A stretch of DNA of 35,990 nucleotides, from NCBI GenBank assembly GCA_011389575.1, contig JAABUB010000034.1, positions 1-35,990 on the forward strand, in the 5' to 3' direction. Positions 1 through 35,990 of the stretch are shown piece by piece. Within the stretch, counting starts at the first letter, position 1. Every line of letters starts with the position of its first letter. This DNA is from Desulfotignum sp. Lineage in GTDB: Bacteria > Desulfobacterota > Desulfobacteria > Desulfobacterales > Desulfobacteraceae. The position numbers were made by a program, and so were the translations under genes. Below the pieces are notes generated by a model that saw only the letters and a program-made list of their open reading frames with translations, did not search any database and was not told the origin of the DNA.

Positions 1-218
1 GTGGCTGCGGACAGCACTGAATAACCTTCTCGCTCCAGCATCATGCGGGCCATCCTGAGAATTGCGGGTTCATCTTCCACAAGCAGGATGGTTTCTGTTC
101 CCCCGGCAGCTGCTTTTTTATCAGGCACTGCCTTGTCAGTGTCTTCATCGGCAACTATCCGGGGCAGATATATTTTGAAGGTGGAACCCTGACCTGGTTC
201 GCTGTAAACATTGATGAA
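1..218 (-). pseudogene. Hybrid histidine kinase fragment (HATPase tail plus start of receiver domain), runs off the window edge
   Basis: Read on the minus strand from about 218 this encodes [21 protein letters not shown], the G2-box end of a HATPase_c domain, then a short linker and the start of a receiver domain (ETILLVEDEPAILRMARMML, then GYSVLSAAT). That order is typical of hybrid sensor kinases of Desulfobacterota. The reading frame has no start and is out of frame with the material upstream of it, so it is a fragment joined to other DNA; its 3' part lies outside the window. The same HATPase tail occurs again at 868-930. It could be the surviving 3' part of the kinase whose 5' part is at 840-1253. 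Confidence 0.75.
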
Positions 219-219
219 G
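157..219. repeat. 63-bp direct repeat, copy 1 (kinase HATPase tail)
   Basis: This segment matches 868-930 with only a few mismatches and in the same orientation. Both copies encode the [12 protein letters not shown](S/T)FKIYLPRI peptide on the minus strand. The two copies flank the toxin-antitoxin remnant. Confidence 0.85.
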
Positions 220-451
220 GTGTGGCTGCAGACAGCACTGTATAGTCTTTTTTTGGGATAATTACTGGGCGCGGGTTTTGTCTTGTGAATTGTTCCCTGA
301 TGTGGCTGGCGTGATGGGGTACTGTTGTAAAAATTGTCCAAGGAAACTTCCGGTGTTGGGCGGTGGTGAGAACCTGCGCGGCTTGCCCCACAAAAGGCTG
401 ACGTTTCAACGCAATGTCCAGCAGAATATTCGTATCCAGCAACAGTTTCAA
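219..451 (-). pseudogene. Truncated PIN-domain toxin fused to receiver-domain debris
   Basis: The frame starts at 451 with MKLLLDTNILLDIALKRQPF, the typical first strand of a PIN-domain (VapC-like) ribonuclease with its first catalytic Asp. PIN similarity fades after about 35 residues and the frame runs into DYTVLSAAT, the same receiver-domain peptide seen at the window edge. The later acidic residues of the PIN active site are absent, so no active nuclease is expected. The start overlaps the stop of the upstream antitoxin-like gene by ATGA, which is the usual antitoxin-toxin arrangement. The domain call rests on the N-terminal motif only. Confidence 0.65.
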
Positions 452-684
452 GTGTATTTCTCTTGAAGATACTGATATTTCAACGCATCAGGGTCAACGT
501 CTCCCAGAAAACCAGTCCATTTTTTCAAAAATTCTTCAATGCTTTGCGACGATTCTTGGCGCTGTTCCTCTGGTGTTTTCAGCACCACAAACACCTCAAC
601 AGATCGGTTGGCAAAACGAGCGCACTCTGGAATGCGGAATGTGCCGCCCTGTAATACAGTGGTGTCAAATTTATACGCTTCCAT
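448..684 (-). CDS. Antitoxin-like small protein partnered with the truncated PIN toxin
   Basis: A 78-residue acidic protein (MEAYKFDTTVLQGGTFRIPE at the start). I chose the ATG at 684 because a GGAG sits seven bases upstream; a GTG six bases earlier is possible. The N-terminal part resembles the short beta-rich DNA-binding region of antitoxins and the C-terminal half is a charged helix that could wrap a toxin. The exact family is not recognised. Translational overlap with the PIN fragment supports the antitoxin role by context. With the toxin truncated, this may be an orphan antitoxin. Confidence 0.55.
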   Translation of the reverse strand: MEAYKFDTTVLQGGTFRIPECARFANRSVEVFVVLKTPEEQRQESSQSIEEFLKKWTGFLGDVDPDALKYQYLQEKYT

Positions 685-839
685 GCTCACGCTCCATCCG
701 TCCTGATAACATCCTCTCCTTTTTCAGCGAACCTATCGCTTTAATCACAATACAATATGTGTATAATATCAACGAAACTTTGGCAAGAATTTTATGACGT
801 TAAACCCAGTCTATTTTTTGCAACAGTAGTAATGATCGG

Positions 840-1253
840 CTATATATGCCTTGTTTCCTTTAGCTTTATCCGGGGCAGATAAATTTTAAAGCTGGAACCC
901 TGGCCAGGTTCGCTGTAAACATTGATGAAGCCGTTGTTTTGCTTGACAATGCCATAGACAGTGGCAAGCCCTAAGCCGGTACCTTTGCCCAACCCCTTGG
1001 TAGTGAAAAACGGCTCGAACAGATTATCCAGAGTATCCTTGTCCATGCCGCAGCCATTGTCACTGACCGCCAGCAGGGCAAAATCACCTGGGATAAAGCC
1101 AGTGTGTTCACTGCAATATTCCTCATCAAATGATTTTTTTCCGGTGACATAAAATTGTTTGACGGATAAATGCTGCAGGTCTGTATCAGTGGGATTCATG
1201 GCAATAGTGTCAGGGTCTTCTGGATTTACCGGCGGGTTACTCAAATTGCTCAT
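840..1253 (-). pseudogene. Histidine kinase fragment: C-terminal HATPase domain
   Basis: The 137-codon frame carries the N, G1, F and G2 region of a HATPase_c domain: [20 protein letters not shown], then EPFFTTK, then [18 protein letters not shown]. It ends at KIYLPRI plus seven unrelated residues. The N-box helix, the phospho-accepting His domain and all sensor domains are missing, and the first 35 residues look like an unrelated or degraded junction. It is therefore a remnant, probably of the same hybrid kinase family as the fragment at the window edge. Confidence 0.75.
868..930. repeat. 63-bp direct repeat, copy 2 (kinase HATPase tail)
   Basis: Second copy of the repeat described at 157-219, here at the 3' end of the other histidine kinase fragment. 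A third, shorter repeated block, GTGGCTGC(A/G)GACAGCACTG, lies at 1-20 and 222-241. Confidence 0.85.
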
Positions 1254-1337
1254 AGGCGGGCTTAACGGCCTTATTTATTCTTGTGTCTAATTATCATACC
1301 CAATTATTGTGAAAAATCATGCATTAGCTACCCAACA

Positions 1338-3713
1338 TCATCCTTGAGCTTCATCATCATAAAGGCCCATACCCGGATAATACTTTTTAGCACATTCAGG
1401 GCAGATGCCATGGCTGAATTCAGTATCAGAATGTTCATGAATATATGATTCGATTTTACTCCAATCCCCCTTGTCATCACGGATATTTTTGCAATGGGAG
1501 CAAATGGGTAATAACCTGCTCAGTGTTTTGACCTCGCCGAGTGCTTTTTGAAGATCCGAAATCAGCTTGTCCCGCTGTTCTTCGGTCCGCTTGCGCTCGG
1601 CAACCTCCACTCTGAGCCGCTGCAAGGCATCTGCCAGTTCCTTTGCTTGCGTTGCGGCCTCAATCCGCAGTCTGGATTGCTGCATCTGGTGTGCATAATT
1701 GCGAAGTTGTGTAATCTGTTTTTCTACCAGAGCTTTTTGGATCTCCCGCCCCTGTTCTTCGGTCAGTTTGCCGGTTCCTTTACCATTGGTAAGACTGCCA
1801 TCAAGGGACTTCCGGTATGCTGCTTCCATTGAGCAAATTTTGGCAGCGGCACCCCATCTGCTATAACAGACATAGGCCTGCTGCCAGTAAACATGCGAAA
1901 GTCGCTCATTTCCGCATTCCAGCCAGAATCTGTGTGCCCGTTCATTCGCCATGCCTTCCCACTGTAAAAAGTTGTCTGCCTGAGCTGCTTCTATCGCCTT
2001 GTCATAAAACTGCATGGCTTCAACTGGCCTGGCATCGATTCGGGCCAGTTCCGCAGCAGCCAGCAGGTATTTATGTTCAAAATTTTCAGGGCAGTTGTCT
2101 GCCCAGATGCGAAGCCTGCCGATCATCCGGTCAAGTTCAGTGCGCCATTTTTTTTGCCTTTTTTCATCCGACTTTGAATAGAGTGAGGTAAGAATGAGCA
2201 GACGCGCAAAAACATGCTCAGGCCAGGGTAAAAGTCCCTGGGTCCCCACTGTGTAAATCAGCGGTTCTGCTTCATCGGACAGCACCAGTGCGCCGTTATG
2301 ATCGCCTGACAACAGAAAAGAAAATGTTTTTAAAACCTTATAAATGCAGGTGACCTGGATATTATGATGATCCGCGACCCGCTGGAGATACTCCTTTTCA
2401 GGTTGGTCATCGAGCCTGTTTGACAAAGCACTTTCATCTGATAATCGGCCGAAAATGTTGAGGCCTCCCTCCAACATATCAATGGCCCATTGATTGTGTC
2501 GTGTCCGGCTGAATTCAAGGGAATGTTCCGTCTCCTGAATCAGATCCGCCAGTGGAATGCCCTGGTAGAACCGGCAATACATGTTGTGTCCGAAAGCATA
2601 AGCCGCGTATTGCAGATTGCCCGACTGCAATCCTATTTCATTGGCATCCGTATAATCCTGTGCGCCATACCTGAGATGCCTGAACCAATGCCGAATCGAG
2701 CTGCCGATCATCAGATAAAATACGCTTTGATAAGACGGGGATCGGAACGTGCCGGTCATGAGACGCGTCGCCAGTTCACTGAACGCCTTTGCCGTCGCGT
2801 AATCATTATCCATCCATCCCAGAAGTCCGCCAAATGCCGTGTGGCTATAACCCACCTGAGGGATATTCCCGTAATGAATGGTCAGGCTTACCACTTTTGG
2901 TACAATCACGCCCCATAACCTCTGGTGTGACCGGTAGCATGGCGGCCCCATCGTAATCAGGATTTTAGAGGCCGTGAGCATTTCAGGACTGCTCATAACG
3001 GGCAGTTCGACCAGCGAGGGGACCGAACGGCTTTCCAACGCCTTGCGCACCTGTGCAATCTCATGATTACAAGCCTCTTCGTAGCCATCCTCAGGCAGGT
3101 TGATCCCCAGTATAGCCAGCGCCAGTCGTCCCGTCGCGATAGCCTCCGGGTATCTGGACAGCAAGGTGTATTGAACGATAAGATGATTGAGGACATCCGC
3201 CTTTTCGAGGGCTGTTCTGGAATGAGCTGCAGCCTGCTGGTTGTACTTTTCGGCCGCGTTGCGGTCTCCTTCAAGGAATTCGCATTCTGCCCGCCCTATG
3301 AAAAGACTCATGGCTAATTCGTGGTGGTCGCGCCACAAAAGTTCCACAAACCCAGGGGTTTCCAGAAAACGATCTGCTGCCCGGTAATACTGAAGTGCTG
3401 AGCGGTATGCCAAAGCGGCGTAAGCTTTACGTGCTGCACGCACGTTTAACGCAACCACTTTTACCTGTTCTGTATCATCCTGTATCAGGACAGACCCGGC
3501 ATTCAAATCGTTCACAACCTCGAACAATCTTTCGGCAAGCTGTTCCGGATGAAGGCTGGCGAGCAGCATTCTTCCGATTTTCAGCAGAATACCGGGCAGT
3601 TCTGCCGGTTCAATTAATGAATAAGCCGCCTGTTGTATCCGGTCATGCAGGAACCTGAATGCCCTGGGACCGTGAAGCACTTCCGAAGGAGAATGTTCTC
3701 CGTCACTTTCCAC
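1338..3713 (-). pseudogene. N-terminally truncated giant sensor kinase (predicted-ATPase/TPR region plus coiled coil and CxxC tail)
   Basis: The 791-codon open frame begins with GPRAFRFLHDRIQQAAYSLI, a motif usually found deep inside trifunctional proteins that carry a Ser/Thr kinase, an AAA ATPase, a long TPR-like region and then a GAF/histidine kinase part. Here the kinase and ATPase are absent and only the helical-repeat region (about residues 90-620), a coiled coil (about 650-725) and a C-terminal CxxC...CxxC module (LLPICSHCKNIRDDKGDWSK then HGICPECAKK) remain. The apparent start is a GTG inside the former protein. The upstream DNA is an MgtE fragment on the other strand, so the 5' part was lost by rearrangement. 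A stable truncated product is possible, but signalling output is unlikely. Confidence 0.75.
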
Positions 3714-3729
3714 CGGCAGCCTATGACTT

Positions 3730-4104
3730 TTGGCAGGTCATGCAGGGGATGAAAAACCGTTTTCAAGCCTTTTCTTTTCATTGAAAAGAAGGCTTTTGTG
3801 GCTGCATATTAACCTGTTAACGGCTTTTATGGCTGCAGGTGTTGTAGCATTTTTTGAAGATGTGATGGCAAGGATTACCCTTCTGGCTGTCTTCCTGCCT
3901 GTAGTCGCCGGACAGGGAGGAAATGCCGGTGCCCAGTCGCTTGCTGTTGTGATGCGCGGCATTGTGATTCACGAGATACCCAAAGACAGGATTGAACCTT
4001 TGATTTTAAAGGAAGGCGGGCTTGCTTTCAGCCGGCCGGATTTATATTTTGAAAATTCTTTGATTTATCATTATGATTTGTGTAATTTTAGCCAGATGCA
4101 GTAA
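3730..4104 (+). pseudogene. mgtE: MgtE-type magnesium transporter fragment (membrane domain piece)
   Basis: The frame encodes WLHINLLTAFMAAGVVAFFE followed by ITLLAVFLPVVAGQGGNAGA and QSLAVVMRGI, which matches the first two transmembrane helices and the conserved GGNAG(A/T)Q loop of the MgtE pore. The cytosolic N and CBS domains before it and the remaining helices after about position 4020 are missing. The last 25 codons look unrelated. A channel cannot form from this piece. It abuts the truncated kinase on the opposite strand, which marks a rearrangement junction near 3715-3785. Confidence 0.75.
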
Positions 4105-4149
4105 GAATAAAAAAAATTTCGATCCAATAAAAAAGGCTTTTTTAAGGAA

Positions 4150-6582
4150 ATGAAAAACTATTGTCTTTCAGATCTCATTGAAATTGAAGCGCTTCAAAAT
4201 ATGGCTGACTCCCTGTATCAGTCAACAGGAATGCCCCTGGGTATAATCGATGCGATTGACAATTCGGTCCTTGTAGGTGCTGGATGGCAGGATATCTGTA
4301 CAAAATTCCATCGTGTGCATCCAAAAACCCTGCTCAGATGCCAGGAGAGCGATAATTACATTAAAGATCACTTGAAAAAAGGAGAGGCCTGTAAATATAA
4401 ATGCAAAAATGGATTATGGGATATCGGAATTCCCATCATAGTTTCTGGTAAACATCTGGCTACAATGTTTTTGGGACAGTTCTTCTATGAGGATGAAATT
4501 CCGGAAAGAAATTATTTTGTTGATCAAGGTGAAAAATTCGGTTTTGATATTGATGTATACCTTAAGGCTCTGGATCAAGTGCCTCATTTCAATAATGAAA
4601 AAATCGATTACATACTTTCATACAATAAATCATTTATCGGTTTTATTACAAAACTGGCAGAAGGTGCCCTATCCAATAAAATTGCCGAAAAAAAATTCAG
4701 GACACTTGTAGAGAATACCGTTGAGTGGGTCTGGCAGACAGATGTAAATGGCCATTATACTTATGTGAGCCCCCAGGCAGAGAAAATGATGGGTTATACG
4801 GTAAAAGAAATTATCGGCAAATCCTATTTTGATTTCATGTCTTCGGATGAAGCAGGAAGAATCATTCCCATGGTTTCCAAAATGCTGGCAAATCATGAAA
4901 GAATTGCAGGATTGGAGAACACGCTTATCGCCAAAGATGGATCCGAAAAAAATTTTGAAACCAACGGAACTCCCCTTTTTGACGAAAATAGAAATTTCCT
5001 TGGATACATGGGGACCTGTCGCGACATCACCGAACGTAAACATTCTGAAAAAGCGTTGCATGAAAGTGAGCAACGCTTCCGGATCATGGCGGACGGAACC
5101 CCGGTTATGATCTGGGTGGCCGATGCCAAGGGCAATATCGAATATATCAATACGGCCTACAGGCGTTTTTTCGGGGTAAATTTAGCGCAGGTTCTCGGTC
5201 AAAACTGGCAGCCGCTGGTGCATGAGGAAAACCGTGAAAAATATGTCGGCGCTTTTATGCAGGCATTGAAAGACCAGAAACCATTCCATGCCACGGCATT
5301 GGTTAAAAATGCAAACAAAGAATGGCGCTGGTTAGAATCCTATGGCTCACCTCGCTTTTCAGCAGACGGCAAATTTTGTGGTATGGTTGGCAGCAGTCCT
5401 GACATTACAGAGCGCAAACAGGCTGAGGAGAATCTGCACAGTCTCAATAAAGAGCTTGAACAAAAAGTGGCTGAATATACCCGGGTGGCCAGGGACCGGG
5501 CAAAAAAGCTGCAGAAACTGGTGGGAGAATTGACATTTGTCGAACAAAAAGAGCGGCAGCGCCTGGCTAAAATCCTCCACGATCACCTTCAGCAACTGTT
5601 GGTCGGCGCCCGTATGAACAGTGAAATACTTTGCCGAAGTGTTGCCGAAAAACATGAGAAGGTTGCCAAAAAAGCTTTAGACCTTATCAACCAGTCTATA
5701 AAAACCTCCCGTTCTTTAACAACCGAGCTTTACCCTCTGGTTTTGCAGCAGGGGCTTTCAGCTGCTTTGAAATGGACAGTGCGATGGATGAATGAGAATC
5801 AGGGGCTTACCGTCGATTTGCAGACAGATCTCCAAATTGATCCAAAACAAGAGGATGTTACCGCATTCCTCTATCAGAGCATACGGGAACTGCTTTTAAA
5901 TGTAGTCAAACATTCAGGTGTAAAATCGGCACGCCTTGAGGTGGTCCGTGATGAGGCACAAAAACAGCTTCGGGTTACAGTAAGCGATCAGGGAGCAGGG
6001 TTCGATCCGGGGGTCGCCTTGAAGGATGAAGGGACAGGGTTTGGACTTTTCAGCATTCAAGAGCGGCTTCAACTGATGGGCGGCAGTATTGAGATTGAAA
6101 GTTCACCGGGAAATGGGGCCGATTTGTCACTGATTGTGCCCCTTGAAACAAAGGAAGAAATAGAAGATGACGTCACCAGGAAAATCAGAGCTGAAATAAA
6201 AAAAACCAAACCTGGTGAAGATAAAATCCGAATCCTTGTGGTGGACGACCATACAGTTGTCCGTCAGGGACTTTCCACCTTGCTGGGCCTTCATTCCGGT
6301 ATTGAAATGGTGGGGGAAGCAGGCGACGGCCGGGAAGCGGTTGAAAAAGCCCGGGAACTTCATCCCGACGTGATTCTAATGGATATCAACATGCCGAAGA
6401 TGGACGGTATTCAGGCTACCCGGATTATTCGTTCCGAACTTCCCTGCGTGCGCATCGTTGGCCTCTCCATGCATGACAAACAGGATCAGGCTGATCAGAT
6501 GATACAGGCCGGGGCTTCTGCCTACTGTACGAAAGACGGTTCTACGGATGAGATTCTTTCTGCCATCCGCAGATCGGATTGA
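4150..6582 (+). CDS. PocR-domain sensor histidine kinase with two PAS domains and a C-terminal receiver domain
   Basis: 810 residues. Order: a PocR ligand-binding domain (about 1-175, with conserved Cys in LLRCQES and CKYKCKNGLWDIGIPI), PAS 1 (about 178-295), PAS 2 (about 305-425), a coiled coil, a HisKA_3 dimerisation domain with the phospho-accepting His477 in LAKILHDHLQQLL, a HATPase domain (about 570-665, GTGFGLFSIQERL) and a NarL-type receiver (about 690-808) with phospho-acceptor Asp745 in DVILMDINMPK. No DNA-binding domain follows the receiver, so output must pass to a partner. PocR domains sense small hydrocarbon derivatives in characterised cases; the ligand here is unknown. No transmembrane segment is visible, so it is cytoplasmic. 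The start has AAGGA just upstream. The gene looks intact among damaged neighbours. Confidence 0.9.
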   Translation: MKNYCLSDLIEIEALQNMADSLYQSTGMPLGIIDAIDNSVLVGAGWQDICTKFHRVHPKTLLRCQESDNYIKDHLKKGEACKYKCKNGLWDIGIPIIVSGKHLATMFLGQFFYEDEIPERNYFVDQGEKFGFDIDVYLKALDQVPHFNNEKIDYILSYNKSFIGFITKLAEGALSNKIAEKKFRTLVENTVEWVWQTDVNGHYTYVSPQAEKMMGYTVKEIIGKSYFDFMSSDEAGRIIPMVSKMLANHERIAGLENTLIAKDGSEKNFETNGTPLFDENRNFLGYMGTCRDITERKHSEKALHESEQRFRIMADGTPVMIWVADAKGNIEYINTAYRRFFGVNLAQVLGQNWQPLVHEENREKYVGAFMQALKDQKPFHATALVKNANKEWRWLESYGSPRFSADGKFCGMVGSSPDITERKQAEENLHSLNKELEQKVAEYTRVARDRAKKLQKLVGELTFVEQKERQRLAKILHDHLQQLLVGARMNSEILCRSVAEKHEKVAKKALDLINQSIKTSRSLTTELYPLVLQQGLSAALKWTVRWMNENQGLTVDLQTDLQIDPKQEDVTAFLYQSIRELLLNVVKHSGVKSARLEVVRDEAQKQLRVTVSDQGAGFDPGVALKDEGTGFGLFSIQERLQLMGGSIEIESSPGNGADLSLIVPLETKEEIEDDVTRKIRAEIKKTKPGEDKIRILVVDDHTVVRQGLSTLLGLHSGIEMVGEAGDGREAVEKARELHPDVILMDINMPKMDGIQATRIIRSELPCVRIVGLSMHDKQDQADQMIQAGASAYCTKDGSTDEILSAIRRSD

Positions 6583-6594
6583 CACCATTGCCAT

Positions 6595-6816
6595 GACAGC
6601 CCGGACCGGCTTTCCTATCTGCTGGTGGGTGATACCATTAACCTGGCATCCCGTCTCCAGTCTCTGACACGCAGCCTGGACGTCAGGATTATCCTTTCAG
6701 CTGATACGGTTGCCTGCCTGCCTCCCCATCTGATCCAGCAAAATTTGTTGAAACATTCCCAATCCGTCCAGGTCAAGGGCCGGAAGGTAAAAATCGATAT
6801 TTACCTGATCACCTGA
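6595..6816 (+). pseudogene. C-terminal fragment of a class III adenylate/guanylate cyclase
   Basis: The open frame reads SPDRLSYLLVGDTINLASRL and ends in VQVKGRKVKIDIYLIT. This is the end of a class III nucleotide cyclase catalytic domain: the VGDTVNLASRL loop and the terminal VKVKGK-x5-Y strand. There is no start or N-terminal catalytic part. It lies 13 bases after the kinase stop, in a different context, so it is the tail of a deleted gene. Its stop overlaps the 3' end of the convergent fbpC by 16 bases. Confidence 0.7.
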
Positions 6817-7880
6817 CAGCAGATACCTTGTAAGAACCTGTCAGGGCATGGGTGGTATTGAAAAATCCGTACTTTTTGATTACAAATTGAAATACCATAC
6901 TCTTTGTTGAGTTCACGTCGTTTCGGGCATTTATCCAGGCAAACAAACTGATCGCCTGATGGCAGTTCAAAGGTATGGTACCTGCCCGGTCCCCTGAAAT
7001 GGGATTTGATCAACCTGGCTTTGTATTCAGAATCAGAATCTATGCGGACATCTTCCGGTCGAAGAAAAATTGTGACCGGAAGACTGCTGTCAAAACCATT
7101 TACATGTTCTGATGAGAATTGACCGATTTGTGATGTGATAACACCGCTTTCATCGATATCGCCTTTAATAAACGCGCCTTCACCTACAAAAGAGGCAACA
7201 TCATATGAGGCTGGCTTATAATATAAATTATCGGCTGTATCCCACTGCAGCAGCCGCCCATCCTGCATCACGCCGATCTGATCAGCCATTGCAAATGCTT
7301 CATGCTGATTGTGGGTGACAAGAAGACCGGTGGTGCCATACTCCTTTAAAATGAGACGAACTTCTTCAGACAAGGCTTCTCTTAAAGCAATGTCCAGGTT
7401 GGAAAAGGGTTCATCCATCAAGAGAAGTCCAGGTTTGGGGGCAAGTGCCCTTGCCAGTGCAACGCGTTGCTGCTGGCCGCCTGATAATTCATGGGGATAT
7501 TTTTTTTCAGAACCTGATAATCCGGTTGTGCTGATCAGTTTTTCAATTTCTGATTTTGTGCTCTTTTCAGGACCAAAGGTGATATTTTCGTGGACGGTCA
7601 AATGGGGGAACAATGCATAATCCTGAAACACCATTCCTGCCATTCGTTTTTCAGGGGGAATATTATGGCTGACAGAAACCACTTCATTTCCGCAAATGGC
7701 GATATCACCGGCATCAGGTTTCTCAAATCCTGCTATCATACGCAAAAGAGTGGTCTTCCCGCAGCCGCTGGGACCTATCAACGCCCCTAATTCACCATCC
7801 TTTATTTTGAATGAAATGGTATCGGCAGCAATTACATTTTTCCCGAGTTTTTTACAAATGTTGTTAACCTGTAATGACAT
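6801..7880 (-). CDS. fbpC: Iron(III)-type ABC transporter ATP-binding protein
   Basis: 359 residues. Walker A GPSGCGKTT (about 36-44), Q-loop, ABC signature LSGGQQQRVALARAL, Walker B LLLMDEPFSNLD and the switch His (LLVTHNQHEAF) are all present. A C-terminal OB-like domain (about 240-359) follows, as in FbpC/PotA-type ATPases. It energises ferric iron uptake by the adjacent permease on the inner face of the membrane. The start overlaps the permease stop by 17 bases, which implies translational coupling. Gene order A-B-C with a periplasmic binding protein first supports iron rather than polyamine; thiamine or phosphonate substrates are less likely alternatives. Confidence 0.88.
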   Translation of the reverse strand: MSLQVNNICKKLGKNVIAADTISFKIKDGELGALIGPSGCGKTTLLRMIAGFEKPDAGDIAICGNEVVSVSHNIPPEKRMAGMVFQDYALFPHLTVHENITFGPEKSTKSEIEKLISTTGLSGSEKKYPHELSGGQQQRVALARALAPKPGLLLMDEPFSNLDIALREALSEEVRLILKEYGTTGLLVTHNQHEAFAMADQIGVMQDGRLLQWDTADNLYYKPASYDVASFVGEGAFIKGDIDESGVITSQIGQFSSEHVNGFDSSLPVTIFLRPEDVRIDSDSEYKARLIKSHFRGPGRYHTFELPSGDQFVCLDKCPKRRELNKEYGISICNQKVRIFQYHPCPDRFLQGICCQVIR

Positions 7881-9501
7881 TTTGTTTTTTGTTCCTTCCT
7901 AAAAAAGTAAGAGAAATGATGGGAATCATACCGGCCAACACGAGTGTAATGGCTGGAAGAGCAGCACGTTCCCATTCGCCTTCTGAAGTGAGTTCAAATA
8001 TTTTGACAGCCAGCGTGTCCCAGCCGAATGGCCTGAGCATTAAGGTGACAGGCATCTCTTTCATGATCTCAACGAGCACAAGGATGCTCCCTGTAATAAT
8101 TCCCCGCCGCAGTAACGGCAGATGAATTTTTGTGAGCAGCTTAAAACCGGTTACTTTCATGATTCTTGCCGCCTCATCCATTGACGAAGTCAACCGGGTC
8201 ATGTTGCTGAAGACGGGAGTGTAACCTGCTGTGAGAAACCGTATCATATAACACACCGGCAGCAGCCAGAGTGTTCCCTTGAGAATTCCACTGATTGGAT
8301 ACCCCCCAAAGATGCCTATCATTTCAATCAGTGTTTTATCAAGCCAGGCAATAACACCCATCATGCCAACGGCAAGTACGGTTCCTGGAAGCGCGTATCC
8401 GGACAAACATAATTTTGAAACAATACCTGTTTTGATATCACCCATCGATCTGTTGGAATATGCCAGAATAATGGCAACCCCCATAGTGAAGACAGTTCCC
8501 ATGACCCCCAAAACAATGGTGTTTTTAAGCAGTGTCACATAATGGGCGTTGATTTCAACCGTGAACGATGCAATGGTCCAAATCAACAGTTGAAAAACAG
8601 GCACGACAAACGACAACCCAAAAATGGCTGCACAGAAACCAAAAGCAAAAAAAGACCTGGTTCTGTTCATTTTGATCCGCACCACAGCCTGATGTCCATT
8701 GGTATAAAACTGCTGTTTCTTTTTGAAATATGACTCGGCAATAAAAATGGCCAGCACAATGACAACCAGTATCGATGCCAGCTGGGAAGCGGCCCTGATG
8801 GAAAAAAATCCATACCACGCTTTATACACCCCGGTGGTGAAGGTATCATAATTAAATACGGAAACAGCCCCGAAATCCGCCAGTGTTTCCATGAACACCA
8901 GTATCAGTCCCCCGAAAATCCAGGGCCGGGCCATGGGTATGGTTACCCGGAATAAAGTATACAGCCTGCCTGCATGCAGAGACTGGGAGGTTTCTATCAT
9001 GGATTTTCCCATGGAACGAAATCCGCTTGAGGCCATAAGATACACATAGGGAAAAATGGATAATGATATAACAGCTATTACACCCCATGCTGAACGGATT
9101 TGGGGAAAATACGGCGCGATAGAGGGGATGGTTGACCGGATAAAGGTTTGAACCGGCCCGGAAAAATCAAGCAGCCCTGTATAAATAAAGGCCATGACAT
9201 AGGCAGGAATGGCCAGCGGGAGCAGTAAAATCCGGTGAAATATGCTCCTGCCCAAAAAGTCATAAAATGATGTCAGCCAGGCAAGGGATATGCCCAGAAC
9301 CGCTGTGGTGAACATTACGCCGATAATCAGAATCGCCGTATTTTTCACCAGATCCGGTAAAACATACTGTTTAAGATGGGTCCATATTTCAATTTCAGCC
9401 TGGAAGCCGGAAAGTAAAATAACCATTACCGGTGAGATAACCATCCCGGCAAAAAAAAGGGATACAATGAAATTTCTGTTGTTATTAATATGTTGAAACA
9501 T
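7864..9501 (-). CDS. fbpB: Iron(III)-type ABC transporter permease (fused two-half)
   Basis: 545 residues with about 12 predicted membrane helices in two homologous halves, each ending in an EAA-type loop (ETSQSLHAGRLYTLFRVTIP in the first half, DEAARIMKVTGFKLLTKIHLP in part in the second). This is the FbpB/SfuB architecture, in which one chain forms both halves of the channel. It lies between the binding protein and the ATPase and overlaps the latter. A 51-bp hairpin separates it from fbpA and probably lowers its expression relative to the binding protein. Start ATG at 9501. Confidence 0.88.
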   Translation of the reverse strand: MFQHINNNRNFIVSLFFAGMVISPVMVILLSGFQAEIEIWTHLKQYVLPDLVKNTAILIIGVMFTTAVLGISLAWLTSFYDFLGRSIFHRILLLPLAIPAYVMAFIYTGLLDFSGPVQTFIRSTIPSIAPYFPQIRSAWGVIAVISLSIFPYVYLMASSGFRSMGKSMIETSQSLHAGRLYTLFRVTIPMARPWIFGGLILVFMETLADFGAVSVFNYDTFTTGVYKAWYGFFSIRAASQLASILVVIVLAIFIAESYFKKKQQFYTNGHQAVVRIKMNRTRSFFAFGFCAAIFGLSFVVPVFQLLIWTIASFTVEINAHYVTLLKNTIVLGVMGTVFTMGVAIILAYSNRSMGDIKTGIVSKLCLSGYALPGTVLAVGMMGVIAWLDKTLIEMIGIFGGYPISGILKGTLWLLPVCYMIRFLTAGYTPVFSNMTRLTSSMDEAARIMKVTGFKLLTKIHLPLLRRGIITGSILVLVEIMKEMPVTLMLRPFGWDTLAVKIFELTSEGEWERAALPAITLVLAGMIPIISLTFLGRNKKQNVITG

Positions 9502-9520
9502 GGCAGTTCTTCAAGGGTTT

Positions 9521-9571
9521 GATGACCACCCTTCCGGCAAAAAAGATGCTGTGGCCGGCAGGGTGGTCATC
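9521..9571 (-). promoter_or_regulatory. Intergenic stem-loop between fbpA and fbpB
   Basis: The outer arms GATGACCACCCT and AGGGTGGTCATC pair perfectly and an inner CCGGC/GCCGG adds to the stem. On the transcribed minus strand no U-run follows, so it is not a classical terminator. In binding-protein-dependent operons such a hairpin commonly protects the upstream mRNA or partly attenuates readthrough, giving excess binding protein. That role is inference from position. Confidence 0.65.
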
Positions 9572-9585
9572 TTTTGGGAGGGGAT

Positions 9586-10587
9586 TTATTTGTAACCGGC
9601 CTTATCCATCAACATGACAGCGTCTGCCTGCAGTTGACCGGCTTTGGAAAGGTTGACCGTGCTTTCTTTAAAACGTCCCCATGCTTTTACATCTGCGTGG
9701 GGCGCCACTTGTGTATTAACAGGATATTCCATGTTGGCATCTGCGAACATTTTCTGCGCGTCTTTTGCCGACAGCCACTCAATAAACCTGACAGCTTCTA
9801 TTTTGTTCTTTGAATGGTTAAGGATACCGGCCCCTGAAACATTGACATGAACCCCTTTGTCATCCTGATCTGCCCAGAAAATCCCCAAAGGCAGGTCAGG
9901 ATTTTTTTTCATCAGTCTGCCGTAATAGTATGTATTAACGATGCCTGCGTCGCCCTGACCGGCGGCTATTGCTTCAAGGACCTTTGTATCACTGGAATAT
10001 GGCGGCGCAGCCAGGTTATTTACCCAGCCTTTTACGATTTGTGCGGTTCTGTCTTCACCCTTTGTTGCAATGAGCATGGCCACAAGCGACTGGTTATACA
10101 CTTTTTTGGATGTTCTCAATAAAAGGCGGTTTTTCCACTTTGGATCTGCTAGATCTTCGTATGACTGCAAATCCGCTTTTTTTACGGCATTTGTATTGTA
10201 AACGATGGTCCTGGCCCGGACAGACAGCCCGAACCATCTGTTTTCCGGATCTCTGTAATGGGACGGGATATTTTCTTTGAGTATCTGTGATTCGACCGGA
10301 GCAAGAATATCTTTCCGGGCTGCCTGCCAGAGATTGCCGGCATCCACAGTCAACAGAATATCTGCATTGGTACCACTGCCTTCTGAAAGGATTCGCTGCA
10401 AAAGCACTGCTGCTTTGCCGGTGATGTATGTGATTTTAACACCATGCTCTTTTTCATATTTTTCAAAAAGATCTTTGATCAAATGCTCTTTTCTTGCTGT
10501 GTATACAACAAGTTCCTTGTCAGATGCGGCTGCATAGCCGGTAAATGTAAAAATTGATATTAGTATAATACATACAAACTGCTTCAT
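9586..10587 (-). CDS. fbpA: Iron(III)-type ABC transporter periplasmic binding protein
   Basis: 333 residues with a cleavable signal peptide (MKQFVCIILISIFTFTGYAA then ASD). The mature start KELVVYTARKEHLIKDLFEK and the adjacent tyrosines in GIVNTYYYGRL match the FbpA family, where a Tyr pair coordinates Fe3+. WFGLSVRARTIVYN and SGAGIL are further family motifs. It captures iron in the periplasm and passes it to the permease encoded next. AGGGAG lies 12 bases before the ATG. First gene of the operon; the large inverted repeat upstream is the likely control site. Confidence 0.9.
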   Translation of the reverse strand: MKQFVCIILISIFTFTGYAAASDKELVVYTARKEHLIKDLFEKYEKEHGVKITYITGKAAVLLQRILSEGSGTNADILLTVDAGNLWQAARKDILAPVESQILKENIPSHYRDPENRWFGLSVRARTIVYNTNAVKKADLQSYEDLADPKWKNRLLLRTSKKVYNQSLVAMLIATKGEDRTAQIVKGWVNNLAAPPYSSDTKVLEAIAAGQGDAGIVNTYYYGRLMKKNPDLPLGIFWADQDDKGVHVNVSGAGILNHSKNKIEAVRFIEWLSAKDAQKMFADANMEYPVNTQVAPHADVKAWGRFKESTVNLSKAGQLQADAVMLMDKAGYK

Positions 10588-10665
10588 GATTTTTTGAACT
10601 CCCTGGTTGTAGGTTTTAATTTTGGGCGTATATGCCCTACATGATATTGATTTCTAAAGCAAAAA

Positions 10666-10723
10666 ATATTATATGTCAACAAAAAAGTTATATCAATCAA
10701 ACTTTTTGTTTGACACATAATAT
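10666..10723. promoter_or_regulatory. Imperfect 24-bp inverted repeat upstream of fbpA
   Basis: Left arm 10666-10689 and right arm 10700-10723 match at 21 of 24 positions around a 10-base centre (ATATCAATCA). The core AAAAAGTT/AACTTTTT is perfect. On the minus strand TTGACA at the edge of the left arm, then TAGAAA after 17 bases, could be the fbpA promoter, so the repeat would lie at and upstream of the -35 box. It does not read as a canonical Fur box. Candidate operator for the iron operon. Confidence 0.55.
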
Positions 10724-10751
10724 CCCAAAACCACCTGAGCATAAGAAAAAA

Positions 10752-10972
10752 TCAGCATAGCATATTGTTACCGGGTGGTAGAGCTTTCTGCGCAACCACC
10801 ACGGTGATATTGTCCGTGCCCCCCGGCATCCAGTGCCAGGCGGGAAAGGGTTTGTGCAGCTCGTGCCGGGGTGATCTCTTTTTCCCGGAGCAGAAAATCC
10901 GCCAGGGTCTGGCCCCGGGTGATCTTGGGCAGGGTATTTCCCCTTTTATTTGTCCCGATTGACATATATCAA
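10752..10972 (-). pseudogene. PP2C phosphatase C-terminal fragment with internal deletion
   Basis: Read from ATG at 10965 the frame gives GNTLPKITRGQTLADFLLRE then KEITPARAAQTLSRLALDAGG; after a frame change the last strand GGTDNITVVVAQK appears. This is a near copy of the C-terminus of the kinase-phosphatase at 16379-18667 (GNTLIRITRDQTLADFLLQE, GGTDNITVVVAQK) with roughly 190 bp of its middle removed. The ATG lies inside an FNR-type palindrome, so a promoter has been joined to a gene fragment. Not functional as a phosphatase, since the N-terminal metal-binding Asp motifs are absent. Confidence 0.75.
10959..10972. promoter_or_regulatory. FNR/HcpR-type palindrome TTGACATATATCAA
   Basis: Exact match to TTGAY-N4-RTCAA, the CRP/FNR-family half-site arrangement also found before hcp, the hemerythrin gene and the HdrC-like gene in this window. 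Here it now precedes only a PP2C fragment. Confidence 0.5.
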
Positions 10973-11358
10973 GGAAACAGCCCGGGACATCATCAGGGTC
11001 CCGGCTGGTTATTCCCAGGTTCTTCTGGTTTCGATACAGGATATCCACGATGCGGCGATCCAGTTCCTCCCGGTTGCGCACCACGCCCCCGCCAAAGGAA
11101 ATCTGGATTACGGGATGTTTTTTTCTCCCAGTCCCAGTGATCGTGGAGCCACAATCTTCGGAACAGATCCCGGTTTCCTTCAAAAGCCTCTTTCAAGGTG
11201 TCGATGAACAGGGATTTGCCGAATCGCCGCGGCCGGGAGAGAAAATAGTAGGACCCGTTTTCGACGAGTTGATGGACCATGGCCGTCTTATCCACATACG
11301 CATAGCCGCCGTTGATGATCTTATCGAGGGTACTGACCCCGATGGGCAGTTTTTTCAC
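10973..11358 (-). pseudogene. AAA-ATPase-like/PD-(D/E)XK family protein, frameshifted and truncated
   Basis: From the GTG at 11358 the frame encodes LPIGVSTLDKIINGGYAYVD, KTAMVHQLVENGSYYFLSRP and RRFGKSLFIDTLKEAFEG, the standard N-terminus of the large AAA-ATPase-like/PD-(D/E)XK proteins (about 520 residues) that are abundant in anaerobes. At a run of seven T on the plus strand (11118-11124) the frame shifts; downstream the correct sequence HPVIQISFGGG...RNREELDRRIVDILYRNQ continues in the other frame. Similarity ends near 10980, so about three quarters of the protein is missing. The single-base run could also be a read error or slippage site, but the truncation is independent of it. Confidence 0.75.
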
Positions 11359-11481
11359 CTTCCGTCCTCCAGTGAATAATCGGATTTGTTCATCCGACTC
11401 TTCTGCGGTCCATGGTGTAAAAGCATATTACAATAACACAATAAAAGAATAAATATAAGGATGGCTGTTTTGTTGCACTAC

Positions 11482-13346
11482 CTAATTTTTTTTACCACCG
11501 GAACTCCTGATGTTTTCCACTATGCCCAGATCGCCCAGAATCATGTACATGCAGGGAATAACCAGCAGCACCATAGTGGTGCTGGCCATCAGGCCGAACG
11601 AGGTACTGATGACCAGTGGCACCAGTATCTGGGCCTGGAGGCTTTTTTCAAACAGCAGGGGCAAAAGCCCTGCAATGGTGGTGGTTGAGGTGAGCAGCAC
11701 AGCTCGAAACCGGTCCTGGCTGGCCTGGGCTGCAGCATCATAGATGGATTTTCCCTGTTTTCTGGCATCTTTTAAAAACAGCACAAGTAATATGGAATCA
11801 TTCACCACAATGCCCCCTAAAGCAATAAATCCCAGGAGGCTGGGCATGTATATGGGCACCCCCATCAGGCCGTGGCCCCAGATAACACCGATCAGGGTCA
11901 CGGCCCGCATGCCGTTGAACCGGGCGATCCTGGCCCAGTCCCGTTCCATTTTCCAGGTCACCACGGCAGGCAGGGGCACCACCCCCTCAAACTGGTTGAA
12001 CCAGGTTTTCAGGTCTGTGACCGCCTGTTTCAGCCGGTCCAGGTCCCTGCCCCGCAGGCGGATCTCAATGGGCCGCCCGCCCGGGCCGAATCCGGGTTCG
12101 CTCAGGGTCAGGCTGACCACATCAGGCAGATCACCGATTTCTTTGCGCCAGGCAGCCAGGTACGCCGCGATGGTGCCGGATCTTTTTTCCGCCGTGAGCA
12201 GGTCCACTGTGATGGTGGCAACATGGGGTCCGTTTTCAAACGCCTCGGCATTGACGTTGTACTGAACATAGACATTTTCCACCAGGGCCCGGCCATCGGG
12301 CTGTGCAGAAGAAAACTGCCTGTTGGTGCGGGCCAGGGCATCAAGGATTTGGGCGACGGTGTTTTCCGTAAAAGACAGCGGGGTTCCCTGGGGCATCAGC
12401 AGCTGTGCTGTGACCAGATCCCCCTCCAGGTCCGGAAACCCCTGGAACTTGATTTTTCCGGATGCCACCATACCCACGGACAAAATCAGCAGGCCGATCA
12501 CCACGGTTACCACCAGATACCGGAAGGTGAGCAGCACGCGGATGACCCGTCCCAGAATCCGGATGCGTACCCAGTCAAAAAACCGGTCAAATTTTTTGCG
12601 GAACCGGTTGGGCTGGTTCAGGTCAAATTTTTGCATGGCATGGCTCATATGCCGGGGAAGAATCCAGAACGCTTCGATGAGACTGACGGCCAGCACCAGA
12701 ATCAGCATCATTGGCACCACCTTGAGGACCCGGCCGATCTGGCCCCCGATAAAGGCCAGGGGGCCCAGGATGCAGATGGTGGTGATAAACGAGGAGATCA
12801 CCCCGGCCCCCACCTCTTTGACACCGTCCACGGCCGCAGCCAGTGCTGATTTGCCTTTCTGGCGGTGTGTCATGATGTTTTCCGCCAGCACAATGGCATC
12901 ATCCATGAGCAGGCCGATGGCCATGAGCATGCCCACCATGGTGAACATGTTGATGCTCAGCCCCAGATGGGGCACCAGGATAAAGGCCCCGAGAAAGGAA
13001 ACCGGCAGGCCCATCACCACCCAGAAGGAGATCCGGATGTTGAAGAACAGCCACATGAAGGCAAACACCAGCAAAATCCCCTGGATCCCGTTTTTCACCA
13101 GCATGTTCAGGCGGTCTGTGAGATCTTCACAATAGGCTTTGAGATCCGGCAGGTCCATGGGGCCGGACACCAGCACCGACAAAACAGGATCGGTCTTTCC
13201 CAGTTCCTGTATCACCGGCGGTTCCACCTCTTTTGGAAAATCATCAATGGCATCGATGCCGGTTTCAATATCCCGGATAAAGGTCTGTATATCGCCGGCA
13301 TCAGCAGGTTGGCCCCTGTGGGATGGCCGGCAAAAAAACGGATCAT
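11482..13346 (-). pseudogene. RND efflux pump inner-membrane protein with at least three internal deletions
   Basis: The true start is the ATG at 13346: MIRFFAGHPTGANLLM in one frame, the usual RND N-terminus. It then jumps out of frame to AGDIQTFIRDIETGIDAIDD, losing helix 1 and the start of the porter domain. A second, in-frame gap joins CEDLTDRL to NMLVKNGIQGILLVF, removing most of the porter region. A third joins ARFNGMRAVT to LIGVIWGHGLMGVP, removing about 100 residues. Intact parts include the helix-4 region MVGMLMAIGLLMDDAIVLAE and GFIALGGIVVNDSILLV. Total coding length is about 620 residues against about 1,030 in the family. The start overlaps the membrane-fusion-protein stop (ATGA). 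Export activity is very unlikely. Confidence 0.85.
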
Positions 13347-14037
13347 TGTGTGGTACCTTTTGCCTGTGCCAGTTGTTCCAGGCGCTGGAGCAAATCATCA
13401 TCCATGATTGGCTGTACTTTCATGCCGGTAATGGCAAACGCGGGATCTGACACCACCACATTCTCGCTGCCGGACAGGCCCGAGGCAATCACCACGAACT
13501 CGGACTGGGCAAAATCCACGGTCACCGGTTTTTTCTCCAGCCGGCAGTCAAACGGGGCATGGATCTGTGTTTTTGCAAGGTCGATCTGTGCCTGTTTCAG
13601 GCCGGCCTGGTGGAGGTCAAGGGCTGCGTGCAGCGCTTTCCGCTGGGAGGGGATCAAGGCCAGGGTGTTTTTGCGATCGTTGCCTCCGGGCGGGATACTG
13701 CCAGGCGGTATTCAGTGGGATCGATCCGGACCAGCAGGCTGTCTTTTTTTATCAACTGCCCGGGCTGCAGGTTGGGGTGGGTGGCGGTCACCCGGCCCCT
13801 GACTTCAGCCACTGCCTCCCATACCTGCACCGGCTCCGCAACCCCGTATCCTTCGGCCCGGGAAACCAGGTCCACCACCGGGGCCGAGATCACCCGCAAG
13901 GTCTGGACCGCTTCGGTTGTCTGTTTTTGTGACGGGCCTGGCTTGTGGGTCACAAGATAGATGCTCGCAGCCAGGACCGCAGCCACCGGTACCAGGACCA
14001 GCAGAACTTTTCCCAGTCTGTAAATGATCTGTTTCAT
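13343..14037 (-). pseudogene. RND membrane fusion protein (periplasmic adaptor), frameshifted with internal deletions
   Basis: The N-terminal 110 residues carry a membrane anchor (IIYRLGKVLLVLVPVAAVLA) and the first lipoyl strands (GRVTATHPNLQPGQLIKKDS, LLVRIDPTEYRLAV). The frame then breaks near 13660; the continuation DRKNTLALIPSQRKALHAAL and KTQIHAPFDCRL lies in another frame, so part of the hairpin domain is missing. A further in-frame jump from FDCRL to EKKPVTVDFAQSEFVVIASG skips the beta-barrel. It stops at 13343 with ATGA overlap to the RND gene, which shows these were one efflux operon. The family usually has about 370-400 residues. Confidence 0.8.
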
Positions 14038-14076
14038 GATGCCTCTTTAGGGTTTGTGCGGCAATACTTCAGAAAA

Positions 14077-14095
14077 GAATTGTGATTCACAATTC
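14077..14095. promoter_or_regulatory. Perfect 19-bp palindrome upstream of the efflux operon
   Basis: GAATTGTGATTCACAATTC has 9-bp arms around a single central base and lies 40 bases upstream of the adaptor start. Size and position fit a TetR/AcrR-family operator repressing the pump genes. No such regulator is encoded nearby. Confidence 0.6.
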
Positions 14096-14116
14096 ATATT
14101 CTGTTAAGCGGTTCAC

Positions 14117-14149
14117 AAAAAGCCCCCCGGCGGTTCGGCCGGGGGGCTT
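14117..14149 (-). terminator. Rho-independent terminator after hcp
   Basis: On the minus strand the GC-rich hairpin AAGCCCCCCGGC...GCCGGGGGGCTT closes on a short loop and is followed by TTTTTGTG. It lies 44 bases after the hcp stop. Confidence 0.9.
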
Positions 14150-14192
14150 GCTGTCAGACCTGAATATCCTGTGTTTATTTATTCAAGGCAGG

Positions 14193-15953
14193 CTATCCCA
14201 GGATTTTTTTCAGGTCCTGGTCCGGGGTGCTGATGGGGGTCAAATTGTAATTTTTCACCAGCACATCCAGAACATTGGGGCTTACAAAAGCCGGCAGAGA
14301 TGGGCCGATGTAAATATCCTTGATGCCCAGGTGCAAAAGGCTCAGCAGGATGGCCACAGCCTTCTGTTCGTACCAGGACAAAATGAACGACAATGGGAGC
14401 CCGTTGACATCCGTGTCAAAGGCTTTGGTCAATGCCACGGCAATGAGCACGGCGGAATGGGCGTCGTTGCACTGACCCACATCCAGAAGTCTCGGGATGC
14501 CGTTGATGTCGCCCAGCTGTTTTTTGAAAAACTTGAACTTGCCGCAGGCCAGGGTCAGTACAATGCTGTTGTCCGGGGTTTTTTCCACAAATTCGGTGTA
14601 GTAGTTCCGGGATTTTTTCACCCCGTCGCAACCGCCCACCAGAAAGAAATGCCCGATGGAGCCGTCCTTGACACCGGAGACGATCTTGTCTGCCACCCCC
14701 AGGACCGCATCATGACCAAATCCCACCAAAACGTCCATGTCCGGTTTGTCTTCAGTGTATCCGGGCAGTTCCAGGGCCCGGTCGATCAACGGTTTGAGAT
14801 TGTTCTTGTTCACATGAGCGACGCCCGGCCATCCCACGGTACCGGTGGTGAAGATGTTCTGCTTGTAGGTCTGTTTGGGTTTCTGGATGCAGTTGGTGGT
14901 CATGAGAATGGAACCGGGAAACTCGTCAAACTCTTTTTTCTGGTTCTGCCAGGCGGTTCCGTAATGGCCGTAGAAATGGGGAAACCGCTCCTTGAGTTTC
15001 GGATATCCGTGGGTGGGCAGCATCTCTCCATGGGTGTAGACATAGATCCCTTTGCCTTCACTGGCTGTAAGCACCGCTTCCAGGTCGATCAAATCATGGC
15101 CGGACACCAGGATGGCCTTGCCTTTTTTGGCTCCCAGGGGCACCTTGGTGGGCACGGGATGGCCATAGGCTTGGGTGTTGCCGATATTGAGCAGTTCCAT
15201 GGCCCGCAGATTTTTCTCACCGCACTCCAGGACCAGGCCCAGCAGCGCGTTCATGCCCAGGGTCTTATCCTCCAGGGATGCCAGCCCCCGGTGTACAAAT
15301 TCGTAGTTGGCTTCATCCTCCTGGCCAAATTCCGCTGCATGATCGGTATAGGCGGCCATGCCCTTGATGCCGAAAAGCAGCATGTGCTGCAAAGACCGGA
15401 TATCCGGGTCCACATCCGGATCTGACATCAGGCCGTAGGCACCCGCCTGTTTGACCATGCCTTCCAGGGAGGGTTTGAGTTTCAGGGTCAGGGCATCGCT
15501 GGTGGACTCAATTTTTCCGCCGGCAGCATGAACCCGCTGGATCATCTTATCCCGCAGGGCAATGGATTGATGGAGCAGGTCTTCGAGCCGATACGGGTCG
15601 AACTCCACATTGGTGAGGGTGGCAAACATGGCCTCGCAGGTAAACCGGTCCGTGGCATTGTCGGAAATATTGACTTTTCTGCCGGCCACACTGGCAATGG
15701 CAAGCCCTTTAAGGGAATGCACCAGCAGATCCTGGAGAGCAGCCACCTCCGGGGTCTTGCCGCACACGCCCATGACCGTGCAGCCACGGCCCATCATGGT
15801 CTGCTCGCACTGGTAGCAGAACATTTTGGTCTTGTTCGCCGGGGCGGCAAACGCGGACGGGACTCTTAAAAATGCGGGAATCAGGGCACTTCCGGTGACA
15901 GCCAGGGTGCTGTTCTTTAAAAAGTTTCGGCGGGAAATCTCTTTTTTTTTCAT
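14193..15953 (-). CDS. hcp: Hybrid cluster protein (hydroxylamine reductase-type) with a Tat-like signal peptide
   Basis: 586 residues from the ATG at 15953, chosen because AGGAGG lies seven bases upstream. The N-terminus has a twin-arginine signal (ISRRNFLKNS, Arg8-Arg9), a hydrophobic stretch and a likely AFA-AP cleavage site. The [4Fe-4S] motif follows, with Cys46, Cys49, Cys58 and Cys64 (CYQCEQTMMGRGCTVMGVCG), the class I spacing. Hybrid-cluster motifs such as THGEMLPTHGYPKLKE, TVGWPG and VGGCDGVKKS are present. Class I Hcp proteins reduce NO or hydroxylamine and are normally cytoplasmic, so the signal peptide is odd. An FNR/HcpR-type site lies upstream and a strong terminator downstream, so it is monocistronic. 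Confidence 0.93.
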   Translation of the reverse strand: MKKKEISRRNFLKNSTLAVTGSALIPAFLRVPSAFAAPANKTKMFCYQCEQTMMGRGCTVMGVCGKTPEVAALQDLLVHSLKGLAIASVAGRKVNISDNATDRFTCEAMFATLTNVEFDPYRLEDLLHQSIALRDKMIQRVHAAGGKIESTSDALTLKLKPSLEGMVKQAGAYGLMSDPDVDPDIRSLQHMLLFGIKGMAAYTDHAAEFGQEDEANYEFVHRGLASLEDKTLGMNALLGLVLECGEKNLRAMELLNIGNTQAYGHPVPTKVPLGAKKGKAILVSGHDLIDLEAVLTASEGKGIYVYTHGEMLPTHGYPKLKERFPHFYGHYGTAWQNQKKEFDEFPGSILMTTNCIQKPKQTYKQNIFTTGTVGWPGVAHVNKNNLKPLIDRALELPGYTEDKPDMDVLVGFGHDAVLGVADKIVSGVKDGSIGHFFLVGGCDGVKKSRNYYTEFVEKTPDNSIVLTLACGKFKFFKKQLGDINGIPRLLDVGQCNDAHSAVLIAVALTKAFDTDVNGLPLSFILSWYEQKAVAILLSLLHLGIKDIYIGPSLPAFVSPNVLDVLVKNYNLTPISTPDQDLKKILG

Positions 15954-16029
15954 GGCATTCCTCCTTTTGGATGCAATTTCAGGCAACCGTTGCCGGATAC
16001 CCGGTTATTTCTTTCAACTGTGCTCCACC

Positions 16030-16068
16030 ATAATAGAAGGTTCATAACTGTTCCTTGACCTGGATCAA
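16030..16068 (-). promoter_or_regulatory. hcp promoter with FNR/HcpR-type operator
   Basis: The palindrome TTGACCTGGATCAA (16055-16068) extends to CCTTGA...TCAAGG. On the minus strand TATTAT (16035-16030) follows so that the palindrome centre lies about 40 bases before the expected transcription start. That is the class II position for FNR/CRP-type activators. HcpR, a CRP/FNR family regulator of hcp in sulfate reducers, is the likely ligand (established family knowledge); the regulator gene is not in the window. Confidence 0.7.
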
Positions 16069-16378
16069 GGATTATAAAAATATTTTCCATTCAGCATCAC
16101 ATTTTCCCAGGTAATGGGACTGATATGTTCCATCAGATTGAGATTGATTCCATTTCCTTCCACGTTACACTCCCTCACCAAACACGATTGATCTCTTGGC
16201 CAATAAATAATCCAAGCAAGAGGGTTTACGTTTTTTCCAGCGGTTTTCACCTCCTCCTGGCCACACCGAAACGCAGATTCATGGTCATCACCCTGAAGGA
16301 TACAGGGTTGTTCTAATTTGTTACCATCAGTTGAATTACAGTCTGCATAGCATGCGTTTTTGATCTTTTCTGTCAACC
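16065..16378 (-). other. Intergenic region with an unrecognised 100-codon open frame
   Basis: Between the hcp promoter and the PP2C stop a minus-strand frame stays open for about 103 codons with protein-like composition (EQPCILQGDDHESAFRCGQE, PRDQSCLVRECNVEGNGINL) and stops inside the hcp operator. The only starts are TTG at 16381 and an internal GTG, with poor ribosome sites. It could be a gene remnant or an unannotated small gene; I do not recognise it. Confidence 0.35.
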
Positions 16379-18667
16379 TTAAAAGGTGGTTTTCTGCGCA
16401 ACCACCACGGTGATATTGTCCGTGCCTCCGCCATCCAGTGCCAGGCGGACAAGGGTTTGTGTAGCCCGGTCCGGCGTGGGAGCGGTGCGGCACACAGTTA
16501 CTATTTTGTCTTCTGCAACATGGCGGTAGCATCCGTCAGACATCAGAATGAGCATGTCCCCGGCATCCAGGGGAAAGGTGCCTGACAGGGGTGTAAGATA
16601 CTGACACCCGATGTATTGCTCCAGCACCTGCCGGGAGTAATGGGTTTGGGCCTGTTTTGGGGTGATCTCTTTTTCCTGGAGCAGAAAATCCGCCAGGGTC
16701 TGGTCCCGGGTGATCCGGATCAGGGTGTTTCCCCGCAGATGGTACAGGCGGCTGTCCCCGGAATGGACCCAGAAAACAGTGTGATCCCAGAGTACCGCAC
16801 AGGTCAGGGTGGTGCCCATGCCGTTCAGGTACGGGTCTTTTTCCGCCATGGCGCAGATATCCTGGTCCATTTTTTTTGCAAACCGGCGCAGAATGGCAGG
16901 GGTGGGGGGCTGATCCGGCATGGCCAGGTGTCTGATCACATGATCGGCTGCGATCTCACCGCCGACGGCCCCGCCCAGCCCGTCAGCCAGTGCCAGCAGG
17001 GCTGCAGACCGGGGAGTGTGTTCCCTGCCGGTGTCCAGGCAGATCAGATACCGGTCTTGGTTGGTTTTCCGGTTCAGTCCGATATGGGAGGCTGCCGCGA
17101 TGTCCAGGTGCTGGTTTTTGAAGGTATCCTGTGTTTCATGCCTGCCGTCGGTAAAGCGGCACGGGCCGGTTTCAGGCGTTCGGTCGGCAGCGGTACGGTA
17201 ATCAGATGTGGCAGTTGTGCGGCCTGTCAGCCACTGCTGTGCCGCATCCGGTGTCTGGAACCGCTGGTCCGGATCTTTTTCACAGGCTTTCAGGATGAAT
17301 TCTTGCAGGTGCCGGGGCAGGTTTTTCACCAGTTTTCCCGGGTCCGGCAGGGGCACGGTGCGGATCTGCTTCATGGTCTGGACCGGATCGGTTGTGTCAT
17401 AGGGCAGATGCCCGGCAACCATGTGAAAGACGGTGATTCCCAAGGAAAACATGTCGCTGCGGAAATCAGCAGGTTCGCCGTCAAACAGTTCCGGGGCCAG
17501 GTAATTGAAATTACCCCCCATCAGCGAGTCATCGGTTCCCGGAGGGCAGGCCAGGCCGAAATCGATGAGTTTGATCTGATGGTTGTCGGATACTATTACA
17601 TTGGCCGGGTTGATGTCCCTGTGCACCAGCCCTTTTTCCCCGGCATAGGCCATGGCGGAAAGTACCTGGTTCAGATAGGCTTCGGTATGATCCGGCCGGA
17701 TTTTTTCTTTATCCGTGATCAGCTGCTCCAGGGACCGCCCGGCCAGGTATTCACAGGCAATGAACACGGTTTTATATTTTGAAGTGATGTCAAACACCTG
17801 GATGATATGGGGATGGTCCAGGCCTGCAATCAGCCGGGCCTCGTTTTTGAAATTGTCCTGAAATTCTTTGTTCATGGACAGGTGGTGCCGCAGCATTTTT
17901 ACGGCCACCAGCTTTTCCAGTTCCAGATGGATAGCTTTGTACACAATACTGTATCCGCCCCGGCCGATGATATCGAATATCAGGTACTTGCCGATGCGCC
18001 GCTCCGCTATCGGACCATTGTGGTCAAACCGATCCGCCACCAGTTCTGTCAAAAAAGTGAACAGCTCCGGGTCCTGTTCCGGGATGCGCTGAAAATCGGT
18101 TTTTTTGACCGCCCAGGCATCAATGTCGGTTTCCGCTTCCACATGAAATCCCATAGGTTCGCCGGTTACCAAAGAAATCATTCCCACGATGTCTCCTTCG
18201 CTGCGGTGCCCCACCGGGTGCAGGCCTGTCTGGTTTTCCACCAGTTCCAGGCAGGACCCCTGCTGGATGATGTAGGCGGTCCGGGCCTGCCTGCCCTGGG
18301 TGATGAACCGGGTGCCTCTGGAGATCTGAACCATTTCCAGGTTGTTGAGGATCGGGGATGTGGAAAACGGGTGGACAAACCGCAAAAACTTGGTACGGAT
18401 ATTGGCGCTGCCCTCTTGGGCCCGCACCAGTTTGTAAAAATCGCATGCCAGACAAGAGGTCTGTTTTTCGGCAAACGTGCCCTGGACCTGCCCGTGGCAA
18501 AGGGTCCCGGCCACGGCCCAGCAGAACCGGCCCCCGCAGGAGCCGCTGTTGGTGCCGTCATGGGATATGTCTTTGGCTGCCGGGCAGATTCCCAGCTCCT
18601 TTGCATGCCGGCCTTTGGGTTCCCGGCCGCACCGCATATATTCCCAGCAGTTGGTTCTGGCAGACAT
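16379..18667 (-). CDS. Cys-rich/cNMP-binding/Ser-Thr kinase/PP2C phosphatase fusion protein
   Basis: 762 residues from the ATG at 18667 (AAGGGGG just upstream). An N-terminal Cys-rich module (about 1-80: NCWEYMRCGREP, LGICPAA, GGRFCWAVAGTLC, CLACDFYK) may bind iron-sulfur or zinc. A cyclic-nucleotide-binding fold follows (about 100-215, FITQGRQARTAYIIQQG). The protein kinase (about 235-490) has its Gly loop IGRGGYSIVYKA, Lys in VAVKML, catalytic HRDINPANV and DFG in LIDFGLA. A PP2C domain (about 530-760) carries NQDRY, ADGLGGAVGGE, HSGDSRLY, MSDGCYRH and GGTDNITVVV. Kinase and opposing phosphatase in one chain under a sensory cNMP-like domain suggests a self-resetting switch. It is co-transcribed with the hemerythrin gene 10 bases upstream, so O2 or NO sensing is a reasonable inference. 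Confidence 0.9.
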   Translation of the reverse strand: MSARTNCWEYMRCGREPKGRHAKELGICPAAKDISHDGTNSGSCGGRFCWAVAGTLCHGQVQGTFAEKQTSCLACDFYKLVRAQEGSANIRTKFLRFVHPFSTSPILNNLEMVQISRGTRFITQGRQARTAYIIQQGSCLELVENQTGLHPVGHRSEGDIVGMISLVTGEPMGFHVEAETDIDAWAVKKTDFQRIPEQDPELFTFLTELVADRFDHNGPIAERRIGKYLIFDIIGRGGYSIVYKAIHLELEKLVAVKMLRHHLSMNKEFQDNFKNEARLIAGLDHPHIIQVFDITSKYKTVFIACEYLAGRSLEQLITDKEKIRPDHTEAYLNQVLSAMAYAGEKGLVHRDINPANVIVSDNHQIKLIDFGLACPPGTDDSLMGGNFNYLAPELFDGEPADFRSDMFSLGITVFHMVAGHLPYDTTDPVQTMKQIRTVPLPDPGKLVKNLPRHLQEFILKACEKDPDQRFQTPDAAQQWLTGRTTATSDYRTAADRTPETGPCRFTDGRHETQDTFKNQHLDIAAASHIGLNRKTNQDRYLICLDTGREHTPRSAALLALADGLGGAVGGEIAADHVIRHLAMPDQPPTPAILRRFAKKMDQDICAMAEKDPYLNGMGTTLTCAVLWDHTVFWVHSGDSRLYHLRGNTLIRITRDQTLADFLLQEKEITPKQAQTHYSRQVLEQYIGCQYLTPLSGTFPLDAGDMLILMSDGCYRHVAEDKIVTVCRTAPTPDRATQTLVRLALDGGGTDNITVVVAQKTTF

Positions 18668-18677
18668 GATTCCCCCT

Positions 18678-19238
18678 TCACCAGCTGGCCAGTATGTCAG
18701 ACAATTCATCTGCCAGGGCCTGGTGTTTTTCATGAAATTGGTCGGAATCCCCGAATCGGCGGGCCTGTTCTGCAAATTGGTCTGTGAGACTGTCTTTTTC
18801 TTCTGTTGAAAGACATTTTTCCGCCATGGGAAAAAAGAGGTGGTCCTCCATGTGGATATGGCGGTGCAGCAGAGAAACATATACACCCAGATGCTCCAGC
18901 ACCAGGGTGACGGCCATTTCATCTTTATTTTCGTACCGATCCAAAGCGCGTGTGATCTGGGCCATACACTGTCTGCACCGGTCATGCTGGTACCGGAGAA
19001 CCCCCATGGCCGTGTCCAGCTCCCCCTGTTTTTTGTAGGACAGCAGCCCGAACAATAAAAACTCCTCCTTGAAATGGTGATACCGGTCGGCAAACTCGGA
19101 ACAGAACGTTCCGGCTTTTTCAAAGAAGATCACAGGTACCAGGATGCCGGTCTCCAGTGCCTGCCGGGATTGATCCAATAGGGTCAGTACCTGTTTGATC
19201 AGCACATGTTCTTTGGTCAGTATCCTGGTTACATGCAT
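18678..19238 (-). CDS. Hemerythrin-like domain protein
   Basis: 186 residues forming a four-helix HHE-type domain. Candidate di-iron ligands: His in LTKEHVLIKQVL, the HHFKEE and Glu region, HDRC, and the paired HRHIHMEDHLFFP segment. Such proteins bind O2 or NO, or store iron; this one is similar in length to bacterial hemerythrin HHE cation-binding proteins. It is the first gene of an operon with the kinase-phosphatase fusion, separated by 10 bases. The upstream region shared with the divergent HdrC-like gene has two FNR/HcpR-type sites, which supports a role in oxidative or nitrosative stress. Confidence 0.85.
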   Translation of the reverse strand: MHVTRILTKEHVLIKQVLTLLDQSRQALETGILVPVIFFEKAGTFCSEFADRYHHFKEEFLLFGLLSYKKQGELDTAMGVLRYQHDRCRQCMAQITRALDRYENKDEMAVTLVLEHLGVYVSLLHRHIHMEDHLFFPMAEKCLSTEEKDSLTDQFAEQARRFGDSDQFHEKHQALADELSDILASW

Positions 19239-19377
19239 CTCACACCTCCTCGTCAGGCGGTTTGTCCACTTGTTTCAAAAAGAATCTTTCATGTCCCATG
19301 CAAAATGGTTTTTTGATACCATGTGATACAATTTTTTTGTGCATGTTATGCATAACACAAATCCATGCACTTCTGAA

Positions 19378-19391
19378 TTGATCCATGTCAA
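19378..19391 (-). promoter_or_regulatory. FNR/HcpR-type site facing the hemerythrin operon
   Basis: TTGATCCATGTCAA matches TTGAY-N4-RTCAA. Its centre is about 146 bases from the hemerythrin start, and a TTATGC-like -10 lies about 30 bases downstream on the minus strand. The surrounding 23 bases (19375-19397) recur at 21727-21749 with one mismatch. Confidence 0.6.
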
Positions 19392-19413
19392 GTTTTATTA
19401 ATTTTGCTTTTGA

Positions 19414-19456
19414 TTGACATAAATCAAGGAAATGGTTGTTATCATTGTAATATAAT
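19414..19456 (+). promoter_or_regulatory. Promoter of the HdrC/HdrB-like genes with FNR/HcpR-type operator
   Basis: TTGACATAAATCAA (19414-19427) is followed by TATAAT at 19451-19456. This places the operator centre close to -41.5/-42.5 from the predicted start, the classical class II activator geometry. Confidence 0.7.
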
Positions 19457-19507
19457 CCTGATATGTTAAAAATTAAACAAACAACCATATAATACAAAGG
19501 CCCTGAT

Positions 19508-20062
19508 ATGGATACCATTACATTGACCTCAGTGTCAGACAATTTTGTACAGGCTGTCCAGGAAAAGAGCCGGTCGGATTTGAGCCGCTGCTGGCACTGC
19601 CTTTGCTGCAGCGGCGGGTGTCCATTTGCAAAGGATATGGATTTTTTTCCCAATGTTATCATCCGCATGGTTCAAATGGGATTGAAGGAAAAAGTGTTGA
19701 CCAGTTCCGCCATCTGGCTATGCGTGGGCTGTAATACCTGTTCCATGGAATGTCCCAATGCAGTGGATATGGCAGCGATGATGGATACACTTCGCCGCAT
19801 GGCTATTGAGGAAAAAGTGACAATTGCGGAACCCGCTGTTCTGTCGTTTCATCAAAAAGTGATCGATTCCATTTCCCGATATGGCAGGACCCATAAACTG
19901 GAAATCATGATGCGGTATAAACTGTCTGAAAAGGATTTTTTTTCGGATATGGATCTGGGCCTGAGAATGCTTTCCAGACGAAAGCTGGATCTTATGCCCT
20001 CAAAAGTAAAGAATAAACAACAGATTCAGGCGTTGTTCAAATTAGCGGAAGATTTGTCATGA
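19508..20062 (+). CDS. HdrC-like 4Fe-4S dicluster protein
   Basis: 184 residues with two CxxCxxCxxxCP motifs: CWHCLCCSGGCP (about residues 32-43) and CVGCNTCSMECP (about 76-87). They bind two [4Fe-4S] clusters, as in heterodisulfide reductase subunit C. The stop overlaps the start of the HdrB-like gene (ATGA). It should deliver electrons to the CCG-domain subunit. No HdrA flavoprotein gene is adjacent, so the physiological donor is unknown; a membrane or ferredoxin partner elsewhere is possible. Control by the FNR-type promoter links it to redox or nitrosative conditions. Confidence 0.87.
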   Translation: MDTITLTSVSDNFVQAVQEKSRSDLSRCWHCLCCSGGCPFAKDMDFFPNVIIRMVQMGLKEKVLTSSAIWLCVGCNTCSMECPNAVDMAAMMDTLRRMAIEEKVTIAEPAVLSFHQKVIDSISRYGRTHKLEIMMRYKLSEKDFFSDMDLGLRMLSRRKLDLMPSKVKNKQQIQALFKLAEDLS

Positions 20063-20910
20063 CTTTTTCACACAAAGAATTGAACTACTTTCCGGGTTGT
20101 TCCCTGGCCACGACCGCCAAGGAGAACAATGCATCCTTGAAACATTTTCTGGAACAGTTTGATATCAGATTGACTGAAATTCCGGACTGGAACTGCTGCG
20201 GATCATCCTCAACCCACAGCATCGACTCCGGCCTGGCCCTGGCCCTGGCCTCCCGCAACCTGTTTCTGGCCCCGGCTGACAAGCCGCTGTTGATCGCCTG
20301 CCCGGGATGTTATCTCCGGCTGGGTGATGCAAAATGGACCCTGAATATGAATCAGGCGAAAAGGAACAAAGTCGAAAAGCATTTCGGTCAACCGTTTCAG
20401 TCAGATCTTCAGCTGCTTCATTTTTTTGAACTGCTGGCAGACATGAGCCATTCCGGTTTGTTCAAAGACCTGCCCGGCCGGTTGAAGGGATTGAAAATTG
20501 CATCCTACTACGGGTGTATGCTGGCAAGACCTCCCCGGTTGAACAAAATGCCGAATCATTACGGCTTGATTGAAAAAACCATGACCGCTCTGGGAGGTGA
20601 TCCTGTCCAATGGGGATTTTCAAATACCTGTTGCGGTACGTTTTTGTCAGTCAGCCGGCCTTTGATCGCATCCAATCTGGTGAACCGCATCATGAAAGCG
20701 GCGATTCGTTCCGGTGCGGAATGTATTGTTACAGCGTGTGCCATGTGCCATCTGAATCTCGAGATTCGGTGTGCACCTGAAAATCGGATCCCGGTATTTC
20801 ATTTTTCTGAAATTCTGTCTCTGGCTCGAGACGGAAAGCCATCCAGAGAATGGCTGAACCGTCATCTGATCGATCCGGCCCCGGTGTTGAAAACGCGGTG
20901 GCAGGTGTGA
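20059..20910 (+). CDS. HdrB-like CCG-domain protein (disulfide reductase catalytic subunit type)
   Basis: 283 residues with two CCG domains. Domain 1: YFPGCSLATTAKENN, then WNCCGSSSTH, then ACPGCYLRL. Domain 2: YYGCMLARPPRL, then NTCCGTFLSV, then TACAMCHLNLE. In HdrB these cysteines hold noncubane [4Fe-4S] clusters that cleave CoM-S-S-CoB. Sulfate reducers use HdrB homologues for other disulfides or thiol redox partners, so the substrate is undetermined. Start chosen at the ATG overlapping the HdrC stop. The pair looks intact. Confidence 0.87.
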   Translation: MTFSHKELNYFPGCSLATTAKENNASLKHFLEQFDIRLTEIPDWNCCGSSSTHSIDSGLALALASRNLFLAPADKPLLIACPGCYLRLGDAKWTLNMNQAKRNKVEKHFGQPFQSDLQLLHFFELLADMSHSGLFKDLPGRLKGLKIASYYGCMLARPPRLNKMPNHYGLIEKTMTALGGDPVQWGFSNTCCGTFLSVSRPLIASNLVNRIMKAAIRSGAECIVTACAMCHLNLEIRCAPENRIPVFHFSEILSLARDGKPSREWLNRHLIDPAPVLKTRWQV

Positions 20911-20956
20911 CCTCAGCTTTCCAGCACATGTGGGTGACGTGCATACGTTTGCTTCT

Positions 20957-21082
20957 TTATGTCAAATTATATTCTTCCCGAAGGATTTCAGACATGGAAC
21001 GGGTCAAATGAAACGCTTTTTCAACGGTTTTTTCCCGATCTTTGTTTACCAGACAGCAGGTGGCCGGGGATGGGCATGTCAT
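20957..21082 (-). CDS. Possible 41-residue Cys-containing small ORF
   Basis: The frame reads MTCPSPATCCLVNKDREKTV and ends with SEILREEYNLT. AAAGGAG immediately precedes the ATG (spacing short). It starts 16 bases after the truncated NapH-like stop and is in the same frame as it. It may be a real small gene, or the displaced C-terminus of a deleted neighbour. No family recognised. Confidence 0.35.
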   Translation of the reverse strand: MTCPSPATCCLVNKDREKTVEKAFHLTRSMSEILREEYNLT

Positions 21083-21097
21083 TCTCCTTTTGTTTCT

Positions 21098-21628
21098 TCA
21101 GATGGGGCTGTGAATAAACTGTTCAATGGCGGCTGCGGGCATTTTAAAGAAAATATAATAAATGAAAAATCCGGCCAATAGGTATTTCAGACCTCTTAAC
21201 GGGATATCGGCCCATTGCGGCAGCTTCAGGGACCGGAAAAACAACCGGGAATGGATTTTGGCCAGGATGTCGGAGAACAGCCCGAAAGGGCACACCCAAC
21301 TGCAGAACCCTTTTTTCACCACCAGGGCCGTGACACAGATGATCAGAAAAATAACCAGCCCTGACGGATGGATATCATTGATGGTTTTTGTATATATCAG
21401 ATGCTTCAGACTCACCAGGGCGCTGATGGGCAGAAACGCTTCCACACCCGGCGGCCGGTCAACATCCGGGAGAACTCCTGATTCCCGCTGAAACACAAAC
21501 AAAGCGAACTGGATGCCGATGGCAATGACAATGGCCAAAAATATGATCTGACACCATCTCCGGGTAGGTAAAAAAGAACCGATAAAAGATCTTTTGCCGG
21601 TCATATGTGCAGACTCCTGTTTGTTCAA
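21098..21628 (-). pseudogene. NapH/4Fe-4S polyferredoxin-type membrane protein, C-terminally truncated
   Basis: 176 residues with four or so membrane helices. A CxxxCPxG motif (KKGFCSWVCPFGLFSD) marks the NapH/MauN/RdxA family of membrane-bound iron-sulfur electron carriers. Family members continue for roughly 200 more residues with a second membrane CxxxCP and two cytoplasmic ferredoxin motifs; here the frame ends right after AIEQFIHSPI. It probably lost its 3' half. As it stands it cannot pass electrons to cytoplasmic clusters. Confidence 0.7.
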
Positions 21629-21726
21629 TACGTCTTACAAGCAATATTAAAAATGGGTGCCGAAGGCGCTTCGCCCTCTTGTTTCTTGTATCTATTTTCT
21701 TTTTTTAGCACGGACGGCCTCTGGTT

Positions 21727-21749
21727 GAATTGATTCATGTCAAGTTTTA
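21727..21749. repeat. Copy of the hemerythrin-promoter segment with FNR-type site
   Basis: 22 of 23 bases match 19375-19397, including TTGATTCATGTCAA (21730-21743). The apparent start codon of the FmdE-like fragment lies inside the palindrome, as does that of the PP2C fragment near 10965. Confidence 0.7.
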
Positions 21750-22060
21750 CAGATCGCCTGTGTGATGTCTATGCCCCGGAGATTGCGGACCGGGTCGGTA
21801 GGCAGACAGCCGCTTATAAGCGCATGCCTGACAACGTGCTGTTCAGAGTCCAGCAGGTCCGGGTGCATATCAGTGAGCTGGACCTGCCCGGTCCCACTCG
21901 GCAGAAGGTCTTGTGCAGCCGGTGCGGCCAGATGATAAGAGACGGCCGGCACAGGGAAGAAAACGGCCGGGCCGTCTGCAGGCCCTGCACCGGGAACGGG
22001 TATTTTTCCCACGCCAGGGAGATCACCTGGCCGGACATGAACTGGTCACCTGTCAATTGA
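21737..22060 (+). pseudogene. FmdE-like protein fragment with C-terminal zinc ribbon
   Basis: The C-terminal part RMPDNVLFRVQQVRVHISEL, LCSRCGQMIRDGR and AVCRPCTGNGYF matches the linker and CxxC...CxxC zinc ribbon of FmdE-family (Tra-associated) proteins. The N-terminal catalytic-like domain with its FHGHxCPG motif, about 100 residues, is absent. The first codons fall in a promoter palindrome without a ribosome site, so the frame looks like a promoter-to-gene fusion created by deletion. FmdE-like proteins occur with molybdopterin enzymes, which fits the next gene. Confidence 0.65.
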
Positions 22061-22073
22061 AAAAGGAGGATCT

Positions 22074-22325
22074 GTGGTGCAAAAAAAAATTCCTGTCAAA
22101 GATGCGGTGGGCAAGTCCCTGGGCCATGACATCACGGAAATAAGACCGGGCGAATTCAAGGGCCCGGCGTTCCGAAAAGGCCATACGGTCTGTGATGAAG
22201 ATATCTGTCACTTACAAAAAGTTGGGGAAAACCATTTATACCTCATCGATCTTGACGCCGATGAAATCCACGAGGATCAGGCAGCCGCCATCCTGGCAAA
22301 GGGTTTGGCCGGCGGGGGGATGTAG
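22074..22325 (+). pseudogene. Molybdopterin-binding (MoCF-type) protein, N-terminal fragment
   Basis: 83 residues from GTG with AAAGGAGG upstream. VKDAVGKSLGHDITEIRPGE followed by FKGPAFRKGHTV and HLYLIDLDADEIHEDQAAAI is the N-terminal domain of the roughly 340-residue molybdopterin-binding proteins related to MoeA. The MoCF domain that binds the pterin is missing; the frame stops after KGLAGGGM. It is coupled to the FmdE-like fragment (14-base gap), so both belonged to a molybdenum-cofactor operon. Confidence 0.7.
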
Positions 22326-22385
22326 CCGCTTTCGGCCCAAAGGTCTGGAAGGTGATTCAGGGGATGTATTTCAGGTGGCAATCGC

Positions 22386-23225
22386 CTATCTGCGGTTGTC
22401 CTTTGATGACCGGGAATCGGGCGGATTCCAGAACGGTAAAGCCAGCATCCAGGGCAGCTGGGCCACCCGCAGTGTTGTCTGATATTCTGACAGGCCGATG
22501 GTCATGCCCAGATGCCCTTGGGTGGGGTGGGCCTGGTAGGTGCCGCACAGATAATCCCACCACGGCAGGTTGAACCCGTAGTTGCTGTTGTGTTCCCGGT
22601 GAATCACCGAATGGTGGACCCGGTGCATGTCAGGGGTGACCACAACCATTCGCATCAGACGGTCCAGAAAAGAGGGAAGGCTTATGTTGCCATGGTTGAA
22701 CATGGCGATGGCATTGAGCACTACCTCGAACAGCAGAACCGCCACAGGCGGGGCACCAATCAGGGCAATCGCCGACATCTTGATGCCCATGGACAAAAAA
22801 ATTTCAATAGGGTGAAAACGCAGTCCCGTGGTGGTATCAAAATCTCGGTCTGCGTGGTGCACCCGGTGAAGCCGCCAGAGCACCGGCAGGGCGTGAAACA
22901 TCACATGCTGCAGATAAATGACCAGGTCCAGTATCACTACCGACAGCAAAACAACCAGCCACCCGGGCAAATCCAGGATATTGAACACGCCCCACCCCTG
23001 ACTGGCGGCAATACCTGCAAATCCCACCGCAGCAAGAGGAAACACGGCCCTGAGCAGCAGGGTGCTGAGCATTACCATCCCCAGATTGCTGGCCCAGCGC
23101 AGCGGTTTTGACACCACCGGCTGGCGGGTGGGAAAAAACCTTTCCCAGAGCCCCATTAGTCCCAGCATGCCAAAGAAAAACCCCGCCCGGATCAACGGTT
23201 CCTGCGTGAAAATGATTTCTTCCAT
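22386..23225 (-). CDS. Sterol desaturase/fatty acid hydroxylase family membrane protein
   Basis: 279 residues with about five hydrophobic helices and the histidine clusters of the family: HVMFH, HRVHHADRDFD and MHRVHHSVIHREHNSNYG. These ligate a di-iron centre for O2-dependent hydroxylation or desaturation of lipids. That is unusual in a strict anaerobe, so the physiological reaction is uncertain. The extreme C-terminus (PDSRSSKDNRR) looks atypical and may be altered. It stands alone on the minus strand. Confidence 0.8.
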   Translation of the reverse strand: MEEIIFTQEPLIRAGFFFGMLGLMGLWERFFPTRQPVVSKPLRWASNLGMVMLSTLLLRAVFPLAAVGFAGIAASQGWGVFNILDLPGWLVVLLSVVILDLVIYLQHVMFHALPVLWRLHRVHHADRDFDTTTGLRFHPIEIFLSMGIKMSAIALIGAPPVAVLLFEVVLNAIAMFNHGNISLPSFLDRLMRMVVVTPDMHRVHHSVIHREHNSNYGFNLPWWDYLCGTYQAHPTQGHLGMTIGLSEYQTTLRVAQLPWMLALPFWNPPDSRSSKDNRR

Positions 23226-23386
23226 TACGGTATTCTCCTGTCGATATTAAGGCGATGGTATGAAAATACAGGCTTTTGTTTTGCAATAAATTCCACTCAA
23301 AATTGATTTTTCAGATCTGCGTCTGAAATGATAATCGTGCCATTCAGAAAGAGCCAGCAAAAATCATCAAATTTGTGATGTTGGCA

Positions 23387-23782
23387 TTAAGGCATTCTAA
23401 CCAAGGGGTGTTTTATCAGCTTTTTATCAAAACTGTAGGTCCATTCACAACCGGATGACCGGTTGCAGAACACAATAACGTAATCGGCAAAGTCGGCAGG
23501 GCCTTTTCTATATGCGGAAAGGGCTGATGCTGCTATATGGGCCTTTTCAACTTCCAGCTCGCGGGAAAACAGGATTTTCTCCAAGGCGTTTGTCACCAGA
23601 GATTTTTGATACCCATATGCGCCGCGCAGCACCCATACAAGTTCACATAACACAACAAGAGAGATTCGGCCGGGTTCTTTTCTGGTGCAACTGGATTCAA
23701 TCAGGCGAGTGGCAAGCAGGGATTGTTCCGGGTCGTCCTGGGTCAGGTACCTGCCCAGAATATTTGTATCCAGGCCTATCAT
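23387..23782 (-). CDS. vapC: VapC-type PIN-domain ribonuclease toxin
   Basis: 131 residues. It begins MIGLDTNILGRYLTQDDPEQ with the first catalytic Asp; Glu in LCELVWVL and the DFADYVIV and SFDKKL Asp residues complete the PIN active site. VapC toxins cleave tRNA or rRNA in the cytoplasm. The start overlaps the antitoxin stop (ATGA), so the pair is translationally coupled. It looks complete, unlike the PIN remnant at the window start. Confidence 0.88.
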   Translation of the reverse strand: MIGLDTNILGRYLTQDDPEQSLLATRLIESSCTRKEPGRISLVVLCELVWVLRGAYGYQKSLVTNALEKILFSRELEVEKAHIAASALSAYRKGPADFADYVIVFCNRSSGCEWTYSFDKKLIKHPLVRMP

Positions 23783-24015
23783 GTTTTTTCCGCCCTTTTT
23801 ATGATGGCGTCTTCCATTTCTTCCAACGTAACCGGTTTGGATGGTTTGGGAAGCATTCCCTTGAGCTGCCTGACCGGGATATGTTTTGGTACCAGCCTCA
23901 CGCTCTGGTCATCTTCAAAAATAAATTCAACCCGGTCTCCTGCGGAAAGACTGAGTTTTTTCCGTAAATCTTTGGGCAGTGTGATCTGACCTTTGCTTGT
24001 CAAAGTGGCATGCAT
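23779..24015 (-). CDS. vapB: VapB-type AbrB/SpoVT-fold antitoxin
   Basis: 78 residues from MHATLTSKGQITLPKDLRKK, a typical AbrB-like DNA-binding swapped-hairpin domain (about 1-48), with a toxin-binding tail (about 50-78). I chose the ATG at 24015 because AGGAGG precedes it by five bases; an ATG 21 bases earlier has no such site. It neutralises the VapC nuclease and probably represses its own operon at the palindrome just upstream. Confidence 0.88.
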   Translation of the reverse strand: MHATLTSKGQITLPKDLRKKLSLSAGDRVEFIFEDDQSVRLVPKHIPVRQLKGMLPKPSKPVTLEEMEDAIIKRAEKT

Positions 24016-24036
24016 GTCATCCTCCTGTATTTTCAT

Positions 24037-24058
24037 TTCCTTACTTGAGGGTAAGGAA
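24037..24058 (-). promoter_or_regulatory. Inverted repeat upstream of vapBC
   Basis: TTCCTTAC and GTAAGGAA pair perfectly around a 6-base centre, 22 bases before the vapB start. Position and symmetry fit the autoregulatory operator bound by VapB dimers. Confidence 0.65.
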
Positions 24059-24135
24059 TTTTGATCATATTGTCAACAGGTTTTCCAATATGATTCTTCC
24101 AGGCAGGAATGATTTCAGTGAAAAAAATTGATGGC

Positions 24136-24175
24136 TTGACAAAGCAAGAACAAACATATAAATAAGTGTTTATAT
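24136..24175 (+). promoter_or_regulatory. Promoter with ArsR-type operator for the selenoprotein operon
   Basis: TTGACA at 24136-24141 and a TATAAA at 24157-24162 form a sigma70-type promoter with a slightly short spacer. The perfect palindrome ATATAAA-TAAGTG-TTTATAT (24156-24175) covers the -10 box. AT-rich 7-6-7 palindromes are typical ArsR/SmtB-family sites, and an ArsR-family gene lies inside this operon, so autorepression is likely. Confidence 0.65.
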
Positions 24176-24231
24176 ACTTGTTAGGCTGAACTCAGTTGTT
24201 TGATTGAAATGAAAACCCAAGGAGAAGAAGT

Positions 24232-24666
24232 ATGAAGTTTACACCCATGAATTTTCAGATTCCCGTGGCAGCAGGAGGGGTGGCCCTGATGCCTTTTGTT
24301 CTGATGCAGTTTGCTTTGCCCCACGGAGATGGTATGATTACCCTGAACTCCCTTTTGATTCTGAACTTTGCGTATGTCATCGCCGTGGGCTGGGGAGTCT
24401 TCTGCATCTGTCTGCTGACGGGCTATCTGCGCAACTTCATGCGGGAAAGCTATTCACCGGCCCAGTGGGGAATGATCTGAGCGCTGGTGGGCTCCCAGGT
24501 CCTGGGAGGACATCTTTACGGAAACTACTTTGCCAGCCCGGTTCTCATGTGGCTGAACTATCTTTCCATCGTGGCCGTGGTCATTGTCTATACCCTGGTG
24601 TTTTTCAAACAAAAGGGCCTCAATCGACTGCAAAGTGACACCGCATCCGGTACAGCTGAGCTTTGA
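24232..24666 (+). CDS. Small membrane selenoprotein, in-frame UGA at residue 83
   Basis: 144 residues when the UGA at 24478-24480 is read as selenocysteine. It starts at an ATG with GGAG upstream. Four hydrophobic segments are visible: about 10-30, 40-62, 82-98 and 103-120. The last segment before the UGA ends SPAQWGMI-U-ALVGSQVLGG, and the protein-like frame continues smoothly through YFASPVLMWLNYLSIVAVVI to a normal stop. A SECIS-like hairpin with loop GGUCC follows the UGA. From memory it resembles a family annotated as TsoY (seleno)proteins, distantly like TDT/SLAC1 membrane proteins; that name is tentative. It may move or present a sulfur or selenium species for the DsrE-like proteins encoded next. 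Alternative: a nonsense-mutated gene, but hairpin and context argue against this. Confidence 0.75.
24478..24508 (+). promoter_or_regulatory. Bacterial SECIS-like element 1
   Basis: UGA, then 11 bases, then the perfect stem CUCCCA/UGGGAG with apical loop GGUCC. The GGU lies at bases 21-23 counted from the U of UGA, close to its place in the E. coli fdhF SECIS, where it contacts SelB. Confidence 0.78.
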
Positions 24667-24777
24667 TGAAAAAAAGCTTGATATATGTTAAAACCTTCCA
24701 GAATCTGGTATGGTCGATTGGCAGAGGAAAGCAGGCAATTTTGAAACATTTTGTCAGATAACGTTTTCGGAGGATTT

Positions 24778-25131
24778 ATGAAAAAGATCACTTTTATGCT
24801 GGGATCAGCTCCTTATGGGGGCCAGGACGTGGATACGGTTCTGGGTATAGCTGATGCCGCCTTGAAAAGAGGGCATCAGGTCACCATCGTGGGATCAGGC
24901 GACGGCACCTATGGGTTCCTCAAGGATCAGCGTGCATCCGGAGCACCGCATGCAGGGAAGGGATTTGCCGCACTGGCGGAACAAGGCGCCCAAATCGATC
25001 TGTGAGGCACCTGCTTCAGCTTCCGCGGTCTGCGGAAGGAACAGTTCATCGAGGGTGCAAAACCGGGTACACTGAGAAGTCTGTTCAAACATCTTGGTGA
25101 AACAGACATTGTGATCAATGCCGGGCCATAA
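24778..25131 (+). CDS. DsrE/TusD-like sulfurtransferase selenoprotein, in-frame UGA at residue 76 (UGTC motif)
   Basis: 117 residues when the UGA at 25003-25005 is read through. The start MKKITFMLGSAPYGGQDVDT follows a GGAGG-type site. The N-terminal half is a DsrE/TusD-fold strand-helix pattern (APYGGQDVDTVLGIADAALK, VTIVGSGDG). The UGA falls in GAQIDL-U-GTCFSFRGL, where DsrE and TusD carry the catalytic persulfide cysteine near residue 78; the result is a UxxC redox motif. Sequence after the UGA (EGAKPGTLRSLFKHLGETDI, VINAGP) stays family-like to a UAA stop. A perfect 7-bp hairpin with loop GGUCU follows, the same loop as E. coli fdhF. DsrE-like selenoproteins have been reported in Desulfobacterota. 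DsrF- and DsrH-like genes come next. It should act in the cytoplasm as a sulfur (or selenium) carrier. Confidence 0.88.
25003..25038 (+). promoter_or_regulatory. Bacterial SECIS element 2 (strongest)
   Basis: The stem CUUCCGC/GCGGAAG is perfect over 7 bp and closes on GGUCU, identical to the apical loop of the E. coli formate dehydrogenase SECIS. GGU lies at bases 25-27 from the UGA. Confidence 0.9.
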
Positions 25132-25143
25132 ATGGAGGATGCC

Positions 25144-25530
25144 ATGACAAAAGATAAAGATATATTGATTGTTGTCCGCAAAGGGCCGTATGGCGGTTTT
25201 CAGGCGGCCGAGGCGCTGCGTCATGCCAATGGATCGCTGTCACTGGGGTTCCGCCCCATCGTCGTTCTTGTGGATGACGGGGTTTACCTGGCAAAGGAAG
25301 GCCAGAATCCCGGTCAAAGCCAGTGGCTGGCCCTGAGCGAGACATTTGATGAGATTATTGCCCGGGGGCTTTATGAAAACAAAGATAATCCCGCTGAATT
25401 TTATGTGGAAAAAGAATCGCTTTTTGACCGGGGGTTGCGTGTTGACGACCTGATCGAAAGTCTGGAGCCCATTAATCATGAAAAGGTTTCAGAATTGATG
25501 AGCATCCACCCTCTGCAACTGATTTTTTAG
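25144..25530 (+). CDS. DsrF/TusC-like sulfur-relay protein
   Basis: 128 residues from the ATG at 25144, chosen because GGAGG lies six bases upstream. The start DILIVVRKGPYGGFQAAEAL and the later FRPIVVLVDDGVYLAKEG match the small DsrE/DsrF-superfamily fold as in TusC/DsrF (KGPYG motif, strand then DDGV). It has no cysteine at a DsrE-like position, as expected for a structural F-type subunit of a DsrEFH hexamer. It follows the selenoprotein DsrE by 12 bases and precedes the H-type gene by 9, so the three proteins probably form a complex. Confidence 0.8.
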   Translation: MTKDKDILIVVRKGPYGGFQAAEALRHANGSLSLGFRPIVVLVDDGVYLAKEGQNPGQSQWLALSETFDEIIARGLYENKDNPAEFYVEKESLFDRGLRVDDLIESLEPINHEKVSELMSIHPLQLIF

Positions 25531-25539
25531 GAGGTTGAA

Positions 25540-25872
25540 ATGAAAATTGCCATTTTACTGAAAAGTGGCCCCTCTTCGATTGAAGCACAGCGTGCCCTGC
25601 AAGTGACAACGGATATGATGTCCCGGGGAGACACGGTTCATCTGTATCTGCTGCAGGATGCTGTTCACTTGAGCCGGCCGGACCTGAAAACCGGTTTAAC
25701 CGGGACGCTTGACCAGCTGGTTGACAAGGGGCTCCAGGTGAGTTATCTCACCACGGATGTCGAACTCCGGGGCCTGGATACGTCAGCCGTTCTGGAAAAA
25801 ATTTCGGGCGGGACATATGAAACCCTGGTGGATTTGATGACGTCCAGCGACCGGGTGATCGGGATGCTATAG
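25540..25872 (+). CDS. DsrH/TusB- or DsrE-like small sulfur-relay protein
   Basis: 110 residues. MKIAILLKSGPSSIEAQRAL and DTVHLYLLQDAVHL give the alternating strand-helix pattern of the DsrE/DsrH superfamily; family-level placement as the third (H/TusB-like) partner rests on size and order. No cysteine is present, although DsrH and TusB usually have one, so a persulfide on this subunit is unlikely. AGGAGG precedes the ATG. Twelve bases separate its stop from the ArsR gene. Confidence 0.7.
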   Translation: MKIAILLKSGPSSIEAQRALQVTTDMMSRGDTVHLYLLQDAVHLSRPDLKTGLTGTLDQLVDKGLQVSYLTTDVELRGLDTSAVLEKISGGTYETLVDLMTSSDRVIGML

Positions 25873-25884
25873 GCTGTTTGAAAC

Positions 25885-26211
25885 ATGGATAACTCAAAAC
25901 CATTGGATAATGATCACCTCACGCAGGTAGCATTTCTTGCCAAAAGCCTGTCTGACGGCAACCGGTTGAGGATTTTACAAATGATCAGCAGCGGCAGGAA
26001 ATCGGTTTCCGCAATTATCGAAGCCCTTGATCTATCCCAGCCCCTGGTTTCCCATCACCTCAAGGAGCTGAAACGCACGCTTCTGGTGAAAGTGGAAAGG
26101 GAAGGCCCGTTTGTTTTTTATGAACTGGCTGATCCCCGGATTCTTGACGTATTGCAGATATTAAACCGGGTGGCCGGGGATCTTCTGGCCGCACGGAAAA
26201 ATTATTTTTAA
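25885..26211 (+). CDS. ArsR/SmtB-family transcriptional regulator
   Basis: 108 residues. LAKSLSDGNRLRILQMISSG, then SVSAIIEALDLSQPLVSHHL and KELKRTLLVKVEREGPFVFY form the ArsR winged helix with recognition helix SQPLVSHHLKELK. No CVC metal-binding motif is present, so it may sense a sulfur, selenium or redox signal rather than a metal through that site. It probably binds the ATATAAA/TTTATAT palindrome at the operon promoter and represses its own operon. Confidence 0.85.
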   Translation: MDNSKPLDNDHLTQVAFLAKSLSDGNRLRILQMISSGRKSVSAIIEALDLSQPLVSHHLKELKRTLLVKVEREGPFVFYELADPRILDVLQILNRVAGDLLAARKNYF

Positions 26212-26235
26212 TCAAATATAAAGGCGTACTGGTAT

Positions 26236-26685
26236 ATGAATGAACTTTTCGATCTGGTTTCAGGTATGGCGCCGGAAAAAGCGTTATCCCAGATTTCCGG
26301 CACCATAGAACGGCTTCTGGCCGATCTGGACAGTGATGCCCGGGAACGGTTCCTGATGGGCCTGATCAGTCAATCCGAAGAAGACAAGATTTCCGGACTG
26401 GTGCACCTGTGACTGGCCGAATGCATGGGCGAAGGTGTCGACCCAACGCAGATGTGCCAGAGTCTGGTGGACAAGGTGGCACAATCCGAGCAATTGAGCG
26501 CTATTGTGGAGATGGATTTGCTGGTTTTGTTTGAAGACTGGCTGGAGGAACTGGAAACCGAGGTGCTCAATGTGTTGAAAAAAAATGCCTCCCTGGATGA
26601 AAAAGCCATTGCCGGGACACTGGGATTGTCAAACCGGGGGGCTGCCTTTCTGGTGTCAAAGCTCAAAAGGCAGGGCCGATTGTAA
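26236..26685 (+). CDS. Unrecognised selenoprotein candidate, in-frame UGA at residue 59
   Basis: 149 residues when the UGA at 26410-26412 is read through. The N-terminal part MNELFDLVSGMAPEKALSQI...RERFLMGLISQSEED is helical. The UGA falls in ISGLVHL-U-LAECMGEGVD, a U-x3-C arrangement, and the frame continues with DPTQMCQSLVDKVAQ and an acidic helix. The C-terminal 45 residues (DEKAIAGTLGLSNRGAAFLV SKLK) look like a winged-helix or helix-turn-helix. No family is recognised. A hairpin with GGU in its loop follows the UGA. The ribosome site is weak (AAAGG). It lies 24 bases after ArsR in the same operon as two other UGA genes, which strengthens the case; a nonsense mutation is the alternative. 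Confidence 0.65.
26410..26445 (+). promoter_or_regulatory. Bacterial SECIS-like element 3
   Basis: The stem UGGGCGA/UCG(A)CCCA has seven pairs with one bulged A and closes on AGGUG. GGU lies at bases 25-27 from the UGA, the same spacing as in element 2. Weaker than element 2 because of the bulge. Confidence 0.65.
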
Positions 26686-26809
26686 CGGATGCGAAAGGGT
26701 TTCATTTTTAAGACAATCTCACGTTCAGTCCCTCCAATCCGCCTTGTTCCAGTTTGTCAGATATTACCTTCGCGGGTTAAGTCGGTTGTGATCCAAGGAA
26801 ATAAACTCA

Positions 26810-27121
26810 ATGACATATAAGGATATTATTGCGGCAAAAATGGTATTGAACCTGCCGGAACGGGCCACCATGGCGGAAATTAAATCCAGCTACCGAAAAC
26901 TGCTCAAGCGCTGGCATCCGGACAAGAATCCGGGCGACCCGGACCGGTGCCATGAGATGACCCGGAGAATCACCATTGCCTATAAAACGATTCTTGCCTA
27001 TTGCGACCAGTATGCCTATTCATTTGAAAAACAGGAAGTGGAAAAATATCTGTCTGCAGAAGAGTGGTGGATGGACCGGTTCGGCAATGATCCGTTGTGG
27101 GGAAACCGCAATCAAAAGTAG
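26810..27121 (+). CDS. J-domain (DnaJ-like) small protein
   Basis: 103 residues. AAKMVLNLPERATMAEIKSS, YRKLLKRWHPDKNPGDPDRC is a J-domain with the HPD motif that stimulates Hsp70 ATPase. A short C-terminal tail (KYLSAEEWWMDRFGNDPLWG) is characteristic of small J-proteins of Desulfobacterota. It is cytoplasmic; the partner DnaK is not in the window. Its stop (UAG) is followed in the same frame by the tail of a thioredoxin gene. Confidence 0.85.
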   Translation: MTYKDIIAAKMVLNLPERATMAEIKSSYRKLLKRWHPDKNPGDPDRCHEMTRRITIAYKTILAYCDQYAYSFEKQEVEKYLSAEEWWMDRFGNDPLWGNRNQK

Positions 27122-27139
27122 GAAATCGATGAATTGTAG

Positions 27140-27217
27140 AATGGAGAAGTTGCCGAACAGATTACCGGCATGGTTGGCAAGGAAAAGCTTGAACAAACCA
27201 TTAAAAATGTATTGTAA
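27140..27217 (+). pseudogene. trxA: Thioredoxin C-terminal remnant
   Basis: The 25 codons NGEVAEQITGMVGKEKLEQT IKNVL correspond to the last strand and helix of thioredoxin (FxNGxVxEQxxGxxGKxKLxxxI). The CGPC active site and everything before it are absent. It lies 13 bases before the thioredoxin reductase remnant, as in trxA-trxB operons, so a deletion fused the J-protein gene to this tail. Confidence 0.75.
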
Positions 27218-27229
27218 GGAGACTTTTGC

Positions 27230-27715
27230 ATGAACAATTTTGATTATGATCTTGTGATCATCGGTGCCGGTCCGGCCGGACTTACTGCCGGGGTGAAAAA
27301 AGTCTTTCTGCTCCACCGCAGGGATCAACTCCGGGCCGCCAAAATTCTCCAGGAAAGGGCCTTTGCCAGCAGCAAGATCGAAATACTCTGGAATACTGTG
27401 GCCACAGGTGTTGAAGGGCTTTTTGGTATTGAAGGGGTCCATGTCAGAAATGTCAAAACCGAAGAAGAAAAAACCCTTAAGGCGAACGGATGTTTTATCT
27501 GGGTGGGAACCTTGCCCAATGCGGAATTTTTAGGCGACGATATCATTACTGATGAATATGGATTTATCCTTACTGACGCCCGGATGGAAACCAATATCCC
27601 GGGGGTATATGCTGCAGGCGATATCAGGGACACCCCCCTGCGTCAGGTGTCCACAGCAGTGGGGGACGGCGCCATAGCCACCTTGGCAGCAGAACATTAT
27701 ATTGAGAACCTGTGA
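27230..27715 (+). pseudogene. trxB: Thioredoxin reductase with internal deletion (no CxxC)
   Basis: 161 residues against about 305 in the family. The FAD-binding start DYDLVIIGAGPAGLTAG jumps directly to KKVFLLHRRDQLRAAKILQE in the NADPH domain. This removes the rest of the first FAD part, the redox-active CxxC and the GxGxxA nucleotide loop. The C-terminal FAD motif GVYAAGDIRDTPLRQVSTAV is intact. The join is in frame. It cannot reduce thioredoxin. GGAG lies seven bases before the ATG. Confidence 0.85.
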
Positions 27716-27791
27716 AATGAAAAAAAATTGTATTTTTGGCATGTGTGGCATCTATCTGACAAAAACTACAAAAACACACGGAGGTATGACC

Positions 27792-27956
27792 ATGTGTGAA
27801 CAAACCTGCGGGTGTCAGAACCCGGTGGAACTTAAGGGACGTCCGGAAGACTGCACCCCGGAACAGATCAGAAAATGCCATGGGGATGAAGCACAGCATC
27901 CGTGCACCTGTCCCACTGACAACACAGCCCGGACAGAGGGCCTGGATGACTCCTGA
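27792..27956 (+). CDS. Small Cys-rich protein
   Basis: 54 residues from the ATG with GGAGG seven bases upstream. Seven cysteines: MCEQTCGCQNPVELKG, EDCTPEQIRKCHGDEAQHPC and TC. Spacing suggests a metal- or iron-sulfur-binding or redox-buffering peptide; similar short proteins occur in Desulfobacterota but no function is known to me. It overlaps the ABC ATPase start by 11 bases, which ties it to the exporter. Intact and probably expressed. Confidence 0.65.
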   Translation: MCEQTCGCQNPVELKGRPEDCTPEQIRKCHGDEAQHPCTCPTDNTARTEGLDDS

Positions 27957-28938
27957 CCCGTCCCCGGCGGCCATCCAGGCCCAGGGCCTTGCCAAACGGT
28001 TTGACAAGGTCCAGGCGGTATCGGCCGTTGATTTCGAGGTCCGATCCGGTGAGCTGTTCGGGTTTTTAGGTCCCAACGGCGCCGGTAAGACCACCACCAT
28101 CAACATGCTCACCGGGCTGGCCCGGCCGGATGCCGGCACCATCCATATCAGCGGCGTCGACTGCACGAAAAATCCCAGGGCTGCCCAGCATCTCATCGGG
28201 GTGGTGCCCGATGAAAGCAACCTGTATCCGGAACTGACCGGCTTTGGAAACCTGTGCTTCTGTGCGGCCCTGTACGGCATCGGAAAAACTGAGCGAAGGT
28301 CCAGAGCCCGGGAACTGCTGGACACCTTTGATCTTGCCGGGGCCGCAGATCGGAAATTCGGCGGATATTCCAAGGGCATGAAGCGTAAACTCGCCATTGC
28401 CGCCGGTATCATCCACCGGCCGGATATTTTATTTCTGGATGAACCCACCACCGGCATCGATGTAGCCAGTGCCCGTCAGCTGCGCCGGCTGGTCCGTGCG
28501 CTGCACAAAAACGGCACCACCATTTTTCTGACCACCCATTACATCGAAGAGGCCGAGCGGTTGTGCGACCGGATCGCCTTCATCGTATCCGGCAGAACGA
28601 TCCGGACAGACACGGTGGAAAATTTGATCCAGCCCGTGCGGGACACCCATGTACTGCAAGTTACCTGCACCGGCCGGACCAAAGACCTGGCAGACACCCT
28701 GGACCGCACATTCCCGGACCTGGCATTCGCGTTTCCGGAACAGGGAATGATCCGGGTGACATCCGGCAGCCCGGTGCGGGTCGGCCCGCTGGTGCGGTTT
28801 CTGGAGGATCGGGCAGTGGAGGTGACGGAAGCAAAAAAGATCCGGCCCAGCCTTGAGGAGGTGTTCATCGACATCACCGGCGTCAAAGCGGAGATCATGA
28901 GTAGGGAAAAGGAAAAGACCGGCGGAGGTTCCCGATGA
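27946..28938 (+). CDS. ABC-2-type exporter ATP-binding protein
   Basis: 330 residues from the ATG at 27946 (GAGGG upstream). Walker A GPNGAGKTTT (about 47-56), signature YSKGMKRKLAIA, Walker B ILFLDEPTTGID and switch His (FLTTHYIEEAE) identify a DrrA/CcmA-type ATPase. A C-terminal domain of about 100 residues ends SLEEVFIDITG as in multidrug and lipid exporters. It couples to the permease whose start overlaps its stop (ATGA). The substrate is not predictable. Placement after the thioredoxin/Cys-rich genes suggests thiol-related export, which is only inference. Confidence 0.88.
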   Translation: MTPDPSPAAIQAQGLAKRFDKVQAVSAVDFEVRSGELFGFLGPNGAGKTTTINMLTGLARPDAGTIHISGVDCTKNPRAAQHLIGVVPDESNLYPELTGFGNLCFCAALYGIGKTERRSRARELLDTFDLAGAADRKFGGYSKGMKRKLAIAAGIIHRPDILFLDEPTTGIDVASARQLRRLVRALHKNGTTIFLTTHYIEEAERLCDRIAFIVSGRTIRTDTVENLIQPVRDTHVLQVTCTGRTKDLADTLDRTFPDLAFAFPEQGMIRVTSGSPVRVGPLVRFLEDRAVEVTEAKKIRPSLEEVFIDITGVKAEIMSREKEKTGGGSR

Positions 28939-29672
28939 ATCAATGGATCGCGTTCTGGAGCATTTTTGTCAAGGATTTGAAAACCTATTACCTGAAACCC
29001 CCCAATATCAGCTGGGGACTGATTTTTCCGCTGGCATGGACCGGCATGTTTTTTGTCAAGACCGGCAGCGATCTTTCCAGCATTCCAGAGGTCCTTCCCG
29101 GCGTGATGGCGGTGTCCATTCTTTTCGGCACCACCTCCATGCTGGCGGTGACCATCACCTTTGAAAAAAAGAACCGCTCCTTTGAGCGTCTCCTGCTGGC
29201 ACCCCTTTCCTTTGAAATCCTGATGCTGGCCAAAACCAGCGGGGCCATCCTGTTTGGAATACTCAACGCCCTGGTGCCCCTTTTTCTGGCGGTATGGTTG
29301 ACCGATCTGTCACAGGTGGCATGGGGCGTGCTGGTACCGGCCGTGTTCCTGATTTCCGTGGCATCCACATTCATGGGGCTGTTCATTGCCGTGGCTGTCA
29401 GTGAGGTGTTCGAGGCCCAGACCTTTTCCAATTTTTTCCGGTTTCCCATGATCTTTCTGTGCGGGCTGTTTTTTCCCGTCAGTGCGCTGCCGTTTTTTCT
29501 GGAACCACTTGCCTATTTTCTGCCCTTGACCTATGGGGCGGACCTGCTGCACGGGGCCGTGCGCGGAGAACATACCCTGCCATATCTGGTGGACCTGGCA
29601 GTTCTGGCCGTTTTCTGCATCGGTCTGTTTGCTGTCAGCCTGTTCAACATCCGGAGGCGGTGGATTGCCTGA
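28935..29672 (+). CDS. ABC-2-type exporter permease
   Basis: 245 residues with six predicted membrane helices and an N-terminal amphipathic segment (IFVKDLKTYYLKPPNIS). The stretch FFRFPMIFLCGLFFPVSALP before LTYGADLLHGAVRG is the conserved ABC-2 signature region of DrrB/NodJ-type permeases. It forms the export channel with the ATPase just upstream. Complete; the next gene is on the other strand. Confidence 0.87.
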   Translation: MNQWIAFWSIFVKDLKTYYLKPPNISWGLIFPLAWTGMFFVKTGSDLSSIPEVLPGVMAVSILFGTTSMLAVTITFEKKNRSFERLLLAPLSFEILMLAKTSGAILFGILNALVPLFLAVWLTDLSQVAWGVLVPAVFLISVASTFMGLFIAVAVSEVFEAQTFSNFFRFPMIFLCGLFFPVSALPFFLEPLAYFLPLTYGADLLHGAVRGEHTLPYLVDLAVLAVFCIGLFAVSLFNIRRRWIA

Positions 29673-29784
29673 TTTTGAAGATCAAGTGGATCAATCGATT
29701 CAAGATTACGGCAGAAACGGCTATGTGTTGAGAAAGTGCTGTTGGTTTCTAAATCATTCCTCAAAGTGATGGATCGATTGTCTG

Positions 29785-30267
29785 CTATACCGAAAGCTTT
29801 TCCCAGCGCAGAACATGGGCCACCACCATGCCTGCAATAAATCCGGCCGCCAGGTTGGATGCCAGGGTGATGCCCAGTATCAATGTGGCGACAAACAGGT
29901 CTTTGCGCTGATTCAGGTCTATCATGGCAAGGGTCAGTTGCGCACCTGCGAATATGAGCAATACCCCCAAAATGGACATGGGGATTAAGTTGAACACCTG
30001 GACGATACTGTTGCCGAAAACAATGGCCAGGCCCAGCAAAAGCCCGCCGGCCACAACTATCAACCCGGCCGGAAATTTCCGGTTGTCCAGCAGCAGCAGG
30101 GTTGCAATGGCACCGATGATCCCGATGATGACACTTATTGGAATGCCGGCCAGGGCCTGTACAGTGAGATGGGGTTCCACTGCCTCCTGTAGGGCCTGGT
30201 ATTTCGAGGTTCCCATGATGAACTTTACCCCTCCGGAAATCAGCAAAGCACCGGTGGACAGCTGCAT
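29785..30267 (-). pseudogene. MOT1/SulP-like molybdate or sulfate transporter, C-terminal half
   Basis: 160 residues, four to five helices. IPMSILGVLLIFAGAQLTLA followed by DLNQRKDLFVATLILGITLA and SNLAAGFIAGMVVAH matches the end of putative sulfate/molybdate transporters of the MOT1 type (about 370-400 residues). The N-terminal half, including the substrate signature, is missing. The ATG at 30267 is probably internal. Upstream sequence to 30388 shows no transporter coding in any frame I followed. Confidence 0.65.
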
Positions 30268-30425
30268 CCAGCGGCACCTGGCTGTCCCGTATCAGGCAGG
30301 GTCACGCGGTGTGGGCGTTTTTGTCCTGTTTTTCCGTGGTGCTGCATCTGGACTGATTGGTTTCATGCCAAGGTCTAAATTTCTTTAGTGATTGTCGTTT
30401 CAGCTGGCCCTATGGTGACTGGTTT

Positions 30426-30526
30426 TCACCGTTCGATTAAAAAACGCCTGATTAAAAAAATATAACCGTTCGGTTAAAAATAGTTGACTTTTTCATAATA
30501 TAACCGTACGGTTATATTATGAAAAA
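30426..30526 (+). promoter_or_regulatory. hipBA operator region: three TAACCG-N2-CGGTTA-type sites, one inside a perfect 38-bp palindrome
   Basis: Sites: a degenerate one at 30426-30439, TAACCGTTCGGTTA at 30463-30476, and TAACCGTACGGTTA at the centre of a perfect 38-bp palindrome (30489-30526; arms TTTTTCATAATATAACCG). The multiple sites upstream of hipB fit cooperative autorepression by HipB dimers. TTGACT at 30484 could be a -35 box. The palindrome lies in the 5' leader or promoter and could also fold as a hairpin. Confidence 0.7.
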
Positions 30527-30538
30527 GGATCCAGAATC

Positions 30539-30799
30539 ATGAATAAAATAAATTATCCATACCGGGTCAGGCTGCCTGGTTACCTGGGAAAGGCAATCAG
30601 AGATACCCGGAAAAACAAGGACATGACCCAGAAAGTTCTGGCCGATCTGACCGGCACCAGTGTCAAATTCATCAGTGATGTTGAAAGAGGAAAAAATACG
30701 GCCCAGACAGATAAGGTCTTTGATCTTCTCCGGGCACTGGGCCTGATCGTATACATCGCACAGAACCCGCTTCCGGAAAACAAAGGTGATACCCGATGA
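30539..30799 (+). CDS. hipB: HipB-like antitoxin (Xre-family)
   Basis: 86 residues. LGKAIRDTRKNKDMTQKVLA, DLTGTSVKFISDVERGKNTA is a helix-turn-helix of the Xre/HipB type. It represses the operon at the upstream palindromes and binds HipA. Its stop overlaps the hipA start (ATGA). Intact. Confidence 0.85.
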   Translation: MNKINYPYRVRLPGYLGKAIRDTRKNKDMTQKVLADLTGTSVKFISDVERGKNTAQTDKVFDLLRALGLIVYIAQNPLPENKGDTR

Positions 30800-31608
30800 G
30801 CGGATTGCTGGTATTCTGGGATCAAAAGATAGTCGGCACCTTGACCCGCCACAAAAGAGGAAAGGTTGTTTTTCAATATAACAAAGACTGGCTGGCATCA
30901 GACGGCCATTCGATTTCGATTTCGCTTCCCTGTCAACAGGAAAAATTTGCCCCGGGTGTCAGCACGGCGTTCTTTGAAAACCTTTTGCCAGAAAGCCGCG
31001 CAAGATCCATACTGGCCCACAACTACCGATTTGATAAAAAAGATACCTTTGCTTTTTTGAATACTTTTGGGGAAGATTGCGCGGGTGCGCTTTCAATTAT
31101 TCCGGAAGAAAAAGAACCGGATTTTACGACCGGCCAGTACAAATGCATTGATTCAGAGTTGATTGAGATCCTGAATAAAATCGAGAAAGATCCGAAAAAA
31201 CATTCATTATACCCGGAAATAAAGGATGTCCGGCTTTCCATTGCCGGCGTTCAGGACAAATTACCCGTGTATCTGAAAGATGGGCGTTTTTATCTGCCGT
31301 TAAATTCAGGATCTGCAACAACACATATCATTAAGCCCGCGAATGCGGATTATCCGGAATTGACAAAAAATGGTGATACATACCGGGTGGAAAGGATTAA
31401 AATCCATTCCCTTGAAAAATTTGCAAAAACAATGAATTTTCGCTTGAGTTTTTTGCATAAAATCATAGAGGAAACACTGACTGCCGTTGGATACCAGCTT
31501 GCGCCACTCCTTGGCAAACATGAAAAACAGTATGGGAAAAGCACTGTCTATGATGAGTTGTATGAAAAAATCCAGGAAAACATGCGATCAATGAAAAAAA
31601 ATCAATAA
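30796..31608 (+). pseudogene. hipA: HipA-like kinase with the catalytic core deleted in frame
   Basis: 270 residues against about 420-440 in the family. HipA_N is present (LLVFWDQKIVGTLTRHKRGK, PCQQEKFAPGVSTAFFENLL), followed by the P-loop-like SIAGVQDKLPVYL and HIIKPANADYPELTKN. It then jumps to GDTYRVERIKIHSLEKFAKT, which belongs near the C-terminus. The missing middle of about 150 residues contains the NxxDxHxxN catalytic loop and the Mg-binding Asp, so it should not phosphorylate glutamyl-tRNA synthetase. It may still bind HipB and affect autoregulation. Confidence 0.82.
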
Positions 31609-32396
31609 TCCCTCAGAATATCCGGGTGAAGCATGCCAAAAACATCAAAACTGTTTGCCACCGTCAACCGGATCGCCAGAAACACGGTGATGGCTGTTCC
31701 TGAAAAAATGGCAATCATGATGGCGATCTGATATTTGATGGCGGTAAAGGGATCTGCTCCGGCAAGAATGACGCCTGTCATCATGCCGGGCAGGGACACC
31801 AGGCCGATGGTTGCCATGGAGGCGATGGTCGGAGCAAGGGCGGATCGCAGCGCGTCCCGGAAAAAAGGATTCAGCGCTTCTGTTAATGATGCCCCGTATG
31901 CCAGCGACTGATGATACGCTTTTTCATTTGTGTGGATGGATTGATAAAAATTGTTGAGCCCGATAATATCCGCCCGCAGGCAGTTGCCCAGAATCATTCC
32001 GGCCAGAGGGATGACGTACTGGGCCTCAAACCATCCGGGCAGCCTGAGTATGATGCCGGCAAAAAATATCATGGGCAGCACGGTACCGACCAGCAGCGCG
32101 ATGAACATCGGCAGCAGAAAAGGCTTCAGCTTCAGGCGGCAGCCTTTGAGAATGGACAAATCCGCTACCAGGATCATTGCAGCCACCCATGCCAGGTTTA
32201 AAAAAGGGTTGTTCAGTGTAAACACCACCTGCAGATACATTCCGACAAACAACAGCTGTACGGTCATTCTCATTACAGCCACCGCTGTTTCCTTGAGCAT
32301 GCCCACCCGCAGATACAGCATGACGGCCAGAGGAAAAATCAGCAGCAGGTATCCGCCGGCAAGACTCAGCAAACTGATATCAATAATCTGATTCAT
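31602..32396 (-). CDS. fetB: FetB-like metal exporter permease (UPF0014)
   Basis: 264 residues with seven or so membrane helices. LRVGMLKETAVAVMRMTVQL, PLAGMILGNCLRADIIGLNN and GLVSLPGMMTGVILAGADP FTA are FetB-family signatures. With FetA it exports iron and protects against oxidative stress in E. coli (established). It lies 14 bases downstream of the ATPase gene on the minus strand. Complete. Confidence 0.87.
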   Translation of the reverse strand: MNQIIDISLLSLAGGYLLLIFPLAVMLYLRVGMLKETAVAVMRMTVQLLFVGMYLQVVFTLNNPFLNLAWVAAMILVADLSILKGCRLKLKPFLLPMFIALLVGTVLPMIFFAGIILRLPGWFEAQYVIPLAGMILGNCLRADIIGLNNFYQSIHTNEKAYHQSLAYGASLTEALNPFFRDALRSALAPTIASMATIGLVSLPGMMTGVILAGADPFTAIKYQIAIMIAIFSGTAITVFLAIRLTVANSFDVFGMLHPDILRDY

Positions 32397-32410
32397 TCGG
32401 TTTTTCCCCC

Positions 32411-33067
32411 TTACATCTGATGAATCTCTTTCATGTCAACCACCCTGGTGGCAAAACCCAGCCACTCAGAATCATGCGCCACAGAAAGTACGGTGGTGTT
32501 TTGCGCCTGTCTGAAGTAATCGGCCACTGCCTGCTTGTTTTTCACGTCCAGGGCGGAAGAGGCTTCATCAAGCAGCACAATAGGGCGGTCCAGCAAAATG
32601 GCGATGGTCAGCGCAATCCGTTGTTTTTCTCCGCCGGAAAGCCGGGTGATCTGCTTGTCCAGCAACGGTTGCGGCAAGTTGAATCTTTCCATGATTTCGG
32701 GAAGCCGGGCAAGATTGTCACGCAGACCGGCATTGGCCCGATAGGAGAACGGGGTTTCAATCACTTCTTTGACACTGCCGGTACCCAGGTCCGGTTCCTG
32801 GGCCACATAGGCGATGTGGCGCCTTTTCTGCCAGATATTGTGACGGGTGACAGGCTCTCCCAGGATCGTGATGGTTCCGGAATCAGGCATCACAAGGCCC
32901 AGTATGCACCTGAGGACCGTGGATTTTCCGGAACCGGACGGACCGGTCAAGGTCACCTTGTCCCCATGAAACACGCTCAAAGACAGGTCTTTCAACACTG
33001 GCTGCCCGTCAAAGTCTACATTCAGCTTGTTCAGGTGGATCGCCATTTCAGAATCGGATACGTTCAT
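32411..33067 (-). CDS. fetA: FetA-like ABC transporter ATP-binding protein
   Basis: 218 residues from the ATG at 33067 (GAGAAG upstream), close to the family length of about 225. Walker A GPSGSGKSTV (about 42-51), signature LSGGEKQRIALTIA, Walker B PIVLLDEASSALD and switch His (LSVAHDSEW) are intact. It pairs with the FetB-like permease downstream. A 26-residue leader ORF with a strong ribosome site ends 31 bases upstream. Confidence 0.87.
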   Translation of the reverse strand: MNVSDSEMAIHLNKLNVDFDGQPVLKDLSLSVFHGDKVTLTGPSGSGKSTVLRCILGLVMPDSGTITILGEPVTRHNIWQKRRHIAYVAQEPDLGTGSVKEVIETPFSYRANAGLRDNLARLPEIMERFNLPQPLLDKQITRLSGGEKQRIALTIAILLDRPIVLLDEASSALDVKNKQAVADYFRQAQNTTVLSVAHDSEWLGFATRVVDMKEIHQM

Positions 33068-33098
33068 ATTCTTCTCACAAAGATGAAAAGATAGCCCT

Positions 33099-33179
33099 CT
33101 ATTTTGCAATGAATTCCACGCAGGACTGGTTTTTCTGATCCGCGAGAACCTGAAACTTGCTGTAAATGGTTGTCTGCAT
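33099..33179 (-). CDS. 26-residue leader ORF upstream of fetA
   Basis: MQTTIYSKFQVLADQKNQSC VEFIAK, with CGGAGG four bases before the ATG. It ends just before fetA. A related stretch, KNQF-stop-VEFIAK, lies at about 23279-23315 upstream of the fatty acid hydroxylase. It could be a regulatory leader peptide or the 5' remnant of a lost gene. Confidence 0.4.
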   Translation of the reverse strand: MQTTIYSKFQVLADQKNQSCVEFIAK

Positions 33180-33497
33180 GGCGCCTCCGTTTTGTTTATC
33201 GATATGAAAATTGTAAGAAATATGGTGAATGGAAACCGGCTTTTTGTCAACCTGAACATGAAGATATCTCCATTGATTCAGATCACATTGTCAATATTGT
33301 TTTGACAAATCGATGCTGAAATCGATATGGAACATGCACTTCCATAAGGAAAAAGGGCAAGCATTTACAATCCTTTTTTTGAAAAACCTTGACTAAAAAG
33401 GCGCGCCTGGTTATTAAACAGAAGCGCTTTTTTCAGGTTTGATTGCCGGAATAATCAAGCTGCTTATGAACATTGCATCTAAATAAGGATTTTTCGG
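33180..33497. other. Intergenic region before nrfH
   Basis: AT-rich, no convincing ORF. TTGATTCAGATCAC (33273-33286) matches the FNR/HcpR consensus in all but the last base. TTGATT and AATCAA flank a GC-rich core at 33438-33457. A TTGACT lies near 33389. A promoter for nrfHA is expected here but I cannot assign it firmly. Confidence 0.4.
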
Positions 33498-33950
33498 GTG
33501 ACACGAAAAAAAATGCTTTTGATCGCTGTGATGGTTATCGTGGGAGCCGGTATTCTTCTGGGGGCGGCTGCACCGAAACTGATTGCCTGGTCATCAACCC
33601 CTCAGTTCTGTAATTCCTGTCATGTCATGAATGACCAGTATGAAACCTGGTTCAAGACCGGCGTGCACCGGACCATTCAATGTATTGACTGCCATCTGCC
33701 CAATGACAATGCTGCCAATCATTTTCTGTGGAAAGGCATCGATGGTACCAGAGACCTGGTGTTTTTCCATACGGGAATTTACGAAACTCCCATCGAGATC
33801 ACGGATCGTGGTAAAGGATTCATTCAGCAGAATTGTATCCGGTGTCATGAAGGCATTGTTTCCCGGATAGCCACCGACGACCAGGAATGCTGGTCCTGTC
33901 ATAGAAGAATTAACCACAAGGCTGCCATTTTCAATGCGGTTGTCAATTGA
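33498..33950 (+). CDS. nrfH: NrfH, membrane-anchored tetraheme cytochrome c (quinol dehydrogenase subunit)
   Basis: 150 residues from a GTG start. One N-terminal membrane anchor (KKMLLIAVMVIVGAGILLGA) is followed by four CxxCH heme motifs: CNSCH, CIDCH, CIRCH and CWSCH. NrfH oxidises menaquinol in the membrane and passes electrons to NrfA on the periplasmic side. nrfA starts 37 bases downstream. Length and heme count match the NapC/NirT-type NrfH of sulfate reducers. Confidence 0.93.
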   Translation: MTRKKMLLIAVMVIVGAGILLGAAAPKLIAWSSTPQFCNSCHVMNDQYETWFKTGVHRTIQCIDCHLPNDNAANHFLWKGIDGTRDLVFFHTGIYETPIEITDRGKGFIQQNCIRCHEGIVSRIATDDQECWSCHRRINHKAAIFNAVVN

Positions 33951-33987
33951 CACCGGCAAGCCGATTTTCCCAAGGAGTTCTGTTGCT

Positions 33988-35460
33988 ATGGTAAGAAACG
34001 CTGTGATGATTTTAACGGGCCTGCTGGTGGTGTGCCTGTGGCTGGCAGGATGTGATTCCAAACCCGAGACCTATCTGGCGGCCCAGATCGATGAAAACGA
34101 ATATGACCCTGAAAAATGGGGGGATGCTTACCCATTGCACTATGAATCCTGGCTCAAAACCAAAGAGCCGAAACCGGTGGACAAAAGCCGGTACAAAAGG
34201 GGATGGGACACGGATGAAGTTGTTTATGACAAACTCAGTGAATTTCCGTTTCTCGGGGTATTGTTTAAAGGATGGGGATTCGGCATTGAATATAACGAAC
34301 CCAGAGGTCATTATTATGCGGTGATCGACCAGATCGAGATCGATTCGTCCCGGGTGGCATCCGGCGGGGTGTGCCTGGCCTGCAAAACCCCGTTCCACAG
34401 GAAAATGACCGAAACCCATGGCCTGGATTATCTGGGAAAGCCTTATCTGGAAGCGCTGGATATGCTGCCCGAAAAGCTGCGGGAACTGGGACCGGCCTGT
34501 TATGACTGTCATCTGCCGGATCCAATGGAGCTGACATTTAAAAAAGCCCATCTGGAAAAAGGACTGGAAATGATCGGAAAAAAAGATCCGTCCCGGCAGG
34601 AACTGCGGATTCTGGCCTGCGCCCAGTGCCATATCACCTATTCCGTGCCCAAAGGTCCTGACAATAAAGTCATCGGGAATGTCACCATGCCCTGGCGGAA
34701 CGGCACATGGGGGGATATTTCCATTGAAGGCATCATCGATGTGCTGCTGACCGACGAGTCACGGCTGGAATGGGTCCAGGAGATCACCGGATTCAAGATG
34801 CCGTTCATCCGCCATCCGGAATTCGAGTTGTTCTCCCGGGGCAGCGTGCACTTCAAGGCCGGTGTGGCCTGTGCCGACTGCCATATGCCGTATACCCGGT
34901 CCGGAAGCTACAAAATCTCGGACCATGATGTCACCAGTCCGTTAAAAGCGGACCTCAGGGCCTGTGCCCAGTGCCATACCCAGTCCAAAGAATGGCTGAC
35001 CGATCAGATTTTTCATACCCAGGACCGGACAACATCCCTGATTCTCAGGGCCGGTTACGGCACCGCCACCTGCGCCAGGCTGTTTGAAACCCTGCACCAG
35101 GCCCGGGCAAAAGGCGCGGCCGTGGACAAGACAGTCTACCAGGAAGCCAAAGACCTTTATATGCAGGCATTTCTGCGCATCGTATTCATCAATGCGGAAA
35201 ATTCGGTGGGCTTTCACAACGCCGCGGAAGCCGGTCGGGTGCTCGGGGACTCCATTGCCTTTGCCGGTAAAAGCGAGGCCCTGCTGCGGCAGCTGCTGGC
35301 GGGCGCAGGGATGGATCCGGGCCTGGAAGTGGCCCTGGATTTAGGAGAGACATTGAACAACCGGGGCAAGGCAAAACTGAATTTCAGGCCGGAACAGGAA
35401 TTTACAGATCCGTTCGGTATCCAGGAACAGCTGCTGTCTGAAGAGGCCAAAGGCCTGTAA
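33988..35460 (+). CDS. nrfA: NrfA, ammonia-forming cytochrome c nitrite reductase
   Basis: 490 residues from the ATG at 33988 (AAGGAG ten bases upstream). A lipoprotein-type signal (LLVVCLWLAGC) is followed by five heme sites: CLACK, the Lys-ligated catalytic heme, then CYDCH, CAQCH, CADCH and CAQCH. Family motifs include FKMPFIRHPEFELF and AENSVGFHNAAEAGRVLGDS. It reduces nitrite to ammonium with six electrons in the periplasm and also reduces NO and hydroxylamine. With NrfH it forms a membrane-bound complex. The lipid anchor agrees with delta-proteobacterial NrfA. Confidence 0.94.
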   Translation: MVRNAVMILTGLLVVCLWLAGCDSKPETYLAAQIDENEYDPEKWGDAYPLHYESWLKTKEPKPVDKSRYKRGWDTDEVVYDKLSEFPFLGVLFKGWGFGIEYNEPRGHYYAVIDQIEIDSSRVASGGVCLACKTPFHRKMTETHGLDYLGKPYLEALDMLPEKLRELGPACYDCHLPDPMELTFKKAHLEKGLEMIGKKDPSRQELRILACAQCHITYSVPKGPDNKVIGNVTMPWRNGTWGDISIEGIIDVLLTDESRLEWVQEITGFKMPFIRHPEFELFSRGSVHFKAGVACADCHMPYTRSGSYKISDHDVTSPLKADLRACAQCHTQSKEWLTDQIFHTQDRTTSLILRAGYGTATCARLFETLHQARAKGAAVDKTVYQEAKDLYMQAFLRIVFINAENSVGFHNAAEAGRVLGDSIAFAGKSEALLRQLLAGAGMDPGLEVALDLGETLNNRGKAKLNFRPEQEFTDPFGIQEQLLSEEAKGL

Positions 35461-35520
35461 TGGAGAATATCATCTGACACATCTCGGCCAGGGTCCCATA
35501 GAAAAACAAGGAGATAGAAA

Positions 35521-35841
35521 ATGCAAGTGTTCAAGCTCAGTGAAACCAATGAATTCAAACCGGGCGTCATGAACCGGTTCTTTCTGGTCGAAACATCCGA
35601 GCATTTCAAAATTATCAATTTCAATCCGGATGCCGGGGTGGTTTTTCCGGTCCATTCTCATGATCTGGACGGTGAGCTGTCCATTCAGGTGCTGGAGGGA
35701 AAAGGATGGTTTCTTGGGGAAAACGATGCAAAAATCCCTGCAGAGGAAGGGAATATTCTAATATCGGAGATCAGGGAACCCCATGGAGTCGAGGCGGATA
35801 CGAAAATGAGAATCATTGTGACAATAGCGCCGCCGATCTGA
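35521..35841 (+). CDS. Small cupin-domain protein
   Basis: 106 residues. FPVHSHDLDGELSIQVLEGK GWFLGENDAKIPAEEGNILI and EPHGVEADTKM form a single cupin barrel with metal ligands His-x-His, Glu and the late His in PHGV. It starts after AAGGAGA and is 60 bases downstream of nrfA, probably co-transcribed. The function is unknown; small cupins near Hcp or nitrite genes may sense or bind a metal or small ligand. Confidence 0.8.
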   Translation: MQVFKLSETNEFKPGVMNRFFLVETSEHFKIINFNPDAGVVFPVHSHDLDGELSIQVLEGKGWFLGENDAKIPAEEGNILISEIREPHGVEADTKMRIIVTIAPPI

Positions 35842-35862
35842 TGAAAAAACAAAAAGGGAAAT

Positions 35863-35901
35863 CCTGATGCGGGTCATGCCGAAAGCATGGCCTGCATCAG
35901 G
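35863..35901. terminator. Bidirectional hairpin terminator
   Basis: CCTGATGC...GCATCAGG with an inner GTCATGC/GCATGGC stem and loop CGAAA. On the minus strand it is followed by CCTTTTTGTTTTTTC, so it ends the hcp-like gene entering from the right; it also closes the cupin operon. Confidence 0.8.
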
Positions 35902-35921
35902 GGAAGAATCTCCGTCAGATC

Positions 35922-35990
35922 TTAGTTGCCGGCCATCATGGCGGCGATGTCTTCGTCCACATCACCGGTGGGTTTGATGTCAAAGTTTTT
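35922..35990 (-). CDS. C-terminus of a second hybrid cluster-like protein (partial, continues beyond the window)
   Basis: The visible 22 residues KNFDIKPTGDVDEDIAAMMA GN align with the C-terminus of Hcp (KNYNLTPISTPDQDLKKILG in the copy at 14193-15953). The gene runs in from the right edge on the minus strand and is convergent with nrfHA. A second Hcp beside nitrite reductase would fit NO/hydroxylamine detoxification. The assignment rests on a short stretch. Confidence 0.5.
   Translation of the reverse strand, partial: KNFDIKPTGDVDEDIAAMMAGN

Follow-up and report, generated by a model that had tools for sequence, protein, structure and literature searches.

The window, meaning the whole stretch of 35,990 nt from Desulfotignum sp. 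analysed here (GCA_011389575.1, contig JAABUB010000034.1, forward strand), contains a short reading frame running from ATG 24778 to UAA 25129-25131 with a UGA at codon 76 as its sole internal stop (Table 1). Read through this codon the frame encodes 117 residues (MKKITFMLGS...QIDL-U-GTCFSFRGLRKEQF...NAGP), the protein being referred to below as Sec-DsrE. The preliminary description of this DNA was right that the frame is broken only at codon 76, with the 40 further codons that it gave needing correction to 41 between the UGA and the UAA. The protein matches Pfam PF02635 (DsrE/DsrF-like) at 59.5 bits, passing the gathering cut-off of 22.7, with zero NCBIfam matches at E <= 0.01, the TusD/DsrE model TIGR03012 and the YedF model included. 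Since TIGR03012 finds no match Sec-DsrE is not filed as TusD/DsrE, though it may work like one, such that of the original DsrE/TusD assignment membership of the DsrE family holds and the TusD/DsrE equivalog does not.

Table 1. Features of the Sec-DsrE locus, in positions of the window.
Feature	Position	Strand	Basis
TsoY (SLAC1-type membrane protein), middle gone, UGA 24478-24480	24232..24666	+	two NF047643 fragments
Hairpin after TsoY UGA, 7-bp stem, loop GUC	24492..24508	+	folding z-score only -1.23
Sec-containing DsrE-family protein, 117 aa, motif U-G-T-C	24778..25131	+	PF02635 E 4.5e-16; 10 UGA orthologues including the window
In-frame UGA, codon 76 (Sec76)	25003..25005	+	column is Cys in A. 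vinosum DsrE (Cys78), YchN and TusD
Bacterial SECIS-like hairpin, 7-bp stem, loop GGUCU	25020..25038	+	inner 6 pairs kept in 9/9 distinct rows; codons CGC GGT CTG invariant in 10/10
DsrF/TusC-like subunit, without Cys; alternative start ATG 25144	25132..25530	+	PF02635 E 5e-8, over cut-off; TIGR03010 E 6e-9, below cut-off
DsrH/TusB-like subunit, without Cys in the window	25540..25872	+	PF04077 E 9e-7, over cut-off; TIGR03011 E 1.2e-6, below cut-off
TsoR, ArsR/SmtB-type regulator	25885..26211	+	NF045707, 154.4 bits against a cut-off of 115
TsoA, LULAXC-motif selenoprotein, 149 aa, UGA 26410-26412 (codon 59)	26236..26685	+	NF045695, 194.9 bits against a cut-off of 170, one TGA

Sec-DsrE heads a triad in the gene order of dsrEFH/tusDCB, with the F and H partners scoring over the Pfam cut-offs and below those of NCBIfam. 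The triad is intact in nine of the ten loci that carry an orthologue of Sec-DsrE (see below), while in the tenth (G361) the DsrF/DsrH part looks fused by deletion. The DsrF-like subunit lacks Cys in 9/9 loci, and the DsrH-like subunit lacks it in the three loci of the genus and has 2-5 Cys in the other six (n = 9). In the window, G132 and G232, the three loci of this genus, the triad as a whole has Sec76 and Cys79 and no further Sec or Cys. A dihydrolipoyl dehydrogenase gene lies directly after DsrH in G210, G055, L033 and L034, over cut-off in all four loci scanned, and the ORF list of G040 holds a frame resembling this enzyme at the same place. No such gene appears behind the triad in four further ORF lists (window, G132, G232, G671). 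G210 additionally has a lipoyl synthase downstream (over cut-off) and a NifS-type desulfurase upstream (below the NifS cut-off). Inspection by eye of the ORF lists for the window and the related loci brought up no TusA or YeeE gene. dsrA was matched in 8/8 genomes, over cut-off in six and fragmentary in the window's own genome.

The triad is flanked by members of the Tso (three-selenoprotein operon) families, of which TsoR and TsoA score over their cut-offs in the window. By comparison with the relative G132, in which TsoY is intact (495.9 bits, over cut-off), the window TsoY has an in-frame gap of 714 nt (238 codons) in its central part. A reading of TsoY as a YeeE/YedE transporter was rejected as the intact G132 copy falls in Pfam SLAC1, barely over the cut-off (PF03595, 29.6 bits against 27.9). 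With UGA codons in TsoA and TsoY, both named selenoprotein families, three UGA genes lie within 2.5 kb. There is no outstanding hairpin after the TsoA UGA of the window (z 0.18), so that the Sec reading of TsoA derives from conservation of the family. TsoB was over cut-off in 0/7 genomes. Elsewhere in the window's genome, three adjacent matches fall on different parts of the TsoB profile (G000:C126:1036-3641, within L137), one of which (3279-3641, profile 38-166) contains a TGA; this is perhaps a split TsoB-like set.

Other genes on the contig are also incomplete. The deletion junction within TsoY (24232-24666) has little microhomology, which would fit a genuine loss of DNA as well as an error of assembly. 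At 27230-27715 lies a thioredoxin-reductase-like gene with start and end present and the middle gone (profile 164-300 follows residue 21), and at the corresponding place G132 has unrelated DNA that looks by eye like an ArsR-type regulator gene. At 29672-31602 the blocks that match G132 are split in G132 by sequence absent from the window. Several of the contig's genes seem to have lost internal sequence, which points to problems of assembly or to decay.

The UGA of Sec-DsrE is conserved across related genomes. A profile search of 389 genomes of the class, the window's own included, gave eight matches at E <= 1e-8, seven with exactly one TGA at the same site and the eighth, 35% identical, with Cys. 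A scan of genome contigs returned nine loci. Two were new and had UGA (L033, L034), two were relatives with Cys (L036, L037) and five apparently belong to genomes found already. A search of the phylum added one further UGA orthologue (G671). The seven class matches, L033, L034 and G671 make up the ten orthologues used here, the window included, which are 71-97% identical, have TGA at codon 76 in 10/10 and end in TAA or TAG. Among them the median dN/dS was 0.109 before the UGA (24/45 pairs usable) and 0.111 after it (42/45), with mean pN/pS of 0.212 and 0.211, respectively, and judged by these ratios selection is equally strong on both sides of the UGA. Were the UGA a real stop or a sequencing error the gene would be a truncated pseudogene, a reading in keeping with the other internally deleted genes on the contig. 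Given the same UGA in all ten orthologues, equal constraint downstream of it and codons frozen inside and just before the hairpin, this is extremely improbable and it was rejected.

The position of the UGA corresponds to the active site of known DsrE-family proteins. The family profile matches YchN (E 2.8e-9), A. vinosum DsrE (2.7e-5) and TusD (0.003), and the UGA column is Cys in each, so that as had been proposed from the DNA alone the UGA aligns with the catalytic Cys, Cys78 of DsrE, and with the matching Cys of YchN and TusD. All 19 chosen rows have Cys or UGA at this column, in agreement with the earlier expectation for homologues, and none with another residue was seen. In the 28 of 42 more distant matches inspected by eye the motif starts with Cys throughout (27 CxxC and one CALS). 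As such, an in-frame UGA kept in 10/10 orthologues occupies a column that is Cys in distant homologues. The second part of the proposed motif, a resolving Cys three residues on, is present as Cys79 with a counterpart in YchN, but the aligned DsrE and TusD sequences do not have it. A structure model of the window protein, made with alignment rows from the related loci, has a pLDDT of 84.8, and Foldseek with this model gave YchN as the nearest solved structure (TM 0.85) followed by DsrE 2hy5_A (0.82) and TusD 2d1p_A (0.77), with DsrF structures also matched.

Further DsrE-family genes with in-frame stops were encountered during these searches. In L155 (G592:C2, about 48323-48643) the TGA lies outside the CxxC motif (HGU) and the motif Cys is kept, with a relative in G709 having Cys (HGC) at this site; the TGA may mark another Sec site within one DsrE subfamily or may be an error. 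L121 (7840-8154) and L134 (4340-4657), both Tso loci, hold a second DsrE-like gene with the motif UKKA, that is Sec without a resolving Cys at +3, adjoining a Cys-containing DsrE gene (CGTC). Another DsrE-family match in the window's own genome (G000:C68:14085-14342) has one TGA and one TAA and is possibly a broken copy.

The hairpin downstream of the UGA has the arrangement of a bacterial SECIS element, lying just 3′ of the UGA with a G in the apical loop. Its stem, CUUCCGC/GCGGAAG, occupies 25020-25026 and 25032-25038 and its GGUCU loop 25027-25031. The preliminary description was thus correct in calling a perfect 7-bp hairpin with this loop, but placed it immediately after the UGA when the stem starts 14 nt downstream. 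It had also likened the loop to that of E. coli fdhF, and the loop letters are indeed GGUCU in both, at 21 nt from the UGA in Sec-DsrE vs 18 nt in fdhF (NC_000913). Comparable hairpins, defined by a stem of at least 7 bp and a loop of 3-8 nt with G in its first two positions starting 16-37 nt past the UGA, follow 15 of the 1508 TGA triplets in the window with both strands counted, those of Sec-DsrE and TsoY among them, making the Sec-DsrE hairpin alone an event of about 1%. The folding z-score is modest (-2.08 over 46 nt and -1.10 over 63 nt), and an Rfam search gave 0 hits at the gathering score and so weak support for the hairpin. Across the nine distinct sequences all keep the inner six stem pairs and five leave the outermost pair unpaired, with stem covariation not significant by itself (83/500 shuffles reach the observed level with nine distinct rows). 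Among 56 degenerate codons that are invariant in amino acid only four, those of F80, R83, G84 and L85, use one codon throughout the ten orthologues, the last three within the hairpin and F80 just 5′ of it (hypergeometric 3.4e-4 for codons 77-86, a stretch picked after inspection of the data). GGTCT stands exactly 21 nt past the UGA in nine of 14 Sec-DsrE frames, the window included, and is missing from that place in the other five. On these alignments conservation, rather than the hairpin by itself, is the decisive evidence for Sec.

The genome is equipped for selenocysteine insertion. The presence of selA, selB, selC and selD in the same genome had been named beforehand as a check, with absence of selB or selC counting against Sec, and all four were found over their cut-offs: selA at 599.2 bits, selB at 344.1, tRNA-Sec at 76.9 and selD, which has its own internal TGA, at 367.7. 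The TGA in selD recurs in 6/6 over-cut-off copies. In the seven genomes with a Sec-DsrE gene that were compared selA is over cut-off in all and selD in six, the exception being G361, which is 77% complete. Judged on these comparisons the UGA of 24778-25131 is almost certainly decoded as selenocysteine, and the active site of this small sulfur-handling protein, from a lineage of sulfate reducers, very probably has selenium in place of sulfur.

The association of Sec-DsrE with Tso is partial. Among eight Sec-DsrE genomes TsoA was found in four, in all four within the same cluster, being over cut-off in two and split in two frames in G132 and G040, and TsoY was over cut-off in one. TsoA occurs in 46 of 395 genomes of the phylum. 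Apart from the window's own, 41 of the remaining 45 contributed the 43 TsoA loci inspected, several of which end at contig edges (G449, G625, G700 and G737, with weak partial matches, were left out). A DsrE-family frame was seen in 15 of these loci, with U at the motif column in 13, and none in 28, as against 0/37 unmatched control loci (129.9 kb). The Sec-DsrE frames of these loci belong to subfamilies that share only 13-23% identity with the window protein, no E-F-H triad turned up in the inspected TsoA loci with DsrE-family frames, and none of eight other Tso-neighbour DsrE frames was over an NCBIfam cut-off. DsrE genes are not rare, with a match somewhere in 142/395 genomes of the phylum using a Sec-rich profile, and among the best 40 rows of the phylum search 35 have one TGA and five have none, a ratio biased towards such proteins by that profile. 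Genes of the Sec-DsrE type also occur in genomes with no TsoA match, for example G744, G707 and G613.

DsrE-like selenoproteins with Sec first in UxxC (PF02635) are listed in the accessible parts of several reports (PMC1088965, 2005; PMC1794560, for D. vulgaris; PMC2398784; PMC13188914). The earlier remark that such proteins are known from Desulfobacterota is borne out both by D. vulgaris (PMC1794560) and by the common TGA-bearing DsrE frames across the phylum found here. In print since 2005 and common in the phylum, Sec-DsrE as such is therefore not new. The difference lies in the DsrF and DsrH partner genes, which are absent from the published descriptions in those parts, the comparison being by description only. 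Tso loci are described in the accessible part of PMC13188914, with TsoA, B, C, X and Y listed; the window resembles them in TsoR and TsoA, and G132 in an intact TsoY, but the window has a DsrEFH-like triad, TsoB is over cut-off in none of the seven genomes and Sec-DsrE has no NCBIfam model. The type II DsrE of cable bacteria is described as transferring sulfur via one Cys, with Cys78 named as the sulfur-transfer residue, and type II DsrEFH genes as occurring mostly in genomes with reductive dsrAB (accessible part of PMC13293266), the string 'seleno' not occurring in the main text of that paper. On the portions available of this source, the type I and II systems share with the window three clustered DsrE-family subunits with the active site in DsrE, while the window differs by Sec for Cys, an extra Cys at +3 and, as far as the ORF lists show by eye, Tso neighbours in place of yeeE/tusA. 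E. coli YchN, best match in both sequence and fold with C-x-x-C at the same place, has Cys where the window protein has Sec. For a Sec-headed DsrEFH triad there was no family model and no title or abstract in the literature searched, most subscription papers being beyond its reach.

With two partner-subunit genes and two other UGA genes beside it, Sec-DsrE looks like part of a selenium-based form of a known sulfur-relay machine. Probably the UGA is Sec and the protein, encoded in a Tso-type locus of sulfate reducers, is the chalcogen-binding member of a three-subunit complex akin to DsrEFH/TusBCD, with Sec76 accepting sulfur and Cys79 resolving. Sec coding, the active-site position and the operon with F and H partners are supported by the sequence comparisons, and we infer the chemistry of a selenosulfide carrier, with sulfur acceptance at Sec76 and resolution by Cys79 as set out in the preliminary description, and with re-reduction by a flavoprotein. 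Sec76 as a selenolate would take sulfane sulfur (Se-S-) from a donor, for example a rhodanese or TusA-type protein, and attack by Cys79 would then release the sulfur or pass it on, with formation of a Sec76-Cys79 selenenylsulfide. In half of the related loci an adjacent gene encodes a flavoprotein disulfide reductase, and an enzyme of this sort could re-reduce the bond. Counted against a DsrEFH-type sulfur acceptor are the unmatched TIGR03012, the DsrF- and DsrH-like hits below NCBIfam cut-offs, the lack of significant covariation, Cys in the DsrH-like subunits of six of nine loci and the absence of a dehydrogenase at four loci, together with the patchy occurrence of the gene (4/12 same-genus genomes), the fragmentary dsrA of its own genome and the nearby thioredoxin-reductase-like gene with its internal deletion.

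A motif of the CxxC type is as much a sign of thiol redox chemistry as of sulfur transfer, and the main rival is that Sec-DsrE is a Sec-dependent persulfide/polysulfide or disulfide reductase, not a sulfur carrier. In this reading a neighbouring NAD(P)H flavoprotein would supply electrons, U-G-T-C would alternate between the selenol and selenenylsulfide states and sulfide would be released. UxxC is a redox-type motif with its C-x-x-C equivalent in the nearest solved structure, YchN, the dihydrolipoyl dehydrogenase neighbours score over cut-off at each of the four loci scanned, and the CGXC motif of YedF has been read as redox-active (accessible part of PMC5322559). However, the partners kept in tusDCB order speak for a DsrEFH-type assembly, the active Cys of type II DsrE is a sulfur-transfer site (PMC13293266, in the part available) and four loci lack the dehydrogenase neighbour, which leaves a reductase a somewhat unlikely reading. 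A role in binding selenium as Se-Se or Se-S, whether to serve SelD or to detoxify, would parallel the one proposed for YedF/YedE and suit a locus rich in selenium proteins, and three of eight other Tso-locus DsrE-family frames are weakly YedF-like (TIGR03527 E 0.0015-0.0039, below cut-off). Yet the YedF model has no match to the window protein at E <= 0.01, and the window (C95) is on a different contig from both selD (C105) and selA (C163), such that a selenium carrier appears improbable.

For the sulfur-accepting subunit of a DsrEFH-like complex, the wider proposal that sulfate reducers possess a selenium-dependent DsrEFH machine in which Sec76 and Cys79 run as a selenosulfide relay is tentative, its chances lying a little short of even. 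Where gene callers treat UGA as a stop, Sec-DsrE would be truncated so that surveys of DsrEFH could miss it, and annotation of this kind would pass over a form with Sec as the sulfur-binding residue. If true, the recurrence of Sec-DsrE proteins of several distant subfamilies in Tso loci (13/43) would make them a regular, unnamed Tso component, and Sec-DsrE would give the poorly understood Tso loci a biochemical handle, since its fold has relatives of solved structure and a sulfur-carrier chemistry that is known.
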